From Bacteroidaceae bacterium (GTDB lineage: Bacteria > Bacteroidota > Bacteroidia > Bacteroidales > Bacteroidaceae): a stretch of 55,041 nucleotides of DNA. The stretch spans positions 1 through 55,041 of the forward strand of contig JAFYAT010000056.1 of assembly GCA_017540585.1 (NCBI GenBank), written 5' to 3'. The notes beneath the pieces are model-generated. The model was not told where the DNA came from. It did no database searches and saw only the letters and a program-made list of their open reading frames with translations. Below are positions 1 to 55,041 of this stretch, one piece after another. Numbering within the stretch: the first letter of the stretch is position 1; every line of letters begins with the position of its first letter. The position numbers were made by a program, and so were the translations under genes.

Positions 1-712
1 CCCCCTCAAAGCCTTTTGCTTTCTTATAGGTAATGTCAAGTACAGACGACATCTTCTCGCCATAGCGTGCGTCAAAGCCACCTGCAGAGAAACTGACCTT
101 GTCAATCATGTCTGGGTTTATGATGGAGAGTCCTTCCTGCTGACCGCTACGGATGAGTAGGGGGCGATACACCTCTATACCATTTATATATACGGAGTTC
201 TCATCAAACGAACCGCCACGCACATTGTACTGCGAACTCAACTCGTTGTGGGTACTTACACCTGCCTGAGTAGCGATAATCTGTTCCACTCCGCCACCAG
301 AGGCATTGCCCATGTGCTTCATATCCTTGATATTTACGTCTGTCATGGCATTTGTCTGACGACGTACTGTCGATACTTCCACGCCTCCAAGCTCTATACC
401 AGCAGGATTGAGCATGATGTTGATTGTAACGGTATCTGTCGGATTGTAGAGGGTACGCTTCTTCGTTTCGTAACCAAGCATGGAGAATGAAACGACCATG
501 GTATCCTTCGACTCACACGTAAATTGGTATTTACCCTTCAGGTCGCACGTCGCTCCTGCAGCCATACCTTCCACACGTACATGGGCAAGTTCCACAGGAG
601 ACCTTTTCTCGTCCATGACCTTACCCCTGATAGTTACGCTCTGAGCATCTGCCACGGAAGGCAAAAGCGTAAAGATAAGGATTGATAATATGTTCAGGAA
701 ACTATTTCTCAT
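1..712 (-). CDS. TonB-dependent receptor, N-terminal part (runs off window)
   Basis: Translating the minus strand from the ATG at 712-710 gives an open frame to the window edge (about 237 residues). It starts with a Sec-type signal (MRNSFLNILSILIFTLLPSV, cleavage probably after ADA), followed by a carboxypeptidase-regulatory-like beta-sandwich at about residues 27-105 (TIRGKVMDEKRSP ... VSFSMLGYETKKR). A TonB plug begins at about residue 130, with the typical phrases QYNVRGGSFDENSVYING and FSAGGFDARYGEKMSS. The barrel lies outside the window. Family knowledge places it in the outer membrane as an energised importer or a related beta-barrel protein; no substrate can be read. The start codon overlaps the 3' end of the TamB gene by 11 nt (the shared run is ATGAGAAATAG), which suggests translational coupling. 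No SusD-like partner is visible on this side. Confidence 0.9.
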   Translation of the reverse strand, partial: MRNSFLNILSILIFTLLPSVADAQSVTIRGKVMDEKRSPVELAHVRVEGMAAGATCDLKGKYQFTCESKDTMVVSFSMLGYETKKRTLYNPTDTVTINIMLNPAGIELGGVEVSTVRRQTNAMTDVNIKDMKHMGNASGGGVEQIIATQAGVSTHNELSSQYNVRGGSFDENSVYINGIEVYRPLLIRSGQQEGLSIINPDMIDKVSFSAGGFDARYGEKMSSVLDITYKKAKGFEG

Positions 713-3700
713 CAGTTGTATTCTGTTCTTCTTTCTTCTTTCCAAACAGCCACTTCAATGACTCGAAGTCATACTGCACGCTCACACCAAGTCCCTGTGT
801 ATTGAGCGTACCCTTTGTGAAGTACCTGTCGTTAGTCATATTGTAAGCCTTGAGATATGTGTTGCCATTCTCCCAAAGACGCCATTTCAGTTCAAAGTCT
901 CCAATGAAGCTCTGAGTATTGGTCATGGCATTATCCCTGTAGCCGAAGTTGCCGTTCACGAGAAGACGGTCGTTGAAGAGTCGTCCTGAAAGAATACCTT
1001 CAACGTCCATATCCTGCCAGCCCTTCTCACCAGTAGATATGTCTGTACCTAAGTTCCAGTTGCTGTTAGTTCCTATGATGCTTGACAATACCTGATTAAT
1101 CTGACCGCTAAGCGTAGATGAAACGAACGAGTTGACAGCTTGTCCGCTCTTGTCATCGCCGTTGGCACGTGCAAAATTGTTTGGGTAGAATCTGTTGACG
1201 GCAAGGAGATATATAACTTGGGTATTCATCTCCTCATCTGAGTTGATCATACTCTTCACAAGCTGACGTGTCTCGTCGTTGACATTAGGAAGACTTATGT
1301 CGAACTTGAAATCCATCGAACTTACAGTACCTGTAATATCAAGAACGCAAACCACCTTCACTTTATTGTTCTGAGAGTATGCTGTTGTTGATGTAAGGTC
1401 CGAAATTGGCACATTATGTATCTCGTGATTACAAATAAGATGTATTCCTGCATCAAATGGATTGCCGTTGAATGATATCGTACTTCCTGGCTGCATACTC
1501 AGGTCACGATACACGAGGTCGTGCATATAGAGGCGGTACTTGCCATGATCAACATTATATGTACCGAACATCTGGAATGCACCTTTGTTGTGCCACTTTG
1601 CCTGAATGATGGCGTCTCCATATACGCTGATGTAGGCATCGTCTTGACGATCCATACGTAGCTTGACTTCGCAGTTCTGGTTGATGTTACAATGGAAATC
1701 CATGTATATGTCGCCCTCGTAGTTGCTCTTCTTCTTCTCGTTCTTGACGATGTATTGTGAAAGGTCGTCTTCGTCACGTACCTTCTTCTGCTTAACTTCC
1801 GGCATGGCGTAGTGGAACTGTTCCTCCTTGTTTGTGGCTGTTATGTCGCGGAACTCAATGAAGGAACTGTTGACAAGGGCGTCTGGCGATACATTGTCGT
1901 ATGCAAAGACGGAGCCTTTGTTTGTGTATATGTTGCCTGATATATGCATAGGATGACCGTCAGAACCATCAAGATGGACATCACCTGAGGCAAAGACAGT
2001 TGCACAGAATTTGTTGGCGTTGAACTCCTTCTCGTCATACACGAGTATGCCATGTGCATCGGCATCAAAGTTGTATGCAAAGTTGCGGAGATTGGTGTGT
2101 GTTACTTTGCCATTGAGTATGCCCACATTATGCTGGTAATCCATCATACGCATGTCCTTGAATGATATGAGCCCACGTTCCAGATGGACAGTATCTCCTG
2201 AGAACATATAAGGAACGTTGGTTGTCTTCAACTTCATGGACACCTGACCTGTTACATCACCCTCAAGGTCAACCTTGTTGAGAGGACCAACCACGTTAAG
2301 CGAGCCACGCAAGTAACCATCCATATCGTCAAAGATGATGCCGAGGAATCCTTGCAATACGGCAGCATGAGTGTCCATTGCATCTACATGGAGGAATATG
2401 TCATTGTTGGCAGGAGAGACGAATCCCTTGACTTTTGTTGTGCCGAACCTGTCTATATAGTTGGAAGTAAGGCCATCGCGACACTTGTACATGTTGACGA
2501 TATTGGCATTGAGGGCAATACCGTTGACCTCATCATCCCAGTTGCCGTTAATCTCGGCATTACCGAGAAGTCCTCCCTCGAGACAGAAGTCCTTGACATT
2601 AAGCTTTGCCTTGAAGTCAGGCTTGTCGAGCAAGTTTGTCAGAGTTGCCTCGCCTGTTGCTTTTCCTGAGAAATCGACTGCTGTGAAGTTGACTACGTTA
2701 AGTACATATTCAATCTCTACATTATTGAGTTTTGCGAGGATAGAGTCGGATGGATTATCTGACACTTTCCCCTCTATAGTCACGTATTTATCACCACTCG
2801 ACACCTTGAGGTTATGGCAGGTGATATCCTTTCCATATACGGATATTCTGGCAGGAGTGATGTTCCATGTGGTATCGTTGATGACTATATCTGACTGATA
2901 TATATTCAAATTAGTCTTTAACTTGCCTATACTGTCCGCAAAACTGACTCTCGAATTGAGATTTACGTCAATATCGTTACGATTCTTCATCTTCAACTTG
3001 ATGTTTGAATCTACCACGTTATTGACTGCTGTGGCATTAAGGTCAACCTTCATAGCTTGTTTGTCGGTATGTGTAAGACCTGTAGCTTTAAGACTTAACT
3101 GATTGGAATTGTTGCAGCATACCACATTAACGTTTTTGTATGTACTACCGTCGAATGTAGCGTATGGAACGTTGACGTCAAGGTTGAGAATATTTCTTGA
3201 AGCATCCATTGAACCAATAACTCTTACTGGCTGTGATACAGAATATTCATTCTTAATAAAGTGGTGTAGAATAGGGGAGTCGTAGAATGCGATATCATAG
3301 TTGAATTCTGACTCAGAACTACTGTGCTCCTTCTTGACTATCTCGTTGAGATTTGTGGCAATGATGTTCTTGAGGTCAGATGCCATAGTGGACAACTTGC
3401 CATGTCCCTTTATTCTTGCGTCGAGGAAGTCGCTCTGGAGCACAAGGTTGGAGTTACCTTTGCTTGTCTGTTCTATGTCAAGATTTATCTTGCTGACATT
3501 AAACGTTGTATCTGGTGTAACAAGGCAGATGTCATTCATTGTCACATGACCATTGACATTATCTATATTCGAACCGTCAATCTGGGCATCAAGGTTCATG
3601 GATAGACGCTCACCAGAATAATCCTTGATGAGGTTCATGGCGTTAGGATTGAAGTCCTTGAGCGTCATTGAAAGGTCGAGGTCATGGTTCTTGTCCTTGT

Positions 3701-5234
3701 GGAGATAGTTGATATCGGCAGATAAACTGGCATTTGCATCATCCACGTTCAACAATAGGACAGACTTGCCAGAATAGCTATTAGCGTCTATATTTATATT
3801 GCTGTATTTATAACCGTTGTATTCAATAGATGGAACTGATACTTTAATCGTTCCATCTGGTATTTCCTGCTTGTCAACAAAGGTTACATCAGCTACCACA
3901 TCTACATTCAATCCACCAAGTTTCTCCTCATTGAGTATCTTGCCTATATTCATGCCTTCCTCACCTTCGGTACTCAGGTTACATACCAGATGCTTGTCGT
4001 TGTTGTATGAAGCATCAAGGACGAGATTACCTGCATCAGTCATTATCGTACCCTTAGACGATACAAGACAGCTATCAACGTGAACTATTGAGCGAAGTTC
4101 GATGTCTCCCGCATTGAGAAGAGGAAGAACCTTTGTTTCGTCTATACTCAGGTTCTGCAACAGCTGTCTTATACCCTTGTTTGATGCATACAAACGCTCG
4201 ATATCTATGTCGGCAGACTTTGTACCAAACAGATTATTGATGCTTGCTTTCATAGCAAGATTCAGTTCCTTGCCATCATCATTTAACTGAAAGTTATTTA
4301 TATCAAACCTGTTGCTTGTTCCTTTTATCTCCGTATGGATGGCATAAGATTCTGTAAACTCAGAAAGCGTGTGCTCAAAGCATCCGAAATCAGAAAGGCG
4401 TATCTCACCGTCAACGACTACAGGGTTGATAATAGCGATGTGTTTGTTCTTCTCAAAGCCCGTATAGTCGGCATTTATCTCAGGAATGGACAACGCCGTT
4501 CCGCCTGTACATATAACGAAGTCGGTAATCTCTGCCTTCGAGTCGTTTGCCTCACATTTGAATCCAAGTTCCTTTACATAAAGTCCTGAATTATTTTCGA
4601 GTATAGAGAAACGCTTGAGTGATACGTTAAGCGAATCCTTTGTCATGTTTTTGATGGAAAGATTGAAACCTACCTTGCGTGCATCAATATGATTGACATC
4701 AAAAGTGCCAGGATTAAGTTCCTCGCTCTTTACGTCATATTTCACGTTGGTGTGGCGTACGAGGAGTGTATTGATACGGAGGTTCAGAGGCTTTGACTCC
4801 GTCTCTTCCTTTGATGAGAAAGTGTCAATTACATACTGTATGTTTAGTGGAGCATCCTTTGTCTTCTTATATATTATGGCATTTGCACCAAACAGCTGTG
4901 CCGAAGGAATACATATCTGCCCCTGTATGGTACGCATGATATCAACCGAGGCTGACACACGACCCACTTTGAGCATCAGCACTCCGTCCTCATCCTCCGC
5001 CTCAAGATCATTAATGATAAGACGATTGAGGAATCCCACGTTCACAGAACCAATTTTAACGGGTGTTCCCAGTTTGTCCGATAGTGCTCCAGCCACTCTG
5101 TCAGCTATGAAGCTCTGCATGAAAGGCATATTAAGAAGTACAATAATTGTTGCGTAGATACATAATATCCACGCAACAATCATTCTCATCAGGTGCCCTG
5201 ACTTCAAAATATGTTCTTTCTTATCAACAGACAT
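702..5234 (-). CDS. tamB: TamB-like translocation and assembly module protein
   Basis: 1510 residues, in the size range of Bacteroidetes TamB homologues. One N-terminal membrane anchor is visible at about residues 15-38 (MRMIVAWILCIYATIIVLL). It is followed by the AsmA/TamB entry phrase with DKLGTPVKIGSVNVGFLNRL at about 52-71, then more than 900 residues of repetitive beta-strand sequence. The conserved C-terminal TamB domain (old DUF490) occupies roughly the last 400 residues and ends in an amphipathic beta-rich segment. In the known family the protein bridges inner and outer membrane, and it is linked to outer-membrane protein assembly or phospholipid transport. No TamA/BamA partner is adjacent. 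Instead the stop codon overlaps the start of a TonB-dependent receptor. An upstream MORN-protein gene lies 127 bp away on the same strand. Confidence 0.92.
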   Translation of the reverse strand: MSVDKKEHILKSGHLMRMIVAWILCIYATIIVLLNMPFMQSFIADRVAGALSDKLGTPVKIGSVNVGFLNRLIINDLEAEDEDGVLMLKVGRVSASVDIMRTIQGQICIPSAQLFGANAIIYKKTKDAPLNIQYVIDTFSSKEETESKPLNLRINTLLVRHTNVKYDVKSEELNPGTFDVNHIDARKVGFNLSIKNMTKDSLNVSLKRFSILENNSGLYVKELGFKCEANDSKAEITDFVICTGGTALSIPEINADYTGFEKNKHIAIINPVVVDGEIRLSDFGCFEHTLSEFTESYAIHTEIKGTSNRFDINNFQLNDDGKELNLAMKASINNLFGTKSADIDIERLYASNKGIRQLLQNLSIDETKVLPLLNAGDIELRSIVHVDSCLVSSKGTIMTDAGNLVLDASYNNDKHLVCNLSTEGEEGMNIGKILNEEKLGGLNVDVVADVTFVDKQEIPDGTIKVSVPSIEYNGYKYSNINIDANSYSGKSVLLLNVDDANASLSADINYLHKDKNHDLDLSMTLKDFNPNAMNLIKDYSGERLSMNLDAQIDGSNIDNVNGHVTMNDICLVTPDTTFNVSKINLDIEQTSKGNSNLVLQSDFLDARIKGHGKLSTMASDLKNIIATNLNEIVKKEHSSSESEFNYDIAFYDSPILHHFIKNEYSVSQPVRVIGSMDASRNILNLDVNVPYATFDGSTYKNVNVVCCNNSNQLSLKATGLTHTDKQAMKVDLNATAVNNVVDSNIKLKMKNRNDIDVNLNSRVSFADSIGKLKTNLNIYQSDIVINDTTWNITPARISVYGKDITCHNLKVSSGDKYVTIEGKVSDNPSDSILAKLNNVEIEYVLNVVNFTAVDFSGKATGEATLTNLLDKPDFKAKLNVKDFCLEGGLLGNAEINGNWDDEVNGIALNANIVNMYKCRDGLTSNYIDRFGTTKVKGFVSPANNDIFLHVDAMDTHAAVLQGFLGIIFDDMDGYLRGSLNVVGPLNKVDLEGDVTGQVSMKLKTTNVPYMFSGDTVHLERGLISFKDMRMMDYQHNVGILNGKVTHTNLRNFAYNFDADAHGILVYDEKEFNANKFCATVFASGDVHLDGSDGHPMHISGNIYTNKGSVFAYDNVSPDALVNSSFIEFRDITATNKEEQFHYAMPEVKQKKVRDEDDLSQYIVKNEKKKSNYEGDIYMDFHCNINQNCEVKLRMDRQDDAYISVYGDAIIQAKWHNKGAFQMFGTYNVDHGKYRLYMHDLVYRDLSMQPGSTISFNGNPFDAGIHLICNHEIHNVPISDLTSTTAYSQNNKVKVVCVLDITGTVSSMDFKFDISLPNVNDETRQLVKSMINSDEEMNTQVIYLLAVNRFYPNNFARANGDDKSGQAVNSFVSSTLSGQINQVLSSIIGTNSNWNLGTDISTGEKGWQDMDVEGILSGRLFNDRLLVNGNFGYRDNAMTNTQSFIGDFELKWRLWENGNTYLKAYNMTNDRYFTKGTLNTQGLGVSVQYDFESLKWLFGKKKEEQNTTDEK

Positions 5235-5243
5235 TTCGTTTAT

Positions 5244-5361
5244 AATGAGGAATCAGGAATGAGGAATTAGAAATAAAATATCAATTGAGAAATTCGTTAT
5301 GTGAGCGACTATTTTGCAAACAAGCAAGCAATTCCTCATTCCTAATTCCTCATTCCTAATT
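5244..5361. repeat. Inverted pair of 7/14-bp simple repeats between the MORN and tamB genes
   Basis: Left arm 5244-5274 is built of ATGAGGAAT/CAGGAATGAGGAATTAG units; right arm 5331-5361 is the inverted form (ATTCCTCATTCCTA, twice). The spacer is about 56 bp. A single arm of the same family occurs at 12204-12229. The arms could pair in RNA across the spacer. Nothing coding fits here. Confidence 0.75.
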
Positions 5362-6495
5362 TTATAAATTCGTTGCTGTCTCCAGCTTGCCTCTCTTGTA
5401 GTAACCTTTGCGCTTAGGTGTGCCGTTCTTATCCTTCTCAACGAAAGCACCATCCTTGAGGTCGTCCACAAATCCACCTTCATAGCGTGAGCCGTCTGCA
5501 TATTCCTCCACACCTTTGCCGTTCTTATGACCATGCTTGAAGTGACCTCTATACTTTGTACCGTCAGACATACGGAGAACGCCTTCGCCATTCATCTCAC
5601 CGTTTTCCCATTCACCGTCATACACATCACCGTTTACGCCTGTATATTTGCCACGCCCATGCTGCTTGTCGTCTGCCCATGTACCTTCGTACTTTGCTCC
5701 ATTTGGCCATGTATATACACCAGTACCCTCCATGAGCCCGTTTACAAACTGACCGATGTACTTACGGTTGTCGCCGTATGTGAAGATGCCTTGACCAGTA
5801 CGTTCACCACGCATATAGTCGCCTTCATACTTGTCGCCATTGTGGAAGATGTATATACCTCTGCCATGCATCATGTCATCTCGCCAGCTGCCTGTGTATT
5901 TATCGCCGTTGGCATATATGTATGTGCCCTGACCGTTACGCATATTATGCTCCATGTTGCCTACGTACGAACTGCCGTCACGCCAGTCGAACACACCATG
6001 ACCACATTTCTCGTCGTTTTTCCATTCACCACGATAATAGACACCGTTTGCCCATGTGTATGTGCCTTGTCCTTCGCGCTTGTCCTGCACCCAGTTGCCC
6101 ACATACTTATCACCATTGTAGTAGTACATGGTTCCGTGTCCTTGCTGGTAATCTACATACCAAAGACCATCATACTTATTATTGTTGGCAAAGTAGTAAA
6201 TGCCCTTGCCATGCTGGTGGTCCTGATGCCATTGTCCCTCGTAGCGTTCGCCATCTGCAAAGATGTATGTACCGTTACCCTGACGCTTGCCTTTCTCGTA
6301 CTGTCCCTCATACACGTCACCATTAGTGAAAGTTGTCTTGCCCTTGCCGTTAGGCTTACCGCCCAACAGTTCACCATAGTATGTAGCCTTATCCTTAGGG
6401 AAGACATAGTTACCTATCACAAACTTCTGTGCGCTTATTGATAGTGCAGTTGTAAAAATAAAAGTGCCTGTTATAATATATTTCTTTCCGTTCAT
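5362..6495 (-). CDS. Secreted MORN-repeat protein
   Basis: 377 residues. A Sec-type signal covers about residues 1-22 (MNGKKYIITGTFIFTTALS, then ISAQ). The rest is about 14 consecutive MORN units of 22-23 residues with the pattern G-x-G-x-[YF]-x-[YFW]-x-[ND]-G-x-x-Y-x-G-x-[WF], for example KRQGNGTYIFADGERYEG and MMHGRGIYIFHNGDKYEG. The last unit is degenerate (LKDGAFVEKDKNG). MORN arrays form extended beta-hairpin rods that bind lipids or proteins; no enzyme domain is visible, so a scaffold or envelope role is only inferred. The gene leads the tamB/TonB-receptor set on the same strand, separated from tamB by the inverted simple repeat. The start at 6495 gives the full signal peptide. Confidence 0.9.
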   Translation of the reverse strand: MNGKKYIITGTFIFTTALSISAQKFVIGNYVFPKDKATYYGELLGGKPNGKGKTTFTNGDVYEGQYEKGKRQGNGTYIFADGERYEGQWHQDHQHGKGIYYFANNNKYDGLWYVDYQQGHGTMYYYNGDKYVGNWVQDKREGQGTYTWANGVYYRGEWKNDEKCGHGVFDWRDGSSYVGNMEHNMRNGQGTYIYANGDKYTGSWRDDMMHGRGIYIFHNGDKYEGDYMRGERTGQGIFTYGDNRKYIGQFVNGLMEGTGVYTWPNGAKYEGTWADDKQHGRGKYTGVNGDVYDGEWENGEMNGEGVLRMSDGTKYRGHFKHGHKNGKGVEEYADGSRYEGGFVDDLKDGAFVEKDKNGTPKRKGYYKRGKLETATNL

Positions 6496-6519
6496 AGTGA
6501 GAATTCATTTATCGACCCA

Positions 6520-6527
6520 CAAAGATA
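6520..6527 (-). promoter_or_regulatory. Putative Bacteroidetes -7 box for the MORN gene
   Basis: CAAAGATA on the plus strand reads TATCTTTG on the minus strand and matches TAnnTTTG, 25 bp upstream of the MORN start. A TTTG (rc of 6540-6543) lies further upstream, but its spacing is shorter than usual. Confidence 0.4.
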
Positions 6528-6955
6528 AACAAAAATACCCAAACCTCGCCCATCTGTTAGCGTTTTTTAAGATTTAAGTTTATCTGACATGTAAAATGGT
6601 GGTAATTTTTCCTTTCCATTCCTCCTTAAAGTCCTACGCATCTCAAATGGAGTGTAAAAAAAGTTACGGAGCACAAGCGCCCTCTGTGTCCTCTAATCTC
6701 ATCAACATTTTAAGGTAAGGGAAAAACTCCGTGCCCTCTGCTTTCTCTGCGTTCTCTGTGTTTCTATATTATGTATGTGATATAATTATTCCATCCTTAG
6801 AGTGTAATTACTCTATGTTATAATGGCGGTTTCGTTTTGTCCTACTTTCGTCTTGTTTTGTTAGTCCTTGCGGATACTAATCGCCACATGCTGAAAAACG
6901 CAGTTCTGATACTATCAATACGTAATTTTGTATAGATTTTGATTCTATTTTTTCT

Positions 6956-6999
6956 TCGGGAATGACTCGGGGATTGTTCGGGAATGCTTCGGGAACGCT
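6956..6999. repeat. Four tandem 11-bp units (TCGGGAATGCT type)
   Basis: Consecutive units are TCGGGAATGAC, TCGGGGATTGT, TCGGGAATGCT and TCGGGAACGCT, followed by a fifth, degraded TCGCTTTGTCA. The invariant part is TCGGG at exact 11-bp steps. Non-coding. Confidence 0.85.
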
Positions 7000-7193
7000 T
7001 CGCTTTGTCATTTGTAGGGTGTTATCAGAGTATTTATGACTCTTGTCGTAGTTTCGTTTTGTCCTACTTTTAGACGCCTTTTTTTGCGTGCTTAGGTTGG
7101 TGGGAGAATGAGAGTACGGGCTTTACTTAGTTCAATATAGTCGCTTGGCAGTAAAAAAGCAATACGTTTTTAGTCGTGAAGGTGGCGTTTTTT

Positions 7194-7377
7194 TTAACAT
7201 TTCGGATGTTTAAAAAATGTAAAAAAAAATGAACTAATGTTTAACGATTGTTAAAGCAGCAGGGGGATTTGTTAAACTATATAAAAATGCGTGAAATTTT
7301 ATTTTGAAACATTTTGCAGTTACTAAAATTTGGAATAATTTTAACACCGAAATCGTTAAGATAATGCATATTTTAAC
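7194..7377. promoter_or_regulatory. Cluster of TTAAC/GTTAA words upstream of htrA
   Basis: TTAAC or its complement appears at 7194-7198, 7241-7245, 7250-7254, 7271-7275, 7341-7345, 7355-7359 and 7373-7377. Two of them form the inverted repeat TTTAACGATTGTTAAA at 7240-7255. This looks like a regulator-binding region in front of an envelope-stress protease, but the AT-richness raises the chance level and no regulator is identified. Confidence 0.35.
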
Positions 7378-7425
7378 ATTTCAGTATGATTTAGTAAATA
7401 AAATAACGTTGAAAATATTTTGATT

Positions 7426-8958
7426 ATGAAACAGACGACAAAAAGATTTTATGGCACACTTGCTGCCTTGGCTTTCTTTTCAGGACTGACTGGTTCTTTT
7501 GCCTTTGCTTTGGGAAACAAGATTGCTTCACGCAATTCGGTTTCTGCTTCTTATGTAGTTGACTCTAAGGAGAATCCTGAACCTGTGTTCATGACTTGCT
7601 CTAATGCTGGCACTCCTGCACAGCCTATTGATCTTACAGAGGCTGCTGAGAAGGGATGTGCTTCGGTAGTATATATAAAGGTGACAGCCGGTGGCGACAC
7701 CAAGGTTGTACGTTACCGTAATCCATTTGCCGATATCTTCGGCGATTTCTTCGGCGATGAAGGTATGCAGCAACGTGTCTATAAGACTCCTAAGCAACAT
7801 TCATCAGGTAGTGGAGTAATCATCTCAAGTGACGGTTATATCGTGACAAACAACCATGTTGTTGAAAATGCGAGCAAGATTGATGTCAAACTGAACGATA
7901 ACCGTGAATTTACAGCTACGGTAGTTGGTACAGACCCTGCTTCCGACCTTGCTCTTATCAAGATTGATGCAAAGGAACTTCCTGCCATCGTCATTGGTGA
8001 CAGCGAGACGTTGAAGGTTGGCGAGTGGGTACTTGCCATCGGCAATCCTTTCAACCTCACAAGTACGGTTACTGCTGGTATCGTGAGTGCCAAGGGACGT
8101 GGCAGCATGGGTGCCAATGGTGTACAGTCATTTATCCAGACGGATGCAGCCATCAACAAGGGTAACTCTGGTGGTGCTCTTGTGAATGCACGTGGTGAGC
8201 TCGTGGGTATCAATGCCATGCTTCTTAGCGAGACAGGTGGCTATCAGGGTTACGGATTTGCCATCCCTGTAAGTATAATGAAGAAAGTGGTATCTGACAT
8301 CAAGGAGTATGGTGCTGTTCAACGTGCCGTTCTCGGTATCAAGGGTGGTTCGCTCAGCGATATCATTGACAGCAAGAAGTATGAGGATGAGAACTATGTA
8401 TCTGACTATGGCACTAATGATGGTGTACTCGTGGATGAGGTTATCGAGAATGGTTCTGCCGAGGAGGCTGGCATCAAGAAGGGAGATGTCATCGTTGCTG
8501 TGGGAGATAAGAAGATAACAAAGATGTCTGAACTTCAGGAAGACCTTGCCAAGTTCAACCCTGGTGACAAGACTTCAATCACTATCATACGTGACAAGAA
8601 AGAGAAAAAGGTTAATGTAACCTTCCGCAATGTTCAGGGAAGCACCAAGGTTACCAAGGCATTGAGCCTCGATAGTTGCGGTCTTGAATTGAAGGAACTG
8701 AGTGACAAGCAGAAGAAGGCTTACAATATCGCCAATGGTATTCAGGTGGCTAACGTGAAAGCAGGACCTTTCAAGACTGCAGGCGTGCCAAAGGGCTTTA
8801 TCATCCGTAAGTGCAACGGCTATGTTATTAAGACTATAGCTGACTTCGAGAAGGCCTTTAAGCTTGCCCTTGATTCAGAGGAACGTGCTCTCTTCATCAC
8901 AGGTCAGATTCCTGCTGGCGAGCCAAACGTCTTTGCCGTTATGTTCCCGGAGGAGTAA
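7426..8958 (+). CDS. htrA: HtrA/DegQ-family periplasmic serine endoprotease
   Basis: 510 residues from the ATG at 7426; a TTG two codons upstream (7420) is less likely. A signal peptide or anchor covers about residues 1-29 (YGTLAALAFFSGLTGSFAFA). The trypsin-like domain shows the full catalytic triad: His144 in TNNHVV, Asp174 in SDLALI and Ser248 in GNSGGA. Two PDZ domains follow: one at about 300-400 (GVLVDEVIENGSAEEAGI) and a more divergent one at about 415-510. The order protease-PDZ-PDZ and the length are typical of DegP/DegQ. The role is degradation or refolding of damaged envelope proteins. The gene is monocistronic, with a 930-bp gene-free upstream region and a strong terminator downstream. 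Confidence 0.96.
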   Translation: MKQTTKRFYGTLAALAFFSGLTGSFAFALGNKIASRNSVSASYVVDSKENPEPVFMTCSNAGTPAQPIDLTEAAEKGCASVVYIKVTAGGDTKVVRYRNPFADIFGDFFGDEGMQQRVYKTPKQHSSGSGVIISSDGYIVTNNHVVENASKIDVKLNDNREFTATVVGTDPASDLALIKIDAKELPAIVIGDSETLKVGEWVLAIGNPFNLTSTVTAGIVSAKGRGSMGANGVQSFIQTDAAINKGNSGGALVNARGELVGINAMLLSETGGYQGYGFAIPVSIMKKVVSDIKEYGAVQRAVLGIKGGSLSDIIDSKKYEDENYVSDYGTNDGVLVDEVIENGSAEEAGIKKGDVIVAVGDKKITKMSELQEDLAKFNPGDKTSITIIRDKKEKKVNVTFRNVQGSTKVTKALSLDSCGLELKELSDKQKKAYNIANGIQVANVKAGPFKTAGVPKGFIIRKCNGYVIKTIADFEKAFKLALDSEERALFITGQIPAGEPNVFAVMFPEE

Positions 8959-9025
8959 AAACGGAAGGGTGTCTCATTCGTGATTGAATGATGATGCCTT
9001 TAAACCAAGAAACAAAATAATTGTC

Positions 9026-9071
9026 AAAAAAAGCAGATTGGAGATTTTGCGTCTCTAATCTGCTTTTTTTT
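9026..9071 (+). terminator. Rho-independent terminator after htrA
   Basis: Stem AAGCAGATTGGAGA paired with TCTCTAATCTGCTT (one G/T mismatch), loop about 7 nt, then a run of T. It ends 25 bp before the next start codon, so the next gene probably has its own signal or depends on read-through. Confidence 0.85.
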
Positions 9072-9095
9072 CATTACTAAGCCATAACCAAATCT

Positions 9096-12095
9096 ATGAG
9101 GAAAATATTAGCATTATTGATACTGATGAGCATCTCAGTATCTTCTGTTCAAGCACAGGTAAGACAACGTAACGTGAGCGTCACAAAGGGTGGTGCTGCG
9201 GTCAATGGACGTGTGCTCGATTCGGAGTCAGGTGAAGCACTTGTGCAATGTACCGTTGCCGTAATGTCTGCTGACACGACTAAACTCATTACGGGTACGG
9301 TTACATCTGAAGATGGCAGTTTTGAAATAAAGAATCTTGCCAAGGGTTCGTACATTCTCAAGATGTCATTCGTGGGTTATCATAACTACTATTATAAACT
9401 TGACATCACGGAGACAAAGGGAACACGCCATTTAGGAGCAATAGCCATTGCACCTGCAAGCATAACGCTTAATCAGGCAACCGTCGTAGGACAGCTTCAG
9501 GAGATGGAGATGAAGAACGATACGGTTGTATATAATGCTGATGCATTCAAGATGCAGGAAGGTGCCGTTGTCAATGACCTTATTCGCAAACTTCCTGGGG
9601 TGGTGATTGAGGATGATGGTAAGATAAAGGTTAATGGCAAGGAATTGAAGAGAATTATGGTTGATGGCAAGGACTTCTTTCGTAATGACATGAAGACCAC
9701 TCTTGAGAATCTTCCTACCAATGTCATCAACAAGCTCAAGGTGTATGACAAAGAGAGCGACTTCAGTCGTATCACAGGTATTGATGACGGCAATGAAGAA
9801 ACCGTCATGGACCTCACACTCAAGAAAGGACAGAACAAGGGATGGATGGGCGATGTTAGCGGTGCCTATGGTACGAGGGAACGATGGCAAGGCAGGGTGA
9901 ACGCTCGCAGGTTCAAGGAGGGATTCTCTACGTTCATCTTTGGAAACATGGGTAATTCGGATGGCAGAAACACGGCTAACGGTGACAACACCAATGGCTC
10001 CATAGGTGCCAACATGGTCTTTGCCGTCAAGGATTTCGAGATTGGCGGAAGTGTGCAGTACAGAGGTTCAAATAGCAAGAACCAGAGCAATGCTACAAGC
10101 AGGAATATGCGTGACAAGGAAAACACAACATACTCCAACAGTTTCAACAAGAATAAGAACACAAACAACAATTATAGCGGTAACCTGAAGATGGAGTGGA
10201 AGATAGACACTCTCACAACGATTGTTTTCACACCTGATTTCTCCAAGGGAAACAGCAATTCAAATCGTGATGGCAGATCAAGGTCATTCTACTACGATCC
10301 ATACAGTTATGGCATAATCAATCCTCTCGATGAGGGTGACCTGCTACCTGATTCTGTAAAGCAGAACTATACAATGTCAAGTTCGTGGAACGAATCGGAC
10401 AACTATAATTATCACGGCAATCTCATGTTCAACCGTCGCCTTGGTGGTAAGCCATGGTTCGGTCCTGGGGCAGAGAAGGGCACTTCGGGACGCAATTTCA
10501 GTATCACACTTTCTGGTGGCACATCAGGTTCAGATGCATTCAACACAAACTACAATCATGTGGATTACAAGCTCAGGGATAAATACACCAGGACAACAAA
10601 AGATTCAACGGGTGTGACCTATCGTAGTACTGTGACACCTAACAGCAATCGCAACTATACAGTCGGTTTTTCCTACAATGAACCTATTCTGCGTAACCTC
10701 TTCGCACAGGTGAACTATCGTTATGAATATTCTTACAGAAATTCGGATGGCGATACGTATGACTTTGGCATTGATAGCGTAAAGGCACAGATTCTGTGGG
10801 AAAATTACGGGCAGTTTGGTCTTGAAGTGCCTGAGGAAGAATGGAGAAACTATCTCTCTGACCAATATTCAAAATACACCAAGAACGAGAACTACACCCA
10901 TCGTGTCGAATTCTCCTTGCGTTACATCACCAAGTTGCTCAACATAAGTGCTGGAGTGAACATGGAAAGACAGCATCAGAAGATGGAGTACAATTACAAC
11001 ATGCTTGACACCATCGCTTCACGCAACATTAGCAGGTTGTCTCCAACGCTTAATGCACGTTTCAATTTCGGACGCCAGCACACACTTCGTCTGTCATATC
11101 GTGGTAACACACGACAGCCAGAAATGACAGATATGTTCAACAATACAGACAAATCAAACCCTATGAACATACGTGAGGGTAATCCAGATTTGAAACCGTC
11201 ATTCACAAATAACGTACAAGCCAACTACCAACGCTTTTTCATGGAGACAAAGCGTTCGATTAATGCACGTTTGGCATATTCCAACACACTCAATTCCATT
11301 ACCAACCGACAGGAATACAATGAACGTGAAGGTAGCACGGTCACACGTCCTGAGAACATAGACGGTAACTGGAATATAGATGGAAATTTCGGTTTTAACA
11401 CACCGTTCATCTGGGAAAAGCTTACTTTCAACACCAACACCAGTGCCTCCTATCGCCGTAGTGCAAGTTATTACTTCGAATCGAAAAGGGATGAAAACAA
11501 AAAGATAATAAAAGGCACTACTTACGAAAATGAAGTCATAACGAAAAATGTGCGTCAGAACTTGTCGTTCTCCCTCCGTCTTGAGGATATAGATATCCGT
11601 ACCAACGGTAGTGTTAACTGGACAAAAGCAGACAATGCGCAGATTCCTGACAATAGTCGCAATACATATAACTTCCGGTATGGCGTATCGTCAACAGGCA
11701 ACTTCAGCAATGGTTTTGGCTATTCGACAGACATCGCCATGAACAGTCGTCGTGGCTATACTGGCGACAATGCCAACACTAACGAACTGGTGTGGAATGC
11801 AGAAGTCAGCTACCGTTTTCTCAAGCGAAGAGCAACCATCTCGCTTCAGGCATTCGACATTCTTCAGCAACGCACGGATTACAACCGAAGAATTACTGAA
11901 ACAAGCATCAGCGACTCGGACAACAAGACAATCTATGCCTTCTACATGTTGCGTTTTCAGTACCGTCTGACTCAGTTTGGCGACCGCCGTTTTCGTCGTG
12001 GTACACCAGACTTCAATGCTGGCGAACGCTCTGCACAAGAGACACAACCACGTTCAGAGCGCCAAGGAGGAGGCGGAAGATTCAGAACAAGGTAA
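9096..12095 (+). CDS. Outer-membrane beta-barrel receptor-like protein (OMP_b-brl_3 type)
   Basis: 999 residues. The signal peptide is at about 1-20 (MRKILALLILMSISVSSVQA). A carboxypeptidase-regulatory-like domain lies at about 35-115 (NGRVLDSESGEALVQCTVAV ... ILKMSFVGYHNYY). A plug-like domain lies at about 130-250, with VVYNADAFKMQEGAVVNDLI, KLPGVVIEDDGKI and NGKELKRIMVDGKDFF. A long barrel follows, rich in alternating aromatic/polar strands and NFRYG/TLRLSYRGN-type phrases. The tail is a low-complexity Arg/Gly end (RQGGGGRFRTR) rather than the usual terminal aromatic residue. Family knowledge places this type in the outer membrane; the substrate is unknown. It sits alone between two hairpins. 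Confidence 0.88.
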   Translation: MRKILALLILMSISVSSVQAQVRQRNVSVTKGGAAVNGRVLDSESGEALVQCTVAVMSADTTKLITGTVTSEDGSFEIKNLAKGSYILKMSFVGYHNYYYKLDITETKGTRHLGAIAIAPASITLNQATVVGQLQEMEMKNDTVVYNADAFKMQEGAVVNDLIRKLPGVVIEDDGKIKVNGKELKRIMVDGKDFFRNDMKTTLENLPTNVINKLKVYDKESDFSRITGIDDGNEETVMDLTLKKGQNKGWMGDVSGAYGTRERWQGRVNARRFKEGFSTFIFGNMGNSDGRNTANGDNTNGSIGANMVFAVKDFEIGGSVQYRGSNSKNQSNATSRNMRDKENTTYSNSFNKNKNTNNNYSGNLKMEWKIDTLTTIVFTPDFSKGNSNSNRDGRSRSFYYDPYSYGIINPLDEGDLLPDSVKQNYTMSSSWNESDNYNYHGNLMFNRRLGGKPWFGPGAEKGTSGRNFSITLSGGTSGSDAFNTNYNHVDYKLRDKYTRTTKDSTGVTYRSTVTPNSNRNYTVGFSYNEPILRNLFAQVNYRYEYSYRNSDGDTYDFGIDSVKAQILWENYGQFGLEVPEEEWRNYLSDQYSKYTKNENYTHRVEFSLRYITKLLNISAGVNMERQHQKMEYNYNMLDTIASRNISRLSPTLNARFNFGRQHTLRLSYRGNTRQPEMTDMFNNTDKSNPMNIREGNPDLKPSFTNNVQANYQRFFMETKRSINARLAYSNTLNSITNRQEYNEREGSTVTRPENIDGNWNIDGNFGFNTPFIWEKLTFNTNTSASYRRSASYYFESKRDENKKIIKGTTYENEVITKNVRQNLSFSLRLEDIDIRTNGSVNWTKADNAQIPDNSRNTYNFRYGVSSTGNFSNGFGYSTDIAMNSRRGYTGDNANTNELVWNAEVSYRFLKRRATISLQAFDILQQRTDYNRRITETSISDSDNKTIYAFYMLRFQYRLTQFGDRRFRRGTPDFNAGERSAQETQPRSERQGGGGRFRTR

Positions 12096-12134
12096 GTCCC
12101 TCATCAGTAATTATCATTCGGCAAAAAACAAGAA

Positions 12135-12168
12135 AATAGCCGCCCGGAAAAGCATCCGAGCGGCTATT
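12135..12168 (+). terminator. Hairpin after the beta-barrel receptor gene
   Basis: Stem AATAGCCGCCCGGA with TCCGAGCGGCTATT (one mismatch), 6-nt loop, followed by a T-poor ATTCATT. It lies between convergent genes and may serve both; it is weaker as a classical terminator because of the short T run. Confidence 0.65.
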
Positions 12169-12225
12169 ATTCATTACTTATTGATAAATAATCATTAGAA
12201 ACAATTCCTCATTTCTAATTCCTAA

Positions 12226-13332
12226 TTATTTAACGATTCCCTTTTCAAGGTACTCAGCAAGGTTCATGCGTACCTTCTGTGCAGCACCTTCGGCAGCAAC
12301 CTTAGCCATATCAGACTCAACCATAATCTTGACGAGTTCCTCGAAGCTTGTCTTTGATGGATTCCATCCGAGCTTTGCCTTTGCCTTTGTTGGGTCACCC
12401 CAGAGGTTCACAACGTCTGTTGGACGGTAGAAGTCCTCAGATACCTCAACGAGTACCTTGCCTACGAGTTCCTCAGGACCTGCAACACAGATACCCTTCT
12501 CATTCATGCCCTCGCCTTCGAACTTAAGTTCGATACCAGCGTGCTTGAATGCGTAGTAAGCAAATTCACGTACTGAGTGCTGAACACCTGTAGCGATGAC
12601 AAAGTCTTCTGGCTTGTCATTCTGGAGGATGAGCCACATACACTCTACATAGTCCTTAGCATAACCCCAGTCGCGGAGAGATGATAGGTTACCGAGGTAG
12701 AGCTTGTCCTGAAGACCCTGTGCGATACGTGCTGCAGCAAGGGTAATCTTACGTGTTACGAATGTCTCGCCACGACGCTCTGACTCATGGTTGAAGAGGA
12801 TACCTGAACAGCAGAACATGTTGTATGCCTCACGATATTCCTTTACAATCCAGAAGCCATAGAGCTTGGCAACGGCGTATGGTGAGTAAGGGTGGAATGG
12901 AGTATTCTCATTCTGTGGAACCTCCTCAACCTTACCATAAAGTTCGGATGTTGATGCCTGATAGATACGGCAAGTCTTTTCAAGTCCACAAGCACGTACT
13001 GCCTCAAGCACACGGAGCACACCTGTTGCGTCAACATCAGCTGTGAACTCAGGAGAGTCGAAACTAACCTGTACGTGACTCTGTGCAGCAAGGTTATAAA
13101 TCTCTGTTGGCTTTACCTTGCCCACGACCTTAACGAGTGACATAGAGTCACCGAGGTCACCAAAGTGAAGGTGGAAGTTTGGCTGTCCTTCGAGGTGTGC
13201 TATACGCTCGCGGAAGTCAACGGAGCTACGACGGATAATACCGTGTACCTCGTATCCCTTACTAAGAAGAAATTCTGAAAGATAAGATCCATCCTGGCCA
13301 GTAACGCCAGTGATAAGTGCAACTTTTGACAT
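12226..13332 (-). CDS. gmd: GDP-mannose 4,6-dehydratase
   Basis: 368 residues, close to the roughly 370 of characterised Gmd proteins. An extended short-chain dehydrogenase fold is indicated by the N-terminal nucleotide-binding motif [10 protein letters not shown] (residues 9-18), [14 protein letters not shown] at about 79-92, and the catalytic Tyr152-x3-Lys156 in [25 protein letters not shown] is the Gmd signature for substrate and NADP(H) contacts. The reaction converts GDP-D-mannose to GDP-4-keto-6-deoxy-D-mannose, the precursor of GDP-L-fucose and related sugars. The usual partner fcl (GDP-L-fucose synthase) is not adjacent. A -7 box lies 79 bp upstream. A fucosidase gene occurs 3 kb away, but no direct linkage is shown. 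Confidence 0.96.
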
Positions 13333-13410
13333 ATATATGTTATTAATAAATTTAATCCTATTGTTTAGGAATGACTCACATTTTTTTGCATTCTATTGCA
13401 TAAATTTTTG

Positions 13411-13439
13411 CAAAAGTACAGAATTTTATCGAAAAACAA
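13411..13439 (-). promoter_or_regulatory. Putative promoter of gmd
   Basis: On the minus strand TACTTTTG (13418-13411) fits TAnnTTTG, with a TTG (13439-13437) 18 nt further upstream. Spacing and position before gmd match the Bacteroidetes -33/-7 arrangement. Confidence 0.5.
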
Positions 13440-13474
13440 TTGGAAAATGCAGAAAAATGTATGAAAACCGCCAC

Positions 13475-13640
13475 TAAGTAGGTGTGCAAAATTATTTTTA
13501 TAATAATTGTATTGATTAATGATGTAGGTTCAGCGCCTAAAATAAATGAGTGTAATGACTCCTACTCGATTGTTTTTAGACGGTGAAGATGCGCAGAAGG
13601 CGGTGCAAGGATTGTAAAAATAATTATGCACACCTACTTA
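13475..13640. mobile_element. 166-bp MITE, copy 1
   Basis: Terminal inverted repeats of 26 bp with one mismatch: the left begins TAAGTAGGTGTGCAAAATTA (13475) and the right ends GCACACCTACTTA (13640). The interior contains a smaller inverted pair around CGCCTAAAA/TTTTTAGACG. It has no coding capacity. It is about 96% identical (7 differences over 166 bp) to the copy at 21338-21683, in inverted orientation, once that copy's insertion is removed. A TA target duplication is possible, but it cannot be separated from the palindromic ends. No transposase is in the window. Confidence 0.9.
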
Positions 13641-13653
13641 TTATTATTACTTG

Positions 13654-14067
13654 TTATTCATAAATCGTGGCAACAATACGGCGTGAGCCTCCATAGTCGC
13701 GGAACTCACAGAGGTAGATGCCTTGCCATGTGCCGAGATTGAGACGACCGTTGGTGATTGGTATGGTTATGCTCACTCCGAAGAGGCTGCTCTTGGCATG
13801 AGCAGGCATATCATCAGCACCTTCGAGTACATGGTCGTAGTATGGCTCGTTCTCCTTCACGAGGTGGTTGAGAATCTGTTCCATGTCTGTACGTACATCT
13901 GGGTCAGCATTCTCATTGATGCTGAGTGCACATGACGTGTGCTGTACGAACAGGTTCAGTAATCCTACTTTTGGTAGAGGAGTAGGGAGATTATCTAATA
14001 TTTCACGTGTTATGAGATGACATCCTCTGCGCTTGGCAGAGAGAATGAATTGTTTTTGCTGAATCAT
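13654..14067 (-). CDS. YjbQ-family protein (UPF0047)
   Basis: 137 residues, the normal length of the family. The hallmark QHTSCALSINENADPDVRTD is visible at about residues 42-61, with HVLEGADDMPAHAKSSLFG at about 80-98 and LGTWQGIYLCEFRD near the C terminus. Members are sometimes called secondary thiamine-phosphate synthase because E. coli YjbQ has weak activity of that kind; the physiological role is unsettled. It is the last gene of a four-gene minus-strand cluster, 13 bp after the HEAT-like gene, and it ends 14 bp from the MITE. Confidence 0.9.
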   Translation of the reverse strand: MIQQKQFILSAKRRGCHLITREILDNLPTPLPKVGLLNLFVQHTSCALSINENADPDVRTDMEQILNHLVKENEPYYDHVLEGADDMPAHAKSSLFGVSITIPITNGRLNLGTWQGIYLCEFRDYGGSRRIVATIYE

Positions 14068-14080
14068 GAACTAAAAAAAT

Positions 14081-14596
14081 TTATAATTTTCCCTTCTTTA
14101 TTCTATTTACAACACAACGAAGGGCTGGTTTGTAATAGCTCAGCTCAATACTATCAATGGTGCGCATGAACTCGTCCATGAGTTCTGGATAGAATCGACA
14201 CATACGGTATGCAATCTTCATACATAGCGATTGTATTCCAGGAAATTCTTCTATGTCTGCCATGTGTTCGAGACAGAAGTCGAGGAAGTCGGTTCGTAGG
14301 TCGTCCTCTGTTAATTTTAGTCGCTCAACGATATTGAGAGATAGACGACGGATGGCAGATTCCTTGGTCTGCATGGCAAGTTCTATGAACTCGTTGAGCA
14401 TCGGTTGGAGTTGCTCCAGTTCCTTATCGGTAGCCTTGGTCAATGCCCATAGTGCATTGCGAGCTACATGTGCATCACTATTGAACATGAAGCGTTTAGC
14501 AAAGGATATGAAAGTATTGCTTTCACGCACTTCGTTGTATATTGCCAATACATCTTCGTCACCTTTTACTTTTGCCAGTTGTGTGTCGGAAAACAT
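14081..14596 (-). CDS. Small HEAT-like alpha-helical protein
   Basis: 171 residues from the ATG at 14596 (MFSDTQLAKVKGDEDVLAIY). An open frame continues upstream to 14746, but that stretch lies inside the CAT-like gene and reads as shadow sequence, so the shorter start is chosen. The protein is all-helical in appearance, with paired amphipathic helices (AHVARNALWALTKATDKE, ESAIRRLSLNIVERLKL) that suggest two to three HEAT/ARM-like repeats. No catalytic motif is visible. I do not recognise a named family; a protein-interaction role is only inferred from the fold. It lies 17 bp after the CAT-like gene and 13 bp before yjbQ. Confidence 0.75.
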   Translation of the reverse strand: MFSDTQLAKVKGDEDVLAIYNEVRESNTFISFAKRFMFNSDAHVARNALWALTKATDKELEQLQPMLNEFIELAMQTKESAIRRLSLNIVERLKLTEDDLRTDFLDFCLEHMADIEEFPGIQSLCMKIAYRMCRFYPELMDEFMRTIDSIELSYYKPALRCVVNRIKKGKL

Positions 14597-14613
14597 AGTC
14601 TTTGTGTCGTATT

Positions 14614-15231
14614 TCAAATTATGGATATTTCTTTTTGTAGTTGTTCGAGGAACATGGCTCCATGTCCTCCATCCATCTGTACATGGTGGAACTGAAATGA
14701 TATTGGAAGTGTGGTTTTGAACCATCCCTTGCGGTATTTGCCCCACATCACCATTGGATTACAGAACTTATCCGTATATTGATTCACTATACTATCAAGC
14801 TCTGTCTGTATCATGGCTGAAGTGCCGATAACCATTGCGTCCTCGAGGAATGAACTCTGACATTCTGCGATTGTCTTGGCAGTAAGTTCCATGTAGTCAC
14901 GACAGAATTGAGTGAGATCGTCAGAGTAGGGTATATCGCATGAGTTGAGTCCACCTTTGTTGTTGATGACAATCACGTTTATGGCTAAGCGGTCGTACCT
15001 GTATAGCTTTCCTTGTTCAGGAAGAAGATAGAATTCGTCCATCTTGCTTGCAGCCTTACCTATGCACCAACAAAGCATGGCATTGAACTTGATACCCCTT
15101 TTGTGGCTTTGTTTCAATACCATGCTTACGTCGAATGTCTTGGTTAGAGTAACCATAGGCATTGGTGATGTCATCCATAGGTTGAATGCCTGTGCACGTA
15201 CTGTATCTTGTGGATTTACTTCGGTCTTCAT
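14614..15231 (-). CDS. CatA-like O-acetyltransferase
   Basis: 205 residues, slightly shorter than type A chloramphenicol acetyltransferases (about 215-220). The catalytic signature HHxxxDG is intact as His182-His183-Val-Gln-Met-Asp187-Gly, within FQFHHVQMDGGHGAMFLEQL. Upstream, FNLWMTSPMPMVTLTKTFDV and FNAMLCWCIGKAAS match the CAT fold. The enzymes are trimeric and use acetyl-CoA. Chromosomal CAT-like proteins in this order need not confer resistance, and the context (a NifX-like protein and YjbQ) does not suggest an antibiotic cassette. It starts 5 bp after the NifX-like gene. Confidence 0.85.
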   Translation of the reverse strand: MKTEVNPQDTVRAQAFNLWMTSPMPMVTLTKTFDVSMVLKQSHKRGIKFNAMLCWCIGKAASKMDEFYLLPEQGKLYRYDRLAINVIVINNKGGLNSCDIPYSDDLTQFCRDYMELTAKTIAECQSSFLEDAMVIGTSAMIQTELDSIVNQYTDKFCNPMVMWGKYRKGWFKTTLPISFQFHHVQMDGGHGAMFLEQLQKEISII

Positions 15232-15236
15232 GTGTC

Positions 15237-15629
15237 TTACTTCCTTGAAGGAATAGTGAATACAGGTGTCTCCTGATGATTACCACAGTCGTGGTGATCG
15301 CATGATTCCATGGAATCATTCAACTGTCCATCAACGTATGCCTTAAGGACGTCATCCACCTTGCCATGACAACCACGGATAACTGTTATTCCATGTTCGT
15401 TAAGCTTATTGTAAGCTCCCATACCCATGTTGCCTGCAAGCATGAGCGTAATACCCATCTCCTGCATGACTGAAGCGATGTTTGACTTACATCCACATCC
15501 CTCAGGCGAATCGAGACGTTCTGACTTTTCAACATTTTTCTGTTCGTCAAGCGTGACGATTGTGTAGTAGGCACAATGACCGAAATGGTCATCCACCATT
15601 CCTTCTCTTGTTGGTATTGCTAAAATCAT
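15237..15629 (-). CDS. NifX/NifB C-terminal domain-like protein (Fe-Mo cofactor-binding fold)
   Basis: 130 residues. The dinitrogenase iron-molybdenum cofactor-binding fold covers about residues 1-105: MILAIPTREGMVDDHFGHCA, LAGNMGMGAYNKLNEHGI and IRGCHGKVDDVLKAYVDG. An extra metal-binding-like cluster, CDHHDCGNH, follows at about residues 109-117, and GCGCKSN lies at about 44-50. No nitrogenase genes occur, so the protein is more likely to handle Fe-S or another metal cofactor, as proposed for orphan members of this family. It is the first gene of the cluster, with a -7 box 20 bp upstream. Confidence 0.87.
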   Translation of the reverse strand: MILAIPTREGMVDDHFGHCAYYTIVTLDEQKNVEKSERLDSPEGCGCKSNIASVMQEMGITLMLAGNMGMGAYNKLNEHGITVIRGCHGKVDDVLKAYVDGQLNDSMESCDHHDCGNHQETPVFTIPSRK

Positions 15630-15648
15630 GATGTCTATTTTTTTCTTG

Positions 15649-15656
15649 CAAAGTTA
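15649..15656 (-). promoter_or_regulatory. Putative -7 box for the NifX-like/CAT-like/HEAT/yjbQ cluster
   Basis: CAAAGTTA on the plus strand reads TAACTTTG on the minus strand, matching TAnnTTTG, 20 bp before the first gene. No clear -33 TTTG at the expected distance. Confidence 0.4.
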
Positions 15657-15698
15657 GTGAATTTTTGTTTAATCTGTCACCACTTCGATAATAATGCT

Positions 15699-15706
15699 TA
15701 TATTTG
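15699..15706 (+). promoter_or_regulatory. Putative -7 box for the macrodomain gene
   Basis: TATATTTG matches TAnnTTTG, 92 bp upstream of the start at 15799. The leader then contains one simple-repeat arm (about 15763-15793, TTTTCACTTTTAACTTTTCAC type) just before the ATG. Confidence 0.4.
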
Positions 15707-15798
15707 CAGGCAGATAATGCGGTTTGTTTCGTTCAAGAAAACTGCGAACAGAGTTAAATACATTTTTCACTTTTAACTTTTCACTATTCACTTAAAAT

Positions 15799-16281
15799 AT
15801 GAATATCAAGGTAATCGTAGATGACATCACCACACTCAAGGTGGATGCAATCGTAAATGCTGCTAACCACTCCTTACTGGGAGGTGGAGGCGTAGATGGC
15901 GCCATACATCGTGCAGCAGGAATAGAACTGCTTAAGGAATGTGCAACCCTCGGCGGTTGTGAGACTGGACAAAGTAAGATAACAGGAGCGTATAACCTTC
16001 CTTGCAAGTATGTCATTCATACAGTTGGACCTATCTATTATGGCAAGGGTGACGAACCAGCATTACTGGCTTCATGCTATAAGACAGCACTTGCCATAGC
16101 CAGGGAAAAGGGCATCAAGAGCATTGCCTTCCCTTGCATCAGCACAGGAGTGTATGGCTATCCAAAGGCAGAAGCTGCACAGATAGCAGTCCGGACCATA
16201 CAGGATAGCGACTATGATGGCGAAGTCATCATCTGCTGTTTTGACGAATATTCCAAGAAATATTACGATAAAATAGTGTAA
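15799..16281 (+). CDS. Macrodomain protein, O-acetyl-ADP-ribose deacetylase type
   Basis: 160 residues covering one macrodomain. The family landmarks are present: [20 protein letters not shown] at about residues 15-34 (including the catalytic Asn and the Gly-rich ADP-ribose loop), AIHRAAG, and YVIHTVGP. The loop [14 protein letters not shown] lies at about 109-122, and the order matches MacroD/YmdB-type hydrolases. The likely activity is removal of ADP-ribose or deacetylation of O-acetyl-ADP-ribose. It is monocistronic, convergent with the fucosidase gene (37 bp between stops) and divergent from the NifX-like cluster. Confidence 0.93.
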
Positions 16282-16318
16282 GGACAGACAGACGGTCCCA
16301 AATGACATTTCATATTTT

Positions 16319-18148
16319 TCATTCTGTAACAACCTCGACGTCGCCATATCCCATGCGTTCGCCTTCTGCAAGACGGTCAGCTTCGAAACGAAGGATGCGT
16401 GCCTTAACAGGTTTGTCCAGACGTATGGTCTGCCATATAGGGTTGTTAACGATGTTGGAGAATTCGCCTGATGCCACCTTTTGCCAGTCCTGCCAGTTGG
16501 TTGATGCCCAAAGGGTGTAGTGGGTGATAAGACCGTCGCGCGTTCCCTGCGGAGGAAGGTAACGGAAGGCTGTGACTGTCTGGTCTTGGCTGTAGTCAAT
16601 CATCATCTGTTTTGGACTGCTGAAGAAGATGTGTAGATTTGACGATTTCTTCTCTCCAGAGTCCTGTATGTCTGCTGTCAACTCAGGTGCGTTGTAGATG
16701 CTTACGCGCGTGATGAGCGGACAGGCTTTGCTGTCAAGAATGGTGAAGCGCAGACGTGTGGCTGTAACGGTTGGGAAGCAAATGATACGTCGGTGGCCGA
16801 TGGTCGTGAGTCCGTCACCTTCCTCTACCAAGGCATCCTTCAGAATGTGCCATTTACCGTTATAGTATGCCTCTAATGCAAATTTCTTAACTCGTTGTCC
16901 AAGAGTAATATATTCTTCTGCTACAAATCGGTTAAACGTTACTGGTTTCTTGAAGTCAAGCGTCATGATAGCATTCGTCACTCCATCATCTGTAGCCCAA
17001 TATGTTGATGCCTTTCTGTCAAGTACGTTCTTTGCCTGATAGCGTTTGTCGTTACCTCTTACATTGCTTACGGTTATGCTTGCCTTGCGAGCCAAATCGT
17101 GTGCAAACACTTCCTTAATCATCTTGTTGAAGGCTATGCCTCGAAGACTGTCGGTTGGGTGTATGCGTCCGTTTGGAGCGATAGGGAAGTTGAGCAGTAA
17201 TGTGGAGTTACGTCCTACGGACTTATAGTATGTGTCCATAAGTTTTGAGAGGCTCTTCACGTGTTCGTCCTCTGTTGTGTGGTAGAACCATCCCGGACGG
17301 ATACTTGTGTTTGTCTCACCTGGTACCCATGAGTCGCCGTTTTCCAATCCATGTCGCAGCATCCATCCAGGTACATCGCCATCATGATTCAGAAGGCTCC
17401 AGTTTGTCTCGCCTACGTTTCCAGCTTCGTTGCCTACCCAGCGCAGGTCGCCACGGTCACCGCCGTCATTCCATATTACCGCATCAGGTTGGAGTTCACG
17501 TATCATGCTGAATGTCTTTGACCATTGGTAATATGTCTTACCGTCAATCCTGCGTGTCTCGTTTGCTCCGCCATACCAGCCGTCACCACCGTTAGCACCA
17601 TCAAACCATACCTCGAATATATCGCCGTATTCAGTAAGAAGCTCCTTTAACTGATTACGGAAATAGTCAACGTATGCTTGCTTGCCATATTCCGGGTGGT
17701 TTCTGTCCCAAGGTGACAGATAGACTGCGAATTTCATTCCTTCCTTATGACAGGCATCAGCCAATTCCATGACCACATCGCCCTTGCCATTCTTCCATGG
17801 CGTGTTCTTGACAGAATACTCCGTGTACTTTGATGGCCACATACAGAAACCGCAATGGTGCTTTGCTGTGAATATTATTCCCTTCATGCCTGCTTGTTTG
17901 CAGACCTTGACCCATTGCTTACAGTCGAGGTTGGAAGGGTTGAACAGTTCAAGTTTTTCGTTGCCAAATCCCCATTCCTCATCTGTATAGGTGTTCATGG
18001 AATAATGGATAAAAGCATACATTTCCATGTCCTGCCATTTCAGTTGGTTCACAGTTGGAACGGGTCCGCAAGGCGATGGTACGCTTGTTTTCTGAGCTGT
18101 TGCATGCGATGCGAACAACAGCGATGTTGCTAAAAGTAGATTTCTCAT
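16319..18148 (-). CDS. Secreted alpha-L-fucosidase, GH29, with C-terminal discoidin-like domains
   Basis: 609 residues. Signal peptide 1-19 (MRNLLLATSLLFASHATAQ). GH29 catalytic domain at about 30-350, with IHYSMNTYTDEEWGFGNE, the GIIFTAKHHCGFCMWPS loop, and the presumed nucleophile Asp183 in FEVWFDGANGG. Two beta-rich modules follow: about 360-480, resembling F5/8 type C (discoidin) sequence (YWATDDGVTNAIMTLDF), and about 500-609 with a similar pattern. The expected function is periplasmic or surface release of L-fucose from host glycans. It is 41 bp downstream of the TfoX-domain gene and probably co-transcribed. Confidence 0.93.
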   Translation of the reverse strand: MRNLLLATSLLFASHATAQKTSVPSPCGPVPTVNQLKWQDMEMYAFIHYSMNTYTDEEWGFGNEKLELFNPSNLDCKQWVKVCKQAGMKGIIFTAKHHCGFCMWPSKYTEYSVKNTPWKNGKGDVVMELADACHKEGMKFAVYLSPWDRNHPEYGKQAYVDYFRNQLKELLTEYGDIFEVWFDGANGGDGWYGGANETRRIDGKTYYQWSKTFSMIRELQPDAVIWNDGGDRGDLRWVGNEAGNVGETNWSLLNHDGDVPGWMLRHGLENGDSWVPGETNTSIRPGWFYHTTEDEHVKSLSKLMDTYYKSVGRNSTLLLNFPIAPNGRIHPTDSLRGIAFNKMIKEVFAHDLARKASITVSNVRGNDKRYQAKNVLDRKASTYWATDDGVTNAIMTLDFKKPVTFNRFVAEEYITLGQRVKKFALEAYYNGKWHILKDALVEEGDGLTTIGHRRIICFPTVTATRLRFTILDSKACPLITRVSIYNAPELTADIQDSGEKKSSNLHIFFSSPKQMMIDYSQDQTVTAFRYLPPQGTRDGLITHYTLWASTNWQDWQKVASGEFSNIVNNPIWQTIRLDKPVKARILRFEADRLAEGERMGYGDVEVVTE

Positions 18149-18189
18149 GTTTTTTGAATAGGTTTTAAGTATCTATATTTCTATTACTT

Positions 18190-18504
18190 CTATTTCCGTT
18201 TTTTAGGTTCAGGCAGAGCTTTGCATGTTTCACGAACAAGTGTTGAAAGGTAGTCGCGGTCGTCGATGTCCTCGATGTAGAAATAGTCTTTTGCACCCTC
18301 GTATGGCGGCAGGCATTCTTCTTTGCGAAGCATGGCTCTTCCTTCCTCTGTTGGTTTAATGAATAGACGGTTATCGCATATCAGCCCGAAAATCTTGCCA
18401 TTGCAATAGATGCCGTAATCACCGAACATCTTCTTTGCCTCTATGTTGCCGGCATCACTACATTGATCAACGATGTATTGTACCAAATCTGCATTACTTG
18501 CCAT
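18190..18504 (-). CDS. TfoX N-terminal domain protein
   Basis: 104 residues comprising a single TfoX-N domain: KKMFGDYGIYCNGKIFGLIC at about 24-43, FIKPTEEGRAMLRK, and PPYEGAKDYFYIEDID. It ends in a basic tail (PEPKKRK). In gamma-proteobacteria TfoX/Sxy promotes competence gene expression, but stand-alone TfoX-N proteins in other phyla have no proven role. A minus-strand -7 box lies about 96 bp upstream. The GH29 gene follows at 41 bp. Confidence 0.9.
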   Translation of the reverse strand: MASNADLVQYIVDQCSDAGNIEAKKMFGDYGIYCNGKIFGLICDNRLFIKPTEEGRAMLRKEECLPPYEGAKDYFYIEDIDDRDYLSTLVRETCKALPEPKKRK

Positions 18505-18599
18505 AATTGATGTATGATTTGTCGTTTTACAAATGAATTTCTTAGGTTAGTCAAGCGTTTTTTCACATCTTTCAAAAAAGAAGATTTATTCGCTTGGTG

Positions 18600-18607
18600 C
18601 AAATATA
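18600..18607 (-). promoter_or_regulatory. Putative -7 box for the TfoX-N/GH29 pair
   Basis: CAAATATA reads TATATTTG on the minus strand (TAnnTTTG). It lies in the gene-free 18505-18701 gap, upstream of 18504. Confidence 0.45.
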
Positions 18608-18701
18608 CGAAAAAAAACGGATTTGAAAGTAAACCTACTATTATTAAACGCTATTTTTTGTCTTAAAACTATTATAAGATAGGAACGTATGATGAATGAT
18701 G

Positions 18702-19628
18702 TTACAGCTTTATGCCGTACTTTATGATTCCTTCATTCAGCATTCCTTGTGGCATATATCTCTTTAAGGTGTCGATGATGGTATTGAGCATACGTTGGCG
18801 TATATAGTCATCCTTGATGTAGAGTGATACACGACGTTGTGACAGATAGTCACCATCAATTTTGCGTACGTTTTCACGTTGTTTGTCCGTGAGGAATGGT
18901 AGGTGCATTTCAGGAATGATGGTAAAGCCTCCGTTTTCATCAACTATGCGGATGAGTGTCTCAATGCTGCCTGCCTCGTATATGTGATGTCCTTTACTAC
19001 GAGCCTTACAGAATGAAAAAGCACTATCGCGCAGACATTGTGCCTCTTTCATTATCCACATGTTCTCATGTTCGAGGTTTTCTGGCTTGAACACAGGAAG
19101 CTTACGCCAGCAGCTTTCGGCAAGATAAACGTAGAACTTCTCTGTGTAGAGAGGTATCTCCAGTATTCCGTCCCTTACATTGTCGCTTATGGCTATTCCT
19201 GCATCTATCTCACCACGTAGCAGGGCGTCAAGCATAAAGTTTGCCTTCAGCTCCTGTATGGTAAGATTTACGGAAGGGTAGTCCTCACGATATTGCTTGA
19301 TGAACTTAGGTAGAATGTAGGGTGCAATGGTCGGACCTACGGATATGACCATCGAACCGCCAAGTCTGTCTTTATCCTCTGCTACTATCTCGTTTATGCG
19401 GTTGGTCTCCATCAGAGCCTTCTCAGCTTGAAGTATAATCTTTTTACCAGCTGTGGTGGGAGTGACGGATTTGCTGGAACGCTCAAATATCTTGACGTCA
19501 AGTTCTTCTTCAAGCTTAACGAGCATTGCACTCAGCGTTGGTTGTGATATGTCACACGATTCAGCCGCTCTCGCAAAATTGCGAAAGCGGTTGATGGCAA
19601 CAATGTATCTAAGTTGTTGTAGATTCAT
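18702..19628 (-). CDS. oxyR: OxyR, LysR-type peroxide-responsive regulator
   Basis: 308 residues. N-terminal winged helix-turn-helix at about 1-60 (NLQQLRYIVAINRFRNFARA, DISQPTLSAMLVKLEEEL), then the LysR effector domain. The OxyR-specific redox pair is recognisable as Cys198 in AQCLRDSAF and Cys207 in SFCKAR, matching C199/C208 of E. coli (GHCLRDQAMGFC). This specifically supports OxyR over a generic LysR. It senses H2O2 by disulfide formation and activates antioxidant genes. Its ATG overlaps the thioredoxin stop codon by one base (TAATG), so sensor and reductant are translationally coupled. Confidence 0.93.
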   Translation of the reverse strand: MNLQQLRYIVAINRFRNFARAAESCDISQPTLSAMLVKLEEELDVKIFERSSKSVTPTTAGKKIILQAEKALMETNRINEIVAEDKDRLGGSMVISVGPTIAPYILPKFIKQYREDYPSVNLTIQELKANFMLDALLRGEIDAGIAISDNVRDGILEIPLYTEKFYVYLAESCWRKLPVFKPENLEHENMWIMKEAQCLRDSAFSFCKARSKGHHIYEAGSIETLIRIVDENGGFTIIPEMHLPFLTDKQRENVRKIDGDYLSQRRVSLYIKDDYIRQRMLNTIIDTLKRYMPQGMLNEGIIKYGIKL

Positions 19629-19936
19629 TAGAGTGTGAGTTTTTGAGTTTGATCGATAATGTTTTTAAGGTCATTCAAACTCATAGCTCCGCTTTGTCTC
19701 CAAAGAACCTGACCATTACGGAACAACATGAGTGTTGGTACTGACTGTATTCTGTATGCGGCAGATACATCTTCGTTCTTATCCACATCAATCTTGATGA
19801 TTCGGATTGCATCGCCCAAATCACTCTTGAGTTGTTCGAGAACTGGGTGCATATGTTTGCAAGGACCGCACCATGTAGCATAGAAGTCAACGAGTGTCAA
19901 CTGGTTGCTGTTAATAATTTCATTGAACTTTTCCAT
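19628..19936 (-). CDS. trxA: Thioredoxin
   Basis: 102 residues, a single thioredoxin fold without a signal peptide. The active site is WCGPCK with Cys23 and Cys26 (FYATWCGPCKHMHP). The cis-Pro loop is SVPTLMLFRNG at about 70-80. It is a cytosolic disulfide reductase. It is directly followed by oxyR with a one-base stop/start overlap. No TAnnTTTG box is seen immediately upstream, so it may be read from the Fe-S cluster upstream through the 16-bp repeat array. Confidence 0.95.
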   Translation of the reverse strand: MEKFNEIINSNQLTLVDFYATWCGPCKHMHPVLEQLKSDLGDAIRIIKIDVDKNEDVSAAYRIQSVPTLMLFRNGQVLWRQSGAMSLNDLKNIIDQTQKLTL

Positions 19937-19995
19937 ATCACAATTTTTTTTAGTTTTGTCTGTTAGTTCTTGAATTCAATGGCTCAAATCCGCAA

Positions 19996-20078
19996 GAACT
20001 TAAAAACTTACAAACTTAAAAACTTACAAACTTAAAAACTTACAAACTTAAAAACTCACAAACTTAAAAACTCACAAA
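19996..20078. repeat. 16-bp tandem repeat array, locus 1 (five units)
   Basis: Five contiguous 16-bp units AAACTTAAAAACTTAC, the last two ending CTCAC. The array begins at the conserved terminus TCCGCAAGAACTT (19989-20001) and ends at the stop codon of the NapH-like gene. The same family, in the opposite orientation, is at 31406-31483 and 54643-54710. Confidence 0.9.
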
Positions 20079-20657
20079 CTACTTTACTTTTAGTTTACTA
20101 ATCATTTGTGTCATGTTGCCCATAGGACAGAATACGCACCATGTACGTGGACGATAGATGACTGTAAGTATGACGCCTACTATCAATGATGTAAGCATGA
20201 TGCCATAGAGTCCAAAGGCGAACTGCGCTTTCCAAGGTTCTATCTCCATGGGATATGCCCAATGCCAAGGTACATCGAACGTCCATAACAGATGGATTGT
20301 CTCATGTAGAGTCTCCAATCCTTTTGCCACCTGAACGGTTAGCCATATCATCTGAATGAAGAAGAACATGAAGAAAATGAGAAATCCATTTCTAAACCAT
20401 TTGCTTGATAGCCATCGTGGTGCAACCTTCTTGCTTGACCATCCCAATGTGTTGCCAATCTGTAGGAACAGTTGACCGCGTCCGCAATAGTTGTTGCAGT
20501 AGCCCTTGCCACCTCCGAAGATAGCCATCAACAAAGGAATCATGAAACAGATGACACCGAGCCACGCAAATACGATGTTGAAGAAACCAAGCGTGAAATA
20601 TGTTGCAGAGACAATCCATAGATAGTCGCTCCACTTTTTCTTTTTTTCTTTTGCCAT
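20079..20657 (-). CDS. NapH/NosR-like membrane 4Fe-4S protein
   Basis: 192 residues. About four hydrophobic segments are visible: YLWIVSATYFTLGFFNIVFA, LGVICFMIPLLMAIFG, GFLIFFMFFFIQMIWLTVQV and YGIMLTSLIVGVILTVIY. Two cysteine clusters of the polyferredoxin type are present: CNNYCGRGQ near residue 54 and WCVFCPMGNMTQ near residue 175. Both resemble the C-x3-CP motifs of NapH/NosR/RdxA membrane Fe-S proteins but are shorter. Proteins of this kind pass electrons between a cytosolic ferredoxin and the membrane pool. It follows a ferredoxin gene by 6 bp, which supports that role. Confidence 0.8.
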   Translation of the reverse strand: MAKEKKKKWSDYLWIVSATYFTLGFFNIVFAWLGVICFMIPLLMAIFGGGKGYCNNYCGRGQLFLQIGNTLGWSSKKVAPRWLSSKWFRNGFLIFFMFFFIQMIWLTVQVAKGLETLHETIHLLWTFDVPWHWAYPMEIEPWKAQFAFGLYGIMLTSLIVGVILTVIYRPRTWCVFCPMGNMTQMISKLKVK

Positions 20658-20663
20658 AATGAG

Positions 20664-20855
20664 TTATCTCAATACCTTATGAATTACTCCGGCAGGGCAG
20701 TTGTTTTCGCAAATGCCGCAACCAATACATAGATTCTCGTCCACCACCGCATAGCAACCCTTGTATATGCTTATAGCATCCTTAGGGCATACCTTGACAC
20801 ATACTCCACATGCTACGCAGCGGTCTTTTTCGTTTTCTGCTTTATATTTAGTCAT
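20664..20855 (-). CDS. 2[4Fe-4S] ferredoxin
   Basis: 63 residues with two classical clusters: CVACGVCVKVCPKD at about 13-26 and CIGCGICENNCPAG at about 43-56. Small, soluble, with no extra domain. It sits between the C_GCAxxG gene (3-bp gap) and the NapH-like gene (6-bp gap), so it likely carries electrons for that membrane protein. It was recognised by motif spacing. Confidence 0.95.
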   Translation of the reverse strand: MTKYKAENEKDRCVACGVCVKVCPKDAISIYKGCYAVVDENLCIGCGICENNCPAGVIHKVLR

Positions 20856-20858
20856 AGT

Positions 20859-21251
20859 TTATGCCTCCTGTATCAATAGTTCCTCAAGAAATTCTGATGC
20901 ATCGGCAACGCAGAGTGGGCACTCACGTAGAACCTTACCTGTGCCTGCACCTTTGAGCAGTTTGCATTGTGTGGCGCCATTGCGCTCTTGGAACTTGTCC
21001 ATTATCTGACGCATACCCTTTACTGACTTAGACTTATCCTTTGTGGCAAGACCAAGTATGATGCCAGCACCGACTATTGCTCCACACGTACCTTCCATGT
21101 TGCCCATTCCTGCTGCGAAGCTGTTGCCAACGTGCTTTATCGTATCCACATCCATGCCTGTATAGTCACAGTATGCGCAGAGTACAGCTTGTGTGCAATT
21201 ATGTGTACCGCAGCGTTTCATTTCTGCTGCCAATTGTTTTCTACTTTCCAT
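20859..21251 (-). CDS. C_GCAxxG_C_C family redox protein
   Basis: 130 residues. Conserved pieces are HNCTQAVLCAYCDYTGMD at about 17-34, GMGNMEGTCGAIVGAG at about 50-65 (the G-C-A/G core of the family name), then KLLKGAGTG and ECPLCVADASEFLEELL. Members are small putative redox or metal-binding proteins of unknown reaction, often beside Fe-S or reductase genes, as here. It is the first gene of the ferredoxin/NapH-like operon, with a -7 box 20 bp upstream. Confidence 0.85.
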   Translation of the reverse strand: MESRKQLAAEMKRCGTHNCTQAVLCAYCDYTGMDVDTIKHVGNSFAAGMGNMEGTCGAIVGAGIILGLATKDKSKSVKGMRQIMDKFQERNGATQCKLLKGAGTGKVLRECPLCVADASEFLEELLIQEA

Positions 21252-21270
21252 AACTTTAATGTTTACGCTG

Positions 21271-21278
21271 CAAAGATA
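21271..21278 (-). promoter_or_regulatory. Putative -7 box for the C_GCAxxG-ferredoxin-NapH operon
   Basis: CAAAGATA reads TATCTTTG on the minus strand (TAnnTTTG), 20 bp before the start at 21251. Confidence 0.45.
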
Positions 21279-21337
21279 TGAATTATATTATATTCTGACG
21301 AAAGATTATGATAATGTAATTATAGATATTATCTATT

Positions 21338-21683
21338 TAAGTAGGTGTGCAAAATTATTTTTACAATCCTTGCACCGCCTACTGCGCATCTTCAACGCCT
21401 AAAAACAATCGAGTAGGAGTCACTACACTCATTTATTTTAGGCGCTGAACATACATCATTAATCAATACAATCATTATAAAAATAATTTCGACCTGTATG
21501 GTTGTAGTTTTGCACAAAGGTGCATATTAAAAAAACAGTCAAGAAACAGTACAAAAACAAGAAAAAACATGTTTTTTTTGATTTTCTTTTGTTTTTACCA
21601 TGTTTTTTTAACTGGCCGCACTGCGGCAAAAAACAACATACAGTTTCAACCGTACAGGTCGAATAATTTTGCACACCTACTTA
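21338..21683. mobile_element. 166-bp MITE, copy 2, split by a nested insertion
   Basis: The ends are the same as at 13475-13640 (TAAGTAGGTGTGCAAAATTA at 21338; TTTTGCACACCTACTTA ending at 21683), with the interior in the opposite orientation to copy 1. The total is 346 bp. Removing the 172-bp insert and one 8-bp target copy leaves exactly 166 bp, the length of copy 1. Confidence 0.92.
21490..21661. mobile_element. 172-bp inverted-repeat element nested inside the MITE
   Basis: Termini are CGACCTGTATGGTTGTAGTT (21490) and, reverse complemented from 21661, CGACCTGTACGGTTGAAACT. The first 16 positions differ at two. The flanking 8 bp AATAATTT is duplicated exactly (21482-21489 and 21662-21669). 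The interior is A-rich then T-rich, with a CCGCACTGCGG palindrome and no ORF. An 8-bp duplication fits several IS families (IS1595, ISL3, IS66); I cannot assign one. Confidence 0.9.
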
Positions 21684-21834
21684 TGTGTTTTTATTTAGCG
21701 GTAAATAATATTGCAGAAGCACGAAACAAATCGTAATTTCATAGAGAACAAACAGACATATATGTTTGTTAATAATCGTTAAAAATCGCATTCTACGATG
21801 TATAGTCAGGGTCACAAGTTGAGTTTTTATTTTA

Positions 21835-21842
21835 TATATTTG
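21835..21842 (+). promoter_or_regulatory. Possible -7 box for the efflux operon
   Basis: TATATTTG matches TAnnTTTG, 110 bp upstream of the tolC-like start. A TTG at 21819-21821 lies closer than the usual spacing, so support is partial. Confidence 0.35.
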
Positions 21843-21863
21843 CAAGCGTTAAAAAGAAAAATG

Positions 21864-21904
21864 CCTGCACGGTTGTAGTTGAAATGACAAAGGCTATAGC
21901 AGGC
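21864..21904 (+). repeat. Possible solo terminus of the nested element, upstream of tolC
   Basis: CCTGCACGGTTGTAGTT (21864-21880) matches 15 of 17 positions of the nested element's left end. ACAAAGG also recurs about 6 nt further on, as in the element. GCCTGC/GCAGGC (21863-21868, 21899-21904) brackets it. It may be a relic or a shared regulatory motif. Confidence 0.4.
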
Positions 21905-21952
21905 GATAACCATAAATTTCAACACATATAAAAGTATTCAATTAAGTATTAA

Positions 21953-23266
21953 ATGACAGAAAAAAGAGGATGGCTTGTGGCGACTTTCGCCATAGCCAAT
22001 GTGTTCTGTGTGTCTGCATCAGAGCCATTACGGATGAACCTGCAACAGCTGTTTGCCACAGCAGAGGCTAACAATGCAAGTGTACAGTCGTATAAGGCAG
22101 CGATACAACAGACAGAAGAGGGTATTGATGCAGCACATTCTGCGATGCTGCCTGACGTTGAGGCTTCGGCATCTGTTAGCTACCTTGGAAATGTGAGGAT
22201 ATGGAATCGCCGTTTCAAGGAAGGAATGACGGCTGTGACTCCACACTTTGGAAATAACATGGTATTGACAGCAAGACAGACTGTGTATAGCGGAGGAGCC
22301 ATAACAAGCAGTATAGCCTTGGCACGTCTCGAACATGAGATGACAAAGGTGGAAGCGGAGGAGAACCGTCAACGGGTACGCTTTCTGTTGACAGGTCATT
22401 ACTTGCAACTGCACAACCTGCGTAACCAGCTGGAGGTCTTTGACCAGAACATCACACTTACGGAGACTCTTATCCAGCACACAAGACAACGTATGGAGCA
22501 GGGCATAGCTCTTGAGAATGACGTGACACGTTATGAACTTCAACTGGAGAATCTTCGTCTTGGAAAGACAAGGGTGGAGGATGCGAGGCGTATCATAAGC
22601 CACCAGCTTACCACAATGCTGGGTATGGATAGCACCATAACCATTCTTCCTGATGATAACTTCTCTACGGCTTTGTGTCCTATTGACGGGGAAAGTGCAT
22701 GGCAACAGCTGGCGACAGCTAATAATACAGGATTGCAGAAGGTGGCTATAGGTACACGTATGGCGCAGCAGAAGGTACGTCTTGAAAAGTCTGAACGTCT
22801 GCCGAAGGTTGCCATTGTTGCCGAAGACCATTTGGACGGTCCTGTAACGTTTGAAATTCCTACGTTGGACAAGAACATCAACTATTGGTATGTGGGTGTG
22901 GGCGTGAGGTATAATTTCTCATCATTATGGAAGAACAACAAGAAGGTACGACAAGCTCGCACATCTGTATTACACAGTCAGTTGCAACAACGTGAAGCGG
23001 CTGAAGGTGTGGACAATGCCATTCAGGGTGCATATACCAATTACCTTACTTCGTTCACAGAGCTCAAGGCGCAGCAGAAGAGCGTGGAACTGGCAACACA
23101 GAACTATCGCATCATTCAGAACCGCTATACCGAGGGACTTGCACTTATTACAGACATGGTGGATGCCGCCAACGTGAAGCTTGATGCAGAGCTTGCACTT
23201 GTGAATGCACGAATAAACGTGATATACAACTACTACCAACTTAAATATATTAGCAATACACTATAA
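21953..23266 (+). CDS. TolC-family outer-membrane efflux protein
   Basis: 437 residues. Signal peptide about 1-23 (WLVATFAIANVFCVSASE). Two OEP repeats follow, with long amphipathic helices: DLFATAEANNASVQSYK-like positions at about 30-60, then coiled-coil-like helices at 120-215 (HLRNQLEVFDQNITLTETL equivalent) and 330-430. NRYTEGLALITDMVDAANVK near residue 387 is the typical second-repeat phrase. It forms the outer-membrane channel of a tripartite pump. It is the first gene of a tolC-hlyD-MFS operon on the plus strand; the HlyD gene starts 3 bp after its stop. Confidence 0.93.
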   Translation: MTEKRGWLVATFAIANVFCVSASEPLRMNLQQLFATAEANNASVQSYKAAIQQTEEGIDAAHSAMLPDVEASASVSYLGNVRIWNRRFKEGMTAVTPHFGNNMVLTARQTVYSGGAITSSIALARLEHEMTKVEAEENRQRVRFLLTGHYLQLHNLRNQLEVFDQNITLTETLIQHTRQRMEQGIALENDVTRYELQLENLRLGKTRVEDARRIISHQLTTMLGMDSTITILPDDNFSTALCPIDGESAWQQLATANNTGLQKVAIGTRMAQQKVRLEKSERLPKVAIVAEDHLDGPVTFEIPTLDKNINYWYVGVGVRYNFSSLWKNNKKVRQARTSVLHSQLQQREAAEGVDNAIQGAYTNYLTSFTELKAQQKSVELATQNYRIIQNRYTEGLALITDMVDAANVKLDAELALVNARINVIYNYYQLKYISNTL

Positions 23267-23268
23267 TA

Positions 23269-24303
23269 ATGGAAAAGAAACTTATATATCGCTGGACATA
23301 TAACCTGATTGTACTTGCACTCCTTCTTATAGGTGCAACTGTGGTAATCATTAATTTCGCCCACTTCGGTAATGTAGAATGGACAGATAATGCCCACGTA
23401 CGACAACATATAACGCCAGTCAACACACGTGTTGGTGGCTTCATCAAGGAGATTCGCTTTGATGAGTTTCAACAAGTACATAAGGGTGACACACTTGTGA
23501 TAATCGATGATGCAGAGTTCCGTCTTGCACTTGCTCAGGCAGAGGCAAGCCTTGTAAATGCAGAGGCTGGCAACCGTGCCACTACGACAGGTATGGCTAC
23601 AACACAGAGCAATATAGGTGTGACAGATGCCACAATCGATGAATTGCATGCACAGATGGAGAATGCACAAAGAGAGAATGCACGTTTCCAAAAACTGCTT
23701 GCAGACAAGAGTGTCACACAGCAACAGGCAGACAACATACATACGGCATATCTTACCATTCGCGCCAGATATGAGGCTGCCAACTGCCAACGACATTCAA
23801 TGACACTTGTACGTAATGAGCAGGGACATCATCTTGAGCAGAGCGAAGCTGGTATTGAGGTAGCACGTGCGCAGCTTGACCTTGCACGTCTTAATCTTTC
23901 ATATACCGTTATTGTGGCTACTGCAGACGGAGTGCTTGGACGAAAGAACATACATGAGGGACAACTTGTGCAGCCAGGACAGACGATGGTGGACATCGTT
24001 GATGGCAAAGACATGTGGATAGTTGCAAACTATCGTGAAACTCAGATGCCGAATATCGCTGTAGGTGCAAAGGTTCGTATTAAGGCTGACGCCGTGCCTG
24101 ATGTGGAATATACAGGTGTGGTAGAGCGTATTTCTGATGCAACTGGTAGTGCTTACAGTCTTATACCGCAGGATAATGCCACAGGTAACTTTGTGAAGGT
24201 GGAACAGCGTGTGCCTGTACGCATTAGTCTTGACAACAACAGAAAGGAGGACCTTGCAAAGTTACGTGCAGGTCTGAATGTGGAATGTGAAATAGAATAT
24301 TAG
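23269..24303 (+). CDS. HlyD/EmrA-type membrane fusion protein
   Basis: 344 residues. One N-terminal membrane helix at about 14-33 (LIVLALLLIGATVVIINFAH). The lipoyl half-motif is NAHVRQHITPVNTRVGGFIK at about 43-62, and a coiled-coil hairpin lies at about 95-200. The second lipoyl half and beta-barrel follow (TADGVLGRKNIHEGQLVQPG). The domain order is EmrA-like. The adaptor bridges the inner-membrane MFS pump and the TolC channel in the periplasm. The flanking genes fit exactly: TolC upstream (2-bp gap) and an MFS protein downstream (2-bp gap). Confidence 0.94.
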   Translation: MEKKLIYRWTYNLIVLALLLIGATVVIINFAHFGNVEWTDNAHVRQHITPVNTRVGGFIKEIRFDEFQQVHKGDTLVIIDDAEFRLALAQAEASLVNAEAGNRATTTGMATTQSNIGVTDATIDELHAQMENAQRENARFQKLLADKSVTQQQADNIHTAYLTIRARYEAANCQRHSMTLVRNEQGHHLEQSEAGIEVARAQLDLARLNLSYTVIVATADGVLGRKNIHEGQLVQPGQTMVDIVDGKDMWIVANYRETQMPNIAVGAKVRIKADAVPDVEYTGVVERISDATGSAYSLIPQDNATGNFVKVEQRVPVRISLDNNRKEDLAKLRAGLNVECEIEY

Positions 24304-24305
24304 AT

Positions 24306-25904
24306 ATGAGCAGTCATCCAACACCCCCTCCTTTTGCCATGCCAATGTTTCGTTCATGCGTACCTGCATGGCTACGTCCTTGGATATATGTGATACAGGC
24401 GTTTTGTTTCCAGTTGGCTGGTTGTGTCTATCTCGGAGCTCTTAATGAGATGATTGGTGGACGTGCCATTATGCGTGAGGATGTCACTATGTGCTTGTAT
24501 AGTAACCTTGCAGGAATGGCTATATACTTTCCTCTGTTATTCAGAATGAAGTTCCGTTTTTCTAACCGCTCGCTGCTTATCACTTCGGCTCTTGTGCTGG
24601 CTGCATGCAACTGGCTGTTCACCATGACCACATTCTTGCCTCTCATGTGGGTTCTATGCTTCGTGGCAGGCATGGCAAAGATACAGGGTACATTCGAGAA
24701 TATGTCGAACATACAACTTTGGATGACACCTACGCGTGACATGGGAGTGTTCTTTCCATGCCTTCATATCATACTGCTTACAAGTATTGAGTTGCAGGCT
24801 TGGTATAGCGCATTCTTTGGCCACACGCTCCATTGGTACGCATCCTATTACTTCGTGATAGGGCTGATGATGTTGGTCGTAACCATACAGTTGTTTCTTA
24901 CGCGTCCATGGTGTCCTGTTCCACAACGTATGCCGCTTCATGGTATCGACTGGCTTGGAGCGGCTTTATGGTGTCTGCTTGGACTACAGATAGCATATAT
25001 CTTCAACTATGGCGACTGGCTTGACTGGTGGCATTCGTCAACAATACGCATACTTACAGGTACGTCATTCATAACGCTTGCCGGATGTCTGCACAGGATG
25101 TGGACTAAGCAACAGCCGTTCTATGAACCTCGCATGTGGACTTATCGCCATCTTGTACCGATACTGCTTATCATCGTTATTGTCGAAGGACTACTTGCGT
25201 CCGAGCGTGTGCTTGAGGAGGTGTTCTTTGAGGAGGTGATGGGCTATGAAACGGTAACGTCGTATTCCCTTACACTATGGTCATTGCCTGGTATCTACCT
25301 TGGTTGTCTTGTATCGTGGCTGTGGCTTGTAAAATGGAAGTTTAATGTCTATAAACTCATAGCCTGTGGATTACTTGGCATCACACTATATGCCTCTGGA
25401 TTCTACTTCCTCGTGGCAGTTCATATCAATATTGAGGTGTTGAGACTTCCGATTGCCTGTCGTGGTTTCGGCTATGCTGTACTCAGCATTTCACTTATGT
25501 GGTGTTTGCATGAGATTATGACGTTTGAACATTTTTTCCAATCGCTATCCGTGTTTAACTTCATGCACATGTTCATAGGTGGTGTGATTGGCTGTGCTCT
25601 CTATGCATGGGGGGTACGTTATTACATGGCTGACAACATGGTTCGCTATACCGCTTATATTGACATGCCGTCATTCACATCTTCGCCATTTGATGTGGGT
25701 GAATGGATGGAAGGTTTTGTACGTTCCATGATGGCTGTCACCATAAAGCAGTTATATGGATGGGTTCTGTACCTGAGTGGGGGGCTGACTCTCGGATTCC
25801 TGTTGTGGGATATCCCGATGATACGTCGTCATGCACGCCGTTTCCCTACATGGACTATGGTGTGGATGGATTCACAGTTACGTAGGAGAAGAAGGAAATT
25901 ATAA
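24306..25904 (+). CDS. MFS transporter, EmrB/DHA2-like
   Basis: 532 residues with roughly 12-14 hydrophobic segments spread through the length. Examples are YVIQAFCFQLAGCVYLGALN, AGMAIYFPLLFRM, LLITSALVLAACNWLF, LVPILLIIVIVEGLL, LPGIYLGCLVSWLWLV and GWVLYLSGGLTLGFLLW. Sequence motifs of DHA2 drug transporters are weak, so the family call leans on topology and on context directly after TolC and HlyD-type genes. The likely role is the proton-driven inner-membrane component of a tripartite exporter; the substrate is unknown. The C terminus is basic (QLRRRRRKL). Confidence 0.85.
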   Translation: MSSHPTPPPFAMPMFRSCVPAWLRPWIYVIQAFCFQLAGCVYLGALNEMIGGRAIMREDVTMCLYSNLAGMAIYFPLLFRMKFRFSNRSLLITSALVLAACNWLFTMTTFLPLMWVLCFVAGMAKIQGTFENMSNIQLWMTPTRDMGVFFPCLHIILLTSIELQAWYSAFFGHTLHWYASYYFVIGLMMLVVTIQLFLTRPWCPVPQRMPLHGIDWLGAALWCLLGLQIAYIFNYGDWLDWWHSSTIRILTGTSFITLAGCLHRMWTKQQPFYEPRMWTYRHLVPILLIIVIVEGLLASERVLEEVFFEEVMGYETVTSYSLTLWSLPGIYLGCLVSWLWLVKWKFNVYKLIACGLLGITLYASGFYFLVAVHINIEVLRLPIACRGFGYAVLSISLMWCLHEIMTFEHFFQSLSVFNFMHMFIGGVIGCALYAWGVRYYMADNMVRYTAYIDMPSFTSSPFDVGEWMEGFVRSMMAVTIKQLYGWVLYLSGGLTLGFLLWDIPMIRRHARRFPTWTMVWMDSQLRRRRRKL

Positions 25905-25999
25905 ATTATAATTTAGCAGAAACGGTAATTCCCAGTCTTCAAAGAAAGTGCTGAATTTTCGTTTTTTTCATAGTATTAACCTTATAAAACAAAAGAATT

Positions 26000-26308
26000 A
26001 TGTCAAAGACAGCAGATGTTCTTATTGAGAAGAACCGTAACCTAATTAATGGTTTACGTAAACATCTAAGTGAAGGTGGTCAAGGTATTACAAACCAAGA
26101 CATCATTGCCATGGAACAGGTCGTTGATTCCTTGAGTGTAATTAGTAAGGAATGTGATGAACTACGTGAGCAACTTGCCCCTAAAATCAAACATACAAAT
26201 GAGTTAATGGCAAAAGTAAAGACTACCTATGCCAATACAAAGTGCGTCATTCGTAACTCTTACCCACAGGAAAAGTGGGCGGAATACGGATTGGCTGACA
26301 AACGATAG
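26000..26308 (+). CDS. Conserved-looking small helical protein of unknown function
   Basis: 102 residues, cytosolic, no signal. It is mostly helical with a coiled-coil tendency (VVDSLSVISKECDELREQLA at about 47-66). The tail is basic/aromatic (IRNSYPQEKWAEYGLADKR). Codon use matches the neighbours, and a start with upstream AAAAGAATT spacing is plausible. It is separated from the MFS gene by 95 bp and followed by a strong bidirectional terminator. I do not recognise a family. Confidence 0.65.
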   Translation: MSKTADVLIEKNRNLINGLRKHLSEGGQGITNQDIIAMEQVVDSLSVISKECDELREQLAPKIKHTNELMAKVKTTYANTKCVIRNSYPQEKWAEYGLADKR

Positions 26309-26423
26309 ACAATCTTGCTTGAAACATTAACTAAGTTTCAGATTTATTTTATCTCCACTGGAGTGAAATGTGAAAATGTATTTACGCCATTCACTAATTA
26401 CTTTCAAGGCAATCTAATAATAT

Positions 26424-26459
26424 AAAGCCGTTCGGACGCATTGTGTTCCGAACGGCTTT
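26424..26459. terminator. Bidirectional terminator between convergent genes
   Basis: Perfect 13-bp stem AAAGCCGTTCGGA with TCCGAACGGCTTT, 10-nt loop. It sits between the small helical gene (plus) and the GH30 gene (minus), 9 bp from the latter's stop. Confidence 0.88.
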
Positions 26460-26468
26460 GTTATTCAA

Positions 26469-27971
26469 TTATCGTTCTTCAAATGTGTTGAGCGAATGAG
26501 CTGCCAATTGTACGTTAAGGAACTTCTTGCCCATAGGTACGCTGATGTTATGAGGCGTGTTGGTGAAGTTGGAAGCTGTGACTATATGTTTGCCGCCCTT
26601 TGTCTGAAACAGAACCACGTATATGTCGTTGCTACGATTTCGTTCACCTTTGCCCATCTTGTTGTAGCCAAGCAGACGTGTACCCTCGGATATGAAGTGA
26701 GAGAAATGCATGAACGCATAGTACTCCTGTGTGAGACGATGTTTGTTGGTCTTTGAATTAACCTGTATGAGGGCGTTTTGTGTCCAGCCCCAACGGCTTA
26801 TTCCATTGTCCTGAAGACAGAAGTTCCAGTTGTAGTATTCCGTTACTCCGTTACCGAGATTGTCAGAAAGGAGGAAGAATGTGTGTTCTGCTGCATTCCA
26901 GTCCATTGAGCCGTTACCACATTCACTCTCTGAACATATTAGCTTCAGATTAGGATAGCGTTGACGCATGAAGCTGAGGTTTTCGCGAGCCTCCCATTGG
27001 AAACCGAGTCCTATGACATCATCTTTCAGATTGTCAACAATCTTTTCTACATAATCCCTGCGATTGGTGTTGAATGTACCAAGATAGAGCTTCACCTCTG
27101 GATGTTTTGCCTTCAGGGTCGGAGCAAGATAATCGTGGTTGAAACGTATCGTTCCGTTTGCCGTCCATGCGCATCCGGGATATGGAGTGTAGGAATAGGC
27201 TTCGTTCTGATACATTACCATGTCAATAGGTGCTCCCTCTGAGGCATAAAGGTCAATGAACTTACAGAACATGTTGGCATAAGCCTTGAGGTAACGCTCG
27301 TCCTGAATGAAATAGTCCTGCGTGGCAAGACGACGTGGATATACACCTATACGTTCGCCAAGGAGCTTCATCTCATCTGGGTCAACGTTTCCTCCACCAA
27401 AGAGAAGATAGTCTTTTTCCTTTGGCTGACGATTGAAACGGCTGCTCAGTACAGGATAGTCGTTGTTTATCTTCATCCATGCAGGAGGGCTCCATGGCGA
27501 TACCCATAAGCGGAGGTTAGGCTGGTATTTCTGGGCATGGTGAATCATAGGTATGATGACTTGCTTGTCCTTCTCGATGTTGAAATGTCGCAAATCGAAG
27601 TCTCCAGCCACCGTGTCGCATGAGTACCAACCGTTGGCATAGTCATTGGCATTCATCGACACACGTCCACGTGTAAGACGAAGATCACCGTCAGGTGCAA
27701 ACATGCGGCGGTAGATGTCGTCCTGCGCCTCTGGTGTCAGTCGTTGAAGAGCAAGGAAGTCCAACTCGTTGAATGTGGTGCCAAACGCCTCGAAAGTGGT
27801 GCCTTGATCCTTAACTTCGTTTATTGGTTGTTTATACTTTGCCTTGGAAGCCAGTTGGGTCTTAGTCACTTGCCAGTTACTATCCTTTGTGGTCTTGTAC
27901 CAGTTCACGGTCTGTGCTGTTGCCATGCTGGCAACCGAAAGCAGAAGAATGGATGTCAGAATCTTTTTCAT
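26469..27971 (-). CDS. Secreted GH30-family glycoside hydrolase
   Basis: 500 residues. Signal peptide 1-19 (MKKILTSILLLSVASMATA). The TIM-barrel GH30 landmarks are visible. FEAFGTTFNELDFLAL (about 60-75) corresponds to the family's G-F-G-G start, and WVSPWSPPAWMKINN lies at about 156-170. The acid/base is Glu257 in MYQNEAYSY, and the nucleophile is probably Glu348 in ICSESECG. A beta-sandwich typical of the family fills the last 80 residues. GH30 includes glucosylceramidase, beta-1,6-glucanase and xylanase activities; the specificity cannot be told here. It lies 17 bp downstream of bcp. Confidence 0.87.
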   Translation of the reverse strand: MKKILTSILLLSVASMATAQTVNWYKTTKDSNWQVTKTQLASKAKYKQPINEVKDQGTTFEAFGTTFNELDFLALQRLTPEAQDDIYRRMFAPDGDLRLTRGRVSMNANDYANGWYSCDTVAGDFDLRHFNIEKDKQVIIPMIHHAQKYQPNLRLWVSPWSPPAWMKINNDYPVLSSRFNRQPKEKDYLLFGGGNVDPDEMKLLGERIGVYPRRLATQDYFIQDERYLKAYANMFCKFIDLYASEGAPIDMVMYQNEAYSYTPYPGCAWTANGTIRFNHDYLAPTLKAKHPEVKLYLGTFNTNRRDYVEKIVDNLKDDVIGLGFQWEARENLSFMRQRYPNLKLICSESECGNGSMDWNAAEHTFFLLSDNLGNGVTEYYNWNFCLQDNGISRWGWTQNALIQVNSKTNKHRLTQEYYAFMHFSHFISEGTRLLGYNKMGKGERNRSNDIYVVLFQTKGGKHIVTASNFTNTPHNISVPMGKKFLNVQLAAHSLNTFEER

Positions 27972-27988
27972 GATTAGAATCTATCTTT

Positions 27989-28462
27989 TTATGACTTGTT
28001 AACAGAGTTGATGTAGTCAAGAATCTGTTCGGCATGAATCTTCGTCTTGATTTCCTTCGGCGTGAAAATCTTCTCGATGATGCCGTCTTCGTTCACGAGG
28101 TAGGTGGTACGTAGCGTGCCTATTGTCTTGCGTCCGCAGGCAACCTTCTCTCCCCAGCATCCGAGGGATTGGAGAAGGGTAGTGTCGGTATCGGCAATAA
28201 GTGGAAATTCCAGTCCTTGAGTATCAGCAAACTTCTTCTGTGATGCTTGCTTGTCCTTGCTCACACCAATGATGGAATAGCCTGATGCCTCCAATTCCTT
28301 CTTATGTGCCTGCAGCGAGCAAGCCTCTGCCGTACATCCACTCGTATTAGCCTTTGGATAGCTGTACAACACCAACTTACGACCTCTATAATCCGAACTC
28401 TTTATCTCACGACCATCTTGGTCAATACCCAGAACGTCTGGTATCTTATCTCCTATGTTCAT
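27989..28462 (-). CDS. bcp: Bcp/PrxQ-type peroxiredoxin
   Basis: 157 residues, the usual size. The peroxidatic Cys43 and resolving Cys48 lie in YPKANTSGCTAEACSLQ; the typical TPGC has Ser in place of Pro here. VSKDKQASQKKFADTQGLEF and RTTYLVNEDGIIEKIF follow the PrxQ pattern. It is a cytosolic thiol peroxidase reduced by thioredoxin, which is encoded 8 kb away. It is probably co-transcribed with the GH30 gene downstream. Confidence 0.93.
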   Translation of the reverse strand: MNIGDKIPDVLGIDQDGREIKSSDYRGRKLVLYSYPKANTSGCTAEACSLQAHKKELEASGYSIIGVSKDKQASQKKFADTQGLEFPLIADTDTTLLQSLGCWGEKVACGRKTIGTLRTTYLVNEDGIIEKIFTPKEIKTKIHAEQILDYINSVNKS

Positions 28463-28580
28463 AAATGTGTTTGATTTTAGCTGTTTATATCTTTCTTATA
28501 CTTTTTGATTTGTACACCATTCTTATCATGCCAATCTATCCATCCGTTAGAAGAATATCCACAACAAACAGTGGAATATG

Positions 28581-29780
28581 TTATAATTTATCTGATAATA
28601 GGAACTTTCTTAGGTTCAAGTGAGTGATTCCGTTGTCGTCACGTTGTGTAAGGAGTGGCGTCATTGAAATCACATACTTTGGATAGTTGTCTTTTATTGC
28701 ATGAAGATTGTCAAACTCGCGTTCATGAGTTTTTTCATCCATTATTATGTAGGAAGCCTGTATATATACACGTTTGTCTCCCTTGCTTGCTACGAAATCA
28801 ATCTCTGCTGCCTGCAACTGACCTACTGTTACCGTATATCCAAGTTGTATGAGGTGTTGGTATATGATATTCTCAATAACCTTTTCGATGTCTCCTTCAC
28901 GATTTCCTCCTACTATGGCATTGCGTATTCCAATGTCTTCAAAGTAGTATTTGTCATTTGTCTCAAACAGTTTCTTACCGTGAATGTCATATCTATTGAC
29001 CTTGCGAATTATGAATGCTTCTGTAAGGAACTTGATATATTCAATTACTGTTGTGGATGTGATATTCTCTCCTTGCGACTTCATGTATTTGGCAATATTG
29101 TTTGCAGAAATAATCTTTCCAACATTGTCAGCAATGAAAGTCACGAGGTTTTCAAGGAACGTTACATTTCGTATCTTATTGCGCATGATAACATCTTTCA
29201 ACAATACAGTATGATAGACATCCCTTTGGTATTCACGTGCATCATCTTCGTCCAATCCTATCTTTGTAAGACCTGGGAGACCTCCATATTGAATGTACTT
29301 TGCCAAAGACTCGTCGCTATCTGTAAGACTATGGAAGTATAGGAACTCCTTGTAACTTAACGACTGTACATGAATCTCCTTGTATCGTCCACCTATTATC
29401 GTGCTTAGTTCATTACTAAGCATCTTTGCATTTGAACCTGTAATGATTACCTCTGCATCTGGTTCTGTACGGTAACTTCTTACTGTTCGCTCAAACTCAC
29501 TTATGTCTTGAATCTCATCTACGAGAATGTAGTTTATCTTACCTTTCTCATAGTGCTGTTCAATATAATCATTAAGGTCTTGATATGTACGGATATGGTC
29601 AAACTCACGTTTCTCCTTATCTATATATATAATGTTATTGTTGGCTTCTTTCTCCTTCTTGTCACGAATCATCTTTAATAGATAGCTCTTGCCCACACGC
29701 CTTTGTCCAGTAAGAACTATAATATAGTCTTTACCAAGGCTTTTCTCTATTAAATCAATGTATTCTTGTCTTATAAACAT
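28581..29780 (-). CDS. AAA+ ATPase with C-terminal DUF4143
   Basis: 399 residues. Walker A GQRRVGKS at 25-32, Walker B ILVDEIQD at about 85-92, and a sensor-like ITGSNAKMLS at about 113-122. A winged-helix/DUF4143 region covers about 190-390 (LENLVTFIADNVGKIISANN, DKYYFEDIGIRNA, and AAEIDFVASKGDKRVYIQAS with a restriction-endonuclease-like D-x(n)-E/Q-x-K flavour). The family is abundant in Bacteroidales and its function is unknown; roles in defence or addiction have been suggested only by inference. The upstream region holds three palindromes at 40-bp spacing, the first 4-20 nt from the start codon, pointing to dedicated control. Confidence 0.92.
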   Translation of the reverse strand: MFIRQEYIDLIEKSLGKDYIIVLTGQRRVGKSYLLKMIRDKKEKEANNNIIYIDKEKREFDHIRTYQDLNDYIEQHYEKGKINYILVDEIQDISEFERTVRSYRTEPDAEVIITGSNAKMLSNELSTIIGGRYKEIHVQSLSYKEFLYFHSLTDSDESLAKYIQYGGLPGLTKIGLDEDDAREYQRDVYHTVLLKDVIMRNKIRNVTFLENLVTFIADNVGKIISANNIAKYMKSQGENITSTTVIEYIKFLTEAFIIRKVNRYDIHGKKLFETNDKYYFEDIGIRNAIVGGNREGDIEKVIENIIYQHLIQLGYTVTVGQLQAAEIDFVASKGDKRVYIQASYIIMDEKTHEREFDNLHAIKDNYPKYVISMTPLLTQRDDNGITHLNLRKFLLSDKL

Positions 29781-29784
29781 AACT

Positions 29785-29888
29785 TTTATCTATTATAATG
29801 GAAATTTTCGGTAAAGATAAACAATTTATCCATTATAATGGATAAAACTTAGAAAAATCTTGTTTTTATCTATTATAATGGATAAAAA
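29785..29888. promoter_or_regulatory. Three ATTATAAT-centred palindromes, exactly 40 bp apart
   Basis: The cores ATTATAAT are at 29792-29799, 29832-29839 and 29872-29879, so centre-to-centre distances are 40 and 40. The middle copy is a perfect 22-bp palindrome (29825-29846, core TCCATTATAATGGA). The third (29863-29888) has one mismatched pair over 26 bp, and the first is half-degenerate. They lie immediately upstream of the AAA+ ATPase gene; the first covers its ribosome-binding region. Confidence 0.88.
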
Positions 29889-29915
29889 TAATGGCAATAA
29901 TAAGTATAATGTGCT

Positions 29916-30725
29916 CTAAATGTCTTCCACCTCCGTAAATCTTGGGAATATGCGTCCGTCACGCTCAATGTTCTCGAAGAACATCTTCTCGGGACGTACC
30001 CAATAATGATGGTCGCCATAGAGAGCTTGATAGATGACCATGCGCTCTGTTGTCTCCGAGTCGAATGCTGTGCGGATGTAGCGATACTTGCCTCCCTTGA
30101 AGTGCTGGAAATAACGTGTCCTGTCTTCACGCAAAGGATAACTGGAGAGCATTTCCACTATCCGTGGCACGTACCATGTGCGTACTTCGTCTGCCGTAGG
30201 AGTGTGTGCTCCAGGAAAATGTGAGGAATGACTGTAATGTTTAAGGAACAATGGCTCATAATGTGCCAACGTGTCTTGCTCACCAAATAATCCCCAGATG
30301 CGTTCCTTGTAATAAGGATTGCAATATTTGAATTGCTCCGCCTCCAGTTCTGCAAATTCACGTATCAAGGCCTCGTCAATGATGAAATGTTGATTGCCAT
30401 CCTTGCGTGGCGACTTGTAGTCATGTTCTCCGATACGTTGGCGTAGAAACTCCGTCATCTGAAAGTGTGGGTTGCCAAGCAAGGCAGGTACTCCGATGAT
30501 AGGTGCAAGCATCTGCGCATAGAATGCTCCGCAACTGTTGCCCACGAGCAGGTCGGGCTTTTCCTTGTCGCAAATATCCCTTATCAGTTCCAATGCCATA
30601 CGTGGATGCGTAGGAAGGTCAGGCGTAAGCACCTGTGCCTTGTTACTCAGTTCTTCTTTCAATGTCTGCGCAAGGACACATTGTCCGCTGGCAAAGAAAC
30701 CATGAAGAAACAATATCTTTTTCAT
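29916..30725 (-). CDS. YqiA/YcfP-like esterase fused to DUF1653
   Basis: 269 residues from the ATG at 30725, which overlaps the nitroreductase stop as ATGA; an ATG two codons upstream (30731) is the alternative. The alpha/beta-hydrolase part covers residues about 1-190. It opens with KKILFLHGFFASGQC, has the nucleophile elbow VGNSCGAF (Ser at about 66), LTPDLPTHP, and a late Asp/His region (FGEQDTLAHYEP, SSHFPGAH). DUF1653 follows at about 205-265 (FKGGKYRYIRTAFDSETTER, QALYGDHHYWVRPEKMF). The hydrolase family contains small esterases of unknown physiological substrate. The fusion and the coupled nitroreductase are the notable context. Confidence 0.85.
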   Translation of the reverse strand: MKKILFLHGFFASGQCVLAQTLKEELSNKAQVLTPDLPTHPRMALELIRDICDKEKPDLLVGNSCGAFYAQMLAPIIGVPALLGNPHFQMTEFLRQRIGEHDYKSPRKDGNQHFIIDEALIREFAELEAEQFKYCNPYYKERIWGLFGEQDTLAHYEPLFLKHYSHSSHFPGAHTPTADEVRTWYVPRIVEMLSSYPLREDRTRYFQHFKGGKYRYIRTAFDSETTERMVIYQALYGDHHYWVRPEKMFFENIERDGRIFPRFTEVEDI

Positions 30726-31405
30726 ACCCATTCAAAGTTTTCTTTTCCAGCACCAATCTCAAAGTGACACTTTGCAATGCCTAAGTCCATCTGTGTGTAG
30801 CCAACCATTGAGAACCCTCTCCTTGCACGTACTTGATGACGACCATCCTTGACACCCATGTACTCAAATGAGAACTTCTGCTGATTGATGGCAGTAGGAG
30901 CGAATAGGGCACATTCAACACCTTCCTTGAACCACGAAGGAGTTTCCTCGCTAATGTTGCTCACTTGTTTTGCGTTCTTAATCTTATGACTGACACCTTG
31001 TGTCTCACCATATCCAAGTGAAATCATACATGCAATTGTCTCTCCTTCTCCCACAACGTATGCACCATTCACCTTACGGTAAGAAAGACCTACCCAGCAT
31101 GTGTTAAGTCCCAGCTGTTGAGCCAGCAACACGAGTTGCTCTCCATAGTAGCCAACACGTTCATCAAGACTCTCGTCTTTCTTGCCTACCATCACGAAAT
31201 AGTTTTCCACACCAGAAAACGAACCGTAGGCAAGCAATCCTGTAAAAGCCTTTGTCTCGTTCGTTACAAGTTGAATATGAAGGTTGCCAAGTCGGTTACA
31301 TTCCTCCATCTTATCTCTGAGCGTCTCTACCACATCCTGTGGCAAGGGCTTGTGTATATACTTTCTTACGCTATGTCGTTGCTTTATTGCTTCAAGTAAT
31401 GTCAT
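30722..31405 (-). CDS. Nitroreductase-family protein
   Basis: 227 residues. N-terminal FMN-binding phrase RHSVRKYIHKPLPQDVVETL at about 10-29 with the typical R-[ST]-[VI]-R-x-[YF]. GYYGEQLVLLAQQLGLNTCW at about 95-114 and a C-terminal FAPTAINQQKFSFEY are also consistent. This divergent subgroup is of the nitroreductase/putative NADH oxidase kind. It uses FMN, with substrate unknown. It is translationally coupled to the downstream esterase/DUF1653 gene by an ATGA overlap. The upstream leader is the 16-bp repeat array, locus 2. Confidence 0.87.
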   Translation of the reverse strand: MTLLEAIKQRHSVRKYIHKPLPQDVVETLRDKMEECNRLGNLHIQLVTNETKAFTGLLAYGSFSGVENYFVMVGKKDESLDERVGYYGEQLVLLAQQLGLNTCWVGLSYRKVNGAYVVGEGETIACMISLGYGETQGVSHKIKNAKQVSNISEETPSWFKEGVECALFAPTAINQQKFSFEYMGVKDGRHQVRARRGFSMVGYTQMDLGIAKCHFEIGAGKENFEWV

Positions 31406-31483
31406 GTGAGTTATTGAGTTTTTAAGTTTTTATGTTTTTAAGTTTGTAAGTTTTTAAGTTTGTGAGTTTTTTAGTTCTCGCAG
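31406..31483. repeat. 16-bp repeat array, locus 2
   Basis: Degenerate units of the form GTAAGTTTTTAAGTTT abut the nitroreductase start codon and end at the family terminus TTTTAGTTCTCGCAGA (31468-31483). It is in reverse orientation relative to locus 1. Confidence 0.85.
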
Positions 31484-31659
31484 ATGTGGGTTAGTGAGTT
31501 TTGTGTTTAATTTCAAAACTTACTACCATGCGCAAAGATACACATTTTTAGTGAGGAACAAAAAGCAAACTAATAAAATCTTTCAATGCCAATTTGTAAA
31601 TGAGAAACATTATTATTTCTACAGAGTTATGAAGTATGATAACGATGTAATTGTAAAAC

Positions 31660-31700
31660 AAACGAGCAGATTTGCAAGAGTTTTGCAATCTGCTCGTTTA
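31660..31700. terminator. Strong hairpin in the gene-free region
   Basis: AAACGAGCAGATTTGCAA pairs with TTGCAATCTGCTCGTTT (one bulged T), loop about 6 nt, flanked by T-rich sequence on the plus strand. It lies inside a weak ORF that I reject; no clear gene ends here, so it may be a relic. Confidence 0.7.
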
Positions 31701-31722
31701 TTTATGAAATTAAAACGTAAAA

Positions 31723-31829
31723 TGAGAAGGCTATTGACGATATGTTTTCGTAAAAGTGTGGTATTGTTTCGTATGTATTATGTTGATAAAGCGCTTCATC
31801 AGTATTTATACTGGTGAAGCGCATTTTTA
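31723..31829. repeat. Duplicate of a gene 3' end plus terminator (matches 35357-35464)
   Basis: About 107 bp, nearly identical to 35357-35464. It includes codons for EKAIDDMFS and the stop codon, the following linker, and the GCGCTTC/GAAGCGC terminator. The upstream part of the gene is absent, so this is a relic of a paralogue or a recombination product. Confidence 0.85.
31791..31828 (+). terminator. Terminator within the duplicated segment
   Basis: Stem GCGCTTC ... GAAGCGC (31791-31797, 31816-31822) with inner CAGTAT/ATACTG, followed by five T. Confidence 0.85.
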
Positions 31830-31849
31830 ATTAAAACATTTACTTGTTC

Positions 31850-32060
31850 TTACGCCCCTTGGGTATCTTCTCCCTTAGGACAAGCAGAAGAAATGATTGA
31901 ATATCTTTTCTGAATGCTTAGGGCGCAGTGCTCGACTGGTAAGAGGCAACGAAGGAAGCCGAATCAGCAGACGTTAAGCACAAGGGAGGACAAGGTCGGG
32001 TGGGGCTGCTCTTCTTAGCAGCATGCACTTGCGCCGAGTGCTCCAGCGATTGTTCGGAGT
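31850..32060 (+). ncRNA. Candidate structured RNA, family unknown (strand inferred)
   Basis: It is markedly less AT-rich than its flanks and has nested helices. GGCGC-A-GTG (31922-31930) pairs with CAC-TT-GCGCC (32026-32035), enclosing a hairpin GCTGCT/AGCAGC (32005-32010, 32017-32022). An upstream CTTGTTC/GGACAAG stem and a downstream CCGA/TCGG or CTCC/GGAG stem flank it. It has no ORF and no match that I recognise to 6S, RNase P, tmRNA, SRP or known riboswitches. Boundaries and strand are guesses. Confidence 0.35.
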
Positions 32061-32136
32061 AACATACTTTAATCACATCAATTCTGACAAGTGTCGGCTA
32101 AATCTTTGCTACAATTCTGTTATTTCTTCGTTCTTT

Positions 32137-32228
32137 CTCTGCTAATCCTCCGCTATTTCTCTGCTATTTCTCTGCTAAATAGCGGAGTCATAGCGGACTC
32201 ATAGCGAAGGCATAGCGGAGTCATAGCG
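32137..32228. repeat. Inverted array of 11-bp units (4 + 4)
   Basis: Left: four units CTCTGCTATTT or close variants (32137-32180). After AGCG come four units GAGTCATAGCG or close variants (32185-32228). CGCTAT in the left half is complementary to ATAGCG in the right half, so the whole can form a stem of about 45 bp with a regular mismatch every 11 bp. Confidence 0.88.
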
Positions 32229-32448
32229 GAGGGAGAGGGTAGTTTTGACGTTGATTTTGCCTTAGTTGTGCAATGTCAATTCTTATTCCTGTTTTGACCT
32301 TTCGGCATGGTTGGCATACTTATATATTTATCTTCTAAAATACGATAAGTCCCGAATACATGAATACGCATGAATTTGTCCTTTTAAAACGCCCAGAAAT
32401 CACCTTTTTTTTGTACGCGTAGAAAAATTTTTTCCTCGCGTGAAATAT

Positions 32449-32495
32449 CAAATTTTATCTCGACAAAAAAATATTTTTGTCGGGACAAAATTTTG
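32449..32495. repeat. AT-rich hairpin
   Basis: Inner stem CGACAAAAA/TTTTTGTCG (32461-32469, 32474-32482), extended outward by an AAATTTTA/ACAAAATTTT type pairing with few mismatches. No gene ends here. Confidence 0.7.
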
Positions 32496-32634
32496 AATTA
32501 CTCGTTTTTCATCAATTTTTATGCCCTCATTTTTACGATAAGGTATCGGAATTGTTATGATGAATAATCGTACAAAAGGAACAAAGGTATGGTGTATAAT
32601 TTATGTTTTATGGCGAGACATCTGTTTTCATTTA

Positions 32635-32722
32635 GATATACATCTGCTGACTGTAGGATATATATCTGCCGAGCGTAGGATATATATCCTTTTGGATTCA
32701 GATATATATATGTTGACAACAA
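32635..32722. repeat. Four units with exact 22-bp period (GATATATATCTG)
   Basis: GATATA starts at 32635, 32657, 32679 and 32701. The first two units continue as CATCTGCTGACTGTAG and TATCTGCCGAGCGTAG; the last two keep only the GATATATAT part. Confidence 0.8.
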
Positions 32723-32901
32723 GATGTGTGTCGTAGAATTCAAAAAAAACGCTTATGAAATATTAGTATTATGATTAAGAAAAATGAACATAAAATTAGT
32801 TTCTACTTGTGTTGGTATGTTTGATTTGTGATAGGATAACAAATGACGTATCATACAGATACGTCATTTTGTTGTATTGATAATAAATGTAAAATAAAAC
32901 A

Positions 32902-33429
32902 TTATGCAGCCATAACAAATGTTCCTTTTTTATTAGAAGATTGATACTGAATTTCAGATTCTGCAGCACTCCAATAATCTTCGTTATCTTTCCAATTAGG
33001 TATAAATTTGTCAAGCAAAGCTCTTTTCAATCTTTGTCTGCATGCTGGTTCTTCTATGAACTGACATAAATCGTCAGATATTTTTGCACCATAGAAAGAT
33101 TCACGTAGCGCCCCAAGAGAATACTCTTTCCTTTCAGTGTAATTTTCTGACTTCATCAATTTCCAAAAAGGTTCATTATTGAGATGAAAAAATGGCGTTG
33201 CAAAAACTGGATTAAATACACTTGACTTGCCAACATACCTTTTCCATGTACTTTCAAACGCTTTTACCATTGTGTCATTATGAGGAACAAAACCATTTGT
33301 TAAATGACCGTTTGCAATCTCTTCCATCACGGCAATGAGCATCATTGCTTTATGTGGAGCAACTTGACCATGGTACTTATTGCAGTTCATGGAAGTAAAA
33401 CATAATATGTAGTATTGAAGAGAGTTCAT
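32902..33429 (-). CDS. Orphan ScoMcrA-type DNA-sulfur-binding domain protein
   Basis: 175 residues. The sequence follows the sulfur-binding domain found in ScoMcrA-type restriction proteins. HGQVAPHKAMMLIAVMEEIA lies at about 20-39, then FESTWKRYVGKSSVFNPVFA at about 58-77. PFFHLNNEPFWKLMKSE comes at about 79-95, and ALRESFYGAKISDDLCQFIE at about 107-126. In that family the domain binds phosphorothioate-modified (or occasionally unmodified) DNA and is normally fused to an HNH nuclease. No HNH or other nuclease motif is visible in the remaining 45 residues and none is encoded next door. Assignment is by pattern recall, so moderately sure. Confidence 0.68.
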   Translation of the reverse strand: MNSLQYYILCFTSMNCNKYHGQVAPHKAMMLIAVMEEIANGHLTNGFVPHNDTMVKAFESTWKRYVGKSSVFNPVFATPFFHLNNEPFWKLMKSENYTERKEYSLGALRESFYGAKISDDLCQFIEEPACRQRLKRALLDKFIPNWKDNEDYWSAAESEIQYQSSNKKGTFVMAA

Positions 33430-33574
33430 ACATTATTGAATTATTGATGTTGGATATAGTCGTAGTCTCGTATAAAAATAACCTTGTAACTTCTACTATG
33501 TTAGATTACTTCGTACAAGTCGTTATTCATAATTATGATGTAATTGAAATAAATTCAAGAGAGTACTTATTACT

Positions 33575-33988
33575 TTAATCCATCCAATTCTCAATTCTTA
33601 AATCTGGCATTCGCTCAAAATGCTTGACGTTGCCTGTGACAAGTGTCAGGTTATTGTGTATGGCTGTTGCGCCTATGAGTAAATCCATGTCAGTCGTCTT
33701 TAAGCCAACACGTTCCAGTTTGTAGCGTAAGTTGCCATACGTCTCCAAACTACTTGTAATGTCATATTGCTCAAATAGTGCTTTTACTACTTCCACATCT
33801 TCAAAGTGTTTTTTCTTTTCAGACTTATAGGCACCAAAGTATAATTCTGCGAGTGTAATTTCAGAAATCTTGCACCTTTCAACTCCTACATTACGAATAT
33901 GTTCTATTATGCTGGGCTTTCCCTTTATCAGGGCAATACAGATGCAAGTGTCCAGCAAATATGTGTTGTGTGTACTCATATTTACCAT
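33575..33988 (-). CDS. vapC: VapC-type PIN-domain toxin
   Basis: 137 residues. The PIN acidic residues are in place: Asp13 in YLLDTCICIA, Glu48 in ITLAELYFGA, Asp100 and Asp102 in TTDMDLLIGA, and the terminal TGNVKHFERMPDLRIENW. Known VapC proteins are Mg-dependent RNases acting on tRNA or rRNA. The ATG at 33988 overlaps the antitoxin stop (ATGGTAA), the standard antitoxin-toxin order; an internal ATG (33979) is possible. The toxin gene stands downstream of its antitoxin, as expected. Confidence 0.93.
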   Translation of the reverse strand: MVNMSTHNTYLLDTCICIALIKGKPSIIEHIRNVGVERCKISEITLAELYFGAYKSEKKKHFEDVEVVKALFEQYDITSSLETYGNLRYKLERVGLKTTDMDLLIGATAIHNNLTLVTGNVKHFERMPDLRIENWMD

Positions 33989-34245
33989 GTTTCTACTTCA
34001 CGAGTCATTTCAAAGTCCTGTCTGAGCTCGTCTGCTATTTCCATGGCATCCTTGTTGCCTCCCCAGTCCTTGTGGAACTTGGATAATGCAATGTCAAGCT
34101 TTGTGTTGGCTGTGGAATGCTTGGACTCATTGACTATGGGTGAAATGCTCCTGACGAATGCAAGAACCTTTTTCATTGCAGCCTCGCTGTCAAGTAAAGG
34201 ATTCATCTCACGGAACAACTCTGCACGTAATTCAATCGCTGTCAT
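33982..34245 (-). CDS. Antitoxin partner of VapC
   Basis: 87 residues, mostly helical (AIELRAELFREMNPLLDSEA, AMKKVLAFVRSISPI, AMEIADELRQDFEMTREVET). Identification is by its coupled position upstream of vapC and its size. The N terminus does not show a clear AbrB or ribbon-helix-helix motif, so the DNA-binding type is uncertain. A canonical promoter stands 26 bp upstream. Small acidic antitoxins of this kind are common in Bacteroidales. Confidence 0.8.
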   Translation of the reverse strand: MTAIELRAELFREMNPLLDSEAAMKKVLAFVRSISPIVNESKHSTANTKLDIALSKFHKDWGGNKDAMEIADELRQDFEMTREVETW

Positions 34246-34270
34246 AATCCTATATTATTTGTTTCTGTGG

Positions 34271-34302
34271 CAAAACTACAAATAAAAACTGAATAAACAA
34301 AA
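34271..34302 (-). promoter_or_regulatory. Promoter of the vapC operon
   Basis: On the minus strand TAGTTTTG (34278-34271) matches TAnnTTTG, and TTTG (34301-34298) stands 19 nt upstream, the canonical Bacteroidetes arrangement. It is the clearest promoter in the window. Confidence 0.6.
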
Positions 34303-34426
34303 TTGTGCAATTCAAAAAAATCAACAGATTTTCATATTGTTTGTTAATTCTTTGAAATTGTCAGACGAAAGTGGTAAATTTGCGACGTTAAGTCAATATA
34401 TTTATAATTCAAACATAATTGATTTT

Positions 34427-34905
34427 ATGAAAAAGATACTATTTCTTATAATGACTTCATGTGTCCTGTTTATGGGTTGTTCATACACTAATAATTCCGA
34501 TTGTAAGGAACGAAAAGCTTGTAAGAATAACAAAAATGAAGAAATCATGGCACACACACATCGTGTTATTGATTCGCAAATACAATGTAAGATTCAAGAA
34601 GATAGCTTAATGTCTATAATATATGATCAATTTAGCAAAGGCAATGTTGCTATAGAATATTATAACATTTCTGGAAATACAAAAAAATAGTTCCTGCCGG
34701 ATATGTGAGGATTCCTGATTCTATAGCTTATGAAAAAGTAATCTACAAAAATGGGGATGTATGTTGTGAAGGTCTTGCTGTTTTTTCAGAGTCAATAGAA
34801 TATGATGGAGTTGAAGTTGGTATTTGGAAATACTGCACACCAGATGAAACAAAATTCGAGAAAGAATATAAATTCTCATTTGGCATTAAAACAGATTCAA
34901 TTTAA
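34427..34905 (+). pseudogene. Small lipoprotein gene interrupted by a frameshift in an A-run
   Basis: Frame one starts at ATG 34427 with a lipoprotein signal (FLIMTSCVLFMGC, lipobox LFMGC) and stops at 34688-34690 just after AAAAAAA (34681-34687). Reading on in the -1 frame gives IVPAGYVRIPDSIAYEKVIY ... KFSFGIKTDSI to the stop at 34905, with no other interruption. Restoring one A would give one 159-residue lipoprotein. The second half has a VIYKNGDVCCEG ... EYDGVEVGIWKY pattern reminiscent of MORN/YwqK-type beta-hairpins. It could be a pseudogene, a phase-variable or slippage-read gene, or a sequencing error. Confidence 0.72.
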
Positions 34906-34964
34906 TGAATTATATGTTGTTGCAATTTTTATTTGTTATGAATAGTTTAATTGTTTTGTAAAAA

Positions 34965-35387
34965 ATGACACGTAAATTAGATAAAGAATGGTTGGAAGAT
35001 ATTTGTAAAGATATCATTGAATTGTCAAAATCAATTCCTGATTTTGACAGAAATCTTGATCTGAGATTTTGTGTGAACGCATTTGGGGTATCTGATTTTT
35101 TCTATGATAACGAAAAGTGTGAATATATACGTGTTATTACTTTTGAATATGATATTAAGAATACGGTGAGTCTTGGGTGTTGTAGAAGGGATGTTGTGCT
35201 GAATTTGATGAAAACACTAATAGGGAATGAGGCATACTATCATTACGGTCCTGCTCATTATATGGACAAGTCTGACCCTACACATACAAAACTTATTGAT
35301 GGGGTTGATCCTTTTGAAATAATTAATAGCAGGATTAAATACTGTAACGAAATTGTTGAGAAGGCTATTGATGATATGTTTTCGTAA
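34965..35387 (+). CDS. Small cytosolic protein of unknown function (possible immunity-type protein)
   Basis: 140 residues, no signal, mixed alpha/beta appearance. KEWLEDICKDIIELSKSIPD at the N terminus, an IRVITFEYDIKNTVSLGC strand region, and VEKAIDDMFS at the end. It is acidic and AT-rich, unlike the housekeeping genes. I recognise no family. Size, acidity and an adjacent lipoprotein would fit a toxin-immunity neighbourhood, but no toxin is visible. Its last 10 codons and terminator are duplicated at 31723-31829. Confidence 0.75.
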   Translation: MTRKLDKEWLEDICKDIIELSKSIPDFDRNLDLRFCVNAFGVSDFFYDNEKCEYIRVITFEYDIKNTVSLGCCRRDVVLNLMKTLIGNEAYYHYGPAHYMDKSDPTHTKLIDGVDPFEIINSRIKYCNEIVEKAIDDMFS

Positions 35388-35425
35388 AAAGTGTAGTGTT
35401 GTTTCGTATGTATTATGTTGATAAA

Positions 35426-35464
35426 GCGCTTCATCAGTATTAATACTGGCGAAGCGCATTTTTT
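35426..35464 (+). terminator. Terminator of the 34965-35387 gene
   Basis: GCGCTTC (35426-35432) pairs with GAAGCGC (35451-35457), and inside it lies CAGTATTAATACTG. Six T follow. Confidence 0.9.
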
Positions 35465-35565
35465 AAAAGCCCATCCCTGACATCTGTTGGGGCTGGGGCA
35501 GTTGTCTGCTTACACCATTGCTTTTGCCCCAAAATGAGTCTAACAACTAGTAATAACAGAGTATA

Positions 35566-35606
35566 AAAATGCGTCGCTACTTTCCATAAAGTAACGACGC
35601 ATTTTG
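35566..35606. terminator. Strong hairpin, probable terminator
   Basis: AAAATGCGTCG-C-TACTTT pairs with AAAGTA-A-CGACGCATTTT with a short loop (about 5 nt). The next bases GGTTTTC are only partly T-rich, so function in both directions is possible. Confidence 0.75.
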
Positions 35607-35640
35607 GTTTTCATAAGACTACCAAGAAAAAGTTTTTTGA

Positions 35641-35726
35641 TGGTAGTCTAATTTTGTTTTGATGGTAGTTTCAGCAGTAGTGACATGGTAGTCTAATTCA
35701 AGTTTCATGGTAGTCTCAGAAAAGCG
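35641..35726. repeat. Four TGGTAGTCT units, 22-23 bp period
   Basis: TGGTAGT starts at 35641, 35663, 35686 and 35708 (periods 22, 23, 22). An inverted copy AGACTACCA sits upstream at 35616-35624 and can pair with the first unit. Confidence 0.82.
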
Positions 35727-35759
35727 AAATCAGAAAGACGAGTGGGGGAAAATACACAA

Positions 35760-35796
35760 AAAAGGTGCTGCACGATGTGTGCAACACCTTCTTTTA
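35760..35796 (-). terminator. Terminator of the nqr operon
   Basis: On the minus strand AAGGTGTTGCAC pairs with GTGCAGCACCTT, followed by six T. It lies 18 bp after the nqrF stop. Confidence 0.88.
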
Positions 35797-35813
35797 TTGA
35801 GTGTATGTGGAGA

Positions 35814-37088
35814 TTATCCACCGAAGTTATCAAATGAAATCATATCGTCCTCAACACCGAGTGAGTGGAGGAGGTCAAGTACTGTCTTAGCCATCATTGG
35901 AGGTCCGCAGAGGTAGTACTCAACGTCTTCTGGACTCTCATGCTGCTTGAGATAAGTGTCACCCATAACAGGTGCAACGAATCCTGGAGTGTACTTGATT
36001 CCTGCTTCGTCTGCCTTTGGATCTGGCCGGTCGAGGGCAAGGTGGAAGTGGAAGTTAGAGTACTCCTTCTCAAGTGCGAGGAAGTCGTCAAGGAATGGAA
36101 TCTCCTCAAGTGCACGTGCTCCGTAGAAGTAGTGCATCTCACGGTCACGGATGTTGAGAGTCTTCAAGCAGTGCATAATCTGAGCGCGGAGAGGAGCCAT
36201 TCCGGCACCACCACCGACCCAAATCATCTCACGACCTGTACCGTACTTAGGACGGAACTCTCCGTAAGGACCTGACATGATTACCTTGTCGCCTGGCTTG
36301 AGAGAGAAGATGTAAGATGATGCGATACCTGGGTTGACATCCATGAAGCCTGGACCCTGATCCTTTGGCTTGAATGGTGGAGTAGCGATACGTACGTTAA
36401 GCGTGATGATATCGCCCTCGTCTGGATAGTTGGCCATAGAGTATGCACGGATAGTTGGAGTGTCGTTGACGCACTTGAGTCCGAAGAGTCCGAACTTCTC
36501 CCATGCTGGAAGGTAAGTGTCGCCAATGAGGCTCTTGTCGATGTCCTTGTCGTAATCCATCTGGAATGCAGGAATCTTGATCTGTGCGTAAGAACCTGGC
36601 TCGAAGTCCATGTGCTCGCCTGGAGGAAGAGCAACCTTGTATTCCTTGATGAATGTAGCAACGTTCTTGTTGCCGATAACTGTACATTCCCATTCCTTTA
36701 CACCCATTACTGAGTCTGGAACCTTGATTGAGAGGTCGCCCTTAACCTTAGCCTGACAGCCGAGGCGGTAACCTTCCTTAATCTGCTTGCGAGTGAAGTG
36801 ACCCTTCTCAGAGTCGAGAATCTCGCCACCACCTTCTACAATCTGGCACTTGCACTGTCCGCATGAACCTTTACCACCACATGCTGATGGGAGATATACA
36901 TCCTGAGCAGCAAGAGTAGAGAGAAGGCTTCCGCCCTGGTCAACTGTAAGCTTGTCCTTGCCGTTGATTGTGATAGTTACCTGTCCGCTTGGAGAAAGGA
37001 AATTCTTTGCAACGAGGAGGACGATAACCAAAACAAGCACTATTCCCAAGAACACTGCAATGCTATAAATGATAAATGTTATATCCAT
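35814..37088 (-). CDS. nqrF: Na+-NQR subunit F (NADH dehydrogenase component)
   Basis: 424 residues. One N-terminal membrane helix at about 5-28 (FIIYSIAVFLGIVLVLVIVL). A plant-type 2Fe-2S domain has Cys70, Cys76, Cys79 and Cys111 (PSACGGKGSCGQCKC ... LGCQAKV). The FAD-binding domain (RAYSMANYPDE at about 220-230) and the NADH-binding domain (MIWVGGGAGMAPLRAQIMHC at about 289-308) follow, and the C-terminal EYYLCGPPMM lies at about 392-401. Subunit F accepts hydride from NADH and passes electrons to the membrane Fe site and onward to NqrC and NqrB. It is the last gene of the six-gene operon, followed by a terminator. Confidence 0.98.
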   Translation of the reverse strand: MDITFIIYSIAVFLGIVLVLVIVLLVAKNFLSPSGQVTITINGKDKLTVDQGGSLLSTLAAQDVYLPSACGGKGSCGQCKCQIVEGGGEILDSEKGHFTRKQIKEGYRLGCQAKVKGDLSIKVPDSVMGVKEWECTVIGNKNVATFIKEYKVALPPGEHMDFEPGSYAQIKIPAFQMDYDKDIDKSLIGDTYLPAWEKFGLFGLKCVNDTPTIRAYSMANYPDEGDIITLNVRIATPPFKPKDQGPGFMDVNPGIASSYIFSLKPGDKVIMSGPYGEFRPKYGTGREMIWVGGGAGMAPLRAQIMHCLKTLNIRDREMHYFYGARALEEIPFLDDFLALEKEYSNFHFHLALDRPDPKADEAGIKYTPGFVAPVMGDTYLKQHESPEDVEYYLCGPPMMAKTVLDLLHSLGVEDDMISFDNFGG

Positions 37089-37105
37089 TTTTTATGTCCT
37101 TTCTT

Positions 37106-37732
37106 TTAAATTTTGAGACCTGAGAAACACATAAATGCCATTGCCATGAGACCTACTGTGATGAATGTGATACCAAGACCCTGGAGTGGCTTTGGCACGT
37201 CAGAGTAAGCCATCTTCTCACGGATTGCAGCGAGACCTACAATAGCAAGTGTCCAACCAATACCTGAACCGAGTGCGTAAGCGAGACAGTCAGATACTGA
37301 GCCGATGTACTGTGTGCTTGTTGGCTCCATAGTGATACGCTGCTGCATGAAGAGTGATGCACCCATGATAGCACAGTTTACTGCGATAAGTGGGAGGAAG
37401 ATACCGAGGGCAGCATAGAGTGATGGAGAGAAACGCTCTACAATCATCTCAACGAGCTGAACGATACCTGCAATCACTGCAATGAAAAGAATGAATGCAA
37501 GGAATGTGAGGTCAACGCCTTCAGCGAGTGCGCCTTCAGCGAGTACCTTTGTCTGAAGAAGATAGTCAACTGGCACTGTGATGAGGAGTACGAATGTAAC
37601 TGCAACACCAAGTCCAAATGATGTCTTTACTGTCTTAGATACTGCGAGGTAAGAGCACATACCCAAGAAGAAAGCGAAAATCATGTTGTCCACGAAGATT
37701 GAGCGGACGAATAATTGAATGAAGTGTTCCAT
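37106..37732 (-). CDS. nqrE: Na+-NQR subunit E
   Basis: 208 residues, an integral membrane protein of the RnfA/NqrE type with about six helices. The N terminus [20 protein letters not shown] carries the conserved NxxFAFFLG phrase, with [20 protein letters not shown] after it. [17 protein letters not shown] contains the conserved N-C-A-I-M-G. In the V. cholerae complex NqrD and NqrE together hold an Fe or 2Fe-2S centre in the membrane through cysteines such as that in NCAIMG. It is 3 bp from nqrD and 17 bp from nqrF. Confidence 0.98.
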
Positions 37733-37735
37733 AAT

Positions 37736-38365
37736 TTACTTTTCCTTGTTTATTGAGCGGTGTGCCCAGATGAAACATGCAACGAGGATGAGTGCCATGG
37801 CTGGCATTGTCATCATACCGTTGTTGAGATATAAACCTCCGTTCTCCATGTAGCAGCAGTCAGGAACAACCTGGAAGCCGAGGATAGTACCGAAGCCCAG
37901 AAGCTCACGGAAGAATCCTACTACTACAAGAACGAATGCGTATCCAAGTCCGTTACCTACACCATCGAGGAATGACTCCCAAGGACCGTTCTGCATGGCG
38001 AATGCCTCAAGACGTCCCATGAGGATACAGTTTGTGATGATGAGTCCGACATAGACAGAGAGCTGTACTGACACATCGTAAACGTATGCCTTGAGGATGT
38101 TGCTCACGATTGTTACGAGAGCGGCAACGACAACGAGCTGTACGATGATACGGATACGGTTTGGAATTGTCTTACGGAGCAATGAAATGATCACGTTAGC
38201 AAAAGCAGTGATAACAGTAACGGAGAGACCCATTACGATTGCTGGCTTTAACTGTGATGTTACAGCGAGAGCAGAACAGATACCGAGGACCTGAACAGCT
38301 ACCGGGTTGTTAAGGTTCAGTGGACTCTTAAAAACCTCGCCATTTTCTTTTGAAAATAAACTCAT
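37736..38365 (-). CDS. nqrD: Na+-NQR subunit D
   Basis: 209 residues with about six membrane helices. The N-terminal NNPVAVQVLGICSALAVTSQ at about 19-38 and IITNCILMGRLEAFAM at about 108-123 carry the conserved Cys residues for the intramembrane iron centre shared with NqrE. FLDGVGNGLGYAFVLVVVGF follows. Sequence and length match NqrD/RnfE proteins. Position between nqrC and nqrE follows the standard A-B-C-D-E-F order. Confidence 0.98.
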   Translation of the reverse strand: MSLFSKENGEVFKSPLNLNNPVAVQVLGICSALAVTSQLKPAIVMGLSVTVITAFANVIISLLRKTIPNRIRIIVQLVVVAALVTIVSNILKAYVYDVSVQLSVYVGLIITNCILMGRLEAFAMQNGPWESFLDGVGNGLGYAFVLVVVGFFRELLGFGTILGFQVVPDCCYMENGGLYLNNGMMTMPAMALILVACFIWAHRSINKEK

Positions 38366-38383
38366 ATTCTTTGTCCTCCTTGT

Positions 38384-39175
38384 TTATTTGTTAGTATTAT
38401 CTGATTCGCAGCAAGCACCACACTCTTTCTCTGCCTTGCATGCACCACACTCATCGCATGATGAAGCGCAGTCAGCGCATGAATCAGCACAGCAAGAATC
38501 AGCCATCTCGCACTGTCCCTCGCCACAGCATGGCTTAGCGTCGCAAGACTTGCTCTCGCCGCCCTTGAAGGCCTTGATTGCGTCTGCATACTGAGCAATA
38601 CACTTCTGAAGCATGTTGCGAACACCGTCAGAAGTAAGTGTTGCACCTGTAACTGCATCTACTACATAATCAGCTGAGAGGTTAGATGGTGCCTTACCTG
38701 CCTTGTAAACTCCAAGAGCAACCTCGTCACCCATGAAAATCTTCTTTCCGTTGAAGCCTGTCTGGAACCATTCTTCTACGATACGTGCACCAAGACCTGC
38801 TGTCTCACCTTCGTGGTTGAAGAATGCACCGTAAACAGTCTCACCGTCCTTGTTAACTGAGATGTAACCCCAGATAGGACCCCAAAGACCAGCACCCTTG
38901 AGAGGTACGATGAGCTTCTGCTCACCATTGATATTAGCAGTGAATGTTCCGTCAGCGTTCTCTGTGATAACCTCTGCATACTTGGCATCAACGTCAGCCT
39001 CGCCACGAAGGTTAACTGATGAAAGAATCTGTCCCTTTACGTCACGAGCCACGTTAGCATCCTGAGTTGCCTTGAGTGATGATGCTACGAAGGCGAGGAG
39101 GAATGCTACGATGATTACCATCACGCTTGCATATACAATAGTATATACGTTGCTATTTGTATTCAATTTTGCCAT
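38384..39175 (-). CDS. nqrC: Na+-NQR subunit C with Cys-rich C-terminal tail
   Basis: 263 residues. One membrane helix at about 12-33 (TIVYASVMVIIVAFLLAFVA), then the periplasmic FMN domain. The covalent FMN site is Thr181 in VTGATLTSDGV. The family normally ends shortly after this domain. Here a tail of about 55 residues (209-263) holds 14 Cys with spacings such as PCCGEG, SCCADSC, DCASSC, ECGAC and ECGACC, plus acidic residues. The tail is not part of known NQR structures; a metal-binding or redox role is only inferred. It is 13 bp from nqrB and 18 bp from nqrD. Confidence 0.97.
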   Translation of the reverse strand: MAKLNTNSNVYTIVYASVMVIIVAFLLAFVASSLKATQDANVARDVKGQILSSVNLRGEADVDAKYAEVITENADGTFTANINGEQKLIVPLKGAGLWGPIWGYISVNKDGETVYGAFFNHEGETAGLGARIVEEWFQTGFNGKKIFMGDEVALGVYKAGKAPSNLSADYVVDAVTGATLTSDGVRNMLQKCIAQYADAIKAFKGGESKSCDAKPCCGEGQCEMADSCCADSCADCASSCDECGACKAEKECGACCESDNTNK

Positions 39176-39188
39176 TTCTGTTTCCTCC

Positions 39189-40340
39189 TTATTTTACAGC
39201 ACGCTTAGCACGCTTGTTAATATTTGACTGAATGAAGCAGTAGTCGATGAGTGGAGCGAAGACGTTCATCAAGAGGATAGCGAGCATCATACCTTCTGGG
39301 AAACCAGGGTTGAGCACGCGGATGATGATTGCCATAGCACCGATAAGGAATCCGTAGATGTACTTACCGCACTCTGTACGAGCAGCTGTTACAGGGTCTG
39401 TTGCCATGAATACTGCACCGAATGCAAAACCACCGACAGTGAGCTGCTCCCACCATTCGAAGTTCTGTGCTCCTTCGTATGGGAGAAGGTATGCGAGAAG
39501 AGCGCCACCTACGAATGTAGATACGATAATCTTCCAGCTTGCAATACCGGCCCAGATGAGGATTACGGCACCAATCATGATTGCGATGAATGAAGTCTCA
39601 CCGATTGAACCAGGGATAGTACCGATGATAGTGTCCATTGCGTCGTAAGTCACAGGCTCGCCAGCACCAAGCTGACCGAGTGGAGTAGCGCAAGAGTAAC
39701 CGTCAATAGTACCGTTGATACAATCCATGTAGTTCTCGTTAACCCATACCTTATCTCCTGACATCATTGCTGGATAAGCAAAGAATAGGAAAGCACGAGT
39801 TACGAGTGCTGGGTTGAAGATGTTCATACCAGTACCACCGAATACCTCCTTAGCGAAGATAACAGCAAATGCTGTTGCAATAGCAAGAATCCAGAGTGGG
39901 CAGTTAACAGGAACAATCAAAGGAATGAGCATACCTGTAACGAAGAATCCTTCGTGTACCTCTTCCTTCTTCCACTGTGCAACGGCACACTCGATACCAA
40001 GACCAACTGCGTATGAAACGACAATCTTTGGAAGCATAACGCCAAGTCCGTAGAGGAACTGACCGAAGATGTCGTCAGTAGGAACACCTACAGCGAGGTT
40101 GTGCTGGTAACCGATGTTGTACATACCGAACAAGATTGCTGGTATGAGTGCAATAATAACGAAGAAAATAGAACGCTTTGAGTCGATAGCGTCGTGGATG
40201 TGAGCACCACGAACCTTGGCTGTCTCGTTTGGTACGTAGAAGAATGTCTCTGCTGCGTCAAACAATGAGCCAAAGGCGCTCAACTTGCCTCCCTCTGAGA
40301 AGGCAGGTTTCATATTGTCAAGAATTTTCTTAAGTCCCAT
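39189..40340 (-). CDS. nqrB: Na+-NQR subunit B
   Basis: 383 residues, with about ten membrane segments. The covalent FMN attachment site is Thr219 in GYSCATPLG (the S-x-A-T motif of NqrB), preceded by FGGTGMNIFNPALVTRAFLF at about 168-187. TDPVTAARTECGKYIYG, with the DPVT quinone/flavin-region phrase, lies near the C terminus. NqrB carries FMN and riboflavin, forms the Na+ channel, and donates electrons to ubiquinone or menaquinone. It is 5 bp downstream of nqrA. Confidence 0.98.
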   Translation of the reverse strand: MGLKKILDNMKPAFSEGGKLSAFGSLFDAAETFFYVPNETAKVRGAHIHDAIDSKRSIFFVIIALIPAILFGMYNIGYQHNLAVGVPTDDIFGQFLYGLGVMLPKIVVSYAVGLGIECAVAQWKKEEVHEGFFVTGMLIPLIVPVNCPLWILAIATAFAVIFAKEVFGGTGMNIFNPALVTRAFLFFAYPAMMSGDKVWVNENYMDCINGTIDGYSCATPLGQLGAGEPVTYDAMDTIIGTIPGSIGETSFIAIMIGAVILIWAGIASWKIIVSTFVGGALLAYLLPYEGAQNFEWWEQLTVGGFAFGAVFMATDPVTAARTECGKYIYGFLIGAMAIIIRVLNPGFPEGMMLAILLMNVFAPLIDYCFIQSNINKRAKRAVK

Positions 40341-40345
40341 AGTGC

Positions 40346-41692
40346 TTATTCGTTTTCTTTACGCAACATATCGAGACCCTCTCTTACGATGCGCTGAAGT
40401 TCAACCTTTGAACTATCCACGAACTCTGCTACAGCGAAGTCCTCAGGAGCTACCTCGTAGATTCCGAGTGCCTCCATACGGTCGATGTCGCCAGCGATGA
40501 TAGCCTTAACGAGCTGTTCTGGATAGATGTCCATTGGGAATACAGAATCGTACTCACCACTGAAGATCATGTGACGGTGTCCACCCTTTACACGAGCATC
40601 AAGCACATACTCCTTCTTGCTTGACTGAAGCCATGAGAAGTATGAACGGCTTACAGAGAACTCGTTGAAACGTGGTGCAATCCAACCGAAGAGCTCGTCT
40701 GCATCGTCACCCTCAGGGATAGCTGTAACCTCTGTAGAGTGAGCGAGAAGGAATCCTTCTTCACTTGTCTTGACACCAGTAAGTGGGTTGCCGTCGATAA
40801 GACGAACCTTCTTGTCTGTGTTGACGTTGCCTGCAACGATGTCAGCAATCTTAGCACCTACAAGAACCTTCTTGTAAGATGGAGTCTTGATTTCTGAACC
40901 TGCAACAGCAATAGTACGAGTAAGATTAACCTTACCTTCATTGAAAAGACGGCCAATGAAGATAACCTCTTCTGCACCGATTGTCCAAACAACCTCACCC
41001 TTGTTGATAGGGTGTGTATTGTTGATCTGCACACCAACATTACCTGCTGGACACTTACCATCGAATACTGTCACTTCAGCATCCTTTACAGAAGTAAGTT
41101 TGCTGCCTGGCTGAACACCGAGGTAAACCTTTGCAATTCTGCTAAGAGCAGTGATACCAGTTTGGAAGTTTTCTACCTCGCCAGCAAGTACTACGCCTTC
41201 AAAGTCAGCAGCCAAAGGCATGTCGCTGAATGCAGACACGTAGATGCCCTTAGGAGCGTCGCTTGGATTTGCAACGACTGCGTATGGGCGCTGTACGAAG
41301 AATGAGAAAAGACCGCTCTCAAGGAGGGCTGCCTTCACCTCATCGCCAGAAAGCGATGTTGCATTCTTCACACCGAAGTCAACGTACTCCTGACTTGCAG
41401 CGGCTTCTACCTGAACGCTTAATACTTTACGACGATCGCCTCTCTCAACGAGTGTTACCTTTCCGGCAACAGGAGAGACGAACTTCATTTCTGGATGCAA
41501 CTTGTTTACAAACAGAGCATCACCAGCCTTTACAACATCACCTTCCTTGACTACCACCTTTGGTTTCATACCCCAGAATGCATCAGGAACAAGTCCATAG
41601 ACCTTAGATGCAGGCACGGCAGAAACCTGAGCAGCAGCCTTACCTTTAAGGTTGATGTTCAAGCCTTTTCGTAATTTAATTACATTCGCCAT
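40346..41692 (-). CDS. nqrA: Na+-NQR subunit A
   Basis: 448 residues from MANVIKLRKGLNINLKGKAA. An upstream in-frame ATG at 41728 would add 12 Asn-rich residues that are not typical of the family, so the start at 41692 is preferred. The protein is soluble and cytosolic, with a barrel-sandwich N terminus (KVVVKEGDVVKAGDALFVNK) and an ILLxxGE-free NqrA core. AFSDMPLAADFEGVVLAGEV and ALGIYEVAPEDFAVAEFVDS are typical of Bacteroidetes NqrA. It binds quinone at the cytosolic side. First gene of the operon; a -7 box stands about 94 bp upstream. Confidence 0.97.
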   Translation of the reverse strand: MANVIKLRKGLNINLKGKAAAQVSAVPASKVYGLVPDAFWGMKPKVVVKEGDVVKAGDALFVNKLHPEMKFVSPVAGKVTLVERGDRRKVLSVQVEAAASQEYVDFGVKNATSLSGDEVKAALLESGLFSFFVQRPYAVVANPSDAPKGIYVSAFSDMPLAADFEGVVLAGEVENFQTGITALSRIAKVYLGVQPGSKLTSVKDAEVTVFDGKCPAGNVGVQINNTHPINKGEVVWTIGAEEVIFIGRLFNEGKVNLTRTIAVAGSEIKTPSYKKVLVGAKIADIVAGNVNTDKKVRLIDGNPLTGVKTSEEGFLLAHSTEVTAIPEGDDADELFGWIAPRFNEFSVSRSYFSWLQSSKKEYVLDARVKGGHRHMIFSGEYDSVFPMDIYPEQLVKAIIAGDIDRMEALGIYEVAPEDFAVAEFVDSSKVELQRIVREGLDMLRKENE

Positions 41693-41785
41693 ATTATTGT
41701 TAATATTAACTGTGTTTTGGATTTTCAAAACGATAACGAGGACACAGGCTTCCTAAAAATCCCCTTGTCTCCCCAAATTTGGTGA

Positions 41786-41793
41786 CAAAGTTA
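41786..41793 (-). promoter_or_regulatory. Putative -7 box of the nqr operon
   Basis: CAAAGTTA reads TAACTTTG on the minus strand (TAnnTTTG). It lies between the helicase stop and nqrA. Confidence 0.45.
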
Positions 41794-41852
41794 GTTATTT
41801 TTCGCCGAACAGATTATATTTTTTTAGCACTTTTTCACGTTTTAGGATTAAA

Positions 41853-43805
41853 TTACAACGTATTTATGTATTCGTGCAGTTTTTTGTAGAAAGTATGATG
41901 TGTCAATGTGTCAGAATCGCCTATAATCATAAGCTTCATCCTTGCACGAGTCATTGCCACATTCATACGTCGCAAATCGTTGAGAAAACCAATCTGTCCG
42001 TGCTCGTTGCTACGAACCATACTGATGATGATAATGTCACGTTCCTGTCCCTGAAAGCCGTCAACGGTATTTACTGTTATGGACTTACGGAAAGGACGTA
42101 ACTCTTCATCCTTCTTAATCAACGAACGGATGTATTGTGCCTGAACCCTGTAAGGACTTATGATGCCAACATCAAGTCGTTCGTCAATAAATCTTTGTTT
42201 CCCAATCTTATTGATGTAATCCGTTAATGTCTTGATACAAAGCTCTGCCTCAGGCTTATTGATGCGTCCGTGGCTCTCTCCGACAAACTGCTCGTGGAAG
42301 TCAGGAAGGGTAGTTTCATCCTCTTCGGATGGAGTGCTTCCGATGTTGTCAGTTTGTTCTCCATCCGTCAATGCGAGAGCATCGTTAACGTGTGCTGTAT
42401 CAATCCATTGTATAGGAGTGTCAAGGTCAAGAATACCTCGGTTCTGCACATCTGGAGCGGAAGTTAGCTTTCCTCCGTAAAACCAATCGGATGAAAAACG
42501 CATAATTGCATCATTCATACGGTATTGTACATTGAGAGTTGCGACGGATTCTGGTACATTATCAACCACTCGTTCCATGAGTGTCTTGCCCAATCCTCCA
42601 CGCATTGCGTCATAGTTCTTGATTGTAGGTGGCAACTGCTGGTGGTCACCTGCAAGAATAACACGACTTGCTCTGCGCATAGCTATCCAACATGCTGGTT
42701 CCAAGGCTTGTGCAGCCTCGTCAATGAAGAGGGTAGAGAACTTGTGACCAACGAGAATCTTATTTGCCGCTCCCACAAGAGTACATGAAACGACACGGGC
42801 TTCATCGAAAAGAGAGGCACTGATGCGAACCTCAATTTCTGATGCTCTTTCTCTAAGGCGAGCTATCTTTTGATGAATGTTGTCTCCTTTCTTCTTGTTC
42901 TCACGTATTTGCCTGATTGTTTTACGAATGCTCCATAGTTCTGGGTAGTCAGGATGACTCTCAAACTTACGCTCATAGGTGAAGCTGAGCATCTTGTCGT
43001 TTACTCTTGATGGATTGCCGATACGCAGTACAGGTACGCCATGGTCAACGAGTTTCTCACAAATCCAGTCAACAGCCATGTTGCTTTGTGCGCAAACCAT
43101 GACTTGTGTTTCACGCTTAAGTGTCTCATAAATAGCCTCTACAAGCGTTGTGGTCTTACCTGTTCCTGGAGGTCCATGTACGACTTCCACATCCTTTGCC
43201 CACAAAACTTCGTTTACGGCTTTCTCCTGTGAAGGGTTTAACCATGGAAATGTTTGTGGAGCGAAGGTATATTTCTGTGGTTTTATCTGTCCTGCGATGA
43301 TGTCGCGAAGGTCGGCAAGACGGTTCTTCTTTGCATTTGTAACATCGTCAAGAGCGTGAAACATCGTCTTGAAACTTGTCTCGTCAAAGAATAGTTGGAT
43401 GCCTAAGTTGTCAGCATTCTGTAAATCAATAAGTGCTTGATTGTTCGGGATTGAAACAACCATTGTTGCACCATCTGTATAACATACTTGGCAAGAATGA
43501 TTGAAATACTTTATCTCGTTGTTTTCATCTATACAAAAGAATTGAACAGGCTTGCCGTATTCAAAACAATGGTCGATATCATTCTCGTCCTCAACCTCAT
43601 TCTCGTTGTTTATCTGTACGACAAGCTGATTGAGTGAATTGTAATAGCTCTTGCCGGCAGAAACAGGGTACCAGCACAATCCACGATGAACCTTGCGCTT
43701 GATGCCCATCTTCTCTGTCTGAATGCGGAATTCTTCTTTCTCCGCTTCATATTCCATTGTCAACAACTGACGAAGCTGTTGTAAGTATAATGTTGAATTT
43801 TGCAT
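41853..43805 (-). CDS. SF1B (UPF1/IGHMBP2-like) helicase
   Basis: 650 residues. The N-terminal accessory barrel covers about 30-150. The motor begins with a Q-motif-like NPSQEKAVNEVLWA at about 190-203 and Walker A GPPGTGKT at 211-218. It continues with FIDEAAQALEPA (motif II), LAGDHQQLPPTI (motif III), LNVQYRMNDAIM (motif IV) and TVDGFQGQERDIIIISMVRS (motif V). NVAMTRARMKLMIIGD (motif VI) completes the set, all in order. Family members unwind RNA or DNA 5' to 3'. It starts 2 bp after the TPR gene, so the two are surely co-transcribed. The substrate is unknown. Confidence 0.95.
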   Translation of the reverse strand: MQNSTLYLQQLRQLLTMEYEAEKEEFRIQTEKMGIKRKVHRGLCWYPVSAGKSYYNSLNQLVVQINNENEVEDENDIDHCFEYGKPVQFFCIDENNEIKYFNHSCQVCYTDGATMVVSIPNNQALIDLQNADNLGIQLFFDETSFKTMFHALDDVTNAKKNRLADLRDIIAGQIKPQKYTFAPQTFPWLNPSQEKAVNEVLWAKDVEVVHGPPGTGKTTTLVEAIYETLKRETQVMVCAQSNMAVDWICEKLVDHGVPVLRIGNPSRVNDKMLSFTYERKFESHPDYPELWSIRKTIRQIRENKKKGDNIHQKIARLRERASEIEVRISASLFDEARVVSCTLVGAANKILVGHKFSTLFIDEAAQALEPACWIAMRRASRVILAGDHQQLPPTIKNYDAMRGGLGKTLMERVVDNVPESVATLNVQYRMNDAIMRFSSDWFYGGKLTSAPDVQNRGILDLDTPIQWIDTAHVNDALALTDGEQTDNIGSTPSEEDETTLPDFHEQFVGESHGRINKPEAELCIKTLTDYINKIGKQRFIDERLDVGIISPYRVQAQYIRSLIKKDEELRPFRKSITVNTVDGFQGQERDIIIISMVRSNEHGQIGFLNDLRRMNVAMTRARMKLMIIGDSDTLTHHTFYKKLHEYINTL

Positions 43806-43807
43806 GA

Positions 43808-46042
43808 TTATCTTAGAATTGTTGCGTCATAGAGCATTCTGACAATGGTGTCCTTGAGTTTCATGTGCTTCTTGCACAGATTATAGACGGAATCAAATTC
43901 CTGACTGAATGACGGCTTGTTTTTACTTGTGTCCTTTGCCCATTGTTCCCACGCCATCTTAAAGAGTTCGTGTGCGCCAATGTAATTATCTTCAGTGACA
44001 AACACAAATGCGCCAATGAGGATATCTCGTGTATTCTCTGAACCGATAACGTGCTCACACAATTTATCGAGGTTTCCCGTACCGAGGAGACATTCCGTGA
44101 GAATGTTGCTTATACCAGACGTATCTGGTGCAATGTATTGCAACTTGTAAACATAGTCAAGTGCCTCTGCGTATCTTTCAGTACGGCACAAGCACTTGCT
44201 TATCCCCAACAAATGGCTTGTGTTCTCTGGTTGCATGGCTAAAAGCTCTTTGTAATAGCCAATGCACTCTTCATATTCTCCTTTTGCTGTAAGTACTGCA
44301 ACAAGATGACTGAGTGTCCAATGAGAGTTACTGTTGAGAGCGTAAGCCTTACGGTAGTATTCTACACATTCAAGACCTTCTTTTTCAAGACAGAACGCAA
44401 GTTTTTGGAACAATCCAGCATTTTCTTCCGTCTCAGGAATGTCAACGGCTTGGAAGGCTTTAAGAGCGTAGTGGTAAAGCCCATTGCGAAGAAGTACGTT
44501 GCCCATTTCCTTATAGTAGTTGTCTGGAAGGTTTTCTGACTGCTCGTTGCCTGATTCGCTAGTTAATATGTTGCACCAGTTCATGTCCATTGGCAAGAAA
44601 GAGTATTCTTTCTTATTGTCACTTATACTATGTCTAAATGGATTGTAGAACTGCGAATGTTGAGGATAAAGAAAGTAGAAACGATATAGGTCAAATATGT
44701 AGAATCTACATATTCGATGAGCAGACATGTTGCTTTTATCTTTAGCCTTACTTTCAAGAATATCACGTTCTTCCTCAGTCATCTGTGATTGTAATCTGTT
44801 TGACAGGTTACCTATGGTTTCACCAATACTTGTGATGGAAATGGCAAAAGAATAAAGGTCACTATTGCAAAATGGAGTTGAGTTAATCATTGCTCCCACA
44901 AAACCCGTGATTTGTCCTTGTTCACTTTTGCTTATCAGCGGTGATTTAGGATCAAAAGGGTAGAACCAATGTGATGTCTTGTGGAAGAATTCAAAGTTCT
45001 TCATAAGACGGAAAGAACTAAGGTAAATGTCAGCACCATCATGTTCCATCTCTGCCATCTCGTGAATCTTCTTCTCAGCCTTCATGTCAGCATTTGTCTT
45101 CTGCCATTCAGGATTCTCGTCGTCGTCACGTCTTACAACTCCGCTCATAGCTTCCTTGAAAGACCTGCCAGCCATGATAGATGGAAGGATGTCTGTGTTC
45201 ATCTTTGTTGTTATAGCATCAGTTGCACTACTTAACTGTAACTGTGTGCAAACAAAGATTATATCTTTAACGAATGTCGTATCATCTGACATGATTTTCA
45301 ACTTACTTTTCAATTCGTTGCTCAGACAAATACGATTGCCATAGAGGCGTAGTGCAAGCACTATGCCAACAATGGCACGCATACTTATTGAAGCGTTTGA
45401 TGACAAGTAAGCATCAAACAGAAAATGTAGTTTCCTAATGTCAAAGTATTCGAGAAGTGCCAGAGTTACAGCAGATACAAAGATTGCTTTTGTATCTTCG
45501 TCTATATTCTGATTATCAATTACTGTGTTGGATATTTCGTGTTTGCTATTGCTCCATAATCCACTTGACCACACATTCTCAAACATACAATTACGCAGTT
45601 CTTCCATCTTCATGCCAAGGGCTGAAAGCTTACGGTTGCGAATGCTGTCTCTCGTTTCATTGTTTTGCCCATTTATTGATTGAAGGTCAATGTTGGTGGT
45701 AATAATGTCGTTTATAATGTCCTCAAGGATTATCTCACCTTGATTGCGCATGGCAAGACAATACAAGTCAGCTGGACGTTCCTTGTATCTTTCTGCTCTA
45801 TCAACAAGGTCATTTATGGTAAGAATCTGCAACTTAGTGTTGTTACGCTCGTTCATGGCATTGTTGTCCACATAGTTTTGGAGCATATAATCCAGCATGG
45901 CATTGTAGGAGAATTCTATCTTCTCCATCTCATTCTGAATGTCCCAGTTACCAAGCAAAGTGACCCTTTGTTTCAAAAGTTCGATAGCAGATGCTAAGTT
46001 GTCATTCTCAATGAATGATTTTACATTATCTGAAATTTCCAT
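43808..46042 (-). CDS. TPR-containing protein coupled to the helicase
   Basis: 744 residues, no signal peptide. The N-terminal 450 residues are helical and unfamiliar. TPR-like units follow in the second half: YKEMGNVLLRNGLYHYALKA at about 505-524, FQKLAFCLEKEGLECVEYYR at about 544-563, and then HLLGISKCLCRTERYAEALD. The aromatic Y-x-L-x-K spacing is typical. It probably works as a scaffold for the helicase encoded 2 bp downstream. I do not recognise a named family, and no catalytic motif is seen. Confidence 0.8.
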   Translation of the reverse strand: MEISDNVKSFIENDNLASAIELLKQRVTLLGNWDIQNEMEKIEFSYNAMLDYMLQNYVDNNAMNERNNTKLQILTINDLVDRAERYKERPADLYCLAMRNQGEIILEDIINDIITTNIDLQSINGQNNETRDSIRNRKLSALGMKMEELRNCMFENVWSSGLWSNSKHEISNTVIDNQNIDEDTKAIFVSAVTLALLEYFDIRKLHFLFDAYLSSNASISMRAIVGIVLALRLYGNRICLSNELKSKLKIMSDDTTFVKDIIFVCTQLQLSSATDAITTKMNTDILPSIMAGRSFKEAMSGVVRRDDDENPEWQKTNADMKAEKKIHEMAEMEHDGADIYLSSFRLMKNFEFFHKTSHWFYPFDPKSPLISKSEQGQITGFVGAMINSTPFCNSDLYSFAISITSIGETIGNLSNRLQSQMTEEERDILESKAKDKSNMSAHRICRFYIFDLYRFYFLYPQHSQFYNPFRHSISDNKKEYSFLPMDMNWCNILTSESGNEQSENLPDNYYKEMGNVLLRNGLYHYALKAFQAVDIPETEENAGLFQKLAFCLEKEGLECVEYYRKAYALNSNSHWTLSHLVAVLTAKGEYEECIGYYKELLAMQPENTSHLLGISKCLCRTERYAEALDYVYKLQYIAPDTSGISNILTECLLGTGNLDKLCEHVIGSENTRDILIGAFVFVTEDNYIGAHELFKMAWEQWAKDTSKNKPSFSQEFDSVYNLCKKHMKLKDTIVRMLYDATILR

Positions 46043-46071
46043 GGTGCATGAATGTTCGCTATGGAATGATG

Positions 46072-47028
46072 TTACTTTTTCTTTGTGAATGTGCTGTCAA
46101 CCAACTCCCCGAATGATACTGTACGCTTCATGAGCGTACGTCCGTTTGCCCATTCTGCGGTAGAACTTACAATCTTTGCATCAGGCATAGATGAAGCCTT
46201 AAATACAGGGTAGGAGAGTATCGTGTCAGGAATCTCGCTAATAAATTTCGTCTTTATTGTGTAAATCATGTCTTTGTCACCACGCTCATTAAGGGCATTT
46301 AGACGATTTACAGCAATATCGTATCCTTCTACAAGCTTGTGAATGTCATCGTTACGCTTAGCCACAATACTGTCGTGGAAGATTACTGCAGAAAGGTTAC
46401 CGATAAGCTCCGATGATGAAATGAGACGATGCGCTCCGTTGTTTTCTGCTTCCATGGCATATGGCTCTGGAAGGAAGGCTCCATCATACTGGTTCTGGTC
46501 AGTCATCTTGCAACGAAGAGCAATGTCGTTAATTTGTGGCTTGTTTAACTGCAATAGTGGGAGCTTGATGTGCTCCATCACTTTGTCAGCCATATAATCC
46601 AACGCAGAGTTGCGTGTGATTGCCATAATCTTCTCCTTGATATTGTTCACGGATTTTATTCGTGATGAATGTGTTGACATAAGGAAAAGGTTCAAGTCAG
46701 TTCTCATGACAACCTTGACAGAATCGCCACGTGAACGCCAGATGTTTGCCTTGACAATGTCGCTTACCACACCATCAGCTTCGCCATTAGTGAATGCTGT
46801 GTCGCAATCCATGGCAGAACTGTAAGTGAGCAACTCTATGTTAAGCCCAAGGGAATCGTAGATTCCTGTCTCCTTGGCGTAATAGAGTGGGAGGTTATCC
46901 ATTGTTGGTACAAGTGCAACGTGTAAGGCTGTAGAGTCGTACTCTACAACAGAGTCGTCTTTGGAGTCATTGCAAGAAAAAAGCCCTGCAATAACAAAAG
47001 GCAAAATGATGTAAAGGATTCTTTTCAT
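46072..47028 (-). CDS. ABC-type substrate-binding lipoprotein (NMT1/SsuA-like)
   Basis: 318 residues from the ATG at 47028 (an open frame reaches 47082 but its extra residues include the hairpin region). A lipoprotein signal MKRILYIILPFVIAGLFSCN has its lipobox Cys at residue 19. NMT1/THI5-like periplasmic-binding fold: LHVALVPTMDNLPLYYAKET at about 33-52 (the typical N-terminal P-x-x-x-A-x-x-x-G-[YF] analogue), then TNGEADGVVSDIVKANIWRS. Partners (permease, ATPase) are not adjacent, so the ligand cannot be inferred. It is 29 bp upstream of the TPR gene. Confidence 0.85.
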   Translation of the reverse strand: MKRILYIILPFVIAGLFSCNDSKDDSVVEYDSTALHVALVPTMDNLPLYYAKETGIYDSLGLNIELLTYSSAMDCDTAFTNGEADGVVSDIVKANIWRSRGDSVKVVMRTDLNLFLMSTHSSRIKSVNNIKEKIMAITRNSALDYMADKVMEHIKLPLLQLNKPQINDIALRCKMTDQNQYDGAFLPEPYAMEAENNGAHRLISSSELIGNLSAVIFHDSIVAKRNDDIHKLVEGYDIAVNRLNALNERGDKDMIYTIKTKFISEIPDTILSYPVFKASSMPDAKIVSSTAEWANGRTLMKRTVSFGELVDSTFTKKK

Positions 47029-47048
47029 AAAAAAGTAAAAACAAAATA

Positions 47049-47088
47049 GACAATTTGTCTCTTGTAGTGATACTCGAGACAAATTGTC
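47049..47088 (-). terminator. Hairpin between pgk and the lipoprotein gene
   Basis: Perfect 13-bp stem GACAATTTGTCTC with GAGACAAATTGTC, loop 14 nt. On the minus strand it is followed by a T-rich tail (TATTTTGTTTTTACTTTTTT). It lies 43 bp after pgk and 21 bp before the lipoprotein start, so it can end pgk transcripts or attenuate read-through. Confidence 0.85.
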
Positions 47089-47131
47089 GTATTTATTATA
47101 ATTCAGTTAAGTGAATATGCAATAAGCATAA

Positions 47132-48400
47132 TTATTCACCCTTAACAGCTGCTACACCTGGGAGAACCTTACCCTCGATAGCCTCAAGGAGAGCACCACC
47201 ACCTGTAGAGATGTAAGATACCTTGTCAGCAAGACCGAACTTGTTTACACAAGCAACTGAATCGCCACCACCGATGAGTGAGAATGCGCCCTCAGCAGTT
47301 GCCTTAGCAATTGCCTCACCAATAGCCTTAGAACCTGCTGTGAAGTCCTCGCACTCGAAGCATCCTGCAGGACCGTTCCAAAGGATTGTCTTAGCACCCT
47401 TGATTGCGTTAGCGAACTTCTCACGGCTTACAGGACCTGCATCAAGACCCTCGAACTCAGCTGGGATTGCGTTAGATGGGAATACCTCAACCTTAGCACC
47501 TGGCTTAACTGAGAATGTAGAGAAGTCGTAACCTGTACAACATACAGAATCCTCACCAAGAACGAGTTCAACACCATTCTTCTTAGCAAGTTCCTCAACG
47601 TTGCGAGCAACATCAAGCTTGTCAAGCTCAACGATTGAACCACCAATCTCACCACCGTGTGCCTTAGCGAATGTGTATGTCATACCACCGCAGAGGATGA
47701 GCTTATCTACCTTACCGAGGAGGTTCTCGATGATACCGATCTTAGAAGATACCTTTGAACCACCCATGATAGCTACGAATGGACGCTCAATCTTGTTGAG
47801 AACAGCGTCAACAGCCTTAACCTCCTTCTCCATGAGGAGACCGAGCATGATGTCCTTCTTGTCGAAGTAGTCAGCGATAACGGCTGTAGAACCGTGCTTA
47901 CGGTGAGCTGTACCGAATGCATCCATTACCCAGCAGTCAGCGTAAGAAGCGAGCTTCTTGGCGAACTCCTTCTGTGAAGCCTTCATTGCCTTCTTAGCAT
48001 CCTCGTATGCAGGATCTTCCTTGTCGATGCCTACTGGCTTACCTTCCTCCTCAGCGTAGAAGCGGAGGTTCTCAAGAAGAAGAACTTCACCAGCCTTGAG
48101 AGCTGCTGCCTGAGCATCAGCCTTCTGACAGTCGTCAGCAAACTTAACGTCAACACCGAGAGCCTTGCTAACAGCAGGACCAATCTGCTTGAGTGAGAGT
48201 TCTGGCTTAACCTTGCCCTTTGGCTTACCCATGTGTGACATGATGATAAGAGCACCGCCCTTTTCAAGGATAAGTTTGAGTGTAGGAAGAGCACCGTTGA
48301 TACGAGTCATATCTGTGATCTTACCGTCCTGAATAGGCACATTGAAATCTACACGAACGATTGCCTTCTTACCTGAGAAGTCATAATCTTGAATGTTCAT
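47132..48400 (-). CDS. pgk: Phosphoglycerate kinase
   Basis: 422 residues. The N-terminal domain starts [13 protein letters not shown] (about 11-23, the PGK signature R-V-D-F-N-V-P). [14 protein letters not shown] and [16 protein letters not shown] follow, with [15 protein letters not shown] in the hinge. The C-terminal nucleotide domain has [15 protein letters not shown] and [15 protein letters not shown] (the usual GGGDTVA with Ser). [19 protein letters not shown] closes it. It catalyses 1,3-bisphosphoglycerate plus ADP to 3-phosphoglycerate plus ATP in glycolysis. It is a single gene with its own -7 box and downstream hairpin. Confidence 0.98.
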
Positions 48401-48492
48401 AGTCTTTTATGTTTATTAAATTGTTAAATTAAAGAAATTTCTTTCGTTTGTATTGTTGAACGATTTGAAAACAACAAATTTCATATTGACTG

Positions 48493-48500
48493 CAAAGATA
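48493..48500 (-). promoter_or_regulatory. Putative -7 box of pgk
   Basis: CAAAGATA reads TATCTTTG on the minus strand (TAnnTTTG), about 93 bp upstream of pgk. No clear -33. Confidence 0.4.
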
Positions 48501-48521
48501 ATAAAATCTCTGCTAATATGA

Positions 48522-49172
48522 TTATCCTAAAGGATTTTTTTTGACAAAATGGTTGCAAAGGTGCTTTATGTCACATTTTTCGCACTTCGGTTTCCGTGAT
48601 TGACAAATGTACCTTCCATGTAGGAGCAACCAATGGTGTGCGTCAGGAATTTTTTCTGCGGGAATATGCTTTACGAGTTCCTTTTCCACAGAATATGGAG
48701 TGGTGCAGCTTTCCGGAACAAGTCCCAACCTGTGACTTACCCTGAAAATATGGGTGTCCACTGCCATTGCTGATTTCCTCCATATTACGGCTTGAATGAC
48801 ATTTGCCGTCTTGCGACCTACTCCTGGCAGTTTTACAAGGTCGTCCATGTCGCTTGGCACTTCTCCGCCATGTTGTTCCATAAGCATCTTTGCCATTCCT
48901 ACAAGGTGCTTTGCCTTGTTGTTCGGGTAACTGATGCTCCTGATGTATTCAAAGATGGCTTCTGGCGTTGCTTCTGCCATCACCTCTGCCGTCGGGTAGT
49001 CGCGAAACAAGGTTGGAGTAACCATGTTTACTCTCTTGTCCGTGCATTGGGCAGAGAGAATCACGGCTACAAGAAGCTCGAACGGAGTGGTGTAGTTCAA
49101 CTCCGAACTTACGTCTGGCATTGAGGCTTCAAAATACTCAATGACCTTGCTGTACTTTTCTTGCTTCCTCAT
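48522..49172 (-). CDS. nth: Endonuclease III (DNA glycosylase/AP lyase)
   Basis: 216 residues. Helix-hairpin-helix LPGVGRKTANV at 115-125, with catalytic Lys121, and Asp139 in VDTHIFRVSHRLGL. A C-terminal 4Fe-4S loop has Cys190, Cys197, Cys200 and Cys206 (C-x6-C-x2-C-x5-C). All features match Nth. It removes oxidised pyrimidines and nicks AP sites. Its start lies 35 bp inside the upstream TIGR02757 gene, so translation is coupled. Confidence 0.97.
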   Translation of the reverse strand: MRKQEKYSKVIEYFEASMPDVSSELNYTTPFELLVAVILSAQCTDKRVNMVTPTLFRDYPTAEVMAEATPEAIFEYIRSISYPNNKAKHLVGMAKMLMEQHGGEVPSDMDDLVKLPGVGRKTANVIQAVIWRKSAMAVDTHIFRVSHRLGLVPESCTTPYSVEKELVKHIPAEKIPDAHHWLLLHGRYICQSRKPKCEKCDIKHLCNHFVKKNPLG

Positions 49173-49887
49173 CGGCTAAAGTCATTAGTGCAATATCATA
49201 TTTAAGCGGATCTTCAGCATCCCATGACTTGAAGATGTTGGTCAGTTCCTCACAGGCTTTCCATGTCGGGCGCTTGTTCTTCAGGATGGATTGTGTCTGT
49301 TGCATAACATGCACATCCATAACTGCATACAAGTCTTTGCTTGAGCGTGACTTCCATAGTCCCAAATCAGGACTTTGAGTGCGTGTCATCCATCGAATAA
49401 ACATGCAAATTCGCTTGCAGGCGGACTTGTCCATACTTCCCACCTTGGCTGGTTGCAGCCAGTTGCAGATAATGGCGATGACTTCCTTTGTGCTCTTGCC
49501 CTCAAATATCTCTTCGAGCGTCTCATGTCCTTGTATTGCCCACTGGAGGTTGCGGCAAACGGCCTTGAACGTCGGTACGTTGAGAGTGCGATAAACGCAG
49601 TCGTTCTTTGCCGTCGTGTAGCTCATCTCGTAGCATCCCATACGGATGAAATGTGCTGGGTGCCAGTGCATCTCGTCGCGAATCATTCGTAGGGCAGTAG
49701 GGTAGATAACCTTGCGCGAACCCCAAGTAATCATGGCAACAAGGAGTGCTCCAAGCTCTATGTCGAGCTGGTTGTCGGTGTGTTCCATCAGTTGATAAAC
49801 CACGCCGCATGGATCAACAGCCTTGAAACGCTCTATGCTGAAGGTCTCAGAATATGCCTTGTCAAGCTTTTCTTTGAAATCGTTCAT
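49138..49887 (-). CDS. TIGR02757 (DUF2400) family protein
   Basis: 249 residues from MNDFKEKLDKAYSETFSIER at 49887. An ATG at 49911 would place the start inside an 8-bp perfect hairpin (49907-49928), so the shorter start is preferred. Typical features are DIELGALLVAMITWGSRKVI at about 43-62, RICMFIRWMTRTQSPDLGLW at about 160-179, and VMDVHVMQQTQSI, the usual place of a conserved D-T-H. The family has a weak helix-hairpin-helix glycosylase resemblance but no proven reaction. It overlaps nth by 35 bp, which hints at a shared DNA-repair role. Confidence 0.87.
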   Translation of the reverse strand: MNDFKEKLDKAYSETFSIERFKAVDPCGVVYQLMEHTDNQLDIELGALLVAMITWGSRKVIYPTALRMIRDEMHWHPAHFIRMGCYEMSYTTAKNDCVYRTLNVPTFKAVCRNLQWAIQGHETLEEIFEGKSTKEVIAIICNWLQPAKVGSMDKSACKRICMFIRWMTRTQSPDLGLWKSRSSKDLYAVMDVHVMQQTQSILKNKRPTWKACEELTNIFKSWDAEDPLKYDIALMTLADEEARKVQQGH

Positions 49888-49906
49888 TGAAACAGGAATG
49901 ATGTGG

Positions 49907-49928
49907 GGCAAGCCAAAGACGGCTTGCC
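49907..49928. terminator. Small perfect hairpin before TIGR02757
   Basis: GGCAAGCC (49907-49914) and GGCTTGCC (49921-49928), 6-nt loop AAAGAC. It lies between nadE and the TIGR02757 gene. There is no T run on the minus strand, so termination of nadE is only possible. Confidence 0.55.
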
Positions 49929-50002
49929 GTGAGTTGTGAGTTACTCCCTTTTTTTACTCCTTGCAAGTAAAGCGCTAGCTGAACTTGCGAAACTTGAATA
50001 GC

Positions 50003-51970
50003 TTAAAGCTCTTCACATTCTTCCACCCACTGAGCATAGCTTGCATCAGATGGCATTCGCCAGTCGCCACGAGGGCTAAGGCTTACGCTTCCTACCTTAG
50101 GGCCATCAGGGAGACATGAACGCTTGAACTGTTGAGTGAAGAAACGACGGCAGAATGTTGTCAACCATTTCTTTATGGTCTCTTCATCGTATGAACCTAC
50201 AGGCATTGAGGTCTCGTCTTCCTCGTATGTCTGCTCAATGAAAGCCTTCTTTGCAAGATGATAAATCTTTGCTGGGCGGAATCCATTTCTGAGGCAGTTG
50301 TAAAGGAAGAAGTCATGAAGCTCGTAAGGTCCTACGAGGTCTTCCGTCTTCTGCTTTATCTCGCCGTTCTCGTCAGCAGGGATAAGCTCTGGGCTTATAG
50401 GCGTGTCAACGATGTCGAGAAGCGTGTTCCTTGACTCCTCGTCAACAATGCTGTTTGCCACCCATGAAACGAGGTACTTTACAAGTGTCTTAGGAATACT
50501 GCAGTTGACGCCATAGTTTGACATGTGGTCGGCATTGTATGTTGCCCAACCGAGTGCAAGCTCAGAGAGGTCGCCTGTTCCCACTACGAATCCGTCAAAC
50601 TGGTTTGCCACGTCCATAAGAATCTGCGTGCGCTCGCGTGCCTGTCCGTTCTCGTATGTCACGTCGTGGATGTTGATATTCTGATCGATGTCCCTAAAGT
50701 GCTGAAGACAAGCATCCTTAATGCTTATTTCCTTAAGTGTTACTCCAAGTGACTCCATAAGTGAAACGGAGTTGTTGTAGGTGCGTCCAGTCGTTCCGAA
50801 TCCTGGCATCGTGATTCCGATGATGTCGGTACGGTTGCGCTTTAGCTTGTCCATTGTCTTGACGCACACAAGGAGGGCGAGGGTAGAGTCAAGTCCTCCG
50901 GAGATACCGAGCACTACGCTCTTGGCACCTGTATGAACAATACGCTTTGCGAGACCTTCCACCTGAATGGCGAATATCTCCTCGCAACGCTCGTCGAGAG
51001 TCTTGCCAGAAGGTACGAATGGGTGTGGGTCAATCCAGCGTGTAAGTTCGAAATCATACCTTGGGTTGCAAGGCTGTGTGTGAATCTCCATCGTATCGGA
51101 AATGTCCGTAAGACGTATGTTTTCGCTGAACGTGGTGTTAATCATTCGCTCTGTGCGAAGGTGCTCCACGTCGATGTCTGAGATTATCATCTGGTCGTCA
51201 AGGGAGAAGCGTTCGCTGCTGCCTATGAGTGAGCCGTTCTCGTAGATAAGTGCGTTTCCTGCAAACACGACATCCTGAGTCGATTCGCCGAAACCGCATG
51301 ATGAATATACGTATCCAGAGATGCAACGAGCAGATTGCTGGCTGATGAGCGAGCGAAGGTACTGGTTCTTGGCGATAAGCTCGTTTGTGGCAGAGAGGTT
51401 GAAGATGACCTCAGCTCCGCGAAGTGCGAGGCTGCTGCTTGGTGGTATTGGTGCCCAGAGGTCTTCACAAAGCTCGATGCCGAAGGTTACCTTACTTGTC
51501 TTGAACAGCATGTTCTTGCCCATAGGTACTGACTGTGCGCAGAGGCTTACGTTGCAGTTAGGTATGGTGCTTGCTGATGCAAACCATCTCTGCTCGTAGA
51601 ACTCCTTGTAGTTAGGGAGGTAAGTCTTTGGCACTAAGCCCAGAATCTTTCCACCCTGAATAACCACGGCGCAGTTGTAGAGCGACGACTTCACCTGAAC
51701 AGGCATTCCTATGATGGAGATAATCTGAAGTGAACGAGTCACGTCAAGAAGACGGAACAACGCTGCCTCAGCATTGTCCAACAACAATTGCTGGCTGAAG
51801 AGGTCCTGGCAGGTGTATGATGTTATGCTTAACTCTGGGAAAACGATTATTTCCACGCCTTTGCCCTCAGCTTGTACAATGAGACTTTCAATCTCTTTTT
51901 CGTTGTAATCACAATCTGCTACCTTCAGCGAAGGAATGGCAGAAGCAACTTTGATGAATCCGTAATTCAC
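50003..51970 (-). CDS. nadE: Glutamine-dependent NAD+ synthetase
   Basis: 655 residues, the long two-domain form. The N-terminal nitrilase-type glutaminase has the triad Glu46 (FPELSI), Lys115 (VPKTYLPNY) and Cys168 ([11 protein letters not shown]). The C-terminal synthetase has the PP-loop SGGLDS at 357-362 ([14 protein letters not shown]), then [34 protein letters not shown] and the C-terminal [20 protein letters not shown] are also present. It amidates nicotinic-acid adenine dinucleotide to NAD+ using glutamine ammonia. It is a single minus-strand gene with a repeat-bearing leader. Confidence 0.97.
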
Positions 51971-52022
51971 GACTGTATTATTTAATTGAATTTGTTATCT
52001 GTAGAAGAACATTGCTAAAGTA

Positions 52023-52133
52023 AAAGTGATAAGTGAATAGTGAAAAGTGAAAAATCCATTTTCCCCATGTTCGCAAGATTCATGCGAATAGCAAGGAACT
52101 GATTTTTTCACTTTTCACTTTCACTTATTCTAA
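52023..52133. repeat. Inverted simple-repeat arms between the GH43 and nadE genes
   Basis: Left arm 52023-52055 (AAGTGAATAGTGAAAAGTGA type) and right arm 52103-52133 (TTTTTTCACTTTTCACTTTC type) are inverted copies. Between them a 6-bp hairpin TTCGCA/TGCGAA (about 52070-52088) sits in the spacer. A single arm of this family also precedes the macrodomain gene (15763-15793). Confidence 0.75.
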
Positions 52134-52141
52134 TCCTGTGT

Positions 52142-54118
52142 TTACTTTACCTTGAGTGGTGCAGGACCAGTTACGGTTGGCTTGACAGGAATGATGTTGC
52201 CCTTCTTGTCGAATGTCATCTTGTCAATACATACCTCGCGGTGAACGCCAGGGCCACCGAAGCGGCGGTCGCGCATGAAGTCCTTGTTGATGCGGTGGTA
52301 AACAATGTACCACTCATCCTTGCCTGGAATCTGGAGAACTGAGTTGTGTGCAGTACCGTAAATCTTCTGTGAAGCGTCCTGCTTGATTACGTTGTAGTTG
52401 TCCTTGTCGATTGAGATAGGGCCGAGTGGTGACTTTGACGTTCCGTAGCAAACGTGGTAGTTTGCGCTGCCTGTGTCGTCAACTGACCACATGAAGTAGT
52501 ATGTTCCCTTGCGGTAGATTACGTATGCTCCCTCGCGGAATGCCCATGTCTGAAGGTTTCCGCCCTCTGGAGTCATCTCTGTAGCTGTTTCCTTCTTGAT
52601 TGACATCATGTCGTCGTTGAGCTCGGCACCTGCCATGAATCCGTTGCCCCAGTAGAGGTAGAACTTTCCGCTCTTTGGGTCTTGGAACACGTCAACGTCG
52701 ATTGCCTGTCCGCCTCTCTTGCCTGGGCGGTCAGCATCTGTCACAATGCTTGTCTCTGATGCCACGAAAGGACCTGTTGGGCTGTCAGACACTGCAACGC
52801 CAATCTCCTTGCGGTTGCTCTTTGGGTTGTGTGCAGAGAAGTAGAAGTAATACTTGTACTCGCCCTTCACCTTGCGCTCGATGATACATGGTGCCCATGC
52901 ATTGCCAGTAGCCCATTTTACTTGCTCTGACTTGACGTCAAGCATCACGCCCTCGTCCTTCCATGTCTTGAGGTCGGAAGAAGAGAATACGCTGAACTTG
53001 TAGCCGCCCCAACCAGGAACACCGTCTGTTGTGCTGTAGATGTAGTATTTCTTTGTCTTGTTAGAGTACATCACCTCTGGGTCAGCGTGGAAGTCGGGTA
53101 GGATAGGGTTGCCCTTCTCTCCGTACTCTGCGAGGAGACGCTCCTTCTCTGCGCGTGTGATAGGGATGATTGTACCGTGGCGTGGTGTGAACTTGCCCTT
53201 GGTTGCTGTGTTCTGTACAAACTCAAACTTCTTGAGGTCGCTTGACTTGCAGAACTGGTAGTGACCGTTAGCGTAGCAGTCGTACATCACAATCCATGAC
53301 TTGCCGTCTATTGTCTTGCACACGCCTACACCCTCAACGGCTTCCTTTGTCTGCTCCACGTTGCCGTCAATCTTTGTCCACTTGTCAGTAAGGTTTGAAG
53401 CCGTTGCCTGATAGATGCCTCGTCCGCCTTCCTGCTTGTAGAAGAGATGGTAGAGCTTGTCTGCATCGTTGAACACGATGTCGCCGTCAATAGTTGCGCT
53501 TCCAGCGTCAAAGAGATACTTTGGCTCGCCCTCGAGGTCTGTGAAGTCCTTGTTGGCATACTGGTAGTAAATCTTGTCGTATCCACCGTCGGCTGTGAGG
53601 AGTGAGTAGAACACCATGTATTTGCCTGCCTTGCGGTCATAGATTGTCTCTGGTGCCCATACGCGTGTCACGTTCTTCCACTTGTCCGGGTAGCGGGTAG
53701 GGAAGTTGACTACGCTGTGCTTCCAGTTGATGAGGTCAGTGCTCTTGAGGAGAACCATGCCACGGTTGCTTGACCATCCGAGGTTTGACTTCATGTCAGT
53801 CACGACCATGTAGAATGTCTTGCCGTCCTCGCAGCGAAGGATGTGTGGGTCGCGCACGCACTGTGTGAACGCAATCGTATCGCTTGAGATGACTGGATTA
53901 CCACCGTTGAGAGGAGTGAAGTTGTAGCCGTCATCACTGAGGGCGTAGCAAATCTGCTCATCCTTAGGATCGTTACTGTTGAAGTAAGTGAAGAGGTAAG
54001 CCACCATCTCGTTTGGATCCTTTGGAGCCTCTTGTGTCTTGTTGTTCTTCTGTGCACTGGCTGGACAAGCGAGGAGCATTGCCATTGCCGATGCCATTGT
54101 AAATCTTGATAGGTTCAT
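52142..54118 (-). CDS. Secreted two-propeller GH43-type glycosidase
   Basis: 658 residues. Signal peptide about 1-22 (LSRFTMASAMAMLLACPASA). Two beta-propeller halves are evident. The first (about 35-310) has QCVRDPHILRCEDGKTFYMV with the conserved RDPxI/L start and RVWAPETIYDRKAGKYMVFY. The second (about 335-640) has PDFHADPEVMYSNKTKKYYI and GNAWAPCIIERKVKGEYKYY, plus GQAIDVDVFQDPKSGKFYLY. Each keeps the blade-1 Asp and the W-A-P-x-I of GH43/GH62-like arabinosidases and xylosidases. Whether both halves are active is not certain. Confidence 0.85.
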   Translation of the reverse strand: MNLSRFTMASAMAMLLACPASAQKNNKTQEAPKDPNEMVAYLFTYFNSNDPKDEQICYALSDDGYNFTPLNGGNPVISSDTIAFTQCVRDPHILRCEDGKTFYMVVTDMKSNLGWSSNRGMVLLKSTDLINWKHSVVNFPTRYPDKWKNVTRVWAPETIYDRKAGKYMVFYSLLTADGGYDKIYYQYANKDFTDLEGEPKYLFDAGSATIDGDIVFNDADKLYHLFYKQEGGRGIYQATASNLTDKWTKIDGNVEQTKEAVEGVGVCKTIDGKSWIVMYDCYANGHYQFCKSSDLKKFEFVQNTATKGKFTPRHGTIIPITRAEKERLLAEYGEKGNPILPDFHADPEVMYSNKTKKYYIYSTTDGVPGWGGYKFSVFSSSDLKTWKDEGVMLDVKSEQVKWATGNAWAPCIIERKVKGEYKYYFYFSAHNPKSNRKEIGVAVSDSPTGPFVASETSIVTDADRPGKRGGQAIDVDVFQDPKSGKFYLYWGNGFMAGAELNDDMMSIKKETATEMTPEGGNLQTWAFREGAYVIYRKGTYYFMWSVDDTGSANYHVCYGTSKSPLGPISIDKDNYNVIKQDASQKIYGTAHNSVLQIPGKDEWYIVYHRINKDFMRDRRFGGPGVHREVCIDKMTFDKKGNIIPVKPTVTGPAPLKVK

Positions 54119-54179
54119 ATTGTGTAGTATAGTTATTAATTATTCGACCTCGGAAGGTCAAGTTTTATTTATTTTCCCT

Positions 54180-54551
54180 TTAGAGTGAGACGAGAAATTT
54201 CTCTTTGTTCACTACGAATCGCAGGTGAGTGCCTTCGCCGATGATATTATCGTTCATCTTTGCAACGATATGGAATGTGAGTTTCTTGCCTTCGACCTTT
54301 GTGAGTGTTGCTGTGGCTGAAACCTCTGCTCCTACCTTGGATGGCTTGACGTGTGACGATTCTATGTGACCTCCTACTGTTGTGCAGCCTTCTGGCAGTT
54401 CTTCGGCAACTGCAAGCATTGCGGCATTTTCCATGAGAGCCATCATCATTGGTGTTGCCAGTACTTCCATGTCGCCACTTCCAACAGAGAGTGCGGTCTT
54501 GTCAGGAGTAACCGTGAGTGTGCTTGTGTGACTTAATCCTTCTGTAAGCAT
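54180..54551 (-). CDS. Hotdog-fold thioesterase (FlK-like)
   Basis: 123 residues, a single hotdog domain: SVGSGDMEVLATPMMMALME at about 23-42, then VGGHIESSHVKPSKVGAEVS at about 59-78. The pattern resembles fluoroacetyl-CoA-type thioesterases: Thr in LATPMMMALMENAA and His in GGHIESSHVKP. Its real substrate is probably an ordinary acyl-CoA. A small hairpin (GACCT/AGGTC) lies in the 61-bp gap before the GH43-type gene. A TATATTTG -7 box lies 39 bp upstream. Confidence 0.85.
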   Translation of the reverse strand: MLTEGLSHTSTLTVTPDKTALSVGSGDMEVLATPMMMALMENAAMLAVAEELPEGCTTVGGHIESSHVKPSKVGAEVSATATLTKVEGKKLTFHIVAKMNDNIIGEGTHLRFVVNKEKFLVSL

Positions 54552-54589
54552 AAATAGTTTTGAATCTGAACTTAATTTCTTTTGCTATG

Positions 54590-54597
54590 CAAATATA
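54590..54597 (-). promoter_or_regulatory. Putative -7 box of the thioesterase gene
   Basis: CAAATATA reads TATATTTG on the minus strand (TAnnTTTG), 39 bp before the start at 54551. Confidence 0.45.
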
Positions 54598-54642
54598 AGA
54601 AAAATTTTTGTATTGTACGAGATTTCTTCACGAAAAATAACA

Positions 54643-54710
54643 GTTTGTGAGTTTTTAAGTTGTGTAAGTTTTTAAGTTTGTAAGTTTTTGAGTTTTTTAG
54701 TTCTTGCGGA
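54643..54710. repeat. 16-bp repeat array, locus 3
   Basis: Units GTGAGTTTTTAAGTT, GTGTAAGTTTTTAAGTTT and GTAAGTTTTTGAGTTT end at the family terminus TTTAGTTCTTGCGGA. Same orientation as locus 2, opposite to locus 1. Confidence 0.85.
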
Positions 54711-54904
54711 AGAGGATTTCAACACAGAGAGCACAGAAGACCACAGAGAATCAAAACACATACTGAAACAACATTTTGAATTATGAATTATGAATTTAGA
54801 ATTTTCTCTTCCTCCTCAATGAGTCCTCATCGCTCCTCATGTTTTTTAGTTTTTTGAGTGTTTTGTTTTTTTGACTTCTGTTCATTAGTTCCACAAAACG
54901 GAAA

Positions 54905-55041
54905 TAGTCATTTAGTCATTTTAGTCATTAGTCAAAATCATTTTCGGATAGTCCGAAAACCGCACAATATAATAAAAATATATATTTTTATTATATTGTG
55001 AGCAAAATCAGAGTGTGAAATCGATTTTGACTAAATGACTA
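54905..55041. repeat. Composite palindrome at the window end
   Basis: The centre 54963-55000 is a perfect 38-bp palindrome (each arm CACAATATAATAAAAATAT). An outer left arm TAGTCATTAGTCAAAATC (about 54922-54939) pairs with GATTTTGACTAAATGACTA (55023-55041). A perfect hairpin TTTTCGGA-TAG-TCCGAAAA (54941-54959) lies in the left shoulder. The right side is cut off. Confidence 0.85.

Follow-up and report, generated by a model that had tools for sequence, protein, structure and literature searches.

The 346-bp unit at positions 21338-21683 of the window, a stretch of 55,041 nucleotides that is contig C122 in the genome (G000) of a Prevotella-type gut bacterium, is very probably a nested pair of MITEs, in which the inner element was inserted by an ISKra4-like transposase at a near-ideal target within the outer one, and the same event has recurred independently in other outer copies. 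The unit lies between open reading frames at 20859-21251 on the reverse strand and 21953-23266 on the forward strand. Direct sequence comparison assigned 21338..21489 (+) to positions 1-152 of the outer MITE, with its left terminal repeat, TAAGTAGGTGTGCAAAATTATTTTTA, at 21338-21363 (+) and a first copy of the 8-bp target duplication, AATAATTT, at 21482..21489 (+). The inner MITE follows at 21490..21661 (+), 172 bp long and bounded by CGACCTGTATGGTTG...CAACCGTACAGGTCG. The second copy of AATAATTT occupies 21662..21669 (+) and begins the right end of the outer MITE (positions 145-166), which extends over 21662..21683 (+). The preliminary description had given the unit as a 166-bp MITE plus a 172-bp insert plus 8 extra bases with a perfect duplication, and re-measurement found the sum exact to the base and the same 8-mer on both sides of the insert. 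It had also held that removing the insert and one 8-mer restores the intact outer MITE at 13475..13640 (-), a 166-bp copy with its target site unoccupied. The restored element has exactly that length and order, and its alignment with the reverse-complemented intact copy is free of gaps, but the letters are only 95.8% equal (159 of 166 identical, 7 mismatches). The arrangement at 21338-21683 was confirmed as real and not the product of chance, since the genome has 44 exact matches to the inner end CGACCTGTAYGGTTG and the reversed-sequence control gave 0.

Both elements have the properties of MITEs. The inner one is 172 bp long, with 15-bp ends that differ in one letter and an 8-bp duplication, and its genome search returned 183 candidates, of which the best 40 were scored, partial places included. 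The outer one is 166 bp long with inverted ends and is dispersed among differing flanks; the best 40 of its 75 candidates were scored, again including partial places, and its end AAGTAGGTGTGCA occurs 70 times in G000 against once in the control. The genome is a draft of 149 contigs (3.62 Mb, 86% complete) in which at least 19 contig ends fall inside the outer family, so that true copy numbers are probably higher; these repeats explain part of the fragmentation. The earlier proposal of two distinct non-autonomous families, of which the outer came first, is supported: 27 right ends of the outer family stand empty in G000, a similar intact outer element (L290) is present in another genome of the genus (G025), and many other copies of the inner family lie elsewhere in G000. 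Outer-type mini-elements of about 46 to 47 bp, in which two ends enclose a short piece of interior, were also seen at C46:9483-9528, C85:41636 and C118:5523-5569 of the same genome.

When both families were mapped on the fetched stretches, an insert of the inner superfamily was found at the same position of the outer element at 13 loci of G000 (C10, C25, C27, C32, C36, C42, C46, C50, C53, C71, C122, C131, and C143), with an 8-bp step at that position that is sometimes shifted by one. The inserts lie in both orientations and are of at least three types with the same kind of ends, those of C10 and C42 having a distinct interior of the CACGGAG type. These loci represent 16 interrupted outer ends, C95 being counted together with C27, and C123 together with C32, on account of their identical outside flanks, and the two ends of C25 being taken as one. 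C44 and C138, where the inner side alone is visible, were left out of the count, as was C108:22660, a degenerate outer-like end whose adjacent inner element has a different junction. Outer sequence stands on both sides, in the order expected of an insertion, at five loci. C122 carries a 172-bp insert with AATAATTT twice, C36 a 172-bp insert in the opposite orientation with the same 8-mer as C122, C27 a 160-bp insert with the duplication AAATAATT, C32 a 199-bp insert with the 9-bp duplication AAATAATTT, and C143 a 172-bp insert, again in the opposite orientation, with a 9-bp duplication containing one mismatch; the duplications are thus 8 bp in two phases, or 9 bp. The far side of the insert is unseen at C10, C42, C50, C71, and C131, and C46 and C53 each have one outer end and lack a duplication, their far side being other than outer sequence. 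C25 is flanked on both sides by outer ends, in inverted order and lacking a direct duplication; this looks more like recombination between two composites than like an insertion into a shortened outer element, a reading that was dropped. The inserts at C27:93-252 and C95:128-359, of 160 and 232 bp, share their ends, the outer site and the outside flanks, and are perhaps two haplotypes of the draft.

There were several independent insertions at this site, as indicated by differences in orientation, in insert length and type, and in duplication phase; we count at least six. The site is a hotspot for insertion of the inner element, not the scene of a one-off event, a recurrence that the preliminary description had missed. 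Among right ends of the outer family, 13 of 40 were occupied and 27 empty, compared with 0 of 30 left ends (three of these in very short elements), a difference with a Fisher p of 3e-4. With C25, C46, and C53 set aside, 10 occupied right ends against 27 empty ones still gave p=0.0015. The right-end count omits C8:100885, which the classifier had wrongly included.

A near-ideal target sequence very probably accounts for the landing of the inner element in the outer right end. A symmetric target profile learned from 66 of the 88 inner-type ends of G000, those lying outside outer copies, gave the motif R-AAAWWTTT-Y. The outer right end, in the forms AAAATTATTT and AAATTATTTT, scores 10.8-11.1 of a maximum of 13.3, which puts it among the best 0.02% of positions in the window; within the intact outer copy the right-end site ranks both first and second. 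In 24 of 30 outer left ends a T replaces the A beside the site and the score is lower. The left end at C122 has a good motif, tied in score with the right end, yet it is empty. Among insertion-sequence-type ends in other genomes, 17 of 21 lie above the 99th percentile for the motif.

Comparison with another genome confirms the 8-bp duplication made by inner-type elements: a probable orthologous empty site lies at 32569..32666 (-) of the window. There, AACAGATG is present once, while the corresponding locus of another genome (L218 in G020) has a 300-bp inner-type element between two copies of AACAAATG, and the joined flanks of that locus match the window at 90% identity over 100 bases.

These observations are best explained by a sequence of events in which the outer 166-bp MITE, bordered by TA, first entered between the two open reading frames. 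Later, an ISKra4-like (Mutator-like) transposase acting in trans would have inserted the 172-bp MITE and duplicated 8 bp, the target being AAAATTATTT in the outer right terminal repeat, close to the ideal R-AAAWWTTT-Y. The same reaction has occurred independently several times in other outer copies, the insert facing either way and in some cases being a different element with these ends. Alternatively, one composite could have arisen once and been copied whole by the outer transposase, making the recurrence a single event. The loci C122, C71, and C131 have the same insert side and phase at the outer end within different outside flanks, a likeness by which some of them may be copies of one composite with a shared founder. 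As a full explanation, however, a single origin is refuted by the 13 loci themselves, which differ in orientation, in insert length or type and in duplication phase, and we regard it as very improbable. Assembly breaks at repeats, as the contig ends within the outer family attest, and a chimaera of two high-copy repeats might be suspected for that reason. It is hardly credible, given that C122 and C32 continue across both junctions into differing flanking DNA, that C36 also crosses both junctions, that the direct duplications are perfect at C122, C36, C27, and C32, and that the same 8-bp pattern surrounds the inner-type element of another genome.

With independent insertion as the preferred reading, there is the further question of how far the target motif explains the frequency with which the outer end is used. 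Thirteen positions of the window reach the outer-site score, 8 of them outside outer copies in 5 clusters, from which about 330 motif-equal sites genome-wide were extrapolated on the basis of this one 55-kb window. Among the other insertion loci, 10 of 54 reach that score when nine columns are used, a more permissive cut that admits 19 positions of the window. Right ends used at a rate of 13 in 40 would then exceed motif-equal sites elsewhere (10 loci over the extrapolated 330 sites) by a crude factor of the order of ten, a figure to be read with the single-window extrapolation and the unequal thresholds (ten columns for sites, nine for loci) in mind. The excess could be taken to mean that the inner machinery recognises the outer end beyond the short motif, which would make the outer terminal repeat a dedicated landing pad. 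The short motif already predicts the site, however, and insertions into a gene-less element escape selective removal, which could alone yield the excess; such relaxed selection may be its explanation. We therefore consider recognition of this kind unlikely, and are just as doubtful that the repeat serves Mutator-like MITEs, beyond the 10-bp motif, as a safe harbour across the genome. If the landing-pad reading were true, one transposon would be using another as a harmless target.

The preliminary description had called for a full insertion sequence with the termini of the inner element, and such elements are present in two other genomes and absent from G000. In other genomes carrying the inner ends, interiors vary widely, while the ends and the adjacent AT-rich 8-mers are retained in Prevotella-type genomes, the pattern that one transposase mobilising many MITEs would be expected to leave. 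At least 112 stretches with inner ends were found in other genomes, and many of these, from unrelated bacteria and archaea, look like chance matches. At some loci the inner end is followed by the start of a gene, and the genomes concerned yielded two full elements with ends identical to the inner ones. The first, at 562-2166 of L278 (1605 bp), is from the genome of L121, uncultured Prevotella RUG765; the second, at 944-2532 of L277 (1589 bp), is from the genome of L185, Hallella multisaccharivorax DSM 17128. In each, the first frame ends in QAKKGA and the second has 423 codons. The copy in L278 is cut off by the end of its contig; the copy in L277 lacks a matching duplication, and a letter is changed in one of its ends. 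The inner MITE has the ends alone in common with the insertion sequence. The second frame of these elements is closest to ISKra4 transposases. As read in L254 (bases 1896-3077, 394 residues), it matched the NCBIfam families ISKra4 (1.4e-27), ISLre2 (4e-15), and ISH6 (4e-11), none of them at its cut-off; ISKra4 was the best of five matches, with 96.9 bits against a cut-off of 205, short of family membership. The Pfam match of this frame to UPF0236 (3.7e-4) likewise stayed below its cut-off, at 19.8 against 24.3, and the partial frame of another transposase, in L260, gave no transposase match in Pfam. The ends of L254 agree over 18 bp. In the full elements the two transposase frames overlap at a run of AAAAAGGGGG, as read in L254. 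The traits of the ISKra4 group, namely 8-9-bp duplications, a terminal C and inverted repeats of 18-39 bp, are all found here, the duplications coming from the MITEs and none being seen on a full insertion sequence. Taken together, the shared ends and the transposase matches suggest that the inner MITE was moved by an ISKra4-like transposase.

This transposase had no match in the G000 draft (86% complete, 149 contigs) and was found in 1 of 45 genomes of the genus, at 42-49% identity. The start of the transposase element, searched as DNA, was recovered in 5 of the 6 genomes that had yielded loci with an end plus a gene, and plasmids gave no match; its absence from 349 family genomes came from a search with no positive control and is uninformative. 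Several other candidates for the source were rejected. IS1595 failed because PF12762 had no match in either G000 or G020. The 1698 bp between an inner end and a two-mismatch end in L101 contain ordinary genes, L207 is archaeal with ordinary frames, and L217 and L213 have lone ends beside ordinary frames. A 480-aa frame in L111 was set aside, as it sits between other inverted ends (AATTAAAGAATCCC and GGGATTCTTTAATT, L111:1486-3240) that interrupt an inner-type fragment; we take this segment to resemble another insertion sequence.

The ISKra4/ISMich2 group comprises prokaryotic Mutator-like elements (p-MULT 4) with 8-9-bp duplications, according to the part of PMC3942029 that treats it, and the ISLre2 and ISH6 families belong to the Mutator-like group as well. 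A terminal C, duplications of this length and, as in ISMich2, a transposase in two frames are shared with the present elements, and the AT-rich duplicated target resembles the AANATNTT given there for the related ISH6. The differences are that the transposase here falls below the NCBIfam cut-off, that the motif R-AAAWWTTT-Y was learned here, and that in both diverged copies, L277 and L278, the two frames are offset by +1 (or -2), whereas the same part of that source places the second frame of ISMich2 at -1. Nested MITEs in bacteria are already published. In Porphyromonas gingivalis, also a member of the Bacteroidota, BrickBuilt_18 contains MITE239_11 and another strain has a gap there; the relevant section of PMC4596501 describes a single case, without mention of repeated use of the site. 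QMITE2 of Coxiella burnetii, likewise a MITE targeted by another mobile element, is invaded by IS1111, an insertion sequence and not a MITE, in the section of PMC10969869 concerned with it. The present case is thus ordinary in kind with an unusually clear record, and adds the repeated use of one site, an explanation of it by a motif, and a probable source. It provides a natural, many-times repeated experiment in target choice for little-studied bacterial Mutator-like transposons, and identifies a probable transposase for gene-less repeats in Prevotella-type genomes.

The outer family, with TAAGTARGTGTKCA ends, extends to other genera, two of which are rich in it. Its end was found with at most one mismatch in 13 of 399 sampled family genomes, G000 included, and lone matches among these may be due to chance; G020 has a single outer end. 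With two mismatches allowed, 121 ends were counted in G152 and none in the control, and viral contigs gave no outer end. Where ends are paired in the fetched stretches, a distance of about 160 to 245 bp mostly separates them, and the interiors differ. The borders are TA nearly throughout. At C72 (L014), the flanks of one copy have a paralogous counterpart some 1 kb off that is empty and carries a single TA, the two agreeing but for one base in a run of T. The outer family may be a TA-targeting element, and from these borders our guess is IS630/Tc1-mariner. Inspection by eye of the first frames beside unpaired ends revealed no transposase of an autonomous outer element. Solitary outer ends, some 20 bp long, lie beside ordinary frames, no partner being recognisable nearby, in G000 at C17:20785, C72:52570, C86:20035, C95:8296, and C108:12490, and in L274 near 1501-1530. 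The 382-bp element of L330 was rejected as a nested insert, having a different interior. A close relative of the window's outer element, at L304:1623-1865 (G279), carries a different insert of about 77 bp at another position. Beside the ends of both superfamilies stand interior modules that resemble one another and contain CCCTGAAAGGGCAAAAGC-like repeats, in L117 and L142 of the inner type and L330 and L307 of the outer type.
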